Origin: Mucilaginibacter empetricola
GTDB lineage: Bacteria > Bacteroidota > Bacteroidia > Sphingobacteriales > Sphingobacteriaceae
Direction: 5' to 3'
DNA length: 64,000 bases
Assembly: GCF_024808665.1 (NCBI RefSeq)
Contig: NZ_JANUBZ010000008.1
Span: 186,001-250,000 of the forward strand
Part shown: one piece after another, positions 1 through 64,000 of the stretch
Numbering within the stretch: position 1 is the first letter of the stretch
Layout: every line of letters starts with the position of its first letter
Notes under the pieces: model-generated
Told to the model about the DNA's origin: nothing
What the model saw: only the letters and a program-made list of their open reading frames with translations
The model's database searches: none
Position numbers and translations under genes: made by a program

Positions 1-2227
1 CATCGACTTTTTAGATCAGCTGACCGAAAGTATCGGTATCGTTTTAAATAATATTGAAACCAATACCCGTACAGAAGAATTGCTGAAACAATCACAATCA
101 TTGGCAGGAGAGTTGTCGTCACAACAGGAAGAGTTAAGGAGGGCAAATGATGAGCTGCACGATAAAGGACGATCATTGGAAGAAAAAGCAGAGCAGCTTA
201 CGCTTACCTCTAAATATAAATCTGAATTCCTGGCCAACATGTCGCACGAGTTGCGTACACCGCTAAATAGTTTGTTGATACTGGCACAGCAGTTGTTTGA
301 AAACCCCGAAGGTAACCTTACCGAAAAGCAACGGATGTTTGCTAAAACGATCCATTCATGCGGCGACGATTTGATCCAGTTAATTAATGATATTCTTGAC
401 CTTTCGAAGATAGAATCAGGGGTGATTTTTGCTGATGTGATGCCTGTCAATTTCAAAGAAATCGCATCTTTTGCAGAATCAACCTTTAAACCTATTTCCG
501 AGGCTAAGAATTTGAAGTTTGAAATAGATATTGAAGAAGGTTTACCCGAAATGCTGGAAACCGATATGCAGCGGCTAAACCAGATCTTGAAAAATCTTTT
601 ATCAAATGCATTCAAATTTACCGAAAAGGGTGGCGTAAGATTAGAGATATTCAGACCTGGGCCAAAGCACGAAAATCCGCTCACCAATACCGAATCGGTA
701 ATTGCATTTTCAATTATTGACACTGGAATTGGAATTTCAAAAAATACACAAGGAATTATTTTTGAGGCGTTTCAACAGGCTGAAGGCTCCACCAGCCGTA
801 AATACGGGGGCACCGGTCTTGGCTTATCCATCAGTAAAGGGTTTGCCGAACTTTTGGGAGGCACCATTACAGTTGGTAGTGAACTGGGTAAAGGCAGCGT
901 ATTTACCTTGTATTTGCCGTTAAAATATAAAGAGGAAATAAAATCCCCGGCCAGCAATGTGCTAAAGGAAAGTATACCGCAGGTAAATTCAAGAACCAAT
1001 TTGATTGATACTACAGAATTGATTATTGATGATGATCGCCACAATATTTCGGCAGAGGACAAGGTGCTGTTGGTTATTGAAGATGATTTAAGGTTTACCA
1101 AAATATTAATTGATAAGGCTCATGATTTTGGGTTAAAAGTATTAGTAGCTATCAGTTACCTGGAGATTTTTGAAAGCATTCAAAAATATAACCCGATTGC
1201 TATTACGCTTGATGTAAATATGCCTGAGTCTAACGGTTGGAAGATATTGAAGCTATTAAAGGCGGATATCAACTTCAGGCATATTCCAATTCATTTAATA
1301 TCTGGTGAGGACAATAAGCTAATGGCCATGAAACTCGGCGCCCGTAGTTTCAACCTAAAACCATTATCCAATAATTTACTGGACGATTTAATTTCGGGGA
1401 TTGTGCGCTTTAATGAGCAGATCAGGAAAAAAATATTGATTATAGAAGATAATGAAAGCGAATTACAGGTACTTACCCAAATGTTGTCGAGCGATGGAAT
1501 TGACGTATTAACAGCAACCACGGCAAAAAAAGGTTTGGCGTTGTTAAAAAAAGAAGCATTTGATTGCATTATCCTTGATTTTGTTTTGCCGGATGCCAAT
1601 GGTCTCGATTTGCTGAATCGTATCAACACCTTAAAACAAGCGCAGACTACTATTATTTTGCATTCAGCGCGAGATTTTACCCAAAATGAATTGATTCTTT
1701 TAAAAAGGTTAAATCATAAAATAATAACAAAAACGCCTAACTCTCATGCTTATCTGCTCGAGGAAATATTAACCTTATTACATATTCATAAGCAATTTAT
1801 CAGCGCTGAAAATATGAGCTTGCTTGGAAGTATCAACACAAATATTGATGTGTTGGAAGGGAAAAAAGTATTGGTAGTTGATGACGACGTGCGGAATCTT
1901 TTTGCGCTTACTGCTGTATTTGAACGATCAAATATTGAAGTAATAACAGCCGAAAGCGGGCGCGAAGCGCTGGAAATATTAAACAGCGATAAAAAGATTG
2001 ATATTGTTTTGATGGATATTATGATGCCCGAAATGGATGGCTATGAAACTGTGCAGATAATAAGAAAAGAAGCCAAGCACAAATATTTGCCCATTATAGC
2101 AGTTACCGCTAAGGCAATGATAGGCGACCGTCAGAAGTGTATATCTTCAGGAGCATCAGATTATATCACCAAACCGGTTAAAACAGATCAGCTATTATCG
2201 TTGATGCGGGTATGGCTAATTAAATAA
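1..2227 (+). CDS. Hybrid sensor histidine kinase with three receiver domains (5' end outside window)
   Basis: The reading frame is open from base 2, so the true start lies upstream; 741 residues are visible. The first ~25 residues resemble the end of a GAF-type sensory domain, followed by a coiled coil rich in Glu/Lys/Gln. Next come a HisKA domain (phospho-acceptor His in SHELRTP, codon near nt 245), an HATPase domain (N box near nt 570-620, DTGIGIS near nt 720, GGTGLGLS near nt 810), and three receiver domains at about nt 1063-1420, 1429-1790 and 1864-2220. REC1 and REC3 keep the acidic pair, acceptor Asp and Lys-Pro. REC2 keeps DDF-type acceptor geometry (ILDFVLPD) but has KTP where KP is usual. 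This is a phosphorelay hub for signal transduction; the stimulus is unknown. A second kinase follows after 36 bp, probably in the same operon. Confidence 0.93.
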   Translation, partial: IDFLDQLTESIGIVLNNIETNTRTEELLKQSQSLAGELSSQQEELRRANDELHDKGRSLEEKAEQLTLTSKYKSEFLANMSHELRTPLNSLLILAQQLFENPEGNLTEKQRMFAKTIHSCGDDLIQLINDILDLSKIESGVIFADVMPVNFKEIASFAESTFKPISEAKNLKFEIDIEEGLPEMLETDMQRLNQILKNLLSNAFKFTEKGGVRLEIFRPGPKHENPLTNTESVIAFSIIDTGIGISKNTQGIIFEAFQQAEGSTSRKYGGTGLGLSISKGFAELLGGTITVGSELGKGSVFTLYLPLKYKEEIKSPASNVLKESIPQVNSRTNLIDTTELIIDDDRHNISAEDKVLLVIEDDLRFTKILIDKAHDFGLKVLVAISYLEIFESIQKYNPIAITLDVNMPESNGWKILKLLKADINFRHIPIHLISGEDNKLMAMKLGARSFNLKPLSNNLLDDLISGIVRFNEQIRKKILIIEDNESELQVLTQMLSSDGIDVLTATTAKKGLALLKKEAFDCIILDFVLPDANGLDLLNRINTLKQAQTTIILHSARDFTQNELILLKRLNHKIITKTPNSHAYLLEEILTLLHIHKQFISAENMSLLGSINTNIDVLEGKKVLVVDDDVRNLFALTAVFERSNIEVITAESGREALEILNSDKKIDIVLMDIMMPEMDGYETVQIIRKEAKHKYLPIIAVTAKAMIGDRQKCISSGASDYITKPVKTDQLLSLMRVWLIK

Positions 2228-2263
2228 GAAATATATAATAACATAACATCTATCATAAATTAA

Positions 2264-3496
2264 ATGGCTGAAGATAATCTGATTAAGATTTTACTGGTTG
2301 ATGATAACGAGAACAACCTGATGTCGATGGAGTTGGTGCTGGAAGGTTATGGTTATTCTTTTTTTAAAGCGACGTCCGGAAGGGAAGCACTCCGGATTTT
2401 ACTGAAAGAGGAAGAATTTTCGTTAATACTGTTGGATGTAAAAATGCCGATAATGGACGGCTATGAAACAGCCGAATTGATTTACGAACGGGATAAGCTG
2501 AAAAATATCCCTATAATCTTCATTACAGCGCATGATTACGAAGAGGAGGCCATGTTTAAAGGTTACCAGGCCGGGGCAGTAGACTTTATAAGAAAGCCTT
2601 TTAAGCCCGAAATTCTAAGATCGAAGGTTGCTGTTTTTGCCGAATTGTATAAGAAAAACCGCCTGTTGAGAAAACAGGAAGAAAGGCTTCAGATAATTAA
2701 TAACGATTTGATGCTGGCTAATCAGGAGTTGGAACAGCGCGTTTTGGAGCGTACAATTGAGTTAGAGAATCTCAATAAAGAATTAAAAGAACTCAATCTG
2801 TCAAAAGATAAATTTTTGTCGGTCATATCTCACGACTTAAGAAACCCATTAACCTCTCTGCTGATTTCGTCCAACAACCTGAATACTAACTTGGAAAATC
2901 TTGAAAAAAAACAAATTATCATGTTTGCTGGTATTATTCATCGCACATCCAACAAGATATTGGAGCAGCTAAATGAGTTGGTTGATTGGGCAAAAAAACA
3001 GCGGGAAAAAACAAATTTCAATCCGGAACATTTTCAATTACTCGGCGGCGTAAACCAGTCGTTTGAATTGATAAGACCAAATGCCGCTCAAAAATCAATA
3101 ATTCTTAAAATAGAAATAGACGAAGATATTTATGTGAGTGCCGATCCTCCGATGTTCAGGTCTATTATTCAGAATTTAATTACTAACGCTATAAAATTTA
3201 CGCCACATGGTGGAATTATCGCTTGTACGGCAAAACCCGTCGGATCAATGATTGAAATTTGTGTGCAGGATTATGGAGTAGGCATGTCTGACGATACAAA
3301 AGAAATATTGTTGGGTAACTATGCTTATCTTTCATCAGCCGGAACAGATCAGGAACAAGGCAGCGGCTTAGGCTTATTTTTGGTCAAAGAGTTCATTAAC
3401 CAGCATGGCGGAACGATAAATATTGATAGTGAGTTGGGAAAAGGGACTTGTTTTTTCTTTACCATCCCGAAAGTCGAAAGCCTTCAAAATGTATAA
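2264..3496 (+). CDS. Response regulator-histidine kinase hybrid (REC-HisKA-HATPase)
   Basis: This 410-residue soluble protein starts with a receiver domain (residues 7-125; acceptor Asp58 in LLDVKMP, Thr88, Lys111). A coiled coil follows at ~126-180, then a HisKA domain with His190 in SHDLRNP and an HATPase domain with NAIKFT, DYGVGM and GSGLGLFL. There is no membrane segment or N-terminal signal. Receiver-first kinases of this type usually take phosphate from a partner, and the triple-receiver kinase 36 bp upstream is the obvious candidate (inference). No DNA-binding output domain is encoded nearby, so the output of the pair is unknown. A short hairpin follows the stop codon. Confidence 0.93.
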   Translation: MAEDNLIKILLVDDNENNLMSMELVLEGYGYSFFKATSGREALRILLKEEEFSLILLDVKMPIMDGYETAELIYERDKLKNIPIIFITAHDYEEEAMFKGYQAGAVDFIRKPFKPEILRSKVAVFAELYKKNRLLRKQEERLQIINNDLMLANQELEQRVLERTIELENLNKELKELNLSKDKFLSVISHDLRNPLTSLLISSNNLNTNLENLEKKQIIMFAGIIHRTSNKILEQLNELVDWAKKQREKTNFNPEHFQLLGGVNQSFELIRPNAAQKSIILKIEIDEDIYVSADPPMFRSIIQNLITNAIKFTPHGGIIACTAKPVGSMIEICVQDYGVGMSDDTKEILLGNYAYLSSAGTDQEQGSGLGLFLVKEFINQHGGTINIDSELGKGTCFFFTIPKVESLQNV

Positions 3497-3498
3497 TT

Positions 3499-3530
3499 AA
3501 CGACAATATTTATAGGGTTTGTCGTTTTAA
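3499..3530 (+). terminator. Weak hairpin terminator after the kinase pair
   Basis: A perfect 8-bp stem (AACGACAA / TTGTCGTT) with a 12-nt loop ends in TTTT and lies 2 bases after the stop codon. The stem is short and the T run modest, so read-through into the DUF4395 gene is possible. Confidence 0.5.
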
Positions 3531-3572
3531 AATAATAGATTAGCTATTATTGCCCCCAAAAACTTACAGACA

Positions 3573-4028
3573 ATGATGAATGAAAAGTTAAACTGCCCCG
3601 TTGATTTTGTTAAAGTGGATGAAAATAGGGTGAGGGTTACTGCATTTTTTGTGATTGTATTTTCAGTATTATATGTTGTTACCGGTGTATGGATAATCCC
3701 TGCGTTACTATTAGTAGATTTTGCTTTAAGAGCATTTAATTTGAATACTTATAGCCCTTTGGCCAGTTTAAGCGGAATAGTGGTTAAACAAATGGACTTG
3801 AAGCCTAAACCGGTAGATCGTGCCCCTAAAAGATTTGCCGCTTATATTGGATTCGGCTTTTTAATTTTGATAGTTATTGCATTGTTTACTAACCTAATAA
3901 TAGAATCAAAAATACTGGCTGGCGTAATCATTTTATTCGCTTCGCTGGAGAGTTTTGTTGGGTTTTGTGCAGGATGCTATGTTTATACCTTGATAAACCG
4001 GTTTAAATTTCAGGTTAAAGGAGAGTAA
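3573..4028 (+). CDS. DUF4395 family membrane protein
   Basis: This 151-residue protein matches the DUF4395 pattern: an N-terminal CPV motif followed by VDEN-R, two hydrophobic helices (~22-52), a soluble loop with paired Lys-Pro, and two more helices (~88-140) ending in a GFCAGCYVY motif. The family has no established biochemical role; relatives in other bacteria are often found near thiosulfate/rhodanese or thioredoxin genes. The conserved cysteines (Cys8 and the two in GFCAGC) are the notable residues. Nothing in its neighbourhood identifies a substrate. Two adjacent ATG codons are possible starts (3573 or 3576). Confidence 0.85.
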   Translation: MMNEKLNCPVDFVKVDENRVRVTAFFVIVFSVLYVVTGVWIIPALLLVDFALRAFNLNTYSPLASLSGIVVKQMDLKPKPVDRAPKRFAAYIGFGFLILIVIALFTNLIIESKILAGVIILFASLESFVGFCAGCYVYTLINRFKFQVKGE

Positions 4029-4050
4029 CATCAAAAAATATCAGTACAAA

Positions 4051-4090
4051 AAAAGAGCGATGGGTTTAAACTCATCGCTCTTTTTTATGT
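4051..4090. terminator. Bidirectional terminator
   Basis: A 12-bp perfect stem (AAAAGAGCGATG / CATCGCTCTTTT, 4051-4062 with 4073-4084) is flanked by an A run on the left and a T run on the right. It serves the DUF4395 gene from the left and the convergent glycine-rich gene from the right. Confidence 0.9.
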
Positions 4091-4099
4091 CAATTTATA

Positions 4100-5131
4100 T
4101 TAATTTCCGGGCTCATCAGCAGGAGTACCTACTATTTTGTAAACCTGGTGACCGGTATTATCGGTACTTATCTGGTAATAATAGTCATCAGGTGATACAT
4201 AAAAAGTGTCACCGTTGATTTTTATTCTTCTTGTGCCTTGTGGTAACTCGTTATAAATATCGCCAATTTGCGGAGCTTGTGATGGAGCGCTGCTCACATT
4301 TCCGTTAGGCTGTTGTGCGCTACCGCCATTGTCGGTATTTAACTGACCGTCTTTACCCGCAATTACATAGCTGGCGGAACCGTCGTCTTTTGTTACCGGT
4401 TGATAGTAAACACCGTTTAACTCGTAATATTGCTGGCCATTAATAGTTATTGGCTGTGCTTTCGCTGGTAAGGTAGTTACTTCAGCACCAAGGGGTGGTT
4501 CAACTACAGTATATTGGTTGTTATTATATTGATAGTAGAAACCATTGCTGTAGAAATATTGTGCATCATCCCAGTAGAATGGATAGTAGCCATAAGGCAG
4601 GTAGCCTACGCTAAATCCAATTCGTGGCCAATACAGGCTGGCATAAAATCCGCCACCCCAGTAAAATCCGCCACGACCGCCCCACCAGCCACGTGCACCC
4701 CAATAATGAGGGCCATAAAAACCGCCATGTCCATAATATCCACGGCCGTAATAAGCGCCACCACGTCCATAATAACCACCGCGTCCGGCATAGCCACGGC
4801 CACCTGCGTAACCCGGATGTGCTACAACACCGGCACGAACACCAACACCACCACGGAAACCAGTATTTACCGAAGCATGCACAGATCCGCCTCTATACCC
4901 CCCATTGTTTCGTGGAGCAAATGAGCGTGATGCAGCTACATGGCCGCCACCGCCGCCACCACCAAAATGGCCACCACCGCCGCCACCAAAATGACCGCCA
5001 CCACCACCTGAATGGCCTCCACCTCCGCCGCCGCCATGGCCTCCACGTTGAGCGTTAGCAGGGATTACTAAAAACAGACACATCAGTCCGCTTAGTGATG
5101 TTAATAATAAATATTTAATTGCCCTTTTCAT
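4100..5131 (-). CDS. Secreted glycine-rich DUF6515-type protein
   Basis: The 343-residue product begins with a clear Sec signal (MKRAIKYLLL..., cleavage expected after ANA). Residues ~29-65 are nearly pure Gly/His repeats (GGGGGGH) and ~75-160 are Gly/Tyr/Arg-rich with GYYGRGG-like units. The C-terminal half (~165-343) is folded-looking, with Tyr-rich repeats of the form 'NGxxYYxxNGVYYQP' and a final TFYVSPDDYYYQ element. The arrangement matches DUF6515 proteins of Bacteroidota. The role is unknown; a cell-surface or matrix protein is a reasonable inference. The low-complexity DNA makes several antisense open frames that are not genes. It ends 10 bp from the shared terminator. Confidence 0.85.
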   Translation of the reverse strand: MKRAIKYLLLTSLSGLMCLFLVIPANAQRGGHGGGGGGGHSGGGGGHFGGGGGGHFGGGGGGGHVAASRSFAPRNNGGYRGGSVHASVNTGFRGGVGVRAGVVAHPGYAGGRGYAGRGGYYGRGGAYYGRGYYGHGGFYGPHYWGARGWWGGRGGFYWGGGFYASLYWPRIGFSVGYLPYGYYPFYWDDAQYFYSNGFYYQYNNNQYTVVEPPLGAEVTTLPAKAQPITINGQQYYELNGVYYQPVTKDDGSASYVIAGKDGQLNTDNGGSAQQPNGNVSSAPSQAPQIGDIYNELPQGTRRIKINGDTFYVSPDDYYYQISTDNTGHQVYKIVGTPADEPGN

Positions 5132-5302
5132 GATTTATAATTTAGACAGCTTTTCGGCTGTTGTTTTTTTGATAGACTATGTAACTGATTAACGGTTTAA
5201 TGCCGCCAAAATAATTGTTTTAATACTTGCAATTGTGTGACAATCGTCATTTTAAAAAATGAAATTGTTATAGCTCCTGCTTCTAAAACTATTCTAATTT
5301 TA

Positions 5303-5310
5303 TACCTTAG
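5303..5310 (+). promoter_or_regulatory. Putative -7 box TACCTTAG for the pyrophosphohydrolase gene
   Basis: The box matches TAnnTTAG, the variant seen before several genes in this window, and lies 35 bp before the ATG. No good -33 element is visible. Confidence 0.4.
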
Positions 5311-5345
5311 GCACACTTGTAAATTACTGATAATTCTATTTCAAA

Positions 5346-5822
5346 ATGACTATAAAAGACACCAATGCATTAAACCAGGTAGCTGAATTTCATACTACTT
5401 TTAAACACCCGGTTATTGAAAAACCAGCAATCCCATCAAAAGAAAGAGCTGAATTGAGGATTTCTCTACTTGCTGAAGAGCTAAAAGAGCTGCAACAGGC
5501 AGTTGAAGATAATAACCTGGTTGAAGTGGCTGATGCCTTATGCGATTTACAATATGTACTTGCCGGTGCCATTTTAGAATTTGGCCTCGGCGAAAAATTC
5601 AAAGAACTGTTTGATGAGGTACACCGGTCAAACATGAGCAAAGCATGTAAAACGGTTAACGAAGCAAACCTCACTATTGATCATTACAAAAACACTGCCA
5701 ACACCGCATCATATCATAAAGAAATTGATGGCCTGTTTCTGGTTTATCGTACTGCGGATAACAAAACGCTAAAATCCGTTAATTATTCTCCGGCTGATTT
5801 AAAAGGAATATTGGAGGTATAA
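5346..5822 (+). CDS. MazG/PRA-PH-like nucleotide pyrophosphohydrolase
   Basis: This 158-residue all-alpha protein carries the two acidic helices of the all-alpha NTP pyrophosphatase superfamily: LLAEELKELQQAV (residues ~41-53) and EVADALCDLQYVL (~60-72), i.e. an E-x2-E helix followed by an E/D-x3-D helix that bind Mg2+. An early FHTTFKHPV stretch is typical of the single-domain phosphoribosyl-ATP pyrophosphohydrolase-like group. By family it would cleave a nucleoside triphosphate or related nucleotide to the monophosphate plus pyrophosphate. It is not the histidine-pathway HisE judging by isolated position (no his genes nearby), so a house-cleaning role is more likely; the substrate is unknown. 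Confidence 0.85.
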   Translation: MTIKDTNALNQVAEFHTTFKHPVIEKPAIPSKERAELRISLLAEELKELQQAVEDNNLVEVADALCDLQYVLAGAILEFGLGEKFKELFDEVHRSNMSKACKTVNEANLTIDHYKNTANTASYHKEIDGLFLVYRTADNKTLKSVNYSPADLKGILEV

Positions 5823-5834
5823 TACCTCCAATAT

Positions 5835-7004
5835 TTATACTCTTAAAAACGTTTTTTTCTCGTATAGGTATCTTAAAAACAGCCATTTTGCCAGTACAAA
5901 TGTCGCTGCCATTATTACGGCGCCGTACGGTTTCCCGGCAAGCTGACCCAGCCAGCCAAATAGGCTGGTATTGGTATAGGTCCATTTAATAAAATGACTT
6001 GAAATATAGATAAGAATGGAGTTCATGCCGATAACCTTAAAAAAGAATGCCCACTTTTTGTATCCCAATACGTCAATTATATAATAAAATAACGACATCA
6101 GCAGTAAGCTTATCCCGCCAACCAACAGCACAAACGAACTAGACCACAGGTTTTTGTTAATCGGAAAATCAAAATTCCATACCAGGGCCAGTATCAGAAA
6201 AATTACACCTATGCCGGATAGCCATGCTATCTTTTTCTTTGGTTCAAGACTCCGCTTTTTGAGGATAGTTCCGGCCCATATACCCAGCAAGCCGGTACTT
6301 ATTGCCGGTATGGTAGAGAAAAGGCCTTCCGGATCGTGCATGTTTACTTTAGTGCCGGGGAAAGGGACGTATAGTTTTCCCGGTAAAATAGTACGGTCAA
6401 CAAATGATGCAAAGTTACCGGCAGGCGTCAGGTCACCGGGGTGAAAACCAGGTGCAGAAGTAAACTTAAGCAACAAGTAGTATCCGACGATAAAAAACCA
6501 GAACCAAAAAATCTGCGCCCAGTCTTTAGCATACAGGTAAATAATATTGGCTATCATATAGGCAATACCAATTCGCCCCAACACACTTGGGAACCGTATG
6601 TCGGCAATGGGTTGTATTTTTAGGCCGTTGTTAACAAAAAGCCCCAGCAGAATTAAAAATAGTGTTCTCTTAACTACTCTGAGCAGCAGTTGCCCGCGGC
6701 TTTTCCCTTTTTCGAGCTCGCGCCCAACTGAAAATGGGGTAGATACACCGGCCATGAACAAAAACAGTGGGAATATTAAATCATAAGCATGAAAGCCATT
6801 CCAATCGGGGTGTGTAAATTGAAGCGATAACGCACTCCAAAATGCCGATTGGTGATTGGTAGCCGCATCCATGGTATGGAAAATTTCTTCGGCCCCTATT
6901 ATCCAGAACATATCGAAACCGCGAAGGGCATCAAGTGAGTATAAACGGGTAGGAGCAGAGTCTAAATCATCCGCAGTTGGCGTTGCTTTTGTGGTTTTGG
7001 TCAT
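5835..7004 (-). CDS. DUF5009 / heparan-alpha-glucosaminide acetyltransferase-like membrane protein
   Basis: The 389-residue polytopic protein has about ten hydrophobic segments. Near the N terminus it shows SLDALRGFDMFWI followed by HPDWNGFHAYDLIFP and LFMAGVS, the signature of the DUF5009/YeiB-like acyltransferases related to lysosomal HGSNAT. Members move an acetyl group from cytosolic acetyl-CoA across the membrane to an extracytoplasmic sugar amine, or are assumed to. In Bacteroidota such genes often accompany N-acetylglucosamine catabolism, but no nag gene is present here, so the acceptor is unknown. It converges with the pyrophosphohydrolase gene, 12 bp away. Confidence 0.88.
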   Translation of the reverse strand: MTKTTKATPTADDLDSAPTRLYSLDALRGFDMFWIIGAEEIFHTMDAATNHQSAFWSALSLQFTHPDWNGFHAYDLIFPLFLFMAGVSTPFSVGRELEKGKSRGQLLLRVVKRTLFLILLGLFVNNGLKIQPIADIRFPSVLGRIGIAYMIANIIYLYAKDWAQIFWFWFFIVGYYLLLKFTSAPGFHPGDLTPAGNFASFVDRTILPGKLYVPFPGTKVNMHDPEGLFSTIPAISTGLLGIWAGTILKKRSLEPKKKIAWLSGIGVIFLILALVWNFDFPINKNLWSSSFVLLVGGISLLLMSLFYYIIDVLGYKKWAFFFKVIGMNSILIYISSHFIKWTYTNTSLFGWLGQLAGKPYGAVIMAATFVLAKWLFLRYLYEKKTFLRV

Positions 7005-7152
7005 AATGGTTTAAAAATCAGGTAATAATTTACCGGAAAATTAAACTATTAAATTTTATTTTCAAAGTGCCCGTAGATATGTTCAATTTTTAAAGAAGTT
7101 ATTCCCGCGGGCTGACTCAAATCGTTCTCGCGGAAATAAAATAATTAGATAA

Positions 7153-7566
7153 TTATTCAGGCAAGTCAATAGTAATAGTAATTGATCCGGCAAGGGTAAA
7201 GTTTACATTGTTAAAAGTTACATCTGAGCCCTCCTGCGTAGTAAATCCCGTTAACAATACAGTAGCTCTGTTTGCACCTGTTATTTCAACATTGTAAGTA
7301 CCAACAGGAATATCATATTCTCCGTCGCTATACCCAATAGGCACATTAATTACCTTTTCAGGAGTTCCGTCCAGCCAAAATATAATAGAATAAGGTACTG
7401 GGTTGCTATTATAGTAATAACCGGTAGCGTCGGTAATTAGCTTTACCTTTTTAAAGGCAATGTGTTTGTTAGAGATTGGCTTTACCGCTTTCGGCGCCGA
7501 AATAAAACTGGTTTGACTTAGCAGGCATAGCAAAGCCAGCCCGCAGAGGATTAGGTGTTTTTTCAT
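7153..7566 (-). CDS. Small secreted protein of unknown function
   Basis: This 137-residue protein starts with a signal peptide (MKKHLILCGLALLCLL, likely cleaved near SFISA). The rest is predicted mostly beta, with a short repeating beta pattern such as PVGTYNVEITGA and VTFNNVNFTLAGSITITI. I do not recognise the family. A TATCTTAG box 45 bp upstream could drive it. It stands alone between the DUF5009 gene and a divergent cytochrome gene. Confidence 0.7.
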   Translation of the reverse strand: MKKHLILCGLALLCLLSQTSFISAPKAVKPISNKHIAFKKVKLITDATGYYYNSNPVPYSIIFWLDGTPEKVINVPIGYSDGEYDIPVGTYNVEITGANRATVLLTGFTTQEGSDVTFNNVNFTLAGSITITIDLPE

Positions 7567-7610
7567 AATGATTTTAGGTTAATTATTTATTGTAAGATAA
7601 AATTAGTAAT

Positions 7611-7618
7611 CTAAGATA
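7611..7618 (-). promoter_or_regulatory. Putative -7 box TATCTTAG (reverse strand)
   Basis: The reverse complement reads TATCTTAG, matching TAnnTTAG, 45 bp upstream of the small secreted protein gene. Confidence 0.4.
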
Positions 7619-7835
7619 AATAAACAAATAAAATATTAACTTTTAATAAATTATTCGCTACAATTAAAGGGTAGCTTTTTAGATAAAAACTGCAATGTAA
7701 GTGAAATAAACACTGCCGAAAAAGCTTTGTTGTTGATCTTAGAAAACGATAAACTTGCCGAGGCCAGTTAACGTGCCAATTTGTGTAACTGAAAATTTAC
7801 CAGCTGCAATAGTAGGAACATTCAGTGTAATAGCT

Positions 7836-7843
7836 TATTTTAG
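7836..7843 (+). promoter_or_regulatory. Putative -7 box TATTTTAG for the cytochrome gene
   Basis: TATTTTAG ends 11 bp before the ATG at 7855 and 20 bp before the alternative ATG at 7864. The distance slightly favours the later start for a leader of usual length. Confidence 0.4.
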
Positions 7844-7854
7844 ATGACTTAATC

Positions 7855-8352
7855 ATGACATTTATGTTGATCAACCGGAAAGTCTTAGCTACCCTGGGTT
7901 TGGCTGCTGCAGTAACAGTGGTTTCTTTAACCTCTATGGCCCCCGAAAAGGAGGGTTTTAAAAACCTTAAAGTATTACCTAAAAACATTACAGACAAGCA
8001 ATTGGATAATGTAATGGACGAATGGGCACACTCATTGGGTGTACATTGCAGCTTTTGCCATGTGCGCGATGAAGCAGCAAAAAAGATGGACTTTGCCAGC
8101 GATGCCAAGCCTGAAAAAGAAATGGCGCGCAACATGTTTAAGATGATGAACAAGATCAACCAAAAATATTTTGAAGCAAAAAAGGATTCAACAGGCATGA
8201 TCGCTAAGTCAGGCATCAATTGCTATAGTTGCCACAGAGGCGATTCGCATCCCGAAGTTAAACTTCCTGAAATGCACCATGGGCCGGGCGGCCCGCCGCC
8301 AGGACCGGCAGCACCTGCTACTCCGCCGGCCACTCCTCCCGCAGGAAATTAA
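7855..8352 (+). CDS. Di-heme c-type cytochrome (reaction-centre cytochrome c subunit-like)
   Basis: The 165-residue exported protein has an N-terminal hydrophobic signal (residues ~10-28) and two CxxCH heme sites: CSFCH (65-69) and CYSCH (123-127). The spacing and the sequence around the first site (LGVHCSFCHVRDE) match the family named for the photosynthetic reaction-centre cytochrome c subunit. That family is widespread in non-photosynthetic Bacteroidota, so photosynthesis is not implied. It probably carries electrons in the periplasm. The tail after residue ~140 is Pro/Ala/Gly-rich and looks unstructured. An ATG at 7864 is an equally possible start. Confidence 0.87.
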   Translation: MTFMLINRKVLATLGLAAAVTVVSLTSMAPEKEGFKNLKVLPKNITDKQLDNVMDEWAHSLGVHCSFCHVRDEAAKKMDFASDAKPEKEMARNMFKMMNKINQKYFEAKKDSTGMIAKSGINCYSCHRGDSHPEVKLPEMHHGPGGPPPGPAAPATPPATPPAGN

Positions 8353-8374
8353 TAGCAAAACAGCATATACAAAA

Positions 8375-8411
8375 ACACCCTTTGACATTACGTCAAAGGG
8401 TGTCTTGTTTT
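8375..8411 (+). terminator. Rho-independent terminator after the cytochrome gene
   Basis: A 12-bp perfect stem (ACACCCTTTGAC / GTCAAAGGGTGT) with a 5-nt loop is followed by CTTGTTTT. It lies 22 bp after the stop codon. Confidence 0.85.
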
Positions 8412-8464
8412 AGAGGATTGCTGTTAAAATATATCGCTCAGCAAAACATAAATTAAAACAATAC

Positions 8465-8656
8465 TTACTTTTCGGCCCTTTTAATGTACTTCTTGTAAAG
8501 GTACTCCGCATAACCCACACTTACATAATCAGGAAATTTCCAATTAGGCCAATATGTTCTTTTCAGGTATTTGAGGTAGCTGAAAAATAATACTCCAAAA
8601 AAAAGTATTATCGAAAAACATAATAAAATTTTAACAAAAATGATGATGGCGTCCAT
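8465..8656 (-). CDS. Small single-pass membrane protein (hypothetical)
   Basis: This 63-residue frame encodes one strong hydrophobic segment (residues ~4-27) followed by a basic, aromatic cytosolic tail (YLKYLKRTYWPNW, ending KKYIKRAEK). The positive charges after the helix are consistent with a real membrane protein rather than a chance frame. There is no overlapping gene on the other strand. I do not recognise a family. Confidence 0.5.
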   Translation of the reverse strand: MDAIIIFVKILLCFSIILFFGVLFFSYLKYLKRTYWPNWKFPDYVSVGYAEYLYKKYIKRAEK

Positions 8657-8778
8657 GTGGCGATAAGTTTGTTTTTAATGAGTTTAACGAAGTATTTAGT
8701 CATTGGGTTACAGCGTTTTGGCAAATGTTATCCACAATCGGGAAGTGTTAAATTGATTCCTATATCAATCTGCCCTCA

Positions 8779-8811
8779 TTTGCATAAAATTCAATAAATC
8801 TGTTAACTTTG
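8779..8811 (+). promoter_or_regulatory. Strong Bacteroidota promoter for the biotin carboxylase gene
   Basis: TTTG at 8779-8782 and TAACTTTG at 8804-8811 are separated by 21 bp, matching the known Bacteroidota -33/-7 arrangement. The ATG begins only 11 bases after the -7 box, so the transcript would have almost no leader. Confidence 0.75.
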
Positions 8812-8821
8812 GCTTTATACC

Positions 8822-10300
8822 ATGCAAAAAATTCTCGTTGCCAACCGTGGCGAAATAGCCTTAAGAGTGATGCGTTCTGCCCGGGAAATGGGCATTAAAA
8901 CTGTAGCAGTGTATTCAGATGCTGATCGCAATGCCTTGCATGTGCGTTATGCCGATGAAGCGGTGAATATTGGTGAAGCGCAATCAAGTAAATCATACCT
9001 GGTGTGTTCAAAAATTATTGATGCCTGCATTAAAACGGGTGCCGACGCTATACACCCCGGTTATGGTTTTTTGAGCGAAAATGCCGCTTTTGCCCGAATG
9101 GTTAAAGAAGCTGGATTGATCCTGATTGGTCCATCACCCGAAGCCATGGAAGTAATGGGCAATAAGCTTTCGGCTAAAGCTGCAGCGCTTAAATACAATA
9201 TTCCAATGGTGCCCGGCACCGAGGAAGCCATTACGGACATTAACGAAGCTAAGCAACGTGCTATTGAAGTTGGTTTCCCTATTCTCATCAAAGCAGCGGC
9301 AGGCGGCGGTGGCAAGGGAATGCGTATTGTTGAAAGTGAAAATGTGTTTGAAGAACAGATGCAATTAGCTGTTTCAGAAGCTATATCTGCCTTTGGCGAT
9401 GGTTCGGTGTTTATTGAACGCTACGTTTCATCGCCCCGACATATTGAAATACAGGTATTGGGCGATACGCATGGTAATATCCTGCACCTGTTTGAGCGCG
9501 ATTGCTCGGTACAACGCCGCCACCAAAAAGTGATAGAAGAAGCACCGTCATCTGTTTTAACGCTGCAAATTAGAGAGCAAATGGGCAAATGTGCAGTGGA
9601 TGTGGCCCGCTCTGTTAATTATACCGGGGCAGGTACAGTCGAGTTTATAATGGACGAAAACCTGAACTTTTATTTCCTTGAAATGAATACCCGGTTACAG
9701 GTAGAGCACCCGGTAACGGAACTCATAACCGGTATTGACCTGGTAAAAGAACAAATAAAAATAGCCAGGGGAGAAGCCATCAGCTTTAAACAAGAGGAAT
9801 TAGAGATAAAAGGCCATGCTATTGAATTGCGCGTTTATGCCGAGGATCCCGACAATAGCTTTTTACCTGATATAGGTACCCTGCAAACCTACATTACCCC
9901 AAAAGGTCCGGGAGTTAGGGTTGATGACGGTTTTGAACAGGGCATGGAGATCCCTATTTATTACGACCCAATGATAGCCAAACTGGTTACCTATGGCAAA
10001 GACAGAACAGAAGCGATAGAACGTATGACCCGCGCTATTGACGAGTATAAAATTACCGGGATAACCACCACTTTGGGCTTCGGCAAATTTGTAATGCAGC
10101 ACGAGGCGTTCAAGTCGGGGAATTTTGATACACATTTTGTGAGCAAGCACTTTACCCCGGGCAGCTTAAATACCAGCAATGAAGATGAGGCTTTGATGGC
10201 TGCTCTGGTAATGGAAACGCTGTTGAGTACCAAAACAGATGCACTCAATAACAATACACCGATTGAAACTTCAAACTGGGTGAAAAATAGAAGAGGATAA
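8822..10300 (+). CDS. accC: Biotin carboxylase (AccC-type, ATP-grasp)
   Basis: The 492-residue protein begins with the canonical MQKILVANRGEIALR. It has an N-terminal biotin carboxylase domain (HPGYGFLSEN at ~78-87), an ATP-grasp core with the glycine-rich loop AAAGGGGKGMR (~158-168) and the catalytic EMNTRLQVEHPVTE motif (~288-301), and a C-terminal BC domain. The enzyme carboxylates the biotin of a carrier protein using ATP and bicarbonate, the first half-reaction of acetyl- or propionyl-CoA carboxylase. It is ~40 residues longer than classical AccC, with an extra tail (~455-492), but has no biotin domain (no MKM). No carrier or carboxyltransferase gene is adjacent, so whether it serves acetyl-CoA or another acyl-CoA is uncertain. 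Confidence 0.92.
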   Translation: MQKILVANRGEIALRVMRSAREMGIKTVAVYSDADRNALHVRYADEAVNIGEAQSSKSYLVCSKIIDACIKTGADAIHPGYGFLSENAAFARMVKEAGLILIGPSPEAMEVMGNKLSAKAAALKYNIPMVPGTEEAITDINEAKQRAIEVGFPILIKAAAGGGGKGMRIVESENVFEEQMQLAVSEAISAFGDGSVFIERYVSSPRHIEIQVLGDTHGNILHLFERDCSVQRRHQKVIEEAPSSVLTLQIREQMGKCAVDVARSVNYTGAGTVEFIMDENLNFYFLEMNTRLQVEHPVTELITGIDLVKEQIKIARGEAISFKQEELEIKGHAIELRVYAEDPDNSFLPDIGTLQTYITPKGPGVRVDDGFEQGMEIPIYYDPMIAKLVTYGKDRTEAIERMTRAIDEYKITGITTTLGFGKFVMQHEAFKSGNFDTHFVSKHFTPGSLNTSNEDEALMAALVMETLLSTKTDALNNNTPIETSNWVKNRRG

Positions 10301-10309
10301 CGTTAAGGC

Positions 10310-10765
10310 CTATTTTCGTTGTAACAGTTCATCAATAAATGCAACCTGTCCCGTATTGATTTTTATCCTTGCTTCTTCCATATCAAACCAGCCGGCTCTG
10401 TCAACTTCCGGAAAAGATTGAATTTTGCCAGATTTGGGAGGCCATTCCAGCTCAAAAAGATTGCTGACGATGTTTTCATGGTCAATATAGCCTTCCAATG
10501 CCCAGGCATAAACTTTTTTGCCGCTTTTTAGTACAACTGGGTTTAACGGAATAAAATCGCCGTCAACATTAAAACCTGTTTCTTCAAAAAACTCCCGTTT
10601 AGCGGCGGTCTGGGTATCTTCATCATCCAAAAACTCACCCTTCGGGATAGACCATGCGCCCGCATCTTTATTTTTGAAAAACGGGCCGCCGGGATGCACA
10701 AGGAAAACCTGTAGCTGAGTGTTTTTTATTCTGAATAAGAGAATTCCGGCGCTTTGTTTGGGCAT
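10310..10765 (-). CDS. NUDIX hydrolase
   Basis: This 151-residue protein has a complete Nudix box, GEFLDDEDTQTAAKREFFEETGF split over residues ~43-65 (G-x5-E-x7-R-E-x2-E-E-x-G). It is preceded by WSIPKGE, which is typical of the subgroup that handles diadenosine polyphosphates or damaged nucleotides. The N-terminal SAGILLFR strand is also standard. The enzyme would hydrolyse a nucleoside diphosphate linked to another moiety; the substrate cannot be read from sequence. It converges with the biotin carboxylase gene, 9 bp away. Confidence 0.9.
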   Translation of the reverse strand: MPKQSAGILLFRIKNTQLQVFLVHPGGPFFKNKDAGAWSIPKGEFLDDEDTQTAAKREFFEETGFNVDGDFIPLNPVVLKSGKKVYAWALEGYIDHENIVSNLFELEWPPKSGKIQSFPEVDRAGWFDMEEARIKINTGQVAFIDELLQRK

Positions 10766-10780
10766 TTTTGAGATTTAAAA

Positions 10781-10788
10781 CTAAGTTA
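10781..10788 (-). promoter_or_regulatory. Putative -7 box TAACTTAG (reverse strand) for the NUDIX gene
   Basis: The reverse complement reads TAACTTAG, identical to the -7 box of the RNA gene near 35 kb. It lies 15 bp upstream of the start codon. Confidence 0.5.
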
Positions 10789-10811
10789 ATAAAACTCATC
10801 GCTATTATGAT

Positions 10812-10819
10812 TAAATTTG
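10812..10819 (+). promoter_or_regulatory. Putative -7 box TAAATTTG for the SRPBCC gene
   Basis: An exact TAnnTTTG match 31 bp before the ATG, on the opposite strand from and 23 bp away from the NUDIX box, so the two genes would share a short divergent promoter region. Confidence 0.5.
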
Positions 10820-10850
10820 GTTTGAACGCAAAAGTTTAATATAATTTAAT

Positions 10851-11348
10851 ATGATCGACAGCAAGTGGACTAGTTTTAAAGTAACCGGCGATTACAATAC
10901 CGATATCAGAAGTTTATATGAAGCCTGGGCAACAACCGAAGGCATAGAGAAATGGTTTTTACGAAAAGCCAATTTTTATACTGTTCCCTTACGTTTGCGC
11001 GAGCAGGAAGAGTTTATATTAAAAGAAGATACCTATGAATGGTATTGGTATGGATACGACGATAATACATTTGAAAAAGGCCAGATACTGGAAGCCAACG
11101 GTACCGATTTCGTAAAGTTCACTTTCTCGGGCGGTAGCACGGTAAGTATAAGCATTTATAGCCGTAATGGCGTTTCAATAGTAGAGCTATTGCAGGAAAA
11201 CATACCAGTAGAAAGTGATCCCTCTAAAAGCCTCTTTGTTCAATGCCAAATAGGGTGGACCTTTTACCTCGCCAATCTAAAATCTGTGCTGGAAGGCGGC
11301 GTTGATCTCCGCAATAAAAAACTCGAAGTAAGCAGCAATTTTAAATAG
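10851..11348 (+). CDS. SRPBCC / AHSA1-like domain protein
   Basis: The 165-residue protein fits the START-like SRPBCC fold used by activator-of-Hsp90-ATPase-1-like proteins. It begins with a strand (WTSFKVTGDYNTDI), then LYEAWATTEGIEKWF, the usual 'A-W-x-T-x-x-x-x-x-W' helix, then alternating strands, and ends with an amphipathic helix (GWTFYLANLKSVLEGG). Such proteins bind hydrophobic ligands or act as stress-related accessory factors. No ligand can be named. It is probably monocistronic, although riboflavin synthase lies 87 bp downstream on the same strand. Confidence 0.8.
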   Translation: MIDSKWTSFKVTGDYNTDIRSLYEAWATTEGIEKWFLRKANFYTVPLRLREQEEFILKEDTYEWYWYGYDDNTFEKGQILEANGTDFVKFTFSGGSTVSISIYSRNGVSIVELLQENIPVESDPSKSLFVQCQIGWTFYLANLKSVLEGGVDLRNKKLEVSSNFK

Positions 11349-11372
11349 AATAAAAAACCTTACGCTGACAAA

Positions 11373-11424
11373 AAACTAATCGCATTTAATTAGTTTCGCT
11401 GGCGAATTAGCCCCCTTTAAAGGG
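11373..11424 (+). promoter_or_regulatory. Two palindromes in the ribE leader
   Basis: An 8-bp inverted repeat (AAACTAAT / ATTAGTTT, 11373-11380 with 11389-11396) is followed by a 12-bp palindrome CCCTTTAAAGGG (11413-11424) that ends 11 bp before the ribE start codon. The second could hide the ribosome binding region. No FMN riboswitch core is recognisable. Confidence 0.4.
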
Positions 11425-11435
11425 CAAGCATCAAT

Positions 11436-12020
11436 ATGTTTACAGGAATAATAGAAACTTTAGGAAAGGTTACTTCTTTGGTTCACGACCATGGCAACTT
11501 ACATATCACCGTTGAATCTGCTATTTCATCGGAACTGAAAATTGATCAGTCTGTAGCCCACAATGGCGTTTGTTTAACGGTAATTGCTTTGGCCGATGGT
11601 AAACATACCACCACAGCTATTGAAGAAACTTTAAATAAAACAAGCCTTGGCAACCTGAAAGAAGGCGACCTGGTTAACCTGGAACGTTGTATGCAAATGA
11701 ACGCCCGTTTGGATGGCCATATTGTACAGGGACATGTTGATCAAACAGCTGTTTGTACTGCTTTTAAAGTGCTCGACGGCAGTTGGGAGTATACCTTTGA
11801 ATATGATGCTGCAAGCGGCAATGTAACTGTCGAAAAAGGTTCCATCTGTGTAAATGGTATTAGCCTTACTGTTGTAAATTCAAAATTAAACAGCTTTTCT
11901 GTAGCTATCATACCTTATACCTTTGAACATACCAACCTGCAAAACGTGCGGGAAGGTTCCGTTGTAAACCTGGAGTTTGATATTATAGGCAAATACGTAG
12001 CGCGGTTGATGCAGCGCTAA
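11436..12020 (+). CDS. ribE: Riboflavin synthase, alpha subunit
   Basis: The 194-residue protein opens with MFTGIIETLGKV, the diagnostic N terminus of riboflavin synthase. It has two lumazine-binding repeats (~1-95 and ~96-190), each with a G-x-S/C-V-x-x-x-G-V/I-S/C-L-T-like element: SVAHNGVCLTV in the first and GSICVNGISLTV in the second. The GHVDQT motif (~99-104) marks the second domain. It dismutates two 6,7-dimethyl-8-ribityllumazine molecules into riboflavin and a pyrimidinedione. No other rib gene is nearby, as is usual when the pathway is scattered. Its stop codon overlaps the stop of the convergent TPR gene by 4 bp. Confidence 0.95.
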   Translation: MFTGIIETLGKVTSLVHDHGNLHITVESAISSELKIDQSVAHNGVCLTVIALADGKHTTTAIEETLNKTSLGNLKEGDLVNLERCMQMNARLDGHIVQGHVDQTAVCTAFKVLDGSWEYTFEYDAASGNVTVEKGSICVNGISLTVVNSKLNSFSVAIIPYTFEHTNLQNVREGSVVNLEFDIIGKYVARLMQR

Positions 12021-13165
12021 CGTGTCAGTATGGCAACTCGCGCTTTTGCATAGGTAATATATGAGTGCTGATTAGCCGGCGGGTTACTTTTGATATATTT
12101 CCTGTAATTCTGTAACGCCTTCAGCCTGTTTTTTAATTCAACATCATACATGGTTGCCAAAGCATAAAAAGTTAAAGGCAATTCTCCATACAACAAGCTT
12201 TTTTGATAAGCGTTTACCGCCTTTTTGGTTTGATGCATCTTGTCATAAGAATTGCCAATTTCGCTGTAATAGGAGCTGGCATTGGCTGAAATTGCCGCTT
12301 TAATAGCTTTTTCAAAATAAGTTATGGCCATTTTTTGATCTTTAAGGGCTTTATAACTCATGGCCATATAATAGTACGAAGTTTCGCTGGCAGTTTGATT
12401 TTGTTCGAGTATTTTAAAAGTATTGATGCTGTTAACGTATTGATTAAGATGAAAATAGGCTGTCCCCAGCATATTAACCACTATATTGATCCGATCACCT
12501 GATTTTATCAGTTTATTGCAAACTTCAACCGTTTCAGGGTATTTTGCGATGCTATAAACGGTTTGGGCCTTTGCAAATAACAGTAACAGGTTGCCAGTGT
12601 CGGCCTGCAGCGCGATATTTACAACGGTATCCGCATTATTGTATAATTTAAGGTTGATATAAAAGTTAGCCAAATCATATGCTACATCAGGTTCCGTAGG
12701 ATTAATTTTATTGGCTTTATGCAGATAGTTTGTCGCACTAGTAATGTCGCCCGCATTTTGAGACAGTGTTCCCATTTGTTTGAGTACGCTAAAATTGGTA
12801 CTGTCTTTAAGCAATATCTTTTTGTAATATTCAATAGCCTTCGCATCATTTCCCCTGCGGGCATTGATACTACCAAGGTTAAACAATGTGGTTATGTTGG
12901 TAGTGTCGGTAAGATAAATGCGCTGATAATATCCCTCAGCATCAGGCAGCCTGCCTGCCATTTGCGAGGCATAAGCCAGGCCCGATAAAATCTTAACATC
13001 ACTTACCGGCTCCGGGTATGTTTTCTTCAGATAATCCGCTGCTTCAGAAAATCGTTGCGTTTGATAATATTCCAGTAAAAGTGAATCATCGGCTTTGTTA
13101 TTGGATTGAGCAAATAATGAATGGCAAAAGCTTATCAGCAAGACTAAAAGTATACTTCTTTTCAT
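12017..13165 (-). CDS. Secreted TPR-repeat protein
   Basis: This 382-residue protein has a signal peptide (MKRSILLVLLISFCHSLFAQ) followed by at least eight tetratricopeptide repeats spanning ~30-350, with the usual A-x-x-Y and L-x-x-A-G-x spacing (e.g. YYQRIYLTDTTNITTLFNLGSI). It should sit in the periplasm or on a membrane face and mediate protein-protein contact. No catalytic domain is visible. A TAATTTAG box directly upstream would imply a leaderless mRNA. The last four bases overlap the end of ribE. Confidence 0.85.
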   Translation of the reverse strand: MKRSILLVLLISFCHSLFAQSNNKADDSLLLEYYQTQRFSEAADYLKKTYPEPVSDVKILSGLAYASQMAGRLPDAEGYYQRIYLTDTTNITTLFNLGSINARRGNDAKAIEYYKKILLKDSTNFSVLKQMGTLSQNAGDITSATNYLHKANKINPTEPDVAYDLANFYINLKLYNNADTVVNIALQADTGNLLLLFAKAQTVYSIAKYPETVEVCNKLIKSGDRINIVVNMLGTAYFHLNQYVNSINTFKILEQNQTASETSYYYMAMSYKALKDQKMAITYFEKAIKAAISANASSYYSEIGNSYDKMHQTKKAVNAYQKSLLYGELPLTFYALATMYDVELKNRLKALQNYRKYIKSNPPANQHSYITYAKARVAILTR

Positions 13166-13169
13166 TTAA

Positions 13170-13177
13170 CTAAATTA
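13170..13177 (-). promoter_or_regulatory. Possible -7 box TAATTTAG (reverse strand), very close to the start codon
   Basis: The reverse complement reads TAATTTAG and ends 4 bp before the TPR gene start. If functional, transcription would begin at or inside the start codon; a chance match is possible. Confidence 0.3.
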
Positions 13178-13258
13178 TTAGTTATAAATCAGAAATCCAA
13201 ATATTCAAACCTTTTGCAATAAGCGATGTTCCTTTTATTTACACTAAAACACAACAAA

Positions 13259-13549
13259 ATGGATAAATTAAAGAAATTCGGATTGATGGAAAAGATTGTC
13301 CATGAACTGGAAGATTTGAAAAATAGTCAGCAGGCCATTATTCAAAAATTGGCCAAAATAGAAGTTGACAATATAGAGTTAGGGGATAAGCGCCTGGAGA
13401 AAGATTTGCCCGACATGCACCAGCGCGTAGCAGATAACCTGGATACGATTGCGGCAATACTGCAAGATTTTGCTTCGCAAACAGATAAATTTAGCGATAG
13501 TAATAATATTGCCGCGTTAAAAGAGCAGGACGCGATAGCCAAACTCTAA
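13259..13549 (+). CDS. Small coiled-coil protein (hypothetical)
   Basis: The 96-residue protein (start MDKLKKFGLMEK) is highly charged and helical, with heptad-like Leu/Ile spacing through HELEDLKNSQQAIIQKL and later DNLDTIAAILQDFA. The upstream ATG at 13226 would add 11 residues of hydrophobic, poorly fitting sequence; the A-rich stretch ACACAACAAA before 13259 favours the later start. No family recognised. A strong shared terminator follows. Confidence 0.65.
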   Translation: MDKLKKFGLMEKIVHELEDLKNSQQAIIQKLAKIEVDNIELGDKRLEKDLPDMHQRVADNLDTIAAILQDFASQTDKFSDSNNIAALKEQDAIAKL

Positions 13550-13554
13550 AAAAA

Positions 13555-13591
13555 TAAAGACCTGCTAAGTTTAATCTTAGCAGGTCTTTTT
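13555..13591. terminator. Bidirectional terminator
   Basis: An 11-bp perfect stem (GACCTGCTAAG / CTTAGCAGGTC) with a 6-nt loop is flanked by A-rich and TTTTT tracts. It ends the coiled-coil gene and lies 18 bp past the end of the convergent secreted-protein gene. Confidence 0.88.
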
Positions 13592-13608
13592 ATAATATTC
13601 ATTGCAGC

Positions 13609-14610
13609 TTACTGGTACTGTATATAAATAGGTGCAGGCTTTAATTTAAGCAATTCTGCTGGTGTAAGCATGCGGTGTGGTTCATTCTTAATATCGTTTT
13701 TGTAAAACAGTTTAAAGCCTGTAAACTGTACAGGTTCTTGTTCTATAAAATAAAAATACGATCCTTTTTTCAAATCAGGACCGCCCCAACCGTCCATATC
13801 CATTACCAGTTGAGTTTCCGGACGTAACTTAATGTCTTTATAATTGGTTACCATTCTTTTGGTAAAACGGTGTATAATAAAGATTTTGGGAGGCAGGTTA
13901 TATTTATTCACTAATGATGCCAGGTATTTACTTACAAAGTTAACATCATCCGCGTCAAAGGTGCCTATCCTTTTACCAGGTATACTGCCTTCTTTCATCG
14001 AAAATTCTGGATCAATCCCTAAATGAACATCAGGCATTTTTAAATATTTTTCTAATAACGGAACTTCTTTTTGCACGGTACTAAAGCCAACCTGAAGATC
14101 TAAAAACACAATAGCATTTATAGAATGCGCCATGTGTATCACGCTGTCAATTTGTTTAAAAGGCATGCGCAGGTTATGCAGGCCATTAGCACCGGCATAA
14201 GCTTGTGCTGTAACACAGATATAATGCAAGGCTGGTTTTACCGGCGTATTAGGATCGGCTTTTTCCCATACTTTCACTTCGCCTTGTAATTTGGCTAACA
14301 TTACTTTGGGCGGATATTGACCCAGTACGCCCATGTTTTTTGAATACATGTTGCCATAGTAAGCTACCACTCGGTAAAATGGCAATATAGCACCCGGCAG
14401 GGGATAAGGTGCATTTTTTACAGGCCACCTGCTGCTTTTTCCATTAGCCAGTTTTAGTACTAATGAATCATACAGAGCGGTATCAAGTGTAGCAGCCTTA
14501 ACCGTGGTATCTTTAAATGTGCTATAATTTATTGTTTTTGCAGATGCGCCAGAATAGTTAATAAGGCCCAGGGATAATATCAAAAGGCAAACAGATGTAA
14601 TGTTTTTCAA
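13609..14610 (-). CDS. Secreted protein of unknown function, TIM-barrel-like
   Basis: The 333-residue protein has a signal peptide (cleavage likely after ASA). The mature part contains a repeating strand-helix pattern suggestive of a TIM barrel: RVVAYYGNMYS, ALHYICVTAQAY, NAIVFLDLQVG, DVHLGIDPEFS, PKIFIIHRFTK and TQLVMDMDGWGG, each ending a predicted strand with polar or acidic residues, as in glycoside hydrolase-like barrels. From memory, similar lipoproteins occur in Actinobacteria without a defined role. The acidic residues in LGIDPEF and MDMDGWG are candidate active-site residues (inference). No partner gene is evident. Confidence 0.72.
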   Translation of the reverse strand: MKNITSVCLLILSLGLINYSGASAKTINYSTFKDTTVKAATLDTALYDSLVLKLANGKSSRWPVKNAPYPLPGAILPFYRVVAYYGNMYSKNMGVLGQYPPKVMLAKLQGEVKVWEKADPNTPVKPALHYICVTAQAYAGANGLHNLRMPFKQIDSVIHMAHSINAIVFLDLQVGFSTVQKEVPLLEKYLKMPDVHLGIDPEFSMKEGSIPGKRIGTFDADDVNFVSKYLASLVNKYNLPPKIFIIHRFTKRMVTNYKDIKLRPETQLVMDMDGWGGPDLKKGSYFYFIEQEPVQFTGFKLFYKNDIKNEPHRMLTPAELLKLKPAPIYIQYQ

Positions 14611-14666
14611 GATTGATGTTTTTAAAATGATTATGCAAAGAAAACCTTTTCTCCTTAATCTTTCAC

Positions 14667-16523
14667 TTATTCAATACTTTTTCCCTTCATGGCAGTACTT
14701 ATGGCTTCATCCATTAAACGCTCGGCAAATGGGCGGGTAAACTCATTCAGTTCATCAATTGATTTATGAATTAAATCTTTATTGCCGCTGGTTAAGGCGT
14801 CTTTTAGCTTTTGTATGTATTGGGCTGTTTCGCTTATTTCGGCTATTGATAAAAAGTTGCTGTACTTTTTTATAAAATTCTCGACCGTATATACCATTTG
14901 TTCGCCTTCTGTACGTGCTTCAATCAGCATGCGCTGGGCCACGTCGTCTTTAGCGTGCGTAATGCTATCCATCAGCATTTGTTCAACCTGGTCGTCGGTT
15001 ATGCCATAGGTTGGTTTTACTTCAACTTCCTGTTTAACGCCCGAGCGCAGTTCAATAGCTTGTATCGTTAAAATACCATCGGCATTCAGCAAAAAGTTAA
15101 TATCCACTTTTGGGAAACCTGCCGGCATAGAAGGTATGCCCTTCAAATCAAACTCAGCCAGTTTACGATTTTCCTTAATCAAATCGCGCTCACCCTGGTA
15201 AACGGCAATTTTCATATTTACCTGCCCGTCAATAGAGGTAGTGTATTGCCTGCCTGCTTTGGTCGGTATTTTCGAGTTTCGTGGAATAATTACATCCATC
15301 AAACCACCCATGGTTTCAATACCTAATGATAGTGGGGTAACATCCAGCAATAAAATATCAGAACGATTACCTGCTAAAACATCAGCTTGTATAGCTGCTC
15401 CAAGGGCAACCACTTCGTCAGGATTTACTTCGTCATGCACCGGGCGCCCAAAAAACTCAGCCACCATTGTTTTAACCAAGGCAGTACGGGTTGATCCGCC
15501 AACCATAATCACTTCATTAATCTGATTGATTTCCAGTTTGGCATCTTTCAAAGCATTTTGGCAGCAGGTAATGGTTTCCTGCACTTTGGGTAATATCAGC
15601 TCATTAAACGTGTTACGATCAATAGTGCACCAGATGTCGCCTATCTTCTCATTAAAGATGCTCTGGTGCGCAAATGCTTTTTTAGCTTCTTCGGCCTTTA
15701 AACGTAATTGTTGGGCTAATTTATTATCGGCAATTAGGTCGGCTCTGTTCAGTTGGTTTTTCTCTATCCAGTAATCCACAATGGCGCTGTCAAAATCATC
15801 GCCACCTAAAAATGTATTGCCATTGGTTGACAAAACTTCAAAAATGCCGTTTTGAATCTGTAAGATAGAAACGTCAAACGTACCACCGCCTAAATCATAA
15901 ACCGCAATGGTTTTTGTTTCTTCGGGATTTAAGCCGATACCATATGCCAAACTCGCTGCGGTAGGCTCATTTACAATACGCAAAACATCCAGTCCGGCCA
16001 GTTTACCTGCATCGCGGGTTGCCTGGCGTTGTGAGTCGTTAAAATAAGCAGGGACAGTGATTACCGCACGGTTAACCGGAGTTTTTAAAGCATGTTCGGC
16101 ACGTGCCTTTAATTCTTTCAATATCAGGCCCGATAGTTCAATCGGTGTATAAAACTTGTCGCCAACTTTTATTTTTACCAGACTTTCGCTGTCATCATCA
16201 ATAACCTTGTAAGAGAAAAAGTCTTTATAATTCTCAATATCTTTATAAGACCGACCCAGCAAACGTTTTACAGAGAAAACAGTATTCTGCGGATCGGTTA
16301 TTAAATAGTCTTTAGCTTCATTACCAACAGTAATATCGCCCGTTGGGCCAAAATGTACTACCGACGGTACCAAAACACCCTTACCGGTATCATTAATTAC
16401 CTGTGGGTTTTTATCAGGGTTGATGAAAGCCACCAGGGAATTGGTAGTTCCAAGGTCAATACCTACAATTAATTCTTCCTTTTGTATAGAACCTGTTGCC
16501 AGGTTGATAGAAACTTTAGCCAT
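14667..16523 (-). CDS. hscA: Fe-S assembly chaperone HscA (Hsp70 family)
   Basis: The 618-residue Hsp70 protein has an ATPase domain with [36 protein letters not shown] and VMVGGSTR-like motifs, and a substrate-binding domain beginning around [14 protein letters not shown]. The N-terminal [17 protein letters not shown] is the form typical of Bacteroidota HscA, not DnaK. It would help transfer clusters from the scaffold IscU with HscB; neither hscB nor iscU is nearby. I chose the ATG at 16523 rather than 16544 because a TACATTTG promoter box overlaps the longer start. The C-terminal lid is shorter than in DnaK. Confidence 0.9.
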
Positions 16524-16541
16524 GATATGTATAACAACGGG

Positions 16542-16549
16542 CAAATGTA
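16542..16549 (-). promoter_or_regulatory. Putative -7 box TACATTTG (reverse strand) for hscA
   Basis: The exact TAnnTTTG match lies 18 bp upstream of the ATG at 16523 and overlaps the alternative start at 16544, so it decides the start codon in favour of the shorter protein. Confidence 0.55.
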
Positions 16550-16692
16550 GGAAGTTTTACAAGATGCTGTGTCATTTCAGTGTTTTTGATTACCCAATTG
16601 ATCCTTAATTTTTGTAAAACGTAACCCGCACAAAATAAAATCTGCAAAATCAGGTTCAAACATTTAATAATTTGTCCTTACTTTCACACCTA

Positions 16693-19518
16693 ATGAAATA
16701 CCCCTTACTTTTCACCCTGTTATTAGTTATTGTAATAGCCAACAAAACCCGCGCACAGGAATTCGGAGGCAATCCTCCATCCATAAAGTGGGAGCAGATT
16801 AATCTGCCGGCAGCCAAGGTTATATTCCCGGTCGGGTTGGATTCTGCAGGATTACGGGTAGCCAATATTGTTAGCCAAATGAATAAGGCTATACAACCCA
16901 CTATTGGTTTTAAACAAAAACAGATCAGTATTTTATTACAAAACCAAACTACCATAGCCAATGCATATGTAGGCTTGGCACCTTTTAGGAGTGAGTTTTA
17001 TTTAACGCCCGAGCAAAATAGTTTTGAAATAGGCAGCCTTTCATGGCCCGAGCAATTGGCTATTCATGAGTTCAGACATGTGCAACAGTATAATAACTTT
17101 AATGTAGGATTCTCGCATGTGTTAAAAGTTCTTTTTGGTGAGGGTGGGCAGGCGCTGGGAAATGACGCGGCTATTCCCAACTGGTTTTTTGAGGGCGATG
17201 CTGTTTTTAATGAAACACATGTGAGCGAGCAGGGTAGAGGGCGTATTCCTTTTTTCTTCGATGGTTTTCGCGCACTTTGGGTTGATGGCCGGGATTATAG
17301 CTATATGAAGATCCGCAATGGATCATTACGGGATTATACACCCGATTGGTACCCGCTGGGCTACATGCTGGTATCTTACGGAAGAAATACTTATGGCGAT
17401 GATTTCTGGAAAAAAGTAACGCATGATGCCGCAGCATATAAGGGAGTTTTTTATCCTTTTCAAAAAGCGATAATGCAATACTCGGGCAAAGATTTTACGC
17501 AGTTTAAAAATGATGGCCTCAACTTTTATAAAAAACAATTTGATTCAACTCAAAACATAGGTAATCCTGCAATTAAACCACATCAGCATTTTATTGCTGA
17601 TAGAGAATACCCTGCTTATGTAAATGACAGCACCATCATCTTCATGAAAAGCACCTACGACCATATCCCGGTATTTGTAGAGAAAATAGGTACGCATGAA
17701 AGAAAGATCAGCGTTCGCTCAGTTTCGCTGGATACTTATTTTGCTTACCGCGATGGTAAAATTGTATATGCCGCCTATCGCCCCGATTTGCGCTGGAACT
17801 ACCGTGATTATAGCGAGTTAATGGTGCTTGATGTAAAAACAGGTAAAGAACATCGACTTACAAAAAATACCAAATACTTTTCACCTGATTTTAGTCCCGA
17901 TGGAAAAACAATTGTAACCGTTAAAGAAGGTACCAATGGCAAATGCGAGGTTCATTTATTGAACGCTGCCGATGGAAAACTCATCGCGGTAGTCCCGAAT
18001 AACGAGAACCTGTTTTACACCTATCCAAAGTTTTATGGAAAAGATAAGTTGATTGCCGCCATACGTACACCCAAGGGCCAGATGTCGCTGGATTTAATTG
18101 ACATAAAAACAGGCAAAAATCAATATCTGCTGCCATTTTCCTACCAGCCGATAGCCTTCCCAATGGCGAAAAATGACACAGTTTATTTTTCGGCAACTTT
18201 AGGTAAGGACGACCGGATATTTGCTTTAAGCCTTATGGATCATCAACTATTTGAGTTAAATAACTACAACGTAAATTATTCGGTTGGGAATTACGAGGCT
18301 GCTATAAGCAATAATAAATTTGCCTGGGTGGGTCTTACCGCCTTTGGGTACCAGGTTAACGAGGCAGATAAAACCAAACTGCAATGGCAGGCGGTTGATT
18401 CGACGCAGGTTAGGAGTTCATTATATGATTTTGGAATCAGCGCCTTAAAAAGAGATAGCTCCACCGATTTACTGGCATCAGTAAAAAACGACTCCTTACC
18501 TATTACCAAATACCATAAATCGCATCATCTTTTTAATTTCCATAGCCTTATTCCTAATTTTAACGATCCCAATTACACACTGAGTTTGCAGGGCGAAAAC
18601 GTATTGAATACCTTGCAATCGGCACTATCATTTACCTATAACCGTGATGAGGGTTATAAACAGTTTGGGTTTGATGCCGTGTACGGCGCTTTATTCCCTT
18701 ACCTATCTGCCGGCGCCGATTATACTATTGACCGGCGAAGCTATTATAATGGTAGCAACATTTACTGGAATGAGACCGACCTGCACGCCGGCTTTGAATT
18801 GCCATTTAATTTAAGCAGCGGTAAAAACTTAACAGGCTTACAGGTGGGCAGCGATATATATTACACACAAAGCGTGTTTCAGCAGCCTTTCCGCAATCTC
18901 TTCCCGGATCAGAATTATGCTTATAGCAATGATTATATCAGCTTTAGTAATAACATTCAGCAGGCGAGGCAAAATATTTTTCCGCGCTTTGGGCAAACTA
19001 TTATGCTGAATTATAAAACTGCCATAAGTGGCATAAACGCCGATCAGTTTCTGGCAAACGCATCATTTTATTTTCCGGGTTTTGCTATTAACCATAACCT
19101 GGTTATTAATTTGGCTCATCAGCAAAAGAATAAGAATAGTGTTATTGATTTTTCGAATGATTTTCCGTTTTCCAGAGGTTATACTGCCGAGAATTTATAT
19201 GATATGAATAAAGTTGGCGCTAATTATCATTTCCCCATAGCTTACCCTGATGCAGGGTTTGGCAATGCATTTTACTTATTCAGAATACGCGGCAATGCTT
19301 TTTACGACGATACTTATGCAACCGATTTTTACAGCGATGGCAGTAAATTCAAAGGCACTTTCCGTTCTGCCGGAGCCGAGATCTATTTCGACGGGCAGCT
19401 ATTTAACGAAGGCGCAGTTTCCTTCGGCTTCAGATATAGTTACCTATTGGATCCGGATGTTTTCGGTGGAACCGGGCGTAATCGTTTTGAAATTATTGTT
19501 CCTGTTACCGTATTTTAA
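16693..19518 (+). CDS. Zinc metallopeptidase-like / beta-propeller / outer-membrane barrel fusion
   Basis: The 941-residue protein (counting from MKYPLLF) has a signal peptide cleaved near TRAQ. Residues ~100-270 contain HEFRH (His125, Glu126, His129), an HExxH zinc site, and WFFEGDA with Glu167 as the probable third ligand, the gluzincin pattern of 'peptidase MA'-like domains. Residues ~290-560 hold TolB/WD-like strands (YFSPDFSPDGKTIVT, YFSATLGKDDRIFAL). The last ~320 residues are alternating aromatic strands and end ...EIIVPVTVF with a terminal Phe, as in outer-membrane barrels. It would place a peptidase at the cell surface or periplasm. The MA family assignment is inference; the HExxH is seen. 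A TTG start 21 bp upstream is less likely. Confidence 0.82.
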   Translation: MKYPLLFTLLLVIVIANKTRAQEFGGNPPSIKWEQINLPAAKVIFPVGLDSAGLRVANIVSQMNKAIQPTIGFKQKQISILLQNQTTIANAYVGLAPFRSEFYLTPEQNSFEIGSLSWPEQLAIHEFRHVQQYNNFNVGFSHVLKVLFGEGGQALGNDAAIPNWFFEGDAVFNETHVSEQGRGRIPFFFDGFRALWVDGRDYSYMKIRNGSLRDYTPDWYPLGYMLVSYGRNTYGDDFWKKVTHDAAAYKGVFYPFQKAIMQYSGKDFTQFKNDGLNFYKKQFDSTQNIGNPAIKPHQHFIADREYPAYVNDSTIIFMKSTYDHIPVFVEKIGTHERKISVRSVSLDTYFAYRDGKIVYAAYRPDLRWNYRDYSELMVLDVKTGKEHRLTKNTKYFSPDFSPDGKTIVTVKEGTNGKCEVHLLNAADGKLIAVVPNNENLFYTYPKFYGKDKLIAAIRTPKGQMSLDLIDIKTGKNQYLLPFSYQPIAFPMAKNDTVYFSATLGKDDRIFALSLMDHQLFELNNYNVNYSVGNYEAAISNNKFAWVGLTAFGYQVNEADKTKLQWQAVDSTQVRSSLYDFGISALKRDSSTDLLASVKNDSLPITKYHKSHHLFNFHSLIPNFNDPNYTLSLQGENVLNTLQSALSFTYNRDEGYKQFGFDAVYGALFPYLSAGADYTIDRRSYYNGSNIYWNETDLHAGFELPFNLSSGKNLTGLQVGSDIYYTQSVFQQPFRNLFPDQNYAYSNDYISFSNNIQQARQNIFPRFGQTIMLNYKTAISGINADQFLANASFYFPGFAINHNLVINLAHQQKNKNSVIDFSNDFPFSRGYTAENLYDMNKVGANYHFPIAYPDAGFGNAFYLFRIRGNAFYDDTYATDFYSDGSKFKGTFRSAGAEIYFDGQLFNEGAVSFGFRYSYLLDPDVFGGTGRNRFEIIVPVTVF

Positions 19519-19535
19519 AAAGGATAAACAAGCAT

Positions 19536-20981
19536 TCACCTGATCATCCCTTTTATCAGTTCACCCAAAGTTTTAAGGCTTTGTTCAACCACATCGCTAA
19601 AGCTAATACCAAAACTGATACGGATAAAATTGGTGAATCGTGCATCTGTACTAAAAATCTGGCCGGGTGCTATGCTGATGTTTTGTTCCATGGCGGCCTG
19701 GTAAAGTTCAAATGCATTAATGCTTTTGTCCAGTTCTATCCAAAGCGCATAACCACCCAATGGGCGACTTATCTTTGTGTTTTCGGGAAAATAACTGGCA
19801 ATTGCCTCAGTATATTTAAGGCATTGGGTGTATAACTCCCTGCGTAGTTTACGCATATGCAGATCATACCTGCCTGTTTCAAAAAAGTGACCGATAGCCG
19901 CCTGGGTAGGGGTAGCCGAACTTACTGTGTGCATCATTTTTAGGTTGATAATCTGCTCCTTAAACCTGCCCGGTATGCACCAACCCACCCGGTAACCCGG
20001 CGCCAGCGATTTGGAAACAGACGAACATAACATTACCCAACCCTCAGTATCAAAGCTCTTGCAGGTACGGGGCCTGCTTTTACCAAAATAGATCTCGCCA
20101 TAAATATCATCTTCAATTAACGGTACTTTTCTTTCGGTCAACAGGTTAACCAGCTGCTGCTTTTTGTCATCGGGCATGCAACTGCCAGCCGGGTTGCTAA
20201 AATTGGTTACAAAAAGGCAGGCTTTTATATCAACCTTGTTCATCGCCTGCTCCAGATAGTTAATATCGATGCCTGTTTCAGGGTCAACAGGTATCTCCAG
20301 TACCTTAAGGTCAAGACTCAGCATTACGTTAAATATGCCGAAATAGGTAGGGCTTTCAATAGCCACCGTGTCACCGGGTTTGGTTACGGCACGCAGGCAA
20401 AATACCAAAGCTTCCTGGCAGCCCTGGGTAGTTACTACATCGTTTTCGGTAACCTGTCCGCCCCAGCTAAAAGCATTTTTGGCCACCTGTTTGCGCAGGG
20501 ATAAATTGCCCTGCAAAAACTCGTAATTTACATTGCCGCTTGGGCTTTTGCGCATAGCTTCCATCATTGATTTGGCAAGCCGAGCCAAAGGAAGCAAGTT
20601 TAAAGATGGCGAAGATCGCGACAGTCGCAAAACACTTTCTTCCGTCATGTTTTGATAAACCATAGAGATCATCTGCCCAACACTAACTTCTTCAATCTTT
20701 TTTAAGGGAGGTTTCACAGCCGGTGCTTTGGAAAATCGCGAAGGCAGGTACTTAATATAATAGCCCGATTTTGGGCGCGCCTCTATCAGGCCCATATTTT
20801 CCAATTCAACATAAGCTTTGTAAGCTGTGCTGATACTGATACCCTGCTGCGTACTCAAATACCTTACGGAAGGTAGTTTGTCGCCTGTTTTTAACAGATT
20901 TTGTTTAATCTGATTTTCAATACGCGAAACTATTTTGGCGTAGAGGAACTCATCTTCTGCAATGGCTGATAATTTTTCCAT
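19536..20981 (-). CDS. MocR-family transcriptional regulator (GntR HTH plus aminotransferase domain)
   Basis: The 481-residue protein has a GntR winged helix (residues ~10-80; LPSVRYLSTQQGISISTAYKAY) joined by a linker to a fold-type I aminotransferase domain (~115-478). PLP-binding residues are present: Lys324 in SSVSKSLAPG, the EDDIYGE motif with Asp291/292 and Tyr294, Asn263 in NFSNPAG, and a C-terminal FIRISFG arginine. Such MocR proteins sense PLP or an amine and control an adjacent, usually divergent, gene. Here the divergent neighbours are an acetyltransferase and a class V aminotransferase, the likely targets. A TAATTTTG box lies 17 bp upstream. Confidence 0.92.
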   Translation of the reverse strand: MEKLSAIAEDEFLYAKIVSRIENQIKQNLLKTGDKLPSVRYLSTQQGISISTAYKAYVELENMGLIEARPKSGYYIKYLPSRFSKAPAVKPPLKKIEEVSVGQMISMVYQNMTEESVLRLSRSSPSLNLLPLARLAKSMMEAMRKSPSGNVNYEFLQGNLSLRKQVAKNAFSWGGQVTENDVVTTQGCQEALVFCLRAVTKPGDTVAIESPTYFGIFNVMLSLDLKVLEIPVDPETGIDINYLEQAMNKVDIKACLFVTNFSNPAGSCMPDDKKQQLVNLLTERKVPLIEDDIYGEIYFGKSRPRTCKSFDTEGWVMLCSSVSKSLAPGYRVGWCIPGRFKEQIINLKMMHTVSSATPTQAAIGHFFETGRYDLHMRKLRRELYTQCLKYTEAIASYFPENTKISRPLGGYALWIELDKSINAFELYQAAMEQNISIAPGQIFSTDARFTNFIRISFGISFSDVVEQSLKTLGELIKGMIR

Positions 20982-20997
20982 AATAATCTGTTATGGT

Positions 20998-21005
20998 CAA
21001 AATTA
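20998..21005 (-). promoter_or_regulatory. Putative -7 box TAATTTTG (reverse strand) for the MocR gene
   Basis: An exact TAnnTTTG match on the reverse strand, in the 90-bp region between the divergent MocR and acetyltransferase genes. A MocR operator would be expected in the same interval, but I found no clear repeat. Confidence 0.45.
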
Positions 21006-21071
21006 ATAATTCTGTATCTGTTTTGTTATTTATTAATACTTTTATTTTGTGATGATAGAAATTAAATAAAT

Positions 21072-21530
21072 ATGGAACTGCAAATAATTGATTACCGGCC
21101 CGAATACCAGCCTTACTTTGAAAAGTTTAACAAACAATGGCTGGAAGAGTATTTTGTTGTTGAGCCGCTGGATAAATGGGTATTGGAACAACCTGAAGAA
21201 GCTATAATTCAAAAGGGCGGCAAAGTGTATTTTTTAACATCGGATGATAAAGTTGTAGGTACGGTGGCATTGCGGTTTATTGATGAAGGCGTTTTTGAGT
21301 TAACCAAAATGGCGATTGATAAGGAGTTCAGAGGTGCCGGCGGCGGTCAGGTTTTATGCCAGGCTGGTATTGACAAGGCGCGTGAAATGGGTGTACAAAA
21401 GCTTATACTTTTCTCTAACCGCGTATTAGCGAATGCTATTCACATTTATCACAAATTAGGCTTTACCGAAATTCCGATTGAACCCGGAACTTACAGCCGG
21501 GCCGATATTATGATGGAAATTAACTTTTAG
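21072..21530 (+). CDS. GNAT family N-acetyltransferase
   Basis: The 152-residue protein has the GNAT core: strands KVVGTVALRFID and VFELTKMAID, the acetyl-CoA pyrophosphate loop EFRGAGGGQVL (residues ~77-87), and the late motif ANAIHIYHKLGFTEI (~117-131). It transfers an acetyl group from acetyl-CoA to an amine; the acceptor is unknown. It is the first gene of a probable two-gene operon with the class V aminotransferase (18 bp apart) and faces a MocR regulator, so an amine or amino acid substrate is a reasonable inference. Confidence 0.9.
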   Translation: MELQIIDYRPEYQPYFEKFNKQWLEEYFVVEPLDKWVLEQPEEAIIQKGGKVYFLTSDDKVVGTVALRFIDEGVFELTKMAIDKEFRGAGGGQVLCQAGIDKAREMGVQKLILFSNRVLANAIHIYHKLGFTEIPIEPGTYSRADIMMEINF

Positions 21531-21548
21531 CAACAATCAACCTACGAA

Positions 21549-22757
21549 ATGCAGACTAAGTTAATAAGCGACCAGGAAGTTCAACAATACAGAGCCGAAA
21601 CAAAAGGAACCAAAGAGCGCATTCATTTCAATAATGCCGGATCATCGTTGCCTCCGGACGTTGTTGTGGATACTGTTATTAGCTATTTAAAGGAAGAAGC
21701 CATTTATGGCGGCTATGAAACGGAAGCTAAATACAGCCAGCAGTTAAATAATACCCATAGCCTGATTGCCCGGTTAATTAATACTGACGAAGGGGAAATA
21801 GCACTGGTTGAAAATGCCAGCTCCGCCTGGGGAATAGCATTTAATGGGATAGATTTTAAACCCGGTGATGGGGTAATTATTTCAGAAATGGAATATGTAA
21901 CCAATTTGATTGGGTATTTGAATGCAGAAAAAACGCATGGCATTAAAACCAAAATAGTTTACAATGATGAACACGGCAATTTTGATTTGCAGGGTTTAAA
22001 AAACGCAATAACGGCCAAAACAAAACTGATTGCTGTAACTCATATTGCTTCAACCACTGGCGGAATGATCCCTGTTGTTGAAATTGGTAAAATTGCCCGA
22101 AAATATAATATCTTATACCTGGTTGATGCCTGCCAAAGCGTAGGCCAGGTGCCGGTAGATGTGAAAGAGATTGATTGCGATATGCTTTCAGTAACCGGGC
22201 GTAAATATCTTCGTGCGCCACGTGGCACCGGCTTTTTATACGTCAGAAAACAAATTCTGGATAAAATAAAGCTCAGCTTTATTGATGGTTTTGCTGTCAA
22301 ATCTGTAAGTCTGGATGAGTTTAAGCTGAAGGACGACGCACGCAGATTTGAACTATACGAAAAGAACCGCGCTATTACACTCGGTTTGAGCAAAGCTGTG
22401 GAATATGCTCTAAATATAGGCATCGACAGGATATGGCAACGCATTCAGCAACTGGCAACATTAATGCGCAGGCAATTAAATCATATTGATGGTATAACGG
22501 TTCATGATATTGGCGATCAGCAATGCGGCATCGTAACCTTTTCCGTAAGCGGATTTGAAGCCCCGGCTATAAAAGCTAAACTGGCAGAAAAACAGATCAA
22601 TGTATCCGTCGGGCAGGCCCATTCAACATTAATTTTTATGAATAAGCACCATTTAACCAGTGTAGTAAGAGCATCCGTGCATTATTATAATACTGAGGAG
22701 GAAATATTGCTGCTATGTAATGAGTTGGGGCTGTTGTTAAAAACTGTTATAGCCTAA
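21549..22757 (+). CDS. Class V aminotransferase (cysteine desulfurase-like fold)
   Basis: The 402-residue PLP enzyme shows ENASSAW (89-94) for phosphate binding, His165, Asp193 and Gln196 in LVDACQSVGQ, and the PLP lysine Lys219 in TGRKYLRAPRGTGF. This is the SufS/CsdA/isopenicillin-N-epimerase class. The active-site loop where desulfurases carry a nucleophilic Cys reads VSVGQAHSTLIF, with no Cys, so a cysteine desulfurase role is unlikely; an aminotransferase, lyase or epimerase is more probable. Translation is likely coupled to the upstream acetyltransferase (18-bp gap). It converges with the nitrilase-family gene, 2 bp away. Confidence 0.88.
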   Translation: MQTKLISDQEVQQYRAETKGTKERIHFNNAGSSLPPDVVVDTVISYLKEEAIYGGYETEAKYSQQLNNTHSLIARLINTDEGEIALVENASSAWGIAFNGIDFKPGDGVIISEMEYVTNLIGYLNAEKTHGIKTKIVYNDEHGNFDLQGLKNAITAKTKLIAVTHIASTTGGMIPVVEIGKIARKYNILYLVDACQSVGQVPVDVKEIDCDMLSVTGRKYLRAPRGTGFLYVRKQILDKIKLSFIDGFAVKSVSLDEFKLKDDARRFELYEKNRAITLGLSKAVEYALNIGIDRIWQRIQQLATLMRRQLNHIDGITVHDIGDQQCGIVTFSVSGFEAPAIKAKLAEKQINVSVGQAHSTLIFMNKHHLTSVVRASVHYYNTEEEILLLCNELGLLLKTVIA

Positions 22758-22759
22758 GT

Positions 22760-23569
22760 TTAGCTTAAATAATACTCCGGCCGCCGGTCATTCAACAAGT
22801 CGTTGAATACCGTGAAATGCTTATCGCGGGTAAGAGTCGGGTCAATTTGCAGGGTAATTACCCGTTCCTCTGTTTTATCGGCCTGCTCAATAGGTTCGCC
22901 GGTAAAGTTGTAAAGTACGGAGCCACCTGTAAAAGTAAGGGTTTGGGTGCTGCCATCTTCCAGTTGACGGATTTCGGTACCGCAGCGATTGGTTACAGCC
23001 ACAAATACCTTATTTTCCAATGCACGGGCTGGTAAACCTATTCGCCAAACGTCGGTAACCAGGTTGGATGGGCAGGCGATTACGTCGGCTCCTAACAAAG
23101 CCAGGCTTCTTGCGGCTTCTGGATAACGCCAGTCGTTACATATCATAATGCCCACTTTGCAGTCTTTTAATGGATGCTCTACCACAAAAAAGCCCGAGTC
23201 GCCCTCATTAAAACATTCCTTTTCGCGGAAAAATAAGTGGGTTTTGCGATATGATTTTACTTCGCCATTGGGAAGAGCTATCAAGGCAGCATTATAAATC
23301 TTGTCGGCACTTTTTTCAACAAACCCGGCAATAACCATGGCCTGATATTCCTTTGCCAGTTGTTTAAAAAATGCAATACTCTCATCGCTCAAATCTTCCG
23401 CAGCATTTATAGCTTCTTCGCGGGTGATGAAGGAATATCCGGTGGTGCAAAGTTCGGGCAATACAATAATATCAGTTTGTACACCTTTCAACAACGAGGC
23501 TATTTGCTGCAAATTCCCAGGCACATCATTCCAAACAGGGGTAAACTGAACCAAACTGATATTAACCAT
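22760..23569 (-). CDS. Carbon-nitrogen hydrolase (nitrilase superfamily amidase)
   Basis: The 269-residue protein has the Glu-Lys-Cys catalytic triad of the superfamily: Glu39 in LPELCTTGY, Lys109 in YRKTHLF and Cys144 in MICNDWRYPEAAR. The ND after the Cys and the length match amidase branches (N-carbamoyl-D-amino acid or omega-amidase-like), not true nitrilases. It would hydrolyse a small amide or carbamoyl compound in the cytosol. It is convergent with, and 2 bp from, the class V aminotransferase, so a shared role in amine/amide catabolism is possible but unproven. Confidence 0.9.
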   Translation of the reverse strand: MVNISLVQFTPVWNDVPGNLQQIASLLKGVQTDIIVLPELCTTGYSFITREEAINAAEDLSDESIAFFKQLAKEYQAMVIAGFVEKSADKIYNAALIALPNGEVKSYRKTHLFFREKECFNEGDSGFFVVEHPLKDCKVGIMICNDWRYPEAARSLALLGADVIACPSNLVTDVWRIGLPARALENKVFVAVTNRCGTEIRQLEDGSTQTLTFTGGSVLYNFTGEPIEQADKTEERVITLQIDPTLTRDKHFTVFNDLLNDRRPEYYLS

Positions 23570-23606
23570 AAATAGTATTTAAAACTTTATAAAGGCAGCG
23601 TGATTT

Positions 23607-24938
23607 CTAACTTTCAACCTCAGGTAACAAAATTCTGAAAGTTGATCCTTCGCCTTCTTTGCTTTCTACTTCAATTTTGCCTTTGTGCTTGTCAACTATT
23701 TGCTTAACAATGCTCAAACCTAACCCAGTTGATTGTTCGCCATTGAGTCCGGGTCTGCCGGCTTTAGTAAAGGGATCAAAAATAATAGACAGTTTTTCTT
23801 TCGGAATACCAATACCACGATCCCGAACTTCAATAATTACGTGCCGGTTATTTTTGCCGAGTGTTATGTCAACTTTTGCATTCGGTTTTGAAAATTTCAG
23901 CGCATTGCCAATCAGGTTATCCAAAACGCGCTGAAATTTTTCCAGGTTAATCATGGCATAAGCAGGCATTGCTCTGCTGATGAGTTCAATATTTTTCGTG
24001 TCTTTTTGTATTTTCCAGAGGTTGGCAATATCAATTAAAAACTTGTTGAGTTCTGTTCTTTTGGTTACAAATTCAAGCGTGTTTTCGTTGCGGGCCGCCT
24101 CCAGCAATTCGTCAATAATGCTTCGCGCTTTAACACACGATGCTTTCATCATATCTAAGTTCTCCTGGGTATCCTCATTAATTTCGTCCATTTCCATCAT
24201 CATGGCAATAGATTCAACAGCGGCTATAGGGTTCCGCAAATCGTGTGCAACCAGGCCGAGTAACTGGCTTTTGAATTCACTGCCACGTTCAATCTCCAGG
24301 TTTTTCTCCCTGATCTCTATCAGCTGTAAATAATAATTGGCCTTATAAGTAAAAAAATATCGCGAAATAAGATAAAAACCACACAGTAAAATAAACGAAA
24401 TGAGTTGGTTGTAAAGCATTTCGGTATCAAAGGCATGGCTGTGAATAAGTAACGATGTAAACAGCATTTCGGCCGCAACCATCAGTATAATGGTTTCAAA
24501 ATATTCAAAAACAAACAAAATACTAACAACAATAAGTGCTATCAGGTATAATGTGAGTGCATTACGAGGATCGGACGTAGCGATGAAACTTGAATACATA
24601 CCGCACGACATCAGATACAACGCAAATGAGAAAACGAAAAACGACATTATGGCAGATGACTTTTTGTTTTTTTCGAAATTTTCGATCAGAATATTGCTTA
24701 ATAGGTAATATAAAACACCGCTGACAATAAACACCCAATTGGCTACATTAAACTCGGGAAAGTTCTCGGCTTTGGTAAGGCTAAGCGGAAAAATAAAATA
24801 CATTGCGCGTATAATAACGTTCAATGTTAAAAAAATAACACTAGCAATACGTACCGATAGCAGGTTTTGGCCCGTATAGTAATGTCGGTAAGCAGTTTTA
24901 TACTTCCCCGGTAAATTTTTGAAAGATGGCTTATCCAA
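23607..24938 (-). CDS. Membrane sensor histidine kinase
   Basis: The 443-residue protein has six predicted membrane helices in residues ~28-196 with little periplasmic loop, so it probably senses something in or near the membrane. A short coiled coil leads to HisKA (His232 in AHDLRNPIAA) and HATPase (NLIGNALKFS, DRGIGIP, STGLGLSI). No receiver or response regulator is adjacent, making it an orphan. The only plausible start in frame is TTG at 24938; an in-frame stop lies five codons upstream, and the first internal ATG would remove the first membrane helix. Confidence 0.9.
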   Translation of the reverse strand: MDKPSFKNLPGKYKTAYRHYYTGQNLLSVRIASVIFLTLNVIIRAMYFIFPLSLTKAENFPEFNVANWVFIVSGVLYYLLSNILIENFEKNKKSSAIMSFFVFSFALYLMSCGMYSSFIATSDPRNALTLYLIALIVVSILFVFEYFETIILMVAAEMLFTSLLIHSHAFDTEMLYNQLISFILLCGFYLISRYFFTYKANYYLQLIEIREKNLEIERGSEFKSQLLGLVAHDLRNPIAAVESIAMMMEMDEINEDTQENLDMMKASCVKARSIIDELLEAARNENTLEFVTKRTELNKFLIDIANLWKIQKDTKNIELISRAMPAYAMINLEKFQRVLDNLIGNALKFSKPNAKVDITLGKNNRHVIIEVRDRGIGIPKEKLSIIFDPFTKAGRPGLNGEQSTGLGLSIVKQIVDKHKGKIEVESKEGEGSTFRILLPEVES

Positions 24939-25201
24939 ACGATATAAGAATTACATAGGTGCAGTCAAAAATAGGTATTATTTCCTAATTGTTAAACGTT
25001 AATTGTCACATTTTCAAGTAATGACAAATTAACGGATTGTTAAAATTTTGCCCGACAATTTATCAGTTACCATGCACTGGCAAGGGATTTGATCGAAACG
25101 TACGGGTTAAGTGGGATGATTGATTGAGTGAGTCAAAGTAGGGTATATACCCACTTCAATTCAACAAAGTAATCTTCCGGCTAATCTTCAAAACAAAAAC
25201 T

Positions 25202-27820
25202 ATGAATTTTAACAATTTTACCATAAAAGCACAGGAAGCTGTTCAAAAGGCTTCAGAAATAGCGGTTGGCAACCAGCAGCAGGCTATTGAAACAGCACAT
25301 TTGCTAAAAGGCTTATTACTGGTTGATGAAAATGTTATCACCTATTTATTAAAGAAATTAAACGTAAACATTAATCGCTTAAACGAAACGCTCGATCAGC
25401 AGATCAGTTCGTTTCCAAAAGTGAGCGGTAGTAATGCTTATTTGTCATCAGGGTCCAATTCGGCCTTACAAAAAGCGAATTCGTATTTGAAAGAGTTCAA
25501 AGATGAGTTTGTATCAGTCGAGCATATTTTATTGGGCATTTTATCTGTAAATGATAAAACCAGCACCGCTTTAAAAGACTACGGCGTAAACGAAAAGGAC
25601 CTCAAAAAGGCCATTATCAGTTTAAGGGGCGATAATAAGGTGACCGATCAAAATGCCGAAGCAACTTACAACGCGTTAAATAAATATGCCCGTAACCTGA
25701 ATGAATATGCTGAATCTGGCAAGCTCGATCCGGTTATTGGTCGTGACGAGGAGATAAGGCGTGTAATACAGATATTATCGCGCCGTACAAAAAATAATCC
25801 TATTCTGGTTGGTGAACCGGGTGTTGGTAAAACCGCTATTGCCGAGGGTATTGCTTTCCGTATTATTAAAGGCGATGTTCCCGAAAGCCTCAAATCAAAA
25901 ACGGTTTACTCGCTTGATATGGGCGCACTTATAGCAGGCGCAAAATATAAAGGAGAATTTGAAGAGCGTTTAAAGGCCGTTATTAAAGAAGTTACCCAGG
26001 CCGATGGCGAGATCATTATGTTTATTGACGAGATACACACATTGGTTGGCGCAGGCGGTGGCGAAGGTGCAATGGACGCAGCCAATATTTTAAAACCAGC
26101 CCTGGCCCGTGGCGAATTAAGAGCGATTGGTGCTACTACTCTAAACGAGTATCAAAAATATATTGAAAAAGATAAGGCGCTTGAACGCCGTTTCCAGATG
26201 GTTTTGGTTGATGAACCTGATACCGCTGATGCCATATCCATTTTACGCGGTTTAAAAGAACGGTATGAAACCCACCACAAGGTGAGGATAAAAGACGAAG
26301 CCATTATTGCAGCTGTTGAAATGTCGCAACGCTATATTTCTGACAGATTTTTACCAGATAAAGCGATTGATTTAATGGATGAGGCTGCTTCTAAATTACG
26401 TTTAGAGATGGATTCTGTTCCCGAAGCTGTTGATGAACTGGAACGCCGTATTATGCAGCTGGAAATTGAGCGCGAAGCCATAAAACGCGAAAAGGATGAT
26501 AAAAAGGTAAAAGAGCTGAGTGTAGAAATTGCCAACCTCTCTGCTGATCGAGATTCCTTACGTGCTAAATGGCAGGGTGAAAAAGATATTGTTGATGGCA
26601 TCAACCTAAAAGTTGAACAGATAGAAAATTACAAGCAGGAAGCTGAACAAGCCGAACGCGCTGGTGATTATGGTAAAGTAGCCGAGTTACGCTATGGCAC
26701 CATAGTAAAAGCACAGCAGGAAGTTGAACAGCTAAAAGCAGCTTTACTTGAAAACCAGAGCGATAGCCGCATGCTGAAGGAAGAAGTTACCGCCGATGAT
26801 ATTGCAGGTGTAGTTTCAAGGTGGACAGGCATCCCGGTTTCAAAAATGATTCAGAGTGAGCGCGAAAAGTTGCTGCATCTGGAAGAAGAACTGCACAAGC
26901 GTGTGGCAGGGCAGGAGGAAGCTATTGAGGCTATAAGTGACGCCATACGCCGTAGTCGCGCAGGTTTGCAGGATAAACGCAAGCCTATCGGTTCTTTTAT
27001 ATTTTTAGGAACAACTGGTGTTGGTAAAACAGAGCTGGCTAAAGCATTGGCCGAATACTTGTTTAACGACGAAAGTTCAATGGTGCGGATTGATATGTCT
27101 GAATATCAGGAACGACACGCGGTATCAAGACTAATTGGCGCGCCTCCGGGCTATGTAGGTTATGATGAAGGCGGGCAATTGACCGAGGCCGTTCGCCGTA
27201 AACCATACAGTGTGATATTGCTGGATGAGATTGAGAAAGCACACCCAGATGTATTTAATATCCTGTTGCAGGTTTTGGATGATGGCCGTTTAACCGATAA
27301 TAAGGGCCGTGTGGTGAATTTTAAAAATACCATTATCATTATGACGTCTAATATTGGCTCCAACATCATTCAGGAAAACTTCCAGGATTTTGACGACAGC
27401 GACAAAGATGAAGTAATCGCCAAAACAAAAAATCAATTGTTTGATTTATTGCGGGCTACCATCCGTCCTGAGTTTTTAAACAGAATTGACGAGATCATTA
27501 TGTTTACACCGCTTAGCCGCGATGAAATTACTGAGATTGTGAAGTTGCAGTTTAAACAGGTGCAGCAAACACTGGCCGAAATGGGCGTTACTATTGATGC
27601 ATCAGAAGAAGCACTGGATTGGCTGGCCCAATTAGGCTATGACCCTCAATTTGGTGCAAGGCCTTTGAAACGAGTAATTCAAAAGAAGATATTAAACGAA
27701 TTATCAAAACAGATACTGGCAGGTAAAGTAGATAGAGACAGCAAAATTAAGCTGGATATGTTTGATAATAACTTTGTGTTTTTGAATGAAAGTAATATTG
27801 GAGAACAACCTGTTAAATAA
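25202..27820 (+). CDS. clpB: ATP-dependent chaperone ClpB
   Basis: The 872-residue AAA+ disaggregase has a Clp N-domain (two repeats, ~1-145), AAA-1 with Walker [14 protein letters not shown] (~206-218) and Walker [11 protein letters not shown], a long coiled-coil middle domain (~400-530, [19 protein letters not shown]), and AAA-2 with Walker [14 protein letters not shown] and the sensor-2 GARPLKR near the C terminus. The middle domain distinguishes ClpB from ClpA/ClpC, and there is no ClpP-binding IGF loop. With DnaK it rescues aggregated protein after heat shock. The 263-bp upstream region has no recognisable heat-shock operator. A very strong terminator follows. Confidence 0.97.
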
Positions 27821-27844
27821 CAGGCATATGTAAAAATAACTGAT

Positions 27845-27885
27845 AGAAACCGCCGCAAAAGTAATTTTGCGGCGGTTTCTGCTTT
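27845..27885 (+). terminator. Strong terminator after clpB
   Basis: A 16-bp perfect stem (AGAAACCGCCGCAAAA / TTTTGCGGCGGTTTCT) closes on a 4-nt GTAA loop and is followed by GCTTTT, 24 bp after the clpB stop. Confidence 0.9.
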
Positions 27886-27913
27886 TGGGTAGCAACGCAA
27901 GCAAAAAATTTAT

Positions 27914-27921
27914 TATTTTAG
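27914..27921 (+). promoter_or_regulatory. Putative -7 box TATTTTAG for the acetyltransferase gene
   Basis: Identical to the box before the cytochrome gene, 18 bp before the ATG at 27940. It is downstream of the clpB terminator, so this gene has its own start. Confidence 0.45.
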
Positions 27922-27939
27922 GGTTTATCATCCCATGCA

Positions 27940-28557
27940 ATGAATAATAATTTCTCTGTTCGCTTAATAAGCCCCGAAGACACGTCATCTGTATTAGCCA
28001 TTTATGCGCCGTATATTACAGATGCTGTTATATCTTTTGAATATGAAGTTCCTTCATTAAATGAGTTTGCAGAGCGCATAAGCACCACAACCGGCGAATA
28101 TCCCTGGTTGGTATGTGAATACGATAACCAGGTTATCGGTTACGTTTATGCCAGCAAACACAGGGCACGTACAGCTTATCAATGGTCGGCAGAATGTACG
28201 GCATATCTGGCAGCCGGTTTTCATCGTTTGGGGCTCGCACGGATATTATACGATGCCTTGTTTGAAATTTTAAAGCTCCAAAATATCATAAACGTATACG
28301 CCGGGATAACACTGCCCAATACTAAAAGTGAAGAGTTTCATAAGGCGATGAATTTTTACCTGATAGGCACCAATAAAAACGTAGGCTATAAATTTAACAA
28401 ATGGCATGATGTAGGGTGGTTTCAGCTCGATCTGAGCGAACATATCATTGACCCGCCTGCTCCAAAAACTATTCTCGAGGTAGTGGAAACAGTTGAATTT
28501 AAAGCTGTTTTGCATAATGCCAATGTCAAATTGAGTAACATCAGGCGTATTGATTAA
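27940..28557 (+). CDS. Phosphinothricin acetyltransferase-like GNAT protein
   Basis: The 205-residue protein follows the PAT/YncA layout: VRLISPEDTSSVLAIYAPYI, a VISFEYEVPS motif, the central strand IGYVYASKHRARTAYQWSAE, and a late HKAMNFYLIGT helix. The acetyl-CoA loop reads LAAGFHRLGLARIL, with GFHRLGLA in place of the usual RGxGxG. Family members N-acetylate methionine sulfoximine, phosphinothricin or similar amino acids. The C-terminal ~35 residues extend beyond the usual ~170-residue family length. It is probably monocistronic. Confidence 0.88.
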   Translation: MNNNFSVRLISPEDTSSVLAIYAPYITDAVISFEYEVPSLNEFAERISTTTGEYPWLVCEYDNQVIGYVYASKHRARTAYQWSAECTAYLAAGFHRLGLARILYDALFEILKLQNIINVYAGITLPNTKSEEFHKAMNFYLIGTNKNVGYKFNKWHDVGWFQLDLSEHIIDPPAPKTILEVVETVEFKAVLHNANVKLSNIRRID

Positions 28558-28634
28558 TTGATAATGTTGTTTTTAAAAAACAACAGTGTTTTTTTGCGGT
28601 TATCAGATAAACGTGTTTTAATAAAAAAATCACC

Positions 28635-28979
28635 ATGCAAACATATAATAACCTGGTTGACGCCACCAACGACCTGATAAAAAGGGGATATACTGAAAAC
28701 CTGACCCTGGGAGGCGATACAGTGGATGATAGGGAGAAGAAAATTAAAATGACTGCCGATGATTTTGAAATAGATGAGTTTTATCGTTTTGAAGGAGCCA
28801 GTAATCCCGATGATATGTCGATCATCTATGCGGTAAACTCGCTGAAATACAATTTAAAAGGAATATTGATAAACGCTTTTGGTACCTATGCCGATACCAG
28901 TAAATCAGCTATAGAGGCAAAATTACATCATTACCAGGTGAGCGATCATTTGGAAGGAAACGATACCGGAAACAGGTAA
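28635..28979 (+). CDS. Small conserved protein, often mislabelled 'phosphoribosylpyrophosphate synthetase'
   Basis: The 114-residue acidic protein contains the conserved core FEIDEFYRFEGASNPDDMS (residues ~42-60), followed by YAVNSLKYNLKGILINAFG. From memory, Bacteroidota homologues with this core carry the database name 'phosphoribosylpyrophosphate synthetase', but there is no PRPP-binding loop (no DDxxxTGGT-like motif) and the protein is about a third of the enzyme's length, so the name should not be trusted. Function unknown. It converges with the HEAT-like gene. Confidence 0.7.
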   Translation: MQTYNNLVDATNDLIKRGYTENLTLGGDTVDDREKKIKMTADDFEIDEFYRFEGASNPDDMSIIYAVNSLKYNLKGILINAFGTYADTSKSAIEAKLHHYQVSDHLEGNDTGNR

Positions 28980-29004
28980 TTTAATAGTGTTTTCGCGCAG
29001 GCCA

Positions 29005-29547
29005 TTACATCTTTGCCAATAGCCGTTTTCCACGTGATTGTATGCCGGCAGAACCGTTGCGCATCAGGAAGGTGATTTGGTTGGTAAGTTCGTCTTTTAT
29101 CCACGGATAACATTCGCGCAGGTTGAACAAAACTTCCGATGCAAAGCATTTAACGGCAATTTTAACTTTTGGGTCGATCATCCAGTCGAAACATTGTTCA
29201 ACAACTTGTTCCATCTTCAGGCTGGCCAGTTCTTCTTTTATAGGTTGAATTGCCTTTGGGCTGGTTATATGCATTAATATTTTAGCATAATGCCTTTGGC
29301 AACTGGCATGTTTTACCTCTTTAATGCGCGAAAGCAAATATTCAAGGTCATGCTGATAGCGCCCTGGGCTCTGCAAAAAAACATTTTCCAATATCCACGC
29401 TGCCCTAAAGGCAATATCTTTATCAGGGTAAAAAGTAAGGTCAATCAAATCTCGCAAAGCAAAGTTTTCCTCCTTTAAAATACGGCTCAATTCCAAAACC
29501 TTCGTTTTGCCAATTGTACTTGATATTTGTTTGAGTAGGTTGTCCAT
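29005..29547 (-). CDS. All-helical HEAT-like repeat protein
   Basis: The 180-residue protein is predicted to be entirely alpha-helical, with paired helices typical of HEAT/armadillo repeats: DKDIAFRAAWILENVF, SCQRHYAKILMHI and PKVKIAVKCFASEVLFNL. There is no signal peptide or membrane segment. Homologues in related bacteria are sometimes named adenylosuccinate lyase without any lyase signature; I see none here either. A protein-binding role is likely. It is divergent from the M16 pair, with an inverted repeat between. Confidence 0.7.
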   Translation of the reverse strand: MDNLLKQISSTIGKTKVLELSRILKEENFALRDLIDLTFYPDKDIAFRAAWILENVFLQSPGRYQHDLEYLLSRIKEVKHASCQRHYAKILMHITSPKAIQPIKEELASLKMEQVVEQCFDWMIDPKVKIAVKCFASEVLFNLRECYPWIKDELTNQITFLMRNGSAGIQSRGKRLLAKM

Positions 29548-29559
29548 AAAAGATAAGCT

Positions 29560-29607
29560 AATTTGAAAATTATAATTTGAATGTTATAATTTGTTGATTT
29601 TCAAATT
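29560..29607. repeat. Intergenic inverted repeat
   Basis: Perfect 11-bp arms AATTTGAAAAT (29560-29570) and ATTTTCAAATT (29597-29607) with a 26-bp spacer lie between two divergent genes. Confidence 0.6.
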
Positions 29608-29654
29608 TTCAGATCAACACACAGGCAAACCGTCCTCTCTATCAACAAAAATTC

Positions 29655-29662
29655 TACCTTTG
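29655..29662 (+). promoter_or_regulatory. Putative -7 box TACCTTTG for the M16 operon
   Basis: An exact TAnnTTTG match 25 bp before the ATG at 29688. No clear -33 box. Confidence 0.55.
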
Positions 29663-29687
29663 CTTTCCGTTAAATCAAAGTTTACAC

Positions 29688-30929
29688 ATGGTTAAATTCA
29701 ACCGTTTCACACTTGACAATGGCCTTCGGGTGCTTGTTCACGAAGATAATACTACCCCAATAGCGGTGCTGAACATTTTATACGATGTAGGCGCGCGCGA
29801 CGAAGATGCCGACCAAACCGGATTTGCCCATTTGTTTGAGCACCTGATGTTTGGCGGTTCTGTAAATATACCCAGTTATGACGAACCCTTACAACGTGTA
29901 GGCGGCGAAAACAATGCGTTTACCAGTAACGATATTACCAACTACTATATCACCCTGCCGGCTGTAAATCTGGAGACTGCTTTTTGGTTGGAGAGCGACC
30001 GTATGCTGAGCCTGGCTTTTAGCGAAAAGAGTTTAGAGGTGCAACGTAACGTGGTTATTGAGGAATTTAAACAGCGTTACTTAAACCAGCCGTATGGCGA
30101 TGTTTGGCTAAAACTAAGGCCAATGGTTTATAAAAAACATCCCTATCAATGGGCAACCATAGGCAAAGAAATTAAGCATATTGAGGATGCTAAAATAGAG
30201 GACGTAAAAGCGTTCTTTAAAAAGCATTATAATCCGCAAAATGCCATTATGGTAGTTGGGGGAGATGTAAAAACAGAGGCTATTAAACAGCTATCTGAAA
30301 AATGGTTCGGACCTATCCCGGCAGGCGAAAAATATCACCGCAACTTGCCTCAAGAGCCCGAACAGCATGATGAGCGCCGGAGTACAGTTACTGCAAAAGT
30401 ACCATTGAATGATGTTTATATCGCATTTCAGATGGGAGCAAGGCTGGACGAGTCATATTATGCTGCAGAATTGATATCAGATATATTATCGCGCGGTAAT
30501 TCATCACGGTTATATCGTAACCTGGTAAAAGAAAAACCCTTGTTCAGCGAAGTGCATGCCTACATGACCGGGAGTTTGGACAAAGGGATGTTTGTGTTTG
30601 AAGGTAAGCCACTTGAAAATGTAAGCATAGAAACCGCCGAAGCCGCAATTTGGGAAGAACTGGAAAGGATTAAAACAGAACTGATACCGGCCGACGAATT
30701 GACCAAGGTGAAAAATAAGATTGAGTCGACAATGATATTTTCAGAAATGGCGCTGCTGGATAAGGCGATGAACCTGGCCTCGTTTGAGTTGCTAGGCGAT
30801 GCAGATCTGCTGAATCATGAGACAGAAAAATATCTGGCGGTAACCACAGAGGAAATTAAAACCTTATCGAATCAGTTTTTTAGAAGAGATAATTCATCAA
30901 CACTTATTTATTTGGCCGAAAAAGCCTGA
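29688..30929 (+). CDS. M16 family zinc peptidase, catalytic subunit
   Basis: The 413-residue protein has the inverted zinc motif HLFEH (His48, Glu51, His52) within FAHLFEHLMFGG and a downstream acidic pair (VVIEE, ~122-126) that supplies the third ligand, as in pitrilysin/processing peptidase M16B. There is no signal peptide, so it may act in the cytosol or be exported by another route. It lacks the Arg-Tyr substrate pair in the C-terminal domain. The next gene, 4 bp downstream, supplies that pair and lacks HxxEH, so the two should form a heterodimer. The likely job is degrading short peptides. Confidence 0.92.
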   Translation: MVKFNRFTLDNGLRVLVHEDNTTPIAVLNILYDVGARDEDADQTGFAHLFEHLMFGGSVNIPSYDEPLQRVGGENNAFTSNDITNYYITLPAVNLETAFWLESDRMLSLAFSEKSLEVQRNVVIEEFKQRYLNQPYGDVWLKLRPMVYKKHPYQWATIGKEIKHIEDAKIEDVKAFFKKHYNPQNAIMVVGGDVKTEAIKQLSEKWFGPIPAGEKYHRNLPQEPEQHDERRSTVTAKVPLNDVYIAFQMGARLDESYYAAELISDILSRGNSSRLYRNLVKEKPLFSEVHAYMTGSLDKGMFVFEGKPLENVSIETAEAAIWEELERIKTELIPADELTKVKNKIESTMIFSEMALLDKAMNLASFELLGDADLLNHETEKYLAVTTEEIKTLSNQFFRRDNSSTLIYLAEKA

Positions 30930-30933
30930 AACA

Positions 30934-32214
30934 ATGACAATAGACAGAAAAACTGCTCCTGAATTCAGGACTTTCGATAATATAAATCTTATACATCCGG
31001 CTCATCAAAAGCTAGATAGCGGTTGCAACGTTTTTTGTTTCAACTCAGGCGATCAGGAATTGGTTAGGATAGAATGGATATTTGAAAACCAACGTTTTGA
31101 TAAAAATAAACCTTTATTGAATGTGGCCGTTAATACCATGCTTACCGAGGGTACTGGAACGTTAACAGCAGCGCAAATTGCAGACAAAGTTGACTTTTAT
31201 GGTGCGTTTTTACAGGTTGATTATGGCTATGATCAATCGCAGGTTACCTTATATAGCCTCAACAAACATCTGCAACATACTTTGCCGGTTATAAAGGATA
31301 TTTTGACAGATTCTATCTTCCCCGAAAAGGAATTAGAAACATTTATCCGTAATCAGCAGCAAAAACTACAGGTGAGCTTGCAAAAGAACGATTTTGTTGC
31401 CCGTCGTGCTTTTAATAAGGCGCTGTATGGCGATTCTTTATACGGGCTGGCTGCTGATGCCGATAGCTACAAAACGCTTCACCGCGATGATATGCTTCTT
31501 CATTTTAAACAAATGTATCAGCCATCTAACTGTACTATTGTTATAGCCGGTAAAATTGAGCCTCAGATTCTTGAGCTGATAACCAATACCTTTAATAAGG
31601 ATTGGGTTAATCCGGCAGAACAACCTGACATCAGTCAGCCCGAATTAAGAGCATCAGCAGAACATTTTTATTTTATTGAGAAACCGGAAGCTTTGCAGTC
31701 GGCCATCCGTATGGGCTTGCCGGCAATAAACCGTAATCATCCTGATTTTGCAGCGTTACAAGTTTTAAATACTGTTTTGGGTGGTTATTTCGGCTCAAGA
31801 CTAATGGCGAATATCCGCGAAGATAAGGGCTATACCTATGGCATTGGTTCGGGCATGTCATCATTAAAATATGGCGGTGCTTTATTTATTGCTACCGAAG
31901 TAGGGGCGGATGTTTGTAAAGCAGCAGTAGGTGAAATTGAAAAAGAGTTGAATTTGTTGCAGACTGAATTGATCCCCGAGGATGAGCTATCGCTGGTCCG
32001 CAACTTTTTATTAGGCTCGCTATTAGGCAGCCTGGAAAACGTTTTCTCGCATGCCGATAAGTTTAAAAACCTATATTTTGCCGGCCTGGATTACAGTTAT
32101 TATGATCGTTATGTAGAAACTGTCAAAACAGTCTCAGCCGAACGCTTGCAGGAACTGGCAAAACAATATTTAAACTTTAATCAGTTTTACAAGGTTATTG
32201 TAGGGAAGTATTAG
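30934..32214 (+). CDS. M16 family partner subunit without the zinc motif
   Basis: The 426-residue protein is homologous in fold to its upstream neighbour, but the HxxEH region reads NTMLTEGTGTL, so it cannot bind zinc. It keeps the C-terminal signature ANIREDKGYTYGIGSG (residues ~291-306), whose Arg and Tyr bind substrate in M16B enzymes. It is therefore the non-catalytic half of an M16 heterodimer, comparable to alpha-subunits of mitochondrial processing peptidase. It starts 4 bp after the first gene's stop, so equal expression is likely. Confidence 0.9.
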   Translation: MTIDRKTAPEFRTFDNINLIHPAHQKLDSGCNVFCFNSGDQELVRIEWIFENQRFDKNKPLLNVAVNTMLTEGTGTLTAAQIADKVDFYGAFLQVDYGYDQSQVTLYSLNKHLQHTLPVIKDILTDSIFPEKELETFIRNQQQKLQVSLQKNDFVARRAFNKALYGDSLYGLAADADSYKTLHRDDMLLHFKQMYQPSNCTIVIAGKIEPQILELITNTFNKDWVNPAEQPDISQPELRASAEHFYFIEKPEALQSAIRMGLPAINRNHPDFAALQVLNTVLGGYFGSRLMANIREDKGYTYGIGSGMSSLKYGGALFIATEVGADVCKAAVGEIEKELNLLQTELIPEDELSLVRNFLLGSLLGSLENVFSHADKFKNLYFAGLDYSYYDRYVETVKTVSAERLQELAKQYLNFNQFYKVIVGKY

Positions 32215-32217
32215 AGG

Positions 32218-32371
32218 ATTTCGGATTTCGAAATTTCGATTTCGGAATTGTTATTTAAAAGGTGGCAGGTTAGCGTTGTTTTGATTTGCACGCTGTCATT
32301 AAAAGGCAATTTTAATGGGTTACGCTTTTAATAATAAATAAATCCGCAATCGGAATTCCGAAATCCGAAAT
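32218..32371. repeat. Imperfect inverted repeat upstream of guaB
   Basis: Two 24-bp arms at 32218-32241 and 32348-32371 pair at 22 of 24 positions (core ATTTCGGATTTCG). The left arm starts 4 bp after the M16 partner stop; the right arm ends 6 bp before the guaB -7 box. The arm also has internal TTTCG words. Confidence 0.75.
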
Positions 32372-32377
32372 AAATAG

Positions 32378-32385
32378 TATCTTTG
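32378..32385 (+). promoter_or_regulatory. Putative -7 box TATCTTTG for guaB
   Basis: Exact TAnnTTTG match 25 bp before the guaB ATG, just after the right arm of the inverted repeat. Confidence 0.6.
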
Positions 32386-32397
32386 CCCGGCAAATAA

Positions 32398-33879
<1,482 letters not shown>

Positions 33880-33898
33880 CAGGAAAAGCTAAATATAG

Positions 33899-33932
33899 AA
33901 AAGTCCGGGAATGAAAACTTCCGGACTTTTTT
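33899..33932. terminator. Bidirectional terminator
   Basis: An AAAAGTCCGG / CCGGACTTTT-type stem with a short loop ends in a TTTTTT run, between guaB and the convergent ROK gene. Confidence 0.85.
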
Positions 33933-33934
33933 GT

Positions 33935-34783
33935 TTACAACGCATCGTAAAACAAAGCAGCCGCGCCCAATATGGCGGCATTGTCCAGTTCAGAGGTTTG
34001 TATTTTTAGGTGATCAACGCTTTTAGGGTAACCAAAGGTCTTAATGCGTTCCCACATGGTTTGTTCAAAATATTCAAATGCCGAAGCGACAGATCCGCCT
34101 AAAACAATCAATTCAGGATCATAGGTGTACATAATCAACTTTATTGTGTTGCCCATGTGTATACCTAATTCAGCATAAAGTTTCAATGCTTTCGTGTCGC
34201 CATTGCGGGCATTTTTAAATACAGTTTCTCCGTTTATTCCATGTACATTTTGAAAAAACGACCCGCTGCAATAAAACTCATAATTCTGGTCTAAATAATC
34301 TACCATCCCGAATTCACCGGCTCCGCAATTTGGGCCGGCATATAGCTTTTTATTAATAATAATTCCTGCGCCAAGTCCCGTTCCAATAGCCAAACCAACC
34401 ATACCGGCAGCATTTTTGCCTTTGCCAAAATAATGCTCGCCCAGGGCAAAACAATTGGCATCGTTATTTACAAACACCGGCAGCCGGTAACGCGCTTCTA
34501 ATATTTCTTTCAAATGCACTTCTTTCCACGATGGAATGTGCTGTACATCGTAAACAATCCCTTCATTTATGTCGACAATGCTGGGTACACCGATACCAAT
34601 CGCTTTAACATCGACAGCAATTAATTGATCGGTAATAAAAAACACGTCCTCCAAAACCTGTTCTTCTGTTCCGATTGAATGGATACGACGGGATATGATT
34701 TCTTTAATATTACCGTTGGTTACTATCGCCCCGCGTATATTGGTGGCACCCAGATCAATACCTATCAGTTTTTCGTTTTGCAT
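33935..34783 (-). CDS. ROK family sugar kinase (glucokinase-like)
   Basis: The 282-residue protein has the ROK ATPase layout: IGIDLGATNIRGAIV (phosphate-1 loop), VNNDANCFALGEHYFG with the catalytic Asp, LAIGTGLGAGIIINK, and PELIVLGGSVASA (adenosine site). The zinc-binding CxCGxxGC segment is absent; the region reads AGEFGMVDYLDQNYEFYCSG, so it belongs to the zinc-free branch. The likely reaction is phosphorylation of glucose or another hexose, which would feed the sugars released by the glycan locus at the right end of the window. No HTH domain, so it is an enzyme rather than a repressor. Confidence 0.9.
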   Translation of the reverse strand: MQNEKLIGIDLGATNIRGAIVTNGNIKEIISRRIHSIGTEEQVLEDVFFITDQLIAVDVKAIGIGVPSIVDINEGIVYDVQHIPSWKEVHLKEILEARYRLPVFVNNDANCFALGEHYFGKGKNAAGMVGLAIGTGLGAGIIINKKLYAGPNCGAGEFGMVDYLDQNYEFYCSGSFFQNVHGINGETVFKNARNGDTKALKLYAELGIHMGNTIKLIMYTYDPELIVLGGSVASAFEYFEQTMWERIKTFGYPKSVDHLKIQTSELDNAAILGAAALFYDAL

Positions 34784-35046
34784 GTGGATTTTTTTAGATT
34801 ATTGAATTTATATGCCGGCTTGCCATTTTATTAATACGGCTTATTTGATAAAAAATTAATAAGAAAGATTGTTTTTAAGAATTTTTAGATAGATGAAAAT
34901 GGGACTTTTTAAATGCTTTTGTTAATAATTATGATGTTAATAAGTGTGAAAAATGTCAGTATTTACAAGTAAACTAATTATAAATCAATATAGAATGGCT
35001 GTTGATAAAATGTTGAAAACCTGTCAATAAAAAATAAAAATAAAAC
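34784..35046. other. AT-rich intergenic stretch with no gene
   Basis: Left part of a 711-bp gene-free interval between the ROK gene and the PIN-PhoH gene. It is strongly AT-rich with short A and T runs; I see no ORF, no hairpin with a T run and no convincing box for the ROK gene. It leads directly into the promoter of the RNA candidate. Confidence 0.6.
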
Positions 35047-35077
35047 TTGACAAATATTGCTTCAGCACCTAACTTAG
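35047..35077 (+). promoter_or_regulatory. Promoter of the candidate RNA gene
   Basis: TTG (in TTGACA) at 35047-35049 and TAACTTAG at 35070-35077 are 20 bp apart, the Bacteroidota -33/-7 spacing. Transcription would begin near 35083. The TTGACA form is common at strong stable-RNA promoters of this phylum (recalled). Confidence 0.65.
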
Positions 35078-35082
35078 AAATA

Positions 35083-35424
35083 TCAAGAACGACGTACTTT
35101 GACAACCTTACAGGATTACAGAATTGAATCGGGCGAACCTTCGGGGGAGCTAAAGATCACGGAAGTGCCTGAGTTATACGGAAAATAAAAGGCGAGAGCT
35201 TTAGAAAAGAAAGATAATTAAAGGGGTATTAGAAAAGGATTACAATTTTTTACGGAGAAGAGTAAAAACCACTAATGTACTGAAAGAATCAATGTTTGCA
35301 AGAACAACAGAATAGCAGTCGGTCAGCTTACACAAAACTTGGTGCTTTTTGAGTAACTACGGTTAAGCAAAGAGTCAGAAAACGGAAGTCAAATCGAAAG
35401 AAGAGGCTTCCGTTTTCGTTTTTT
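35083..35424 (+). ncRNA. Candidate structured non-coding RNA, ~340 nt, family not recognised
   Basis: The interval between a good promoter and a strong terminator has no ORF of note: the longest ATG frame is 7 codons. Its base composition differs from the AT-rich DNA to the left, with GC-rich islands (GGGCGAACCTTCGGGGGAG near 35131-35149). Local pairings include CTAAAG (35150-35155) with CTTTAG (35199-35204) and GCTTA (35326-35330) with TAAGC (35364-35368). It has none of the conserved elements I know for RNase P RNA, tmRNA, SRP RNA or 6S RNA. Alternatively it could be a leader that attenuates the PIN-PhoH gene 70 bp downstream, but that gene has its own box. The exact ends are inferred. Confidence 0.55.
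35378..35424 (+). terminator. Strong terminator of the candidate RNA
   Basis: A perfect 11-bp stem (GAAAACGGAAG / CTTCCGTTTTC) with an 18-nt loop is followed by G and six T residues. Confidence 0.85.
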
Positions 35425-35479
35425 ACGGCTTTTTTATGATAAGCGCTGTTTTTCATTTTTCCTACCGCCGTAAAATATC

Positions 35480-35487
35480 TAATTTAG
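35480..35487 (+). promoter_or_regulatory. Putative -7 box TAATTTAG for the PIN-PhoH gene
   Basis: A TAnnTTAG match ending 7 bp before the ATG at 35495 and lying after the RNA terminator. If used, the mRNA is almost leaderless. Confidence 0.4.
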
Positions 35488-35494
35488 CCATAAC

Positions 35495-36844
35495 ATGAGT
35501 AAGGACGGCAAAAGCAAGACCAACGGAAGACCCAAAATATTTGTTTTAGATACTTCAGTGATCTTATACGATCACAACGCTTTCGAAAACTTTCAGGAAC
35601 ATGATGTAGCTATACCGATACAGGTACTAGAAGAGCTCGATAATATGAAAAGTGGCAACGATACCCGCAACTTTGAAGCCCGAAGCTTTATCAGGTTGAT
35701 GGATGAATTATCGCATAACCGGCTTATTAACAAGTGGCAGCCTCTAAGCGGTAAAGACAAAGGGAATTTTAAGGTTATCATTGATACCAAAAATTTGGCT
35801 GCTGATGCTGAAGCCGTGTTCGGTTCTGCCAAAACTGATCACCGCATTTTAAATGCGGCGTTGGGTTTGCAGGAAGAACATCCTGATAAGAAAATAGTGC
35901 TGGTTTCAAAAGACATCTGTTTACGTTTAAAAGCCAAAGCCCTTAACCTGCATGCTGAAGATTACGAAACCGGCAAAATTAAAAACCTGGCCGAGCTTTA
36001 CACGGGTGAAACTACCTTAGGTAAAGTGTCCGAAAAACTCATTACGCAGCTTAATAAGGACGAAAGTGTAGATGCCGCTCAGTTTGAAATTCAACACACC
36101 AGCAATCATTTTTATATTTTAGATGGAAAAAAAGGGCAGCTGGCGGGTTTTTACAATTCAAAAACAGCACAGCTTGAAAAAATAACAGAGCAGCCGGTAT
36201 TTAACATCCATCCTAAAAATATTGAGCAATCTTTTGCCATCCATGCCTTATTGCATCCTGATATCAAGCTGATTACCATACAGGGTAATGCTGGTACCGG
36301 CAAAACCTTACTGGCACTTGCGGGGGCTTTAGAACAGCGTAAATATTTCAGGCAGATATTTGTTACCAGGCCCATTGTGCCATTGAGCAATAAAGACATT
36401 GGCTTTTTACCGGGCGATATTAAATCAAAAATAGACCCTTACATGGCCCCCATATGGGACAACCTGAAATTTATAAAAGACCAGTTTGCCGACGATGAAA
36501 AAATGCAAGCCAAAATTGATGAACTGGTAGTCAACGAAAAGATTTCCATTACACCACTGGCCTTCATTCGCGGCCGTACACTGAGCAAAATATTCTTTAT
36601 TGTGGACGAGGCTCAGAACCTGACACCGCACGAGGTTAAAACAATCATATCTAGAGCGGGCGAAGACAGTAAGTTTGTTTTTACCGGAGATATTTATCAA
36701 ATTGATACCCCATACCTGGATGCCGAAAGTAATGGCCTGAGTTATTTGATTGATAAAGCAAAAGGACATCCCCTTTACGCCCACATCACCCTGCAAAAAG
36801 GCGAGCGGAGCGAACTGGCTAACTTAGCAACGGAGTTATTATAA
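35495..36844 (+). CDS. PIN-PhoH protein (RNase-ATPase)
   Basis: The 449-residue protein joins an N-terminal PIN nuclease domain (KIFVLDTSVILYDHNAF with the first acidic residue, EELDNMK, and a third acidic site around TDHRIL) to a C-terminal PhoH ATPase (~240-449) with Walker A GNAGTGKTLLALA and Walker B IFFIVDEAQNLTP. PIN-PhoH proteins (VapC-PhoH in mycobacteria, YlaK in Bacillus) are sequence-specific RNA helicase/RNases. Whether the RNA encoded just upstream is a substrate is speculation. A small secreted-protein gene begins 6 bp after the stop. Confidence 0.93.
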   Translation: MSKDGKSKTNGRPKIFVLDTSVILYDHNAFENFQEHDVAIPIQVLEELDNMKSGNDTRNFEARSFIRLMDELSHNRLINKWQPLSGKDKGNFKVIIDTKNLAADAEAVFGSAKTDHRILNAALGLQEEHPDKKIVLVSKDICLRLKAKALNLHAEDYETGKIKNLAELYTGETTLGKVSEKLITQLNKDESVDAAQFEIQHTSNHFYILDGKKGQLAGFYNSKTAQLEKITEQPVFNIHPKNIEQSFAIHALLHPDIKLITIQGNAGTGKTLLALAGALEQRKYFRQIFVTRPIVPLSNKDIGFLPGDIKSKIDPYMAPIWDNLKFIKDQFADDEKMQAKIDELVVNEKISITPLAFIRGRTLSKIFFIVDEAQNLTPHEVKTIISRAGEDSKFVFTGDIYQIDTPYLDAESNGLSYLIDKAKGHPLYAHITLQKGERSELANLATELL

Positions 36845-36850
36845 ATTAAT

Positions 36851-37636
36851 ATGAAGATTTCTATCCCATGTATAGCGTTCATTTGTTTTGTCACACAAAT
36901 TGCCTTTGCCCAAATAAAAGTGACAGATATTTCCGAAAATGGTTTAAAGGGTAAGGTCAAAAAGGTTATTGAATATACTTATCGTGGGGGTGAAAATTTA
37001 GATACCCTTGGGACGCCGGAAAAAAGAATCAGGAACTTTGACGAGAAGGGGAATCAAATAGATGAAGTCATTTATGACAAGAGTGGTAATTTAATGACGA
37101 AGTTTGTTTTTGAATATCCAAAAGATAAAACAATCATCAAAAATCAATATGATGCAAACAACAAACTTCAATGTAAATACACCTTTAAGTACGATCCTAG
37201 GGGAAATGAAATTGAATTTGATACTTATGCGAATAATCCCAGTATAAAAACTGACGCGAAAATGGTTTTTGTTTATGATGCAAATCAAAATCGCATCGAG
37301 GAAGACTCTTATATAGACGGTAGTCATCAAACAGAAAGAGCTATTTTCTTTTACAATGAAAAAAATCAAAAGATTGAGGAGGATCGGGCGTTGTTTTTTA
37401 CACAAGCTATTAAGAATGAAAAAATTATTTTTTCCTATGATGATTTGGGTAATCAAATCAAATCAGAAACTTTTGACTCTAATGACAAATTAACAGGGTC
37501 AACGGAAATATCATATTCTCAAAATGATTTAAACGGCAATTGGCTGGTCAGAACACTTGAACTTAAAGGACACAGTAAAATGCAGGGAAATTATATTTTT
37601 AAAGATATTACTAAAAGATACATATTATATTTTTAG
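36851..37636 (+). CDS. Secreted protein with YD-like repeats (hypothetical)
   Basis: The 261-residue protein has a signal peptide (MKISIPCIAFICFVTQIAFA). The mature region repeats a beta-hairpin unit of the kind seen in RHS/YD or wall-associated repeats, e.g. RNFDEKGNQIDEVIYDKSGN, FKYDPRGNEIEFDTYA and FSYDDLGNQIKSETFDSND, about six copies of 'F-x-Y-D-x-x-G-N-x-I'. It is Lys/Asn-rich and visibly more AT-rich than its neighbours. It starts 6 bp after the PIN-PhoH stop, but the product type is unrelated, so co-transcription may be incidental. Function unknown. Confidence 0.72.
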   Translation: MKISIPCIAFICFVTQIAFAQIKVTDISENGLKGKVKKVIEYTYRGGENLDTLGTPEKRIRNFDEKGNQIDEVIYDKSGNLMTKFVFEYPKDKTIIKNQYDANNKLQCKYTFKYDPRGNEIEFDTYANNPSIKTDAKMVFVYDANQNRIEEDSYIDGSHQTERAIFFYNEKNQKIEEDRALFFTQAIKNEKIIFSYDDLGNQIKSETFDSNDKLTGSTEISYSQNDLNGNWLVRTLELKGHSKMQGNYIFKDITKRYILYF

Positions 37637-37660
37637 TTGAATTAGCACATAAGTATAATT

Positions 37661-39808
37661 TTAACTGACAATATTATCCGTCACCCTTGCAATATCATTG
37701 CTGATTTTATTAATAAAACCCAATTGCTCTTTCAGTAAAAGTTCATCAGCAGAAAGTTTAACGGGCGGTTCAGTTTCGACTATAGGTGTAGTTTTGCCTG
37801 TATTAAATTCAATAATACGCCCATTGAATTTTTTATTGCAGTCGTTTAATACTGCGATGCTTTTTTTGATCATCTTTAAATTTTCTGCAGGTGCTTGTAG
37901 CAAGGTTTTATTTGATACCGAGGATGCTATTGTAGCGATGTATGACGACAAAATATGATTCAATACTACAAATTTGTGCACCTCTTTTATCTTGCGCTGC
38001 TTGCTTTTTGGCTCCGAGGTCATGCGCTCAAAGGCGGCAGATAAATTGGCCGATTTAACGAATACATCTTTGCGGGCTAGTTTGTATTCAATACTGCCCA
38101 CTTGTCTCCCCAAAATAGTTTCCGCAATTTTTACCAGGTAATTAATATTGGCAGTAACAACATCGGCCAGATTATCCTGTATCTTTTCAAACTCCCAGCT
38201 TGGAAAAATAAGGTAACTGGCAATAAATGCTATTGATGACCCGATAACTGTATCTATTATTCGTTCTTTTACCACCAACCCAACACCCAAAAACTTAAAC
38301 AGGATGAGTACATATGGCGTCATGAAAATAACACTTACCACATAGTTTAATCTTAAAAAGCTGTAGGTGCCAATCATCAGTATTACTAAAAGACCAAACT
38401 GAATACTTTTATCAGGAATAAATAGCAAGATGACGATACCTATAACACCACCAAAAATGGTACCGATAAGTCGCTGATAATTGCGCTGTTTGGAAAGACT
38501 GAAACCTGGCTTTAGTATAACAATAATGGTTAATAAAATCCAATAGCTATGGTGTCCAAGCGAAATACTTTTAGCCGTTATAAAACCTATCATGCATACT
38601 AATGACACTCGTAATGCATGTTTAAAAGCTGCTGAGCCAAATGAAAAGTTATCAAAAAATACATGAGGCGCGTAATCCTGCTGCGGTACAAATTTTGAAA
38701 ACTCCAGCTTGTTTTTCGCAGGTTCAATTAAGTTTTTTGACGATTTAAAATGATAATAGTTGCCAATGCTTTTTATCCTGTCATTCAAATCGCGCAGGTT
38801 AATCAGTATTTTTTTGAGCGCGATATTGGTAGCTGTTTGGTCATTGGTCTTAATATCGTCTATTTTTACTTTCAACTGCTCTAAAAGCGGATCAAAATCA
38901 AACTGCTTACGGTTGTGCCTGTTAGTTAAAACCATATAGGCAATATTATCAACCTCGTCGGCCATTTGGCGTATAATGGCCGATATATCGGTTAGTATTC
39001 CTGTTGCTCTAAATTTTTCCCTGATATTTTCATAGTCATAGTGGGTAGCCATTATTTGTTCAAACATATCCACCAGATCGACAAACGTAAGTACCAGTAC
39101 CCGACTGGTATTTGTTGATTCCTTCACCATTAACCTGCTTTTAAAAAGCAGCTCCCTCACAGCATCCTGGTGCTGGCTAACGGCTATCTGCTGTGAAACC
39201 AGTGTACGATAGTTCTTATCAATGTCAGTATCGGGCAAATAAAAATCAGCCTTTGTTCTTAAAAAAGTCGCTATATCAGCAATATTCTCTCCCAAAACCT
39301 GTTGAGCCGCCCTATAGGGTCTTATACCAAAAAATACCAGGCTAAAAACCATATACCAAAGGCCGCCGGCTAGTATAGTAGCGCTCAAAGGCAATACATC
39401 GTTGGGTGCAGCCGCTTTATCCATCATAAATATCATGGATAGTAGCGCGCAGGTACCCACCGAAGCCGCGCGGTTTCCATAAACGGTGAACATTGAAAAC
39501 AAGAAGGAAAATAAAGCGATCTCGATGCCTAATGTAAACAGGTTTAACCGGGCAAAACCCGTTGTAACAGCGACCACAAAAAGAAACAAATTTCCAAAAG
39601 CCATGGCATTGCGCTTATACGTTACCGGGCCAGGGCTGTCAATGGTGCAAATACAAAGCGCTCCTAAAGAAAGGGTTAACCCAATATCAAAGTGTTTAAA
39701 TTGAATAAATACCAGCGAGGGTAGTAGTATGCCTATAGTCATGCGCAACCCATCAGAGAAATACTGGCTGTAAAAAAAGCTTTTTATCTCCCTGAAGTTT
39801 GTTTTCAT
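37661..39808 (-). CDS. FUSC family membrane protein (YccS/YhfK-like)
   Basis: The 715-residue protein has two clusters of membrane helices (~18-165 and ~395-530), each followed by a large soluble helical domain (~165-390 and ~540-715). This is the duplicated layout of the FUSC/aromatic acid exporter superfamily, and GLTLSLGALCICTIDSPGPV near the N terminus fits the family. Members are thought to export aromatic acids or act as envelope proteins. No membrane-fusion partner gene (aaeA-like) is adjacent, so substrate and mode are unknown. Confidence 0.88.
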   Translation of the reverse strand: MKTNFREIKSFFYSQYFSDGLRMTIGILLPSLVFIQFKHFDIGLTLSLGALCICTIDSPGPVTYKRNAMAFGNLFLFVVAVTTGFARLNLFTLGIEIALFSFLFSMFTVYGNRAASVGTCALLSMIFMMDKAAAPNDVLPLSATILAGGLWYMVFSLVFFGIRPYRAAQQVLGENIADIATFLRTKADFYLPDTDIDKNYRTLVSQQIAVSQHQDAVRELLFKSRLMVKESTNTSRVLVLTFVDLVDMFEQIMATHYDYENIREKFRATGILTDISAIIRQMADEVDNIAYMVLTNRHNRKQFDFDPLLEQLKVKIDDIKTNDQTATNIALKKILINLRDLNDRIKSIGNYYHFKSSKNLIEPAKNKLEFSKFVPQQDYAPHVFFDNFSFGSAAFKHALRVSLVCMIGFITAKSISLGHHSYWILLTIIVILKPGFSLSKQRNYQRLIGTIFGGVIGIVILLFIPDKSIQFGLLVILMIGTYSFLRLNYVVSVIFMTPYVLILFKFLGVGLVVKERIIDTVIGSSIAFIASYLIFPSWEFEKIQDNLADVVTANINYLVKIAETILGRQVGSIEYKLARKDVFVKSANLSAAFERMTSEPKSKQRKIKEVHKFVVLNHILSSYIATIASSVSNKTLLQAPAENLKMIKKSIAVLNDCNKKFNGRIIEFNTGKTTPIVETEPPVKLSADELLLKEQLGFINKISNDIARVTDNIVS

Positions 39809-40048
39809 AAACGTTTTTTTTGTGTTAAAAGCGGTTGGTAAATTTGCAAAAATTAAATTTATAGGCTATTTTTTAATAAATATTGCATTAATATTCAATA
39901 GGTATTATAAATTACTCATTTTTTTATAAATTTAGCCTTTAGATATTTAAATTCACGCCCTGAAAAGCAGGGCCAATTTGATAAATAATATCTGCTGCTA
40001 TTTCACCAATTATAATAAACTTAGTTTTTATATCCAACTTATCCTGAT

Positions 40049-42631
40049 ATGCCTTTAACGTTAAAACTCAGCCAAAGAGAAACAGCTTTTAATAATGAAG
40101 TTGTAACGCGCTTTGAGTTATATAACAGCTTATTTCAAACATTGCCTTTTTATCAGGTAAAAGATACCGGTATTTTACTGCCATTTTTTAGCTCCCACTG
40201 CGAAAAGGAAGTAAGTAGTGAAGTATCACCAACGGCAATAATCGATTCGTTTTTTAAAAAATATGTTCCTGATATTGATCATCAGGAGCAAATAAACCGT
40301 CTGTTTCGTTTTATACAGTATATTGAAAGGCAAGTGGTATTGTTTGATGCTATTGAGGACTCGTCATTCAATAAAATCGGCCGCTCTGACGATAGTGGTA
40401 CTCTGCAGAGTCTATTGCAGCAGGCCGCAGTAAGTGATCAGGCCAGAGATGATATCAGCGAAAAATTAAATGATTTTTCATTAAGATTAGTACTAACGGC
40501 ACACCCGACACAATTTTACCCCGGCAGTATATTGGGTATAATGACCGATTTGATTGAAGCGCTTAAAACCAACGATATTAATAATATCGACGTTTTGTTG
40601 CAGCAATTGGGTAAAACGCCATTTTTTAATAAAACATCGCCAACACCGGTTGATGAGGCGGTGAGCCTTGCCTGGTTTTTGGAGAATATATTTTATCACG
40701 CCGTATCGGGCATCCAATCAAAACTCGATGAAGAGTTTGATTTAAACGCCAACCGCAGTGGCCAGCTGCTTGAGCTGGGCTTCTGGCCAGGCGGCGATAG
40801 AGACGGCAACCCTAATGTAACTACCGAAACAACCAGGGCAGTTGCCAGCTTTTTAAGGCAAAGGGTATTTCGTTGTTACTATCGTGATATAAGAGTATTA
40901 AAGCGCAGAATCACCTTCCGCGGGGTTGAAAAAGCGGTGGCCGCTTTGGAGCAGATTATTTATGATAATGCCAATAACAAGCACACCCCGGCCAATTTGC
41001 AGAATGAGATACTGGATTTGCTGCAATCAATTAAACATACGCTGCTTACCAGTCACGATAGCCTTTTTGTAAATATTGTTGATGATTTGATTAAGAAGGT
41101 GCAGCTTTTCGGCTGTTATTTCGCTACGCTGGATATCAGGCAGGATAGCCGTGTTTTGCGTAACGTATTTAACTTTTCCATCAAACAAACCGAAATTAAC
41201 AGCAAGCTCACTGAGGCTTACAACGAATTGGATGAAAAAGCTAAGTTAGAAAGTCTTCAATTTAATGAGGCTGATTTTTATTGCCCGAATGATGCCGAGA
41301 AATTGACGTGCGATACCCTGAATACCATCAGGCTGATGAAAGAAATTCAGCATGCCAACGGAGAAAAAGCATGTCAGCGCTTTATTATCAGTAACTGCCA
41401 ACAAGCATCAGATATATTGCAGTTAATCAATTTGTTTTTGTGGAGCGGTTGGAAAAAAGACAATCTGAGCGTTGACTTTATGCCACTGTTTGAAACTGTA
41501 AACGATTTAAAACATGCAGCCGGTGTGATGGAATTGTTGTATACCCACCCATTTTATAAAGAGCATTTAAAAAACAGGGGCAACCTGCAAAGCATCATGC
41601 TGGGTTTCTCTGATAGTACCAAGGATGGTGGTTATTTAATGGCTAACTGGTCCATTTATCAGGCCAAGGTTGAACTTACGGCCATGGCTCGCAAATATGG
41701 TGTGTCACTTGCTTTTTTTGATGGCAGGGGAGGTCCACCGGCACGTGGGGGTGGTAAAACACACCGTTTTTATGCTTCAATGGGCGAAGAAATAGCCAAT
41801 GAACATATCCAGTTAACCATTCAGGGGCAAACTGTAAGTTCGCAGTATGGCTCGGTTGAAACAGCCAGGTTTAACATGGAACAGTTAATTAATGCAGGTA
41901 TCACATCAGCATTAAATCCCAATAAGCACGATTTACTGGATGACAGGCACAAAGAGTTGATTTCAACCATGGCTGATGAAAGCTTTAAGCTTTTTATCGA
42001 TCTCCGCCAGCATCCGTTGTTTGTGGAGTATCTGGAGAAATTTAGTCCGCTCAAATTATTATCGCACATTAACATTAGCAGCAGGCCAACCAAGCGTAAT
42101 TCAGATGCACAGTTGAAGCTGGAAGATTTACGCGCCATTAGCTTTGTAACCTCATGGAGCCAGTTGAAACAAAGTATACCGGGCTTTTATGGGGTTGGTA
42201 CTGCCCTAAACAAGATGAAAGAAGACGGCAACTGGAACGAGATAAAAGAACTATACAATTCATCAGGTTTTTTTAAGACCATGGTTGACAATTGCACCAT
42301 GTCCATGACTAAATCTGATTTCAGGGTAACGGCTTATCTGGAAAAAGACAAGAAATTTGGGCAGTTCTGGAAATTATTAAAGGACGAATTTGAACTTACC
42401 AAAGCTATGCTGTTGGAACTAACAGGAACAGCGGTTTTAATGCAGGAATACCCCGTTGAGCGCCGATCTATTGCTATCCGCGAGAAAATAGTGTTGCCAC
42501 TGGTAATTATACAGCACTATGCATTGCAGTGCCTAAATAATTGCAACGATGAAGAATTAATTAAAATTTATAACAAACTGGTTATCCGAACAGTATACGG
42601 TATTGTGAATGCCGGCCGTAATTTAGCTTAG
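40049..42631 (+). CDS. ppc: Phosphoenolpyruvate carboxylase
   Basis: The 860-residue enzyme has the conserved catalytic motifs: LTAHPTQFYPGS with the essential His, FWPGGDRDGNPNVT, MLGFSDSTKDGGYLMANW, and FFDGRGGPPARGGGKTH. The last differs from the enterobacterial HGRGGxxGRGGxP form but, as I recall, is usual for Bacteroidota PEPC. It fixes bicarbonate on PEP to give oxaloacetate, refilling the TCA cycle. The C terminus (RTVYGIVNAGRNLA) resembles the QNTG-type end of the family but without the QNTG. A long 240-bp upstream region has no clear TAnnTTTG box. A shared terminator follows. Confidence 0.95.
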   Translation: MPLTLKLSQRETAFNNEVVTRFELYNSLFQTLPFYQVKDTGILLPFFSSHCEKEVSSEVSPTAIIDSFFKKYVPDIDHQEQINRLFRFIQYIERQVVLFDAIEDSSFNKIGRSDDSGTLQSLLQQAAVSDQARDDISEKLNDFSLRLVLTAHPTQFYPGSILGIMTDLIEALKTNDINNIDVLLQQLGKTPFFNKTSPTPVDEAVSLAWFLENIFYHAVSGIQSKLDEEFDLNANRSGQLLELGFWPGGDRDGNPNVTTETTRAVASFLRQRVFRCYYRDIRVLKRRITFRGVEKAVAALEQIIYDNANNKHTPANLQNEILDLLQSIKHTLLTSHDSLFVNIVDDLIKKVQLFGCYFATLDIRQDSRVLRNVFNFSIKQTEINSKLTEAYNELDEKAKLESLQFNEADFYCPNDAEKLTCDTLNTIRLMKEIQHANGEKACQRFIISNCQQASDILQLINLFLWSGWKKDNLSVDFMPLFETVNDLKHAAGVMELLYTHPFYKEHLKNRGNLQSIMLGFSDSTKDGGYLMANWSIYQAKVELTAMARKYGVSLAFFDGRGGPPARGGGKTHRFYASMGEEIANEHIQLTIQGQTVSSQYGSVETARFNMEQLINAGITSALNPNKHDLLDDRHKELISTMADESFKLFIDLRQHPLFVEYLEKFSPLKLLSHINISSRPTKRNSDAQLKLEDLRAISFVTSWSQLKQSIPGFYGVGTALNKMKEDGNWNEIKELYNSSGFFKTMVDNCTMSMTKSDFRVTAYLEKDKKFGQFWKLLKDEFELTKAMLLELTGTAVLMQEYPVERRSIAIREKIVLPLVIIQHYALQCLNNCNDEELIKIYNKLVIRTVYGIVNAGRNLA

Positions 42632-42640
42632 GCTGATTTT

Positions 42641-42675
42641 AAAACCCCGATTCTGTTTTAGGATCGGGGTTTTAA
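42641..42675. terminator. Bidirectional terminator
   Basis: An 11-bp perfect stem (AAAACCCCGAT / ATCGGGGTTTT) with an 11-nt loop separates ppc from the convergent PEP mutase-family gene. Confidence 0.9.
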
Positions 42676-42677
42676 GT

Positions 42678-43517
42678 TTATTTTTTGAAAAGTTCATTAA
42701 AATCAGAATATGGTTTTGCTTTATCCGAGTAGGTAAAAGTTCCTTTCTTCAATGCCTCTTCTGCCGCTAAATAAAAAGAACTGTAAGCAGCCCTCACCAA
42801 AGAAGAACCCAGACTAATCCGTTTTACCCCAATTTCCCCCAGTTTGTCAATAGTGAAATTAGTATTGGCTATGCCCATTATCACATTTACCGGCCGTGGG
42901 GCTACTGCTTTAACTACGGACTCAATCTCCTCATATGTTCTTAATCCAGGTGCAAAAAGCACATCGGCACCTGCATCAGCAAATGCTTCCAGTCGTTTGA
43001 TGGTGTCTTTAAGGTCTGGACGGCCATGCAAAAAATTTTCGGCCCTGGCGGTCAGCGTAAACGACTGCGGCAGAATGCGAGCTGCTTGAACAGCAGCTTT
43101 CACACGTTCAACAGCCAGCTCAAACGGATAAATAGGATCATCATCATTTCCGGTAGCATCTTCAATTGATCCTCCTGCTAAACCAATTCCGGCAGCTAAT
43201 TTTATTGTTTCGGCACAAGTAGCCGGATCAGCGCCATAACCATTTTCCAGATCCGCGGAAACCGGTAAATGTGTAGCGTTAACAATACTTGCCGCGTTTT
43301 GCAAGCTGGCATCACGCGTTATTAAGGCATTTCCATCCGGTACACCTAATGAAAATGCCAGTCCGCCGCTTGTGGTAGCTAATGCTTCATATCCAAGCTG
43401 GGCTAATATTTTTGCCGAACCTGCGTTCCATGGGTTAGGGATAACAAATATGCCGCTCCGTAAATGAAGGTTTCTAAATGTTTCTGCCTTTAATTGAAAT
43501 GAATGAATATCCGTCAT
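42678..43517 (-). CDS. Isocitrate lyase/PEP mutase superfamily enzyme
   Basis: The 279-residue TIM-barrel protein has IPNPWNAGSAKILAQLG at the N terminus, ATTSGGLAFSLG, the Mg-binding segment PVSADLENGYG (Asp and Glu), and SIEDATG, followed by LTARAENFL. This is the 'PEP phosphonomutase' branch found widely without phosphonate genes. The KKCGH motif of isocitrate lyase is absent, so it is not an ICL. Possible reactions include C-C or P-C bond cleavage of small oxoacids; the substrate is unknown. It converges with ppc. Confidence 0.88.
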   Translation of the reverse strand: MTDIHSFQLKAETFRNLHLRSGIFVIPNPWNAGSAKILAQLGYEALATTSGGLAFSLGVPDGNALITRDASLQNAASIVNATHLPVSADLENGYGADPATCAETIKLAAGIGLAGGSIEDATGNDDDPIYPFELAVERVKAAVQAARILPQSFTLTARAENFLHGRPDLKDTIKRLEAFADAGADVLFAPGLRTYEEIESVVKAVAPRPVNVIMGIANTNFTIDKLGEIGVKRISLGSSLVRAAYSSFYLAAEEALKKGTFTYSDKAKPYSDFNELFKK

Positions 43518-43694
43518 GAGGTAATGATTTTAGGATGAAAAGTAAAATTATAAAGATTTGATCGCCTGCTTTAAAATAAATTTTTGTTTTTAGCTTCAGT
43601 TTCTATTTGCTATTCAACTATTTTGCTAAATTGTCACAGAATTGTAATCCCGATTAAAACTATTATTATATACCCCTAAATTTCAAAATTTAAA

Positions 43695-44219
43695 ATGAAG
43701 CATTCAATTATCCCGGTTTTTGGATTAGTTACATTACTATTTGTTACAGCCTGCAATAACAGGCATGCTAAAAATTATAACCCTACAGTTGATGAGGCGG
43801 GCGCGTTATTTATAAAAAATGGAATAGAAGGTAGTATCACCGAGATAAAGGCATCGGGAACTGCCATTACCAATTCAAATAATCAAAGAGTTATCGCGCT
43901 AGCGAAAATGATGATTGACGATCACACAACGGCTGAGGATAAATTAAAAAAAATAGAAAAAGAAAAACAAGTTTTGGCCGGTGATACTGTTAATGCCGAG
44001 CATCAGCTGTTAATAGAAGATCTTTCAAAAAAGACAGGGGCGGCGTTTGATAAAGATTATGTACAGATGATGGTTAATGATCATACGGTTGCCGTAAAGT
44101 TGTTTACAGACGCCAGTCATAACACAGATAGCGATATAAGTAAATTTGCTGGCGCTACGCTGCCTGTTATAAAGATGCATTTAGATTCCGCTAAGGCGAT
44201 ATTGTTGTCGTTAAAATAA
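43695..44219 (+). CDS. DUF4142 lipoprotein
   Basis: The 174-residue protein has a lipoprotein signal ending in LFVTAC (lipobox Cys20). The mature part is a helical bundle with the paired motifs MMIDDHTTAEDKL (~72-84) and VQMMVNDHTVAVKLF (~122-136), the duplicated D-H-T signature of DUF4142. This ferritin-like four-helix domain is common in cell-envelope proteins of Bacteroidota; the function is not established. It is followed after 79 bp by tmk. Confidence 0.87.
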   Translation: MKHSIIPVFGLVTLLFVTACNNRHAKNYNPTVDEAGALFIKNGIEGSITEIKASGTAITNSNNQRVIALAKMMIDDHTTAEDKLKKIEKEKQVLAGDTVNAEHQLLIEDLSKKTGAAFDKDYVQMMVNDHTVAVKLFTDASHNTDSDISKFAGATLPVIKMHLDSAKAILLSLK

Positions 44220-44271
44220 AAGTAAGAGGCAAAGTATTCTATCTGCTTCGCTAAAACTTCATTTTTGCCCT

Positions 44272-44279
44272 TATATTTG
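44272..44279 (+). promoter_or_regulatory. Putative -7 box TATATTTG for tmk
   Basis: Exact TAnnTTTG match 19 bp before the tmk ATG. Confidence 0.5.
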
Positions 44280-44298
44280 GCAAAATACAGACAGCTTA

Positions 44299-44937
44299 AT
44301 GAAGAAAAACTTTTTTATAGCCTTTGAGGGTATTGATGGAAGCGGAAAAAGCACCCAAGTTAAATTATTGGCCGATAAACTTACAGTAGCCGGGCACCAG
44401 GTTTATATAACCTGTGAACCGTCTGAACGCCCCATAGGCAAAATGATAAGAGAGGTTTTTAGTGGCCGGATGGAGGCTGATCACCGAACGATAGCCGCAC
44501 TTTTTGTGGCCGACAGGTTGGATCACCTGCTAAATAAAACTGACGGCATATTGAAGAAACTAGAAAAAGGCTATACGGTAATAACCGACAGGTATTATCT
44601 TTCGTCATACGCTTATCAAAGTCCATATATGGATTTGAAATGGATTATTGATGCTAATTCATTAAGCGCAAACCTGCTACGGCCAGATTTGAATATTTAT
44701 ATTGATATTTCTGCCGAAGTGAGTATTGAACGGATAAAAAAGGGCAGAAGCACCACTGAGCTTTATGAAACTTTAGAAAATCTTCAGCAGGTGAGGGGTA
44801 AATATTTTGAGGTGATGGATTTGTTGAAAGACGAAGAGAAGGTTTTAGTTACCGATGGCAACCGCTCGCCAGAAGCTATTGCCGATGATATCTGGAAAAA
44901 TATATCTGCTGCTTTTATAACTGAAACCGCCTTATAA
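44299..44937 (+). CDS. tmk: Thymidylate kinase
   Basis: The 212-residue P-loop kinase has FEGIDGSGKSTQ (Walker A, residues ~9-20), ADRLDHL and the nucleotide-binding DRYYLSSYAYQ (~97-107). The Arg-rich lid region is IKKGRSTTELYE. It phosphorylates dTMP to dTDP. Length and motifs are normal for the family. The terminator 4 bp after the stop is strong. Confidence 0.94.
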   Translation: MKKNFFIAFEGIDGSGKSTQVKLLADKLTVAGHQVYITCEPSERPIGKMIREVFSGRMEADHRTIAALFVADRLDHLLNKTDGILKKLEKGYTVITDRYYLSSYAYQSPYMDLKWIIDANSLSANLLRPDLNIYIDISAEVSIERIKKGRSTTELYETLENLQQVRGKYFEVMDLLKDEEKVLVTDGNRSPEAIADDIWKNISAAFITETAL

Positions 44938-44941
44938 AAAA

Positions 44942-44985
44942 ATAACCTATAAGTTTCATCAACTTATAGGTTATACTATATTTTA
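44942..44985. terminator. Terminator between tmk and the small convergent ORF
   Basis: A 14-bp perfect stem (ATAACCTATAAGTT / AACTTATAGGTTAT) with a 5-nt loop is followed by an AT-rich run ending in TTTT. A-rich sequence on the left makes it potentially bidirectional. Confidence 0.85.
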
Positions 44986-44997
44986 CAGCTAAAAAGC

Positions 44998-45138
44998 TTA
45001 AAATTTCCTTGCTTTTACCGGAACATAAACCGGTTTTAAATTGAAGTTATCAGGTACTTTACCGTAATATTTGTTATCAATTCTTACTGCTAAGAAGCCA
45101 TTTCCAATTAAAAATTCAACACGTAGCTTGCGGTTCAT
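44998..45138 (-). CDS. Small basic protein, 46 residues (hypothetical)
   Basis: The frame from MNRKLRVEFLIGNGFL encodes a compact, basic protein with two beta-like segments (RVEFLIGNGFLAVRIDNKYYGKVP shown only in part) and a KARKF end. A longer start at 45207 would add a hydrophobic, low-complexity leader. There is no competing gene on the other strand, and it ends near the tmk terminator. Not recognised; it could be a small ribosome-associated or DNA-binding protein, but nothing proves that. Confidence 0.45.
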   Translation of the reverse strand: MNRKLRVEFLIGNGFLAVRIDNKYYGKVPDNFNLKPVYVPVKARKF

Positions 45139-45297
45139 AATAATTAAAATTAAATTTAATAGATCAATAACAATTCCAGCTTGATATTGTTTTATCAAAT
45201 GTTGCAAATAATTATGACAATTGCAACTATTTGCTGATTTAATTATCCAAATATTAAGAATATGACTTTTTTATTAAAATCAATATTCCTTAAAATG

Positions 45298-46500
45298 CTA
45301 AAATAACTTTAACTGCTGTTGCACAGGCGGTTGTGCTTTTCCCATTACAGTCCGGCCCCCATATTTCCATGAGTTTTCCCGCTCCTGCTCAATTACCTTA
45401 TCAAAATTCGCATTGGGAATAAAGTTGTCTTCAGCTTGTTGCGTTATTTGTGTTAAACGTTTAATAGCTTCATTTTTTTCGGAAATGCCCAGCTTAGCTT
45501 TGTAAATGGCTGTTTGCAATATGCCAATGGTTTCGTCATATACTTTAACAGGCACGGGGAATGGATGCCCGTCTTTACCACCATGAGCGAAGGAAAATCG
45601 GGCCGGGTCTTTAAATCTTGACGGTGTGCCGTGTATTACTTCACTAACCAATGCTAACGATTGCAAAGTACGTGGTCCCAATCCCTGCAGCAGCAATAAC
45701 TCTTCAAAATCTTTTGGTTGTTTTTCCTGTGCCAGCCATAAAACGGCTCCCAGTCGCTTCAAATCAACATCTTTTGCCCGTACATCATGATGGGCGGGCA
45801 TAACCAGTTTGTTAATCTCTTTTAGCATCAGCTCCGGATTTTCCTGTGCAATTTGCATTATGCCATTTCGGGATGCGGCGGCCTGCTTATCGGCCATGTT
45901 TAGAATGTTTCCGGTGTTTTGGCCATAGATGAAAGTATGCGGATCATCAACAAAAGAAGTAAGCGTTTCAGAATGCCAGTGATAACGGCGTGCGGTGCTG
46001 GTAGCATCGCTCATACCTTGCTGAACAACCGCCCATTGACCGCTGCTGCTTAAAATAAAATTATGCGTATACAACTGAAATCCATCCTGAATAGCGGTAT
46101 TATCAACCTTTGCGCTTAGTTTACTGCATTTTACCAGGTAATCGCCATTGAGGCCGGTAGTTTCGCTGATGCTCAGCAGTTCATTTGGCGTTTGTCGGGA
46201 ATGTTTGCCTTTGCCACCACAAATGTAAATACCCAACTCCTTGCTATGAGGATTAACAGAACGTTTTAACGCTCCCATTACCGACGTGGTAATTCCCGAA
46301 GAGTGCCAGTCCATCCCCATTACTGCGCCAAGGCTTTGAAACCAAAACGGATCACTCAGCCGGCGAAGAACTTCATCTTTTCCATAATCAAGCACTATAT
46401 TTTCTACTACAGCCAGTCCCAGCTTTGCCATTCGCTCGGCAAGCCATGTGGGTACATAGCCATAATGTAAAGGTAAATCTGCACTGCCCGAACGCTTCAT
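45298..46500 (-). CDS. DUF763 family protein
   Basis: The 400-residue protein begins MKRSGSADLPLHYGYVP, the hallmark start of DUF763, and retains HHDVRAKDVDLKRLG and the later helix-hairpin-helix-like LLLLQGLGPRTLQSLALV (residues ~265-282), followed by the SFAHGGKDGHPFPVP motif. DUF763 proteins occur in archaea and scattered bacteria and have no proven function. The HhH and basic surface suggest nucleic-acid binding. The gene is monocistronic or the end of the GH3-DUF4268 transcript (150-bp gap). Confidence 0.9.
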   Translation of the reverse strand: MKRSGSADLPLHYGYVPTWLAERMAKLGLAVVENIVLDYGKDEVLRRLSDPFWFQSLGAVMGMDWHSSGITTSVMGALKRSVNPHSKELGIYICGGKGKHSRQTPNELLSISETTGLNGDYLVKCSKLSAKVDNTAIQDGFQLYTHNFILSSSGQWAVVQQGMSDATSTARRYHWHSETLTSFVDDPHTFIYGQNTGNILNMADKQAAASRNGIMQIAQENPELMLKEINKLVMPAHHDVRAKDVDLKRLGAVLWLAQEKQPKDFEELLLLQGLGPRTLQSLALVSEVIHGTPSRFKDPARFSFAHGGKDGHPFPVPVKVYDETIGILQTAIYKAKLGISEKNEAIKRLTQITQQAEDNFIPNANFDKVIEQERENSWKYGGRTVMGKAQPPVQQQLKLF

Positions 46501-46651
46501 GCTAACAAATTTAGCAAAAAATATCCGAAACAGAATTTTAGAATTTACAGAATGAATGCCGCCAATGCATTAAACCTGAATTTGGCATCATTATAAATTC
46601 GTCAAATGAGTGCTGATGATTCAGATAATTCGATAAATTCCGGTTCAGACA

Positions 46652-47113
46652 CTACTTCAACGCCTCAAACCCATACTTGGCATCGCTCCAAAACTCATCC
46701 AAAGCAATAATGCGGGGTTTAAAGAAGGAGATCAGTTCTGGCCAGTCGTTTTTGTTGAAGATGCTAACGCCATCTATTTGTTTATAGATGCGACTGATGG
46801 TTTTGCCGTATTCGTCTGTGCTATGCAGTTCCCATTCCCAGGGTTCGTTCTGATAAGAGGTAAGGATATTTTTATATTCCAGAAATTGCTCAAAAAACAA
46901 TTCCTGGATACCCGCATCGGGATGAGTGATCTCAATAGCTATGGAAGCAGAGCTCTTATCGGCCTGCATTTTGAAGAAAATATGTTTGATGCCTGTTTTA
47001 TAGTTCACCCAGTTTACCCGCAAGCCTTCAGTAGAAAGCTGCGGGGAAATATATTGACCAAATGTTGTCCAAAAGGCTTGTTTTAATAGAGATGCTTCTT
47101 CTTTTGAGTACAA
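46652..47113 (-). CDS. DUF4268 domain protein
   Basis: The 153-residue protein matches DUF4268: it begins with a helix (KQAFWTTFGQYIS), continues with the strand KHIFFKMQADKSSASIAIEI, and ends with WPELISFFKPRIIALDEFW. The domain is often fused to or near restriction or repair enzymes and is assumed to be nuclease-like, but it also stands alone, as here. Its start is 14 bp after the end of the GH3 gene on the same strand, so they may be co-transcribed, though the functions appear unrelated. Confidence 0.85.
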   Translation of the reverse strand: MYSKEEASLLKQAFWTTFGQYISPQLSTEGLRVNWVNYKTGIKHIFFKMQADKSSASIAIEITHPDAGIQELFFEQFLEYKNILTSYQNEPWEWELHSTDEYGKTISRIYKQIDGVSIFNKNDWPELISFFKPRIIALDEFWSDAKYGFEALK

Positions 47114-47127
47114 AACGCAGTTTCAGT

Positions 47128-49281
47128 TTATTTCACAATAAAGGGCAAAATTAGTTTTTCATCCTGCGAGTTTTCGCCTATTATTAATTTATAATCGCCG
47201 GGATAAATTTTCCAACCATGTTTTGCCATGTCCCATTTTTGCAATTCAGCAACTGGTATTTTTAGGGTAACAGTTTGCGTATCCCCTTTAGCCACCGAAA
47301 TGCGTTTAAAGCTTTTTAACTCTTTTACAGGCATACGGTCAACCTGCGGATACTTGATATAAACCTGCACCACATCGTCGCCGTCTGTCGTTCCTGTATT
47401 TTTCACCTGTATGGTTACCGCAAGGGTATCGGTGCTTTGGTACTTGATTTTTAAATTACCGGTTTGTGAATAGTTGAAAGATGTATAGCTCAAACCAAAG
47501 CCAAACGGATATTGTACCGGACCGCTGTAATAACGGTAGGTGTGTCCTTTCATGTTATAATCATTATAAGCCGGTAAATTGCTTAAAGATTTATAAAAGG
47601 TAAGTGGCAGGTGACCGGATGGTGATACATCGCCAAAAACAATATCGGCCAGTGCATTTCCGCCTTGCTCGCCTGGATACCATGCAAACAGAATAGCATC
47701 GGCATAAGGAGCTATAGCGTCAATGTCAATGTCTGAGCCTGCAGTTATCACTGCAATAAGGGGTTTGTTTTTAACAGATTTTCTAAGCTCTTTCATGAAT
47801 GCAATTTCGCTTGCGGGCAGGCTCAAATTCTTTTTATCACCGCCACCTTCTGATAAAAAGGCATCGCCCGCTTCACCTTCCAAAACCGGGGATAAGCCGA
47901 TAATAGCAATGGTAGCGTCGCAGTTTCCCGCTGCCCAGGTGCCACCAAAATGAGTGGTGTCTTTATAGTCCGATCCCTGATCATATTCTACCCGTGTACC
48001 CGGGCCGGCAGCTGCTGTTATACCTTCTACAAAATTGATCACTTTGCTGGTGCCATGGTAATTGCCTACCATAGCATCATACGAGGCAGCGTTTGGACCC
48101 AATACCATAATACTGGAATAGTTGCTCTTTTTAAGTGGTAAAACATTATGGTCGTTTTTCAATAGCACCATGCTTTGCGCCGCCGCTTTGCGCGCCAATG
48201 CAATATGTGCCGCGTTGTTTACGCTATCGGCACCATAAGTATGAAATGGTGAGGAGGATAAATCATCATAAAATCCAAGTTTAAATTCGGTACGCAACAA
48301 AGCTGATAAGGCGTTGTCGATTTCTTTTTCGGTAAGTAGCCCCCGTTTAACGGCCTCTACGGCATTTTCCTGCAAAACGGTAGAGCAATCCAGGTTAATG
48401 CCTGCTTTTATCGCTGCCGCGGCTGTTTCTACCGGACCCGGCAAGGTTTTATGCGTATTGTATACATCGTTCAATGCGCCGCAATCGGTAACCACGTGGC
48501 CCTTAAATCCCCATTCTTTTCTCAAAATATCGGTTAACAGCATTTTGTTAATGGAATTTGGTACCCCATTAACCCGGTTATAAGCACTCATTACAGATTC
48601 AACACCACCATTTACCAGCGCGTGGAAAGCATATAAATAGGTTTCGCGCAAATCTTTTTCGTCTACAGAGGCATCGAAATAATCTCTCGTTGCCTCCGGG
48701 CCGCTATGTACTGCGAAGTGTTTGGCAGTGGCCGATGTTTTTAAATAACGCGGATCATCGCCCTGTAACCCTTTTATAAAGGCAGTGCCCATGGTGGCAG
48801 TTAAATAAGGGTCTTCGCCGTAGGTTTCTTGCCCGCGGCCCCAGCGCGGATCGCGAAAGATGTTGATATTGGGTGTCCAAAAAGTGAGGCCCATGTATTG
48901 CAGGTGACGATCCTGTGCTATGGCTAAATTATACTTGGCCCTTGCCTCGGTTGATATGGCGGTTGAAACCTGCTTCAATAAATCATTATTAAAGGTTGCA
49001 GCCATTCCGATTGCCTGAGGGAATATAGTTGCCTCGCCAGCCCGCGCAACACCGTGCAGCGCCTCATTCCACCAGTTATAGGCCGGTATGCCCAAACGGG
49101 GTACAGCCTTACTTTGATAGCCCAGCAAACTAACCTTTTCTTCTAAAGTTAAACGGGAAACTAAATCTTTTACTCTGACATCTATCGGTTGTGACTGATC
49201 TTTATAGATCAACTTGTCTTGTGCTTTTAATAAAAAAGGAAATACTATTGAGAGTAAGATAAGTAGTGACTTTCGTTTCAT
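47128..49281 (-). CDS. Glycoside hydrolase family 3 (beta-xylosidase/beta-glucosidase)
   Basis: The 717-residue enzyme has a signal peptide (cleaved near LLKAQ) and all GH3 parts: a TIM-barrel domain with NWWNEALHGVAR, DPRWGRGQETYGEDP, TAKHFAVHSG and the nucleophile Asp266 in HVVTDCGAL; an alpha/beta sandwich (~370-590); and a C-terminal fibronectin-III-like domain ending in ILPFIVK. The EALHGVAR form is typical of the beta-xylosidase-like branch. It would release terminal sugars from plant polysaccharide fragments in the periplasm. It stands apart from the SusCD locus and may act on a different substrate. Confidence 0.93.
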   Translation of the reverse strand: MKRKSLLILLSIVFPFLLKAQDKLIYKDQSQPIDVRVKDLVSRLTLEEKVSLLGYQSKAVPRLGIPAYNWWNEALHGVARAGEATIFPQAIGMAATFNNDLLKQVSTAISTEARAKYNLAIAQDRHLQYMGLTFWTPNINIFRDPRWGRGQETYGEDPYLTATMGTAFIKGLQGDDPRYLKTSATAKHFAVHSGPEATRDYFDASVDEKDLRETYLYAFHALVNGGVESVMSAYNRVNGVPNSINKMLLTDILRKEWGFKGHVVTDCGALNDVYNTHKTLPGPVETAAAAIKAGINLDCSTVLQENAVEAVKRGLLTEKEIDNALSALLRTEFKLGFYDDLSSSPFHTYGADSVNNAAHIALARKAAAQSMVLLKNDHNVLPLKKSNYSSIMVLGPNAASYDAMVGNYHGTSKVINFVEGITAAAGPGTRVEYDQGSDYKDTTHFGGTWAAGNCDATIAIIGLSPVLEGEAGDAFLSEGGGDKKNLSLPASEIAFMKELRKSVKNKPLIAVITAGSDIDIDAIAPYADAILFAWYPGEQGGNALADIVFGDVSPSGHLPLTFYKSLSNLPAYNDYNMKGHTYRYYSGPVQYPFGFGLSYTSFNYSQTGNLKIKYQSTDTLAVTIQVKNTGTTDGDDVVQVYIKYPQVDRMPVKELKSFKRISVAKGDTQTVTLKIPVAELQKWDMAKHGWKIYPGDYKLIIGENSQDEKLILPFIVK

Positions 49282-49573
49282 TTAGTTTGAAGTTTTTAGT
49301 ATCAAAGCCAAAAGTCATAAAAATATTGGATAAAGTAAGCAGGATTTTAATCGGAGATTAGTTTTGAAGATCATAGATGGCTGTCCTTAAAACTTCTCCA
49401 TAAAACAATTACTTTAGCCCGCAGCATTTGCCTGATGATGATCGTATACCTATTGGCAGTGGACAACTCAGTAAAAATATCTGAATTGATTGTTAATCTA
49501 TATCGGTATAAAATATTTAGTGTGATGTTGTTAAGGTGAATTTGAATTAAGAAAACTTTTATTTATAATTTTT

Positions 49574-50470
49574 ATGCGTCGTATATTTTTATTTGCAGCT
49601 ATTGCAATGTTTGTTCAGATGTCATCAACTGTTTTTGGGCAGGATACTTTATTGTTTGATACTTTGGCCAAACCCCAATTAATATCAAGGCAATTTAGTT
49701 TTACCGAGGGGGCTTCAGTTGATAAAAAAGGTAATGTGTTTTTTACGGATCAACCTAATAATAAAATATGGGAGTATAGTACGGATGGTAAATTATCGGT
49801 GTTTTTAGACAGTGCAGGCAGGAGTAACGGGATGTATTTTGACAAGAAGGGTGATTTGGTGACTTGTGCCGACGAAAAAGACCAGCTTTGGTCTATCGGG
49901 AAGGATAGAAGTATTAAAGTGCTTTTGAGCGATTATAACGGGCATTTAATGAATGGCCCCAATGATATTTGGATTGATGCAAAAGGAGGGATCTATATGA
50001 CCGATCCCTATTATCAACGGCCATACTGGACGCGTACCAAGTCCGACCTTGATGGACAAAAGGTTTATTACCTACCCAAAGGCGCTAAACAACCCATAAT
50101 TGTTGATGCTGATTTAAAAAAGCCAAATGGAATTGTAGGTACACCTGACGGGAAATATCTGTACGTGGCTGACATTGGCGATAATAAAACTTACAAATAT
50201 ACTATCAATAAAAACGGAACATTGGCCAACCGCATAATCTTTGTTAACCAGGGTTCGGATGGAATGACATTGGATGAAAGGGGAGATGTTTATTTGTGCG
50301 GCAAGGGTGTAACCATTTACAATCCGGCAGGAAAAAAGATAGCGCATATTATAATTGATGAGCCATGGACGGCTAACCTGTGTTTTGGCGGCGCGCATAA
50401 AAACATACTTTTTATCAACGCTTCAACGGCTATCTATACCATTCAAATGAATGTAAAAGGAGTAGAATAA
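49574..50470 (+). CDS. Secreted SMP-30/gluconolactonase-like protein
   Basis: The 298-residue protein has a signal peptide (cleaved near VFGQ) and a six-bladed propeller pattern: FTEGASVDKKGNVFFTDQPNNKIW, GPNDIWIDAKGGIYMTDPYY, KKPNGIVGTPDGKYLYVADIG and SDGMTLDERGDVYL. The conserved metal-binding Glu, Asn and Asp of the SMP-30/regucalcin fold are present (FTEG, GPND, SDGM). It probably hydrolyses a sugar lactone in the periplasm. It is divergent from the GH3 gene, with 292 bp between them, so the two may be jointly regulated. Confidence 0.9.
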   Translation: MRRIFLFAAIAMFVQMSSTVFGQDTLLFDTLAKPQLISRQFSFTEGASVDKKGNVFFTDQPNNKIWEYSTDGKLSVFLDSAGRSNGMYFDKKGDLVTCADEKDQLWSIGKDRSIKVLLSDYNGHLMNGPNDIWIDAKGGIYMTDPYYQRPYWTRTKSDLDGQKVYYLPKGAKQPIIVDADLKKPNGIVGTPDGKYLYVADIGDNKTYKYTINKNGTLANRIIFVNQGSDGMTLDERGDVYLCGKGVTIYNPAGKKIAHIIIDEPWTANLCFGGAHKNILFINASTAIYTIQMNVKGVE

Positions 50471-50785
50471 CCAGTTTTACTATATTGATTTCTAATAAAC
50501 TATTGGTTAATTATTATTAATAATCAAATAGTTGTGGTTGTTAATTAAAGTTATTGGTTATATGTGAATGTTGTATAGCTGTAAGGCATCAGGATTTATA
50601 CCCTTATCCAATATTAATGCGTGTTAAGTAATGGGTACAGCTAACCTGCTTATTGTATATTTCCAGTTAATAAAGTGTTATCCTTTTCATTTGGCGCGGT
50701 TATGGTGCAAATAAGACCGGGCTGTTTTTTAAATTTGAATTGCAGCCGTTGGTTGTAACTAAATCTGTATCCAGCTTAAAATATC
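50471..50785. other. 315-bp intergenic region before the glycerol operon
   Basis: No ORF or RNA feature is visible. It contains two similar words, TATTGGTTA, at about 50505 and 50552 and a nearly palindromic AT-rich block (GTTAATTATTATTAATAATC), possible operator sequence. TTTG at 50734-50737 and TAAATCTG at 50760-50767 (one mismatch to TAnnTTTG, 22-bp spacer) form a plausible promoter for glpD. Confidence 0.4.
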
Positions 50786-52363
50786 GTGGTTAATACGCAA
50801 AGAGAAAAATTAGTTGAAACTGTAATAAATCCTGAAACTGAATGGGATGTAATAGTAGTTGGCGGTGGCGCAACAGGTTTGGGCACTGCGTTGGATGCCG
50901 CCTCACGCGGTTATAAAACATTACTGCTTGAACAAGCCGATTTTGCCAAAGGAACTTCCAGCCGGAGCACCAAATTGGTTCATGGTGGGGTGCGTTACCT
51001 GGCTCAGGGAAATATCAGCTTAGTAAAAGAAGCGCTGTACGAACGGGGCTTGCTTTTAAAAAATGCCGCACATTTAGTGAAAAATGAATCGTTGATTATT
51101 CCCAATTACGAGTGGTGGACGGGCACTTATTATACCATCGGATTAAAACTTTATGATCTGTTAGCTGGCAGGCTGAGTTTTGGTAAATCGCGGCATATCT
51201 CTAAAGAAGAAACAAAACAGCGACTGCCTGGTGTCAACTTTAAAAATCTTCGTGGAGGTGTTGTTTTTCATGATGGACAGTTTGATGATTCTCGTCTTGC
51301 AATTAATCTCGCTCAAACCTGTTTGGAGCAGGGAGCAACGGTGTTGAATTATTTTAAAGTGATTGATTTACTTAAAACCGATGGAAAGATAAGCGGCGTT
51401 ATAGCCAAGGACAAAGAGACTTGTATTACTTATCATATCAGGAGCAAAGCGGTTGTTAACGCCACAGGTGTTTTTGTTGACGATTTGCTTCAAAAAGATG
51501 AACCGCATAAAAAACCATTGGTAAAATCAAGTCAGGGTATTCATATTGTTGTTGATAAGCCCTTTATGCCGGGCGAAGATGCGCTGATGATACCCAAAAC
51601 AGACGATGACCGCGTGCTTTTTGTGTTGCCCTGGCACGGAAAATTGCTGATTGGTACTACAGATACACCGCTTAATGAACATAGCCTGGAACCCGTTGCG
51701 CTGGAAGAGGAAATTGGCTTTGTGATGCGTAACGTAAATAAATATCTTACACATCCCATTGCCCGCAAAGACATACGAAGTATTTTCGCGGGTTTACGGC
51801 CACTTTCTGCGCCCCGCGAAGGATCAGCATCAACTAAAGAAATATCGCGCAGCCATAAGCTTATTGTATCGGCATCGGGCCTGGTTACTATAACAGGTGG
51901 AAAATGGACAACCTACCGCAAAATGGCAGAAGATACAATTGACAAAGTGATTACCGTTGCCGGTTTATCGCCATCAAAATGCAAAACGCAGCAACTTTTA
52001 ATTCACGGCTGTAAAACCGGAGTGGATTACAGCGACCATTTGTATGTATACGGCAGCGATATGGAAGCTGTACTTGACTTGCTGAACGAAAATCCCGAAT
52101 GGGTAAAAAAACTCCACCCGCGTCTGGATTATATTCAGGCCGAAGTGATTTGGGCGATACGGAATGAAATGGCCCGCAAAGTTGAAGACATACTAGCCCG
52201 CCGGCTAAGGGCATTATTTTTAGATGCCAGGGCTGCTATTGAAATGGCGCCAACAGTAGCTAAGCTTATGGCCGCAGAAATGCAAAAAGATGAAACCTGG
52301 GAAAATACGCAGGTAAGCGACTTTATTTACCTGGCCGAAGGATATTTACTAATGGGTTCATAA
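50786..52363 (+). CDS. glpD: Glycerol-3-phosphate dehydrogenase
   Basis: The 525-residue FAD enzyme has the Rossmann dinucleotide motif DVIVVGGGATGLGTALDAA (residues ~20-38), then SRSTKLVHGGVRYL, a substrate/FAD-contact segment, and a C-terminal DAO-family domain (MARKVEDILARRLRALFLD). It oxidises glycerol-3-phosphate to dihydroxyacetone phosphate and passes electrons to quinones. The start is GTG: an in-frame TAA lies two codons before it and no ATG occurs in the first 25 codons. It is the first gene of glpD-glpK-glpF. Confidence 0.94.
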   Translation: MVNTQREKLVETVINPETEWDVIVVGGGATGLGTALDAASRGYKTLLLEQADFAKGTSSRSTKLVHGGVRYLAQGNISLVKEALYERGLLLKNAAHLVKNESLIIPNYEWWTGTYYTIGLKLYDLLAGRLSFGKSRHISKEETKQRLPGVNFKNLRGGVVFHDGQFDDSRLAINLAQTCLEQGATVLNYFKVIDLLKTDGKISGVIAKDKETCITYHIRSKAVVNATGVFVDDLLQKDEPHKKPLVKSSQGIHIVVDKPFMPGEDALMIPKTDDDRVLFVLPWHGKLLIGTTDTPLNEHSLEPVALEEEIGFVMRNVNKYLTHPIARKDIRSIFAGLRPLSAPREGSASTKEISRSHKLIVSASGLVTITGGKWTTYRKMAEDTIDKVITVAGLSPSKCKTQQLLIHGCKTGVDYSDHLYVYGSDMEAVLDLLNENPEWVKKLHPRLDYIQAEVIWAIRNEMARKVEDILARRLRALFLDARAAIEMAPTVAKLMAAEMQKDETWENTQVSDFIYLAEGYLLMGS

Positions 52364-52374
52364 TTCGTTATTGA

Positions 52375-52469
52375 TAGTTCATAGTTTAAGTGTAACTTAA
52401 CGGCACCAAATTATAAACCGTTAGGCAATTCATTATTCATAACCGATATGAACGATGAGCTATGAACTA
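52375..52469. repeat. Inverted repeat between glpD and glpK
   Basis: Perfect 10-bp arms TAGTTCATAG (52375-52384) and CTATGAACTA (52460-52469) lie 75 bp apart in the glpD-glpK gap, ending just before the glpK start. Confidence 0.6.
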
Positions 52470-52475
52470 AATATT

Positions 52476-53975
52476 ATGGAAGATGGATACATTTTAGCTT
52501 TAGATCAGGGTACTACCAGCTCACGGGCTATTGTTTTTGATCACAAAGGCCAGATAAGGTCTGTAGCCCAGAAAGAATTTACGCAGATATTTCCACAACC
52601 CGGATGGGTTGAACATGACCCGGATGAAATATGGTCGACCCAGGCAGGTGTGGCTGCCGAAGCAACCGTTAAAATGGGCATTAACGGAAAAAACATCAGG
52701 GCTATCGGTATAACCAACCAACGCGAAACTACTATTGTATGGAACAGAGAAACCGGGCAGCCGGTTTATAATGCTATTGTTTGGCAGGACAGGCGTACCG
52801 CCGCGTTTTGTGATCAGTTGAAGAAAGACGGACTAAGCGAACTGATCCGCTCAAAAACAGGTTTAGTAATTGATGCTTATTTCTCCGCATCAAAAATAAA
52901 CTGGATCCTAAACAATATTGAAGGAGCTAAAGAACTTGCCAAGCAAGGTAAACTTGCATTTGGCACTGTTGATAGTTGGCTGGTATGGAAGTTTACCCGT
53001 GGCAATGTTCATGTAACTGATGTGACCAATGCCAGCCGTACCATGTTATATAACGTTCGCACGCAGCAGTGGGACAGTGAGTTATTGAGTATTTTTGATA
53101 TACCTGCAAGCATGTTGCCGCAGGTAAAACAATCCAGCGAGATTTATGGCGAAACTGTAACTACCATTTTTGCCTCCAAAATCCCTATAGCCGGCATAGC
53201 CGGCGATCAGCAGGCCGCTTTATTTGGGCAGATGTGTATGGATAAGGGAATGGTGAAGAATACTTACGGAACAGGCTGTTTTATGCTGATGAATATTGGC
53301 GATAATTTTATTGAATCAAAAAACAACCTGCTTACCACCATAGCCTGGAAAATAAACGGCAAAATTCAATACGCATTTGAAGGAAGTATATTTATTGGCG
53401 GCGCCGTGGTGCAATGGCTGCGCGATGGGTTGGGTGTTATAAAAACCTCTGCCGAGGTGGAACAGCTTGCTTTAAGTGTGCCCGATACTGGTGGTGTTTA
53501 CTTTGTCCCCGCTTTTGCCGGTTTGGGTGCGCCCTATTGGGACCCAGATGCCCGTGGAACTATAGTGGGTATTACCCGCGGTACAACGGCCGGTCATATA
53601 GCAAGGGCAGCCATACAGTCTATTGCATACCAAACCGTTGACGTATTGAAAGCAATGGAAGTTGATGCCGGTTTAAACATAAAAGAATTGCGGGTTGATG
53701 GCGGTGCTACAGCCAATAACTTACTGATGCAGTTTCAGGCCAATTTGCTTAACTGCAAAGTGATAAGACCCCGCATTGTTGAAACTACCGCCTTGGGTGC
53801 CGCTTATCTGGCCGGACTGGCTGTTGGATATTGGAAAAATATTGAAGAGATACAGCAACAGTGGCAGTCTGAAAGAAATTTTATACCTGATGCAGATGTA
53901 TCAAAAGTTCAGGAAGCTTTGTTTGGGTGGGAACGAGCTGTGTTTGCCGCACAAAGCTGGTCGGGGAGATCATAA
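52476..53975 (+). CDS. glpK: Glycerol kinase
   Basis: The 499-residue FGGY kinase begins [19 protein letters not shown], the canonical start. It retains [19 protein letters not shown], the [13 protein letters not shown] loop, and the ATP site [10 protein letters not shown]. It phosphorylates glycerol to glycerol-3-phosphate for GlpD. I chose 52476 rather than the ATG at 52455 because the upstream seven codons overlap an inverted repeat and are not conserved in form. It is in one operon with glpD and glpF. Confidence 0.94.
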
Positions 53976-54007
53976 CCAAATTTTAATCACTATAAACCAC
54001 ATATAAA

Positions 54008-54736
54008 ATGTCACCATTTATGGCCGAGTTACTCGGCACTATGTTACTTATGCTTTTGGGCAACGGGGTTGTTGCCAATGTTTTATTAAATGATACTAAA
54101 GGAAATAACAGCGGTTGGCTGGTAATAACCACAGCCTGGGGGTTGGCGGTGTTTGTTGGAGTAGTGGTAGCCGGCCCTTATAGCGGTGCCCATTTAAGTC
54201 CGGCCGTTACCATAGGGTTGGCTATAGCAGGCAAGTTTCCATGGGCTAGTGTGCTGCCTTATATCGTGGCCCAATTTTTAGGTGCTTTTATAGGTTCATT
54301 TTTAGTTTGGGTAATGTACTATGATCATTTTAACCGTACCAACAATCCCGCCAGTATTTTGGCAGTGTTTTGCACTGGGCCGGCTATACGCAATTATATC
54401 TCCAATATAGCCAGCGAAATAATTGGGGCATTTGTGTTGGTCTTCACTGTTTTCTATATCTCAGGGGCGCAAATAACACCAACAAAAACACCGATTGGCT
54501 TAGGATCCGTAGGCGCATTACCGGTGGCGCTGCTGGTTTGGGTTATCGGTTTATCATTGGGTGGTACCACTGGTTACGCCATAAACCCGGCCCGTGATTT
54601 AGGTCCGCGGATAATGCATTTTATTCTACCCATAAAAAATAAGGGAACAAGCGATTGGCGCTATGCCTGGATCCCTGTTTTGGGCCCAATTGCCGGAGCC
54701 GCCATAGCTGCATTGCTGTATTTATGTATCAAATAA
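54008..54736 (+). CDS. glpF: Glycerol facilitator (MIP/aquaporin family)
   Basis: The 242-residue channel protein has six membrane helices and two half-helix loops. The first pore motif is GAHLSPAVTI, with SPA instead of the usual NPA; the second is a standard AINPARDLGPR, whose Asp after NPAR marks the glycerol-conducting branch. It should import glycerol by diffusion and feed GlpK. The Ser substitution of the first Asn is the one notable feature. It follows glpK by 32 bp. Confidence 0.92.
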   Translation: MSPFMAELLGTMLLMLLGNGVVANVLLNDTKGNNSGWLVITTAWGLAVFVGVVVAGPYSGAHLSPAVTIGLAIAGKFPWASVLPYIVAQFLGAFIGSFLVWVMYYDHFNRTNNPASILAVFCTGPAIRNYISNIASEIIGAFVLVFTVFYISGAQITPTKTPIGLGSVGALPVALLVWVIGLSLGGTTGYAINPARDLGPRIMHFILPIKNKGTSDWRYAWIPVLGPIAGAAIAALLYLCIK

Positions 54737-54879
54737 TTCTCGCTCCAAAAATGAAGAACCATAGGTGGTAAATCAATAATTTTTTTAATTTTATAAAATA
54801 AACCATTATAAATTTTGATTGCCGCCTGGTAAATTTATGTTACTGGCTATGAATATTCTGATTGATTAAATACCCTTGC

Positions 54880-56484
54880 ATGAAGCGTTTTATACTTTTT
54901 ATTTCAATTATATTTTTGTTTCATTTTGCTGCTTCAGCTGGGGGGAATGATAGTCTTTTGGTTAGACTGAACAATACACTCGACCAAAAAAAAGAATTTG
55001 ACTCACAGAAATTAGCCCGGATTGAAAAGCTGCAACAGGATCTGGATAATGCTGCCAACCCCGACCTGGCATTTAAATACGATATCTATTTAAAGTTTTA
55101 CGAGGAGTATAAATCCTTTAATTATAACAAAGCTTTCAACTATGCCCAAAAAATGCAGCGGACGGCTGTACTTTTAAAAGATCCGGCAAAAATTGCCATT
55201 AGCCGCATCAAATTTGGTTTTATACTACTTTCATCAGGCATGTTTAAAGAAACCTTTGATACCTTGAAAACTGTTAACGTAAAGCTGCTTGATAAAGAAT
55301 CGCGTAAGGACTATTATTTACTAACTGCGCGTACCTATTACGATCTTTCTGATTTTGATAAAGACGATTATTATACGCCAATTTACAATATCAGGGCGGG
55401 GAAATATATTGATTCTGCCACCTCATTATGTCCAACCAACTCCTTTGAATATATTTATTATACCGGTTTAAAACTGCTAAAAACAGGTAACACTGAAAAG
55501 GCTGTCAGTAATTTAAAAACGTTGGTGAATAGCTATCATTTAACCGATCATCAGTATGCGGTTACAGCATCCACCCTGAGTGATATTTATATCCGTAATA
55601 ATGAACCCGACAGTGCCGTTGAATTATTGATTTACGCCGCAATGGCCGATATCAGGTCATCAACCAAAGAGGCCGCTGCGATGACTAACCTGGCACAGCT
55701 GCTGTACAGAAACGGCGATGTTGAAAATGCCTATATCTATATTAAACAAGCATTGGATGATGCCATTTATTATGGCGCAAGGCAACGAAAGATACAGGTT
55801 AGTGCCATATTGCCCGTAATTGCGGGTTCGCGGATCAATTCTGTTGAGGGGCAACGAAAGGTGCTGTTCTTTTATGCCTCATCGCTTACCATTTTAGCCC
55901 TTATTATAGTTGTATTTGCTGTAATCATTTATAAACAGTTAAGAAAATTAAGAGCGGCCGACAAAATAATTATCGAAACCAATCATCACCTGCAGGAAAG
56001 TATCGATAAACTGAACGAAGCAAATAAGATAAAGGAAGAATATATAGGTTATTATTTTAACCTTATCTCCGAATACATTAACAAACTCGATAAGTTTAAA
56101 CGATCTGTTGATAATAAATTGATAACCCGAAGATTTGAGGATATCAGCGTGCTGGTGAATAATATTAACCTTACCAAAGAGCGTGAGGAGCTGTTTATAA
56201 ATTTCGATAAAGCCTTCCTTAAAATATTCCCCAATTTTGTTGAAAGCTATAATGCGCTTTTTTACGAAGACAATCATGTGAAGCTTTTACCAAACCAATT
56301 ATTGAATACTGATTTGCGTATTTTTGCATTAGTAAGGCTCGGTGTTCATGATACTGAAAAGATAGCCCATATTTTGGAGTACTCTGTCAATACCATCTAC
56401 AATTATAAAGCCCGCATCAAAGCCCGGTCAATTATCTCAAACGACGAATTTGAAGAGGCAATAATGGCTATAAAAGCCATATAA
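54880..56484 (+). CDS. DUF6377-type membrane regulator (TPR sensor with cytoplasmic HTH)
   Basis: The 534-residue protein (from MKRFILFIS) has a signal peptide, then TPR-like helices in the periplasm (~30-330), one transmembrane helix (~332-352, SLTILALIIVVFAVIIY), a coiled coil (~355-400), and a cytoplasmic C-terminal domain whose end (ALVRLGVHDTEKIAHILEYSVNTIYNYKARIKAR) resembles a LuxR-like winged or helix-turn-helix. This architecture is known from Bacteroidota as DUF6377 regulators placed next to SusC/SusD pairs. The susC gene 438 bp downstream is the obvious target (inference). Confidence 0.85.
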   Translation: MKRFILFISIIFLFHFAASAGGNDSLLVRLNNTLDQKKEFDSQKLARIEKLQQDLDNAANPDLAFKYDIYLKFYEEYKSFNYNKAFNYAQKMQRTAVLLKDPAKIAISRIKFGFILLSSGMFKETFDTLKTVNVKLLDKESRKDYYLLTARTYYDLSDFDKDDYYTPIYNIRAGKYIDSATSLCPTNSFEYIYYTGLKLLKTGNTEKAVSNLKTLVNSYHLTDHQYAVTASTLSDIYIRNNEPDSAVELLIYAAMADIRSSTKEAAAMTNLAQLLYRNGDVENAYIYIKQALDDAIYYGARQRKIQVSAILPVIAGSRINSVEGQRKVLFFYASSLTILALIIVVFAVIIYKQLRKLRAADKIIIETNHHLQESIDKLNEANKIKEEYIGYYFNLISEYINKLDKFKRSVDNKLITRRFEDISVLVNNINLTKEREELFINFDKAFLKIFPNFVESYNALFYEDNHVKLLPNQLLNTDLRIFALVRLGVHDTEKIAHILEYSVNTIYNYKARIKARSIISNDEFEEAIMAIKAI

Positions 56485-56922
56485 AAAGCTTTGTCAAATT
56501 TATATTACATTATACTGCGTTTATATTTCGCTTCTTGTTGATTTGTTTTAAATAATTGATTTGTAGTTACTTATAAATAAGTATATTCCGCATTTGTTTA
56601 TATTTTGACTGTGAAATTAGCGACTTTCTTTTTTATATCCTCTCTTTGATATGTCAATTACGGCCTGTTCAGTAGCGCTTAATAATTGACTTGTTATAAA
56701 CCAAATTTTCTAAATTCTTATTGTGCCATGAAATTGAAAAGAACACCTTTTAGGTTGTTTGGGCGTATTTCTGTAGGTGACTTGCTATGCCGCAGAAATT
56801 CCAAAAAAACAAAATATCATAATACCCGCTTCCTTTCGGGCTAAATGATCTTGTAGCGTTCAATATCGCTATGTACTACTCATATAAACCAACCAATTAT
56901 CAAACTCAAATTTTTAAGCATT
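56485..56922. other. 438-bp regulatory region upstream of susC
   Basis: No ORF. A perfect 16-bp palindrome TACTTATAAATAAGTA is at 56568-56583, a candidate operator. A small hairpin CCCG...CGGG near 56824-56840 and a TAGCG/CGCTA pair near 56857-56874 lie in the presumed susC leader. No exact TAnnTTTG box is visible; a CTCTCTTTG match is weak. Confidence 0.45.
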
Positions 56923-59900
56923 ATGTATAAAAAACAATTACTAAAATTATTTTTTTGCTCTTTGTTTTTACTGTGTTCATCATGGGCCATGGCTCAAAAG
57001 ATCACAGTAACCGGTAAAGTTACCGACGAAAAGGGGCAAGTACTTCCGGGAGTTTCCATTGCTATAAAGCAAAAAAATACCGGAACAAATACAGACATTA
57101 ACGGTAAATACTCACTGAGTGTTAACAGTAATGATGTATTGGTTTTTTCTATGCTGGGCTATGCCAATCAGCAAATACCTGTAAATAACCAAAGCGTAAT
57201 AAATGTTCAACTGGCCGAAGATAACCGCACCTTAAATGAGGTAGTTGTTATTGGTTACGGAACACAAAAGAGGAAAGATCTTACCGGGTCTATTTCATCT
57301 GTTAAGGGCGAAATTTTCAAAGATCAGCCCATTAGCAACCCAATTGAGGCCTTACAAGGCCGTATCGCCGGCGTTAACGTAATCGAGAGTTCTGCAGCGC
57401 CCGACGCAGTTCCGCAGGTTATCATCAGGGGCGTTGCTTCATTCTATCAGCCCAATCCGCTTTACATTGTTGATGGCGTTAGGCAGTCTGACTTAAACAA
57501 CGTTAACCCCCAGGACATTGCATCTATTGATGTAATGAAAGATGCAGCATCCGCTGCTATTTACGGCTCTGCAGCAGCAGGTGGTGTTATATTGGTAACC
57601 ACCAAAAAGGGATCAAATGTTGGTGCTCCGCCATCTATCAATTTTAGCGCCAGATATGGTGTTACCAACCCAAAACTGGTTCAATTGCTTAACAGTAGCG
57701 ATTTTATAAAATTGCAGAATATTGTTAATCCGTCATTTTTTAAGGGTGCAACCAGAACGGATACGCTTGCTAATACCAATTGGGTTGATCAACTATACAG
57801 AAAAGGTACAGAGCAAAACTATAATATTTCCATTTCCGGTGCGTCGCCTAATGTTAACTACCTGGCTTCAGGGTTTTATAACCAGCAAACAGGTATTTTT
57901 ATTAAAAACTACTCAAACATTGGTGGTTTCCGCGCTAATACCGATTATAAATTAAGCAAATACATCACCATCGGTGAAGAAATACAAGGATCTCAGCGAA
58001 TCACTTCACCTTTGGTAGGTGCTCAGGCAGATTTGCATAATGCGCCATTCCGCACGCAGCCCATTATCCCGGTACACAATCCCGATGGATCATGGGGCAC
58101 AGAGCCTCCGGGTTATGGCATACAATTTCAGGGGCCCAATCCTTTGGGTGCTGTAGAATCGGCCAGCGCACAGGATACCAAAAACAATTTCCAGGGAAAT
58201 GCTTATGCTGATATTAAATTGCCTCTTCATTTAGATTTCAGAACCACTTTTGGCTATAGCTATTATTTGGAAACAGAAGACATATTCCAAAATGCTTACA
58301 ATTTTGGACCTGTTTCCTCGCCCATTAATAACCTGGCTAAATCATATGCGCAAAGCAGTCAGTTATTAAGCAACTATGTGCTTTCATATAACCAAAGTTT
58401 TGGCAAACACAACATCAGTGCTACCGCGGGTTATGAGCAAATTACTGATAAAACCAACAATATTTATTCGAATATGAGTCAGGTAGGTATAAATGGTTAT
58501 TCTTATGTTCAAACATCAGCATCTTCTTTAGCACTTTCAGGCACTTATGATCCTCAAAGCTTAATACAATCGCAGTTTGCACGTGTAAACTATAACTTTA
58601 ATGAGCGTTATTTTATATCTGGATCTATCAGGCAGGATGCCAATGACGTTTCATTCGGCCCTAACAAACAAAAAGGTGTGTTTCCGGCCGTTTCGGGAGG
58701 CTGGACAATCAGCGAAGAGCCCTTCTTTAAATCAGGCATTCCAGGTGTCAATAGTTTGAAATTACGCGGAAGTTATGGACAGTTAGGTAACAGTAATACC
58801 GGAAGTGCTTATCCTTTCAATGCACCTTATGGTCAGTTTAATATCAGTACAGGTATAGCAGGCGGCGCACAAGGTTTTGCGGCGGGCCAGCCGTTCCAGA
58901 TTGCTAATACATTAAGCGGTATTCCTAACCCTAATTTACATTGGGAAACCATTACCGAAACCAATATCGGTATTGATGGTGAGGCACTTAATGGTAAGCT
59001 TTACTTCACCGCTGAGTGGTACAACAAAAAAACAAGCGATCTGATATACTCGCTTACATTGGCTCAAAGCAGCGGATTTACAGTGCCTTATGTAACCAAT
59101 ATTGGCGATGTAGATAATAAAGGGGTTGATTTAATGGCCGGATATCACGATAAAATTGGCAAGCTGGGCTTTGACGTAAGCGCTAACATCAGCTTTAACA
59201 AAAATATGGTTACCAAGCTAAGTGGTGCCGCTACAGACGCTGTATATGGTGGTTATAACTATTACACAATGGGCGATCAGGCGTTTAACATGATGCCTAA
59301 TCAGCAAATAACCATTACAAAAGCAGGCCAGCCGTTTGGTGAGTTTTATGGTTACAAAGTATTAGGTATATTCCAGACAGACGCGCAAGCTGCAAAACAA
59401 TCTGTTAACGGAAACGTAGCCCATGCCGGTGACCTTGAATTTCAGGATCTGAATGGTGACGGCAAAATTGACGCTAATGACAGACAGGTTATTGGTAACC
59501 CTAATCCTAAATTTATTTATGGCTTCAACATCCGCTTAAATTATGCCGGCTTTGATTTGGCCGCTTTATTCAATGGTGTTGGTGGTGTGCAATTGTTTAA
59601 TGGTGTACAAGCTTATGAACAATCGTTATTTCAGGATGGTAATACAACCAAACAGGTGTTTAATGACTCGTTCCTTGGATCAAATGGCTTAACCAGCCAG
59701 CCGAGACTTGGAGTGCCAACAAATGGCGGATTTATCTTAGATCCAAACCAAAACTACTCTTCAGTAAACAGTTATTTCGTTCAGAGTGGCGCTTATTTAA
59801 AGCTTAAAAACTTACAGATAGGCTATACTTTCGGCAATAATGTTTTAAAACAAATTGATGTCAAAACTTTAAGAGTGTTTGTAATGGCTAATAATGTATT

Positions 59901-60051
59901 CACTATTACAAAATACAAAGGATTGGATCCTGAGTTAGGCAGTGCCTTTACTACAGGCGGTTCAGTAAACCCAACAACACAAGGTATTGATGCCGTGACA
60001 AATTATCCGCAGGCAAGAATTTTCTCTGCAGGTTTAGATGTTAGTTTTTAA
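56923..60051 (+). CDS. SusC/RagA-type TonB-dependent outer-membrane transporter
   Basis: The 1042-residue protein has a signal peptide (...SSWAMAQ), a carboxypeptidase-regulatory-like domain (ITVTGKVTDEKGQVLPGVSI, ~25-110), a SusC-type TonB box (NEVVVIGYGTQ), a plug (~120-250, LYIVDGVRQSDLNNVNPQDI), and a long beta-barrel ending DVSF with a terminal Phe. With the SusD protein it forms a pedal-bin importer for oligosaccharides. The substrate is suggested by the adjacent GH97 enzyme to be an alpha-glucan. It is first in the susC-susD-susB-like operon and lies downstream of the DUF6377 regulator. Confidence 0.95.
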   Translation: MYKKQLLKLFFCSLFLLCSSWAMAQKITVTGKVTDEKGQVLPGVSIAIKQKNTGTNTDINGKYSLSVNSNDVLVFSMLGYANQQIPVNNQSVINVQLAEDNRTLNEVVVIGYGTQKRKDLTGSISSVKGEIFKDQPISNPIEALQGRIAGVNVIESSAAPDAVPQVIIRGVASFYQPNPLYIVDGVRQSDLNNVNPQDIASIDVMKDAASAAIYGSAAAGGVILVTTKKGSNVGAPPSINFSARYGVTNPKLVQLLNSSDFIKLQNIVNPSFFKGATRTDTLANTNWVDQLYRKGTEQNYNISISGASPNVNYLASGFYNQQTGIFIKNYSNIGGFRANTDYKLSKYITIGEEIQGSQRITSPLVGAQADLHNAPFRTQPIIPVHNPDGSWGTEPPGYGIQFQGPNPLGAVESASAQDTKNNFQGNAYADIKLPLHLDFRTTFGYSYYLETEDIFQNAYNFGPVSSPINNLAKSYAQSSQLLSNYVLSYNQSFGKHNISATAGYEQITDKTNNIYSNMSQVGINGYSYVQTSASSLALSGTYDPQSLIQSQFARVNYNFNERYFISGSIRQDANDVSFGPNKQKGVFPAVSGGWTISEEPFFKSGIPGVNSLKLRGSYGQLGNSNTGSAYPFNAPYGQFNISTGIAGGAQGFAAGQPFQIANTLSGIPNPNLHWETITETNIGIDGEALNGKLYFTAEWYNKKTSDLIYSLTLAQSSGFTVPYVTNIGDVDNKGVDLMAGYHDKIGKLGFDVSANISFNKNMVTKLSGAATDAVYGGYNYYTMGDQAFNMMPNQQITITKAGQPFGEFYGYKVLGIFQTDAQAAKQSVNGNVAHAGDLEFQDLNGDGKIDANDRQVIGNPNPKFIYGFNIRLNYAGFDLAALFNGVGGVQLFNGVQAYEQSLFQDGNTTKQVFNDSFLGSNGLTSQPRLGVPTNGGFILDPNQNYSSVNSYFVQSGAYLKLKNLQIGYTFGNNVLKQIDVKTLRVFVMANNVFTITKYKGLDPELGSAFTTGGSVNPTTQGIDAVTNYPQARIFSAGLDVSF

Positions 60052-60076
60052 TAATAAACTTTAAAATTTTACGAAG

Positions 60077-61912
60077 ATGTTTAAGAAAAAATATATAGCA
60101 GCGCTCGCCCTAATTTTAATAGCGGGAGTGGGATGTAAAAAGGAGCCAAAAAACGCCGGCGCACCCAATGAATATAATAGTAGTACGTATCCGGCCACTG
60201 TTACTGATTTACAAAGTGTATTAGTATCATGCTACGCCAATTTGCGCGATCAGGGCATATTTGGGTTCCACTATTTACCAAAAGCATTGTCGAATTCAAT
60301 GCATACGGTTAACTCAGAATATGGCGGTGATCCGGGATGGAATGAAATGGCGGCCAATAATCTTACTGTTGGTAATGAATATCCATCAGAAACATGGGCA
60401 GCATTGTACACCGGTATAAAGAACTGTAACGTTACCATTTATGCAGCAGGTGTTTTGCAAAAAAACAATCCATCGGCAGATAAGCAAACAATTAACCTGA
60501 TCCTGGGACAGGCATACTGCCTTCGCGGATGGTATTACATGCAATTAGAGTGTTTATTTGGCCAGGCTTATATAACAGCCGGCGGCGTGAATGGTAACTT
60601 AATGGGCGTTCCGCTGTATACAGCTGTACCTACAAATTTAGCTCAAACACAGGTAGAACGTAGCACAGTACAAGCAACATGGGCATTAATTGTAAGTGAT
60701 GAAAAACAAGCTGCAACTTTGCTTAAAGGCCAGGTATGGCCTGCTACTGATGCTGCACGTGCAACTGAGTGGGCGGCAAAGGGCCTTTTAGGTAAAGCTT
60801 ATGTTTATACTCAGGATTGGGCCGATGCCGTAACTGTATTGCAGGACGTAATTCAAAATAGTGGTAAAACATTAATGCCATATGCTACTTATCATGACGC
60901 TTTCAATGGCGATAATAAATTCAACACTGAATCATTGCTTGAACTATATATCGATCAGAATTCTATGGGTGGATATGGAATTTACAGCGGTGCTGCAAAC
61001 TCTTCAACTATTGATGGATTGATATGGGCTCCAAGAACATTTGGTGGCTATAGTGGTACAGTTCCATTTAACGGAACTGAAGGTAATACACAAGCATTAG
61101 GCTATCCCAATGAGTTTGTTCACGATCAAAATGTGACCCGTTTTGGTTTCCCCCTACCAACTGCTTATAATCTGGTAAATAACCCTAAGTATACCGGTTC
61201 TAATCCTTCATTCCTTAACCCTGCTCAAATTCAGGATCCAGCCTATAAAGCACAGGCCTTAGCAGTAAGAGCAAATCAAACTGCCGACCCTCGCTTATTT
61301 GTTAATACACTGGAACCATGGATAGATTCTGTAAAGTATGACGGAACCAATTTTGCATTGGTTTCAAAACCGGATGTTTACGCTTATCAGCAAAATCACT
61401 ATGGTTTTAGCATGAGAAAGTATTCTCCTATTGATTACAATGAAAATACCATTAACTCAGACAAGTGGGATTATTACCTGCTTCGTTTGGCCGACGTTTA
61501 TTTGCTTTATGCAGAAGCAAGCATTGGCGCAGGTGACGGAGTAACAGGTTTGGAGTATCTAAACAAAGTTAAGCGCAGAGCATATGGTTTACCTATCAAT
61601 ACGGCATCAGCAATTGATTATAAATCACTAACCGACCAAACCAGCGCAGCGAATCCACTTTATCCTGACCCGGTACTTGGACATAACCCATTGTATTATG
61701 AGCGCTGGGCAGAGCTGTTTAACGAAGGCACCTGGTGGTTTGATGTATGCCGATGGAAAATAGGTGACTCTGAGGCGGCTTATTACCAATCGGCCTTAAA
61801 TGCCACTCAGCCTTTAACGGCAACTTTTGTTGACAATAAATCATATGTGTGGCCTATACCTTTGTCAGAAATAAATACAAACTCAAAAATTAAGCAGAAC
61901 CCTGGGTACTGA
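60077..61912 (+). CDS. SusD/RagB-type surface glycan-binding lipoprotein
   Basis: The 611-residue lipoprotein has a lipobox ending GVGC (Cys20) followed by KKEPKN. The mature protein shows the SusD layout: helical TPR-like core (~85-250, GQAYCLRGWYYMQLECLFG), a variable insert (~280-420), and the conserved C-terminal YYERWAELFNEGTWWFDVCRWKIGD with PIPLSEINTNSKIKQNPGY. It sits on the cell surface and binds glycan for the SusC transporter. It starts 25 bp after susC, so they are co-transcribed. Confidence 0.95.
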   Translation: MFKKKYIAALALILIAGVGCKKEPKNAGAPNEYNSSTYPATVTDLQSVLVSCYANLRDQGIFGFHYLPKALSNSMHTVNSEYGGDPGWNEMAANNLTVGNEYPSETWAALYTGIKNCNVTIYAAGVLQKNNPSADKQTINLILGQAYCLRGWYYMQLECLFGQAYITAGGVNGNLMGVPLYTAVPTNLAQTQVERSTVQATWALIVSDEKQAATLLKGQVWPATDAARATEWAAKGLLGKAYVYTQDWADAVTVLQDVIQNSGKTLMPYATYHDAFNGDNKFNTESLLELYIDQNSMGGYGIYSGAANSSTIDGLIWAPRTFGGYSGTVPFNGTEGNTQALGYPNEFVHDQNVTRFGFPLPTAYNLVNNPKYTGSNPSFLNPAQIQDPAYKAQALAVRANQTADPRLFVNTLEPWIDSVKYDGTNFALVSKPDVYAYQQNHYGFSMRKYSPIDYNENTINSDKWDYYLLRLADVYLLYAEASIGAGDGVTGLEYLNKVKRRAYGLPINTASAIDYKSLTDQTSAANPLYPDPVLGHNPLYYERWAELFNEGTWWFDVCRWKIGDSEAAYYQSALNATQPLTATFVDNKSYVWPIPLSEINTNSKIKQNPGY

Positions 61913-61926
61913 TATAGTTGATTAAT

Positions 61927-61963
61927 AAGTGTAAAGCCGGTGAGATGGCTTTACACTTTTTTG
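61927..61963 (+). terminator. Terminator after susD
   Basis: A 12-bp perfect stem (AAGTGTAAAGCC / GGCTTTACACTT) with an 8-nt loop is followed by TTTTT. It separates susD from the GH97 gene. Confidence 0.88.
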
Positions 61964-62345
61964 TTTAATCATTTAATACCCCTGAAAATGTATTTGAATT
62001 ACTTTCCGAAATTGCATTCAGCAAGTAAAAATCAATTCATTTGATATTGTTTTACGTGTTTTGAAAAAGAAACCCGTTCTTTTGCATGGGTGCATCCCAT
62101 CAAAACCATCACAGTATTTGCTTCAGGGGAATAATATTAGATATTATACTCGGACATCCGCGGTTTAACCGGATTAAGATGGCAAACCATCCGTAAGGAA
62201 GCAATTTGCAATAAACTCAATGAGTTTTTATAAAAGTTTCCCGGTTTAAGCAGCAATAATTACATACTTCTCAATTTAAAAGCAAAATAAATAACGCTTT
62301 GACCATTTAAAGCTGAGAAACTTTAACAGAGTAAATTATATAATA
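61964..62345. other. Gene-free region between the susD terminator and the GH97 gene
   Basis: About 380 bp without an ORF. A small palindrome ATGGGTGCATCCCAT is at 62086-62100. No confident promoter box is visible, although the terminator before it implies the GH97 gene has its own start or depends on read-through. Confidence 0.45.
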
Positions 62346-64000
62346 ATGAAAAGAATTTTTGTCTGTTTATTTAGCCTGGTAATTCTTGGCGCTGTAAAAG
62401 CGCAGGATAAACCGGTTATCAACGCAAGCATGAATAAGGTGAAACTGAATTTTATGCTTGATGCAGATGGTAAAGCTGCTTACAGTGTTTTTTATGGCGA
62501 TAAACCAGTCATAAATAATTCTTACCTGGGCATTAAACTGGTTGATGACAATTCATTCGACAAAGACTTTGTTCTGACAGGCTCGGAGAAAAGCAATGTT
62601 GATGAGAGCTGGCAGCCGGTTTGGGGCGAGGTAAAAAATATTCGTAACCATTATGAACAGGTGGTGGTACATCTGAAACAAAAAACCGCTCCCGGCAGGT
62701 TGATGAATATTATTTTCAGGGTATTTGATGATGGGGTTGGATTCAGATACGAATTTCCAAAACAACCCGGTCTTAAATATTTTATCGTTGCTGATGAACT
62801 GACGGAATTTAGTTTAACCGGCGACCACAAAACTTTTTGGATCCCGGGTGATTATGATAGCAATGAATATCAGTACACTATTTCTCCTTTGAGTCAGGTG
62901 GATGCATCAGTGCTGGCAAAATCGGCAACCGACATTGCCGTACGTTTTGTACCGGATAAGTATGGTATACAAACGCCTTTGATGATGAAAACCAGCGAAG
63001 GTCTTTATATCAATATTCATGAAGCCGCCCTGTCAAATTATACCTCTATGCAGCTGCATGTAGATACCAAAACGTTTAAGCTTACCGCCAATTTGGTGCC
63101 CGATGCTGTTGGCAATAAAGCTTACATGCTTGTCCCGTGCAGCACCCCCTGGCGAACGATTATAGTAAGCGATAAAGCCGCAGACATATTGGCATCCAAA
63201 ATGATTCTTAATTTGAATGAACCTTCAAAAATTGAGAATACATCGTGGATAAAACCGATGAAATTTGTTGGGATATGGCTGGAAATGCAAACCGGAAAAA
63301 GCACCTGGAATTATGCCGATAGGGCAGATACCCTTGGAGCCGATGGAAAGCTTATTCCAAACGGAAAACATGGGGGCAATACTGCCAATGTTAAAAGATA
63401 TATTGATTTTGCTGCCAATAATGGTATTCAGGGGGTTTTAGTTGAGGGATGGAACGTTGGTTGGGAGGATTGGTTTGGAAACTGGAAAGAAAACGTTTTT
63501 GATTTCGTTACGCCTTATCCTGATTTTGATGTAGAGGCAATAACAGATTATGCTGCTTCAAAAGGCATAAAAATGATAATGCACAATGAAACCTCTGGTT
63601 CGGCCACTAATTATGAACGCCAAATGGATACTGCCTTCCGTTTTATGAATAAGTATGGCTATACATCGGTAAAAACCGGGTATGTGGGCCGTATTATTCC
63701 CCGCGGCGAGCACCATGATGGCCCTTGGATGGTGGCACATTACGTACGTGTGGCGCAAAAAGCTGCCCAATACCACGTAATGCTGGATGCCCATGAACCC
63801 GTTAGACCAACCGGTTTACAGCGTACCTATCCTAACTGGATGGCCTGCGAAGCAGGGCGGGGTAACGAATACAACCTTTTCAGCAGCGGCAATAACCCGG
63901 GGCATGAAACCATTATGCCATTTACCCGACTGATGGGTGGCCCGATGGATTATACGCCGGGAATTTTTAATATCAATGGATATTCTACTGTTCCGGGCAG
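62346..64000 (+). CDS. susB: GH97 alpha-glucosidase, SusB-like (3' end outside window)
   Basis: 551 codons are visible from MKRIFVCLFSLV; no stop before the edge. A signal peptide is cleaved near VKAQ. An N-terminal beta-sandwich (~20-275) leads to a TIM barrel. The catalytic glutamates of the inverting alpha-glucosidase SusB (numbered 391, 439, 508, 532 there, from memory) correspond here to Glu367 (VEGWN), Glu415 (HNET), Glu484 (AHEPVR) and Glu508 (GRGNEY), a constant offset of 24. Where retaining GH97 alpha-galactosidases carry their Asp nucleophile, this protein has Gly445 (VKTGY). It should release glucose from alpha-glucan fragments in the periplasm. Confidence 0.94.
   Translation, partial: MKRIFVCLFSLVILGAVKAQDKPVINASMNKVKLNFMLDADGKAAYSVFYGDKPVINNSYLGIKLVDDNSFDKDFVLTGSEKSNVDESWQPVWGEVKNIRNHYEQVVVHLKQKTAPGRLMNIIFRVFDDGVGFRYEFPKQPGLKYFIVADELTEFSLTGDHKTFWIPGDYDSNEYQYTISPLSQVDASVLAKSATDIAVRFVPDKYGIQTPLMMKTSEGLYINIHEAALSNYTSMQLHVDTKTFKLTANLVPDAVGNKAYMLVPCSTPWRTIIVSDKAADILASKMILNLNEPSKIENTSWIKPMKFVGIWLEMQTGKSTWNYADRADTLGADGKLIPNGKHGGNTANVKRYIDFAANNGIQGVLVEGWNVGWEDWFGNWKENVFDFVTPYPDFDVEAITDYAASKGIKMIMHNETSGSATNYERQMDTAFRFMNKYGYTSVKTGYVGRIIPRGEHHDGPWMVAHYVRVAQKAAQYHVMLDAHEPVRPTGLQRTYPNWMACEAGRGNEYNLFSSGNNPGHETIMPFTRLMGGPMDYTPGIFNINGYSTVPG

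Follow-up and report, generated by a model that had tools for sequence, protein, structure and literature searches.

Results

An RNA gene between a ROK gene and phoH

The window analysed here is a stretch of 64,000 nucleotides from the genome of Mucilaginibacter empetricola, and the locus of interest lies on its plus strand between a ROK gene and phoH, which encodes a PIN-PhoH protein (35495-36844). Read from its letters, the interval 35047-35424 forms a transcription unit of its own, encoding an RNA of ~342 nt. It opens with a Bacteroidota-type promoter at 35047-35077, made up of TTG (35047-35049), a 20-bp spacer and TAACTTAG (35070-35077), and this promoter is conserved across the instances described below. 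The RNA gene itself was placed at 35083-35424, with its presumed start taken from the promoter and its presumed end from the terminator, and its conservation was followed by BLASTN and RNA models. The intrinsic terminator, P7 in the fold (35378-35424), consists of GAAAACGGAAG at 35378-35388, which can pair without mismatch over 11 bp with 35407-35417, an 18-nt loop holding a UCGAAAGA mini-hairpin, and a T run at 35419-35424. A generic terminator scan limited to loops of 3-8 returned a minus-strand site only. An earlier note on this DNA had pointed out the promoter, the perfect 11-bp terminator with its T run and the position just before the PIN-PhoH gene, and all three are present as it described them.

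The note had also stated that no ATG ORF exceeds 7 codons, and the longest one within the RNA gene does have 7 codons (at 35292); when GTG and TTG starts are allowed, the longest ORF reaches 29 aa. The 7-codon limit was counted as a noncoding sign, as were the one-base indels found inside conserved blocks across instances, and by these signs the locus is an RNA gene without a conserved reading frame. Single-sequence folding energy was unremarkable (z = -1.5, with 9 of 100 shuffles folding as well), so energy could not have established an RNA; conservation and covariation do, and we are nearly certain that this is a stand-alone conserved structured RNA.

Search for known RNA families

None of the 4227 families of Rfam 15 was matched at gathering threshold anywhere in the 64-kb window, and at E <= 10 nothing relevant was returned over 34780-35500: the two weak matches, both far below cut-offs, cover 34975-35024, before the promoter, and 35422-35494, which overlaps the last bases of the RNA. 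RNase P RNA (RF00010) and tmRNA (RF00023), which the earlier note had set aside, were rejected here as well, since the genome's copy of the former is found elsewhere (G000:C9:38541-38932, 250.4 bits), as is its match over the cut-off for the latter (G000:C4:231154-231522, 124.3 bits).

Distribution in Sphingobacteriaceae

BLASTN with 35047-35430 found matches at E <= 0.01 in 58 of 100 genomes, own genome included. Same-genus relatives accounted for most of them (55 of 60, one of which, G058, matched only at E 0.006), and two genomes of other families had chance-like matches at E 0.002-0.005. Broader searches were run with RNA models, among them R1, which describes the 5' block, and R3, whose training set spans several genera. 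R1 and R2 carry 4 base pairs each from RNAalifold, and are thus nearly sequence profiles, and R3 uses sequence only. R1 matched in 92 of 251 Sphingobacteriaceae genomes and R3 in 211 of 399, spread over 14 of 25 genera; nine of these genera have E-values below 1e-5, and the other five reach only 4e-4 to 0.009 in a search where ~4 chance matches are expected. The possibility that the locus is spurious for lack of conservation, raised by the earlier note, is thereby removed on that count.

Among Mucilaginibacter genomes, one per species, R3 found the RNA in 99 of 105, a count derived from the six listed non-matching same-genus rows, with the list order suggesting that there are no more. Those six (G002, G003, G032, G035, G205 and G237) have either lost the RNA or diverged strongly, and since they lack a detectable copy, the RNA is probably not essential. 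Most genomes carry one to three copies in the R3 search, and more than one copy was present at eleven loci of the non-redundant set. This set held 121 instances, or 120 once L112 had been removed as false, its 304 nt being an internal match. A degenerate pattern run over 84,980 species returned 99 stretches, and the 80 of them that were listed belong to Mucilaginibacter, Daejeonella oryzae and MAGs called Bacteroidetes or Sphingobacteriales bacterium.

Conservation is highest in the promoter, in the 5' block, which starts AUCAAGAACGACGUACUUUGACAGCC, and in a 3' block ending in the terminator, and the middle is variable. The 3' terminator block played no part in the R1 search, and all 23 remote R1 hits to the 5' block (19 loci) have a matching 3' block 269-619 nt downstream; 22 of the 23, in 18 loci, are outside the genus. 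These remote loci (L102-L121) were picked from the stronger R1 hits, with a few skipped and L120 left out. When the remote sequences were aligned with those of Mucilaginibacter, they had the YANG loop and terminator columns in common.

Outside Sphingobacteriaceae nothing convincing was found, and none of 19 weak loci has the 3' block downstream. In 198 genomes of the class, R1 gave out-of-family hits in 12 (E 0.0017-0.047), and in 395 genomes R3 gave partial out-of-family hits in 7, all under 20 bits and about twice the roughly 4 predicted by rough E-values. By eye, nine of the first twelve out-of-family hits look like coding sequence. One weak out-of-family hit, L426, has a 10-base core motif AACGANGTAC without the 3' block and is probably due to chance. 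The region upstream of phoH was inspected in other families as well: from a set of 29 loci (L138-L166) the scan sat on phoH in 24, after L142, L158, L163 and L165, where it took another ORF, and L154, which has no upstream DNA, were dropped, and the 5' motif was present in 0 of the 24, four of which, with longer gaps, were inspected by eye. Viral contigs contained no match to an exact 22-letter degenerate pattern of the RNA, and plasmids and phages were unmatched by BLASTN; a mobile origin was rejected on the lack of matches in these sets.

A conserved multi-branched fold

RNAalifold gave the same P1-P4, P6 and P7 for 38 Mucilaginibacter sequences and, separately, for 11 sequences from two other genera, the latter being 11 of the 23 remote sequences. 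Overall, a segment lying ~80 nt short of the 3' end joins the 5' end to form P1; this helix encloses P2-P5 and is followed by P6 and P7. The closing helix P1 (35081-35344) joins UAUCAAG at 35081-35087 with CUUGGUG at 35338-35344, and its outer pairs may precede the true start site; pair 9/274 in it passes the restricted covariation test (CG 68, UA 6). Between P1 and P2 the alignments show a near-invariant junction strand, J1/2, with AACGACGUACUU at 35088-35099, whose conservation between genera goes beyond the need of proven helices. P2 (35100-35325), drawn from the consensus fold and pair counts, joins UGAC at 35100-35103 with GUCA at 35322-35325. P3 (35106-35226) pairs CCUU at 35106-35109 with GGGG at 35223-35226, has GCCUG/CAGGC in other genera, and shows changes on both sides in 3 of its 4 pairs. 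The GC-rich P3a hairpin with its UUCG-type loop (35125-35159) is the Mucilaginibacter form, replaced by a different hairpin in other genera, and contains the strongest covarying pair, 64/71 (UA 39, CG 36). P4 (35228-35276) joins AUUAG at 35228-35232 with CUAAU at 35272-35276 below an apical hairpin UUUU-UACG-GAGA at 35247-35258. All four pairs of the P5 hairpin, GUUU-GCAA-GAAC at 35294-35305, changed on both sides, and P5 is drawn otherwise by RNAalifold from the other-genera set alone. The 3' strand of P1 is preceded by ACACAAAAC at 35330-35338, conserved mainly within the genus. Last before the terminator comes P6 (35354-35365), UAAC-UACG-GUUA, with a YANG-type loop whose second base is an invariant A throughout the 57 aligned rows and whose third base varies; this pattern suggests recognition rather than mere stability.

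Covariation supports this conserved multi-branched fold of the putative RNA. The all-pairs test was R-scape-like, its null letting each site evolve on its own along a FastTree tree, and took as input 79 of the 121 instances, those of 325-412 nt only. Four pairs were significant among all column pairs and all 4 fall in the fold, two of them in P4 and one in P6; of the 60 best-scoring pairs, 19 fall in the fold, where chance alone would place 0.08. In the restricted test on the same 79 sequences, 14 of 82 fold pairs pass. The smaller sets of 38 and 11 sequences gave zero significant pairs among all pairs, and in the restricted test 9/74 and 4/84 structure pairs, respectively. A pair counter applied to 14 diverse hand-chosen sequences found 92% of cells paired (85.6 shuffled, 34-50 when the structure was slid) and 57 cells changed on both sides (21.0 shuffled, 9-20 slid), where the comparison favours the structure over its slid versions because it was derived from sequences in the counted set. 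One of the five measures, the number of further pair types, was not above shuffles (43 vs 40.9, with 108 of 500 shuffles reaching 43). The earlier note had proposed looking for covarying pairs across Sphingobacteriaceae, and its description of a lineage-specific, stand-alone structured RNA outside the known families is borne out by this covariation, the family-limited conservation and the lack of an Rfam 15 match.

Length variants and recurrent loops

The shortest extracted RNA measures 329 nt and the longest 626 nt, counting a few flanking bases, and most often the RNA is ~340 nt long. In one instance (L066), RNA positions 167-375 are taken up by a tandem array of a 31-nt unit, 6.7 copies in all, and each copy could fold into a GNRA hairpin; in another (L109) a 158-nt domain inside the RNA is duplicated in tandem, with L112 similar by eye. 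Over the 120 homologous instances, YANG hairpins numbered 2.33 per RNA against 0.62 in shuffled sequences, GNRA hairpins 3.46 against 1.15, and a control loop 0.99 against 1.17; these counts come from homologous and hence not independent RNAs, in which stable tetraloops may be purely structural.

Relation to phoH

Proximity of phoH could be judged in 51 of the 120 instances, the 69 with short flanks being left out. In 42 of the 51, phoH follows on the RNA's own strand at no more than 2.5 kb, with a gap of 45-2216 nt; among the other nine, phoH is elsewhere in the fetched stretch in five and absent from it in four. Beyond the 42, 3 of the judged instances have phoH downstream at about 3-3.7 kb. 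The 19 remote loci have a FUSC-family gene and phoH in 13 cases, phoH only in 1, FUSC only in 3 and neither in 2. In the window the upstream neighbour is the ROK gene instead of a FUSC-family gene.

The phoH gene of the window, a conserved neighbour outside the RNA unit, has a promoter-like box of its own, TAATTTAG at 35480-35487, 7 bp before its ATG. The count of such boxes took in 93 of the 120 instances, which represent 87 distinct phoH upstream regions. A box stands at most 45 nt from the phoH start in 88 of the 93 instances (mononucleotide-shuffled mean 31) and in 82 of the 87 distinct regions, and in 68 of those 82 only 4-8 nt separate the last box from the aligned start, which would make the phoH mRNA nearly leaderless.

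Chromosomal position and upstream sites

Upstream of the promoter lies a conserved AT-rich region (34920-35030) with TGTTRATAA-type sites that resemble weak DnaA boxes: TGTTAATAA at 34920 and 34935, TGTTGATAA at 35000 and TGTCAATAA at 35022. This 111-bp stretch holds 4 of the 18 sites of this type in the window. At least one TGTTAATAA-type site is found in 95 of 120 homologous upstream regions, against a dinucleotide-shuffled mean of 6.8; with a looser pattern, just 11 of 121 regions reach 3 or more sites in a span of 120 bp.

In four single-contig genomes the distance of the RNA gene from the skew-defined origin amounts to 0.464-0.498 of the circle, and its distance from the terminus, likewise defined by skew, to 0.010-0.066, the fractions from the origin being 0.485 in G047, 0.464 and 0.486 in G033 (two copies), 0.498 in G011 and 0.484 in G013. 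These genomes were hand-picked, two of them for a differing RNA-to-dnaA distance, and are dependent because of shared synteny; GC skew was sampled every 2.5% of the genome in G047 and every 5% in G033, G011 and G013, and that of G011 is noisy. The dnaA gene is 0.07-0.28 from the skew-defined origin in the same four (loci L316-L415). At the contig start of G047 (L316:100-480) an intergenic stretch contains dense DnaA boxes, TGTGGATAA, TGTGAATAA and TTATTAACA, followed by a gene that is presumably nadA, and this stretch is probably oriC, away from dnaA. In the window itself, GC skew drops to about zero past the RNA, without a lasting sign change.

Discussion

Our results point to a lineage-specific, independently transcribed, trans-acting, protein-binding scaffold RNA of Sphingobacteriaceae, a reading to which we give a probability of roughly 0.55. 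The RNA is probably a stand-alone scaffold or regulator rather than a switch for the adjacent phoH. It would be transcribed and fold into a stable particle, could bind one or more proteins via J1/2 and the YANG and GNRA hairpins, and might then act as a scaffold or a titrating sponge, in a mode like that of OLE, 6S or CsrB without membership in those families. Recurrent loop motifs, growth of the arms and multiple copies fit a multivalent protein-binding scaffold or sponge, and for this mechanism taken by itself we see the chances as about even.

A different relation to phoH had been offered in the earlier note, which allowed for a regulatory leader of PIN-PhoH. The same-strand phoH within 2.5 kb downstream in 42 of the 51 judged instances would suit a cis-regulatory leader or attenuator, but a perfect and conserved terminator intervenes, and of 87 distinct phoH genes 82 have the promoter-like box, which in 68 of them stands so close to the start (4-8 nt) that phoH has almost no leader. 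The RNA-phoH gap is also variable (45-2216 nt), tandem RNA copies exist, and phoH is missing from the stretch in 4 of 51 instances and unmatched at 5 of the 19 remote loci, so that this part of the note did not hold: the leader appears largely refuted and we regard it as extremely improbable. Action in trans could also take the form of base pairing, with J1/2 (AACGACGUACUUUGACAG) as an antisense seed for mRNAs, and the conservation of this 5' strand between genera, outside any proven helix, speaks for such a seed. However, in 2 Mb of Mucilaginibacter DNA only 2 of 13 J1/2 12-mers occur, once each on either strand (mean 0.15 vs 0.21 permuted), and the 15 10-mers have a mean of 2.5 vs 3.9 permuted, with three above 3.9 and the highest at 8 (permuted maximum 21); these counts cover parts of four genomes, in which a few specific targets would escape. 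The lack of an excess of complementary matches leans against a broad antisense regulator, and a base-pairing role seems unlikely to us.

The near-invariant junction and ornate fold might equally belong to a ribozyme or a metabolite-sensing RNA, but no catalytic or riboswitch family of Rfam matches and the RNA's own terminator is the sole downstream expression platform, which makes such an activity rather improbable. 6S RNA has an architecture of its own, rod-like and with a central bubble resembling an open promoter, and the consensus fold found here is multi-branched instead. A divergent 6S RNA of Sphingobacteriaceae would account for the lack of any match to RF00013 and RF01685 in this genome at E <= 1, although both models are silent in a Bacteroides control genome too, so their silence here says little; B. 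thetaiotaomicron is described as carrying a 6S RNA with pRNAs (PMC7366714). Given its fold, we find it scarcely credible that this RNA is a 6S RNA. A tie to chromosome replication, in which synthesis from a gene near the terminus with DnaA-box-like sites could follow DnaA or fork passage, draws on the near-antipodal position of the RNA to the skew origin in the 4 genomes sampled and on the TGTTAATAA-type sites that most upstream regions contain (95 of 120). Against it, the sites are unlike the TGTGGATAA-type boxes that dominate the G047 origin, which also holds one TTATTAACA, and they could be UP-like sequence belonging to the promoter; only 11 of 121 regions have a cluster of three or more, the four genomes are dependent through synteny, and the window has no lasting skew sign change at the RNA. 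We consider this tie a long shot, and are just as doubtful of its most elaborate form, a new, ornate and expandable class of scaffold RNAs at the replication terminus that would lengthen their arms through tandemly duplicated tetraloop hairpins and have their promoter read by a DnaA-like factor, linking replication to an RNA-based particle.

Returning to the protein-binding scaffold, the interest of the locus lies in an RNA of ~330-625 nt with a covariation-supported ornate fold that is carried by 99 of the 105 Mucilaginibacter species sampled and unmatched in Rfam 15. Large RNAs this complex are few, and the known ones, OLE, ROOL, GOLLD, 6S and RNase P, have given insight into core physiology or into how RNA is built. 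The RNA is present in named cultured strains, and genomes mostly have one to three copies, which makes it directly open to experiment, and the size series of minimal core, hairpin array and duplicated domain amounts to a natural experiment in the growth of structured RNAs.

Among known systems, sponges of the CsrB/RsmY type have repeated hairpins, recurrent loop motifs and a variable repeat number, and all of these are shared with the RNA described here. Its loops, in contrast, are YANG tetraloops and GNRA hairpins, and CsrA (PF02599) has no match in this genome at E <= 1, so a CsrA sponge was rejected. OLE, ROOL and GOLLD are, like this RNA, long or large, multi-branched, ornate and conserved bacterial RNAs, and their functions are described as poorly understood, with GOLLD and ROOL tied to phages and prophages (PMC12286853). 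The present RNA differs from the three in having no Rfam match and in being usually shorter (~340 nt), and from GOLLD and ROOL in lying on chromosomes of one family; the sets of phages, plasmids and viral contigs that were searched contain no match to it. Pedo-repair, in Pedobacter, and 6S-flavo are Bacteroidota RNA motifs described from comparative genomics (PMC2864571), and as Rfam families they are unmatched by this RNA. No description of the RNA was found in the open-licence literature searched, larger motif surveys aside. Paralogous sRNAs of Bacteroides, described as bound by RbpB (PMC11697453), are likewise Bacteroidota noncoding RNAs with paralogues and in addition have a protein partner; they belong to another bacterial order, and the likeness is one of description only. 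Placed beside these systems, the RNA would count among the large structured trans-encoded RNAs, a known kind, as a new family.
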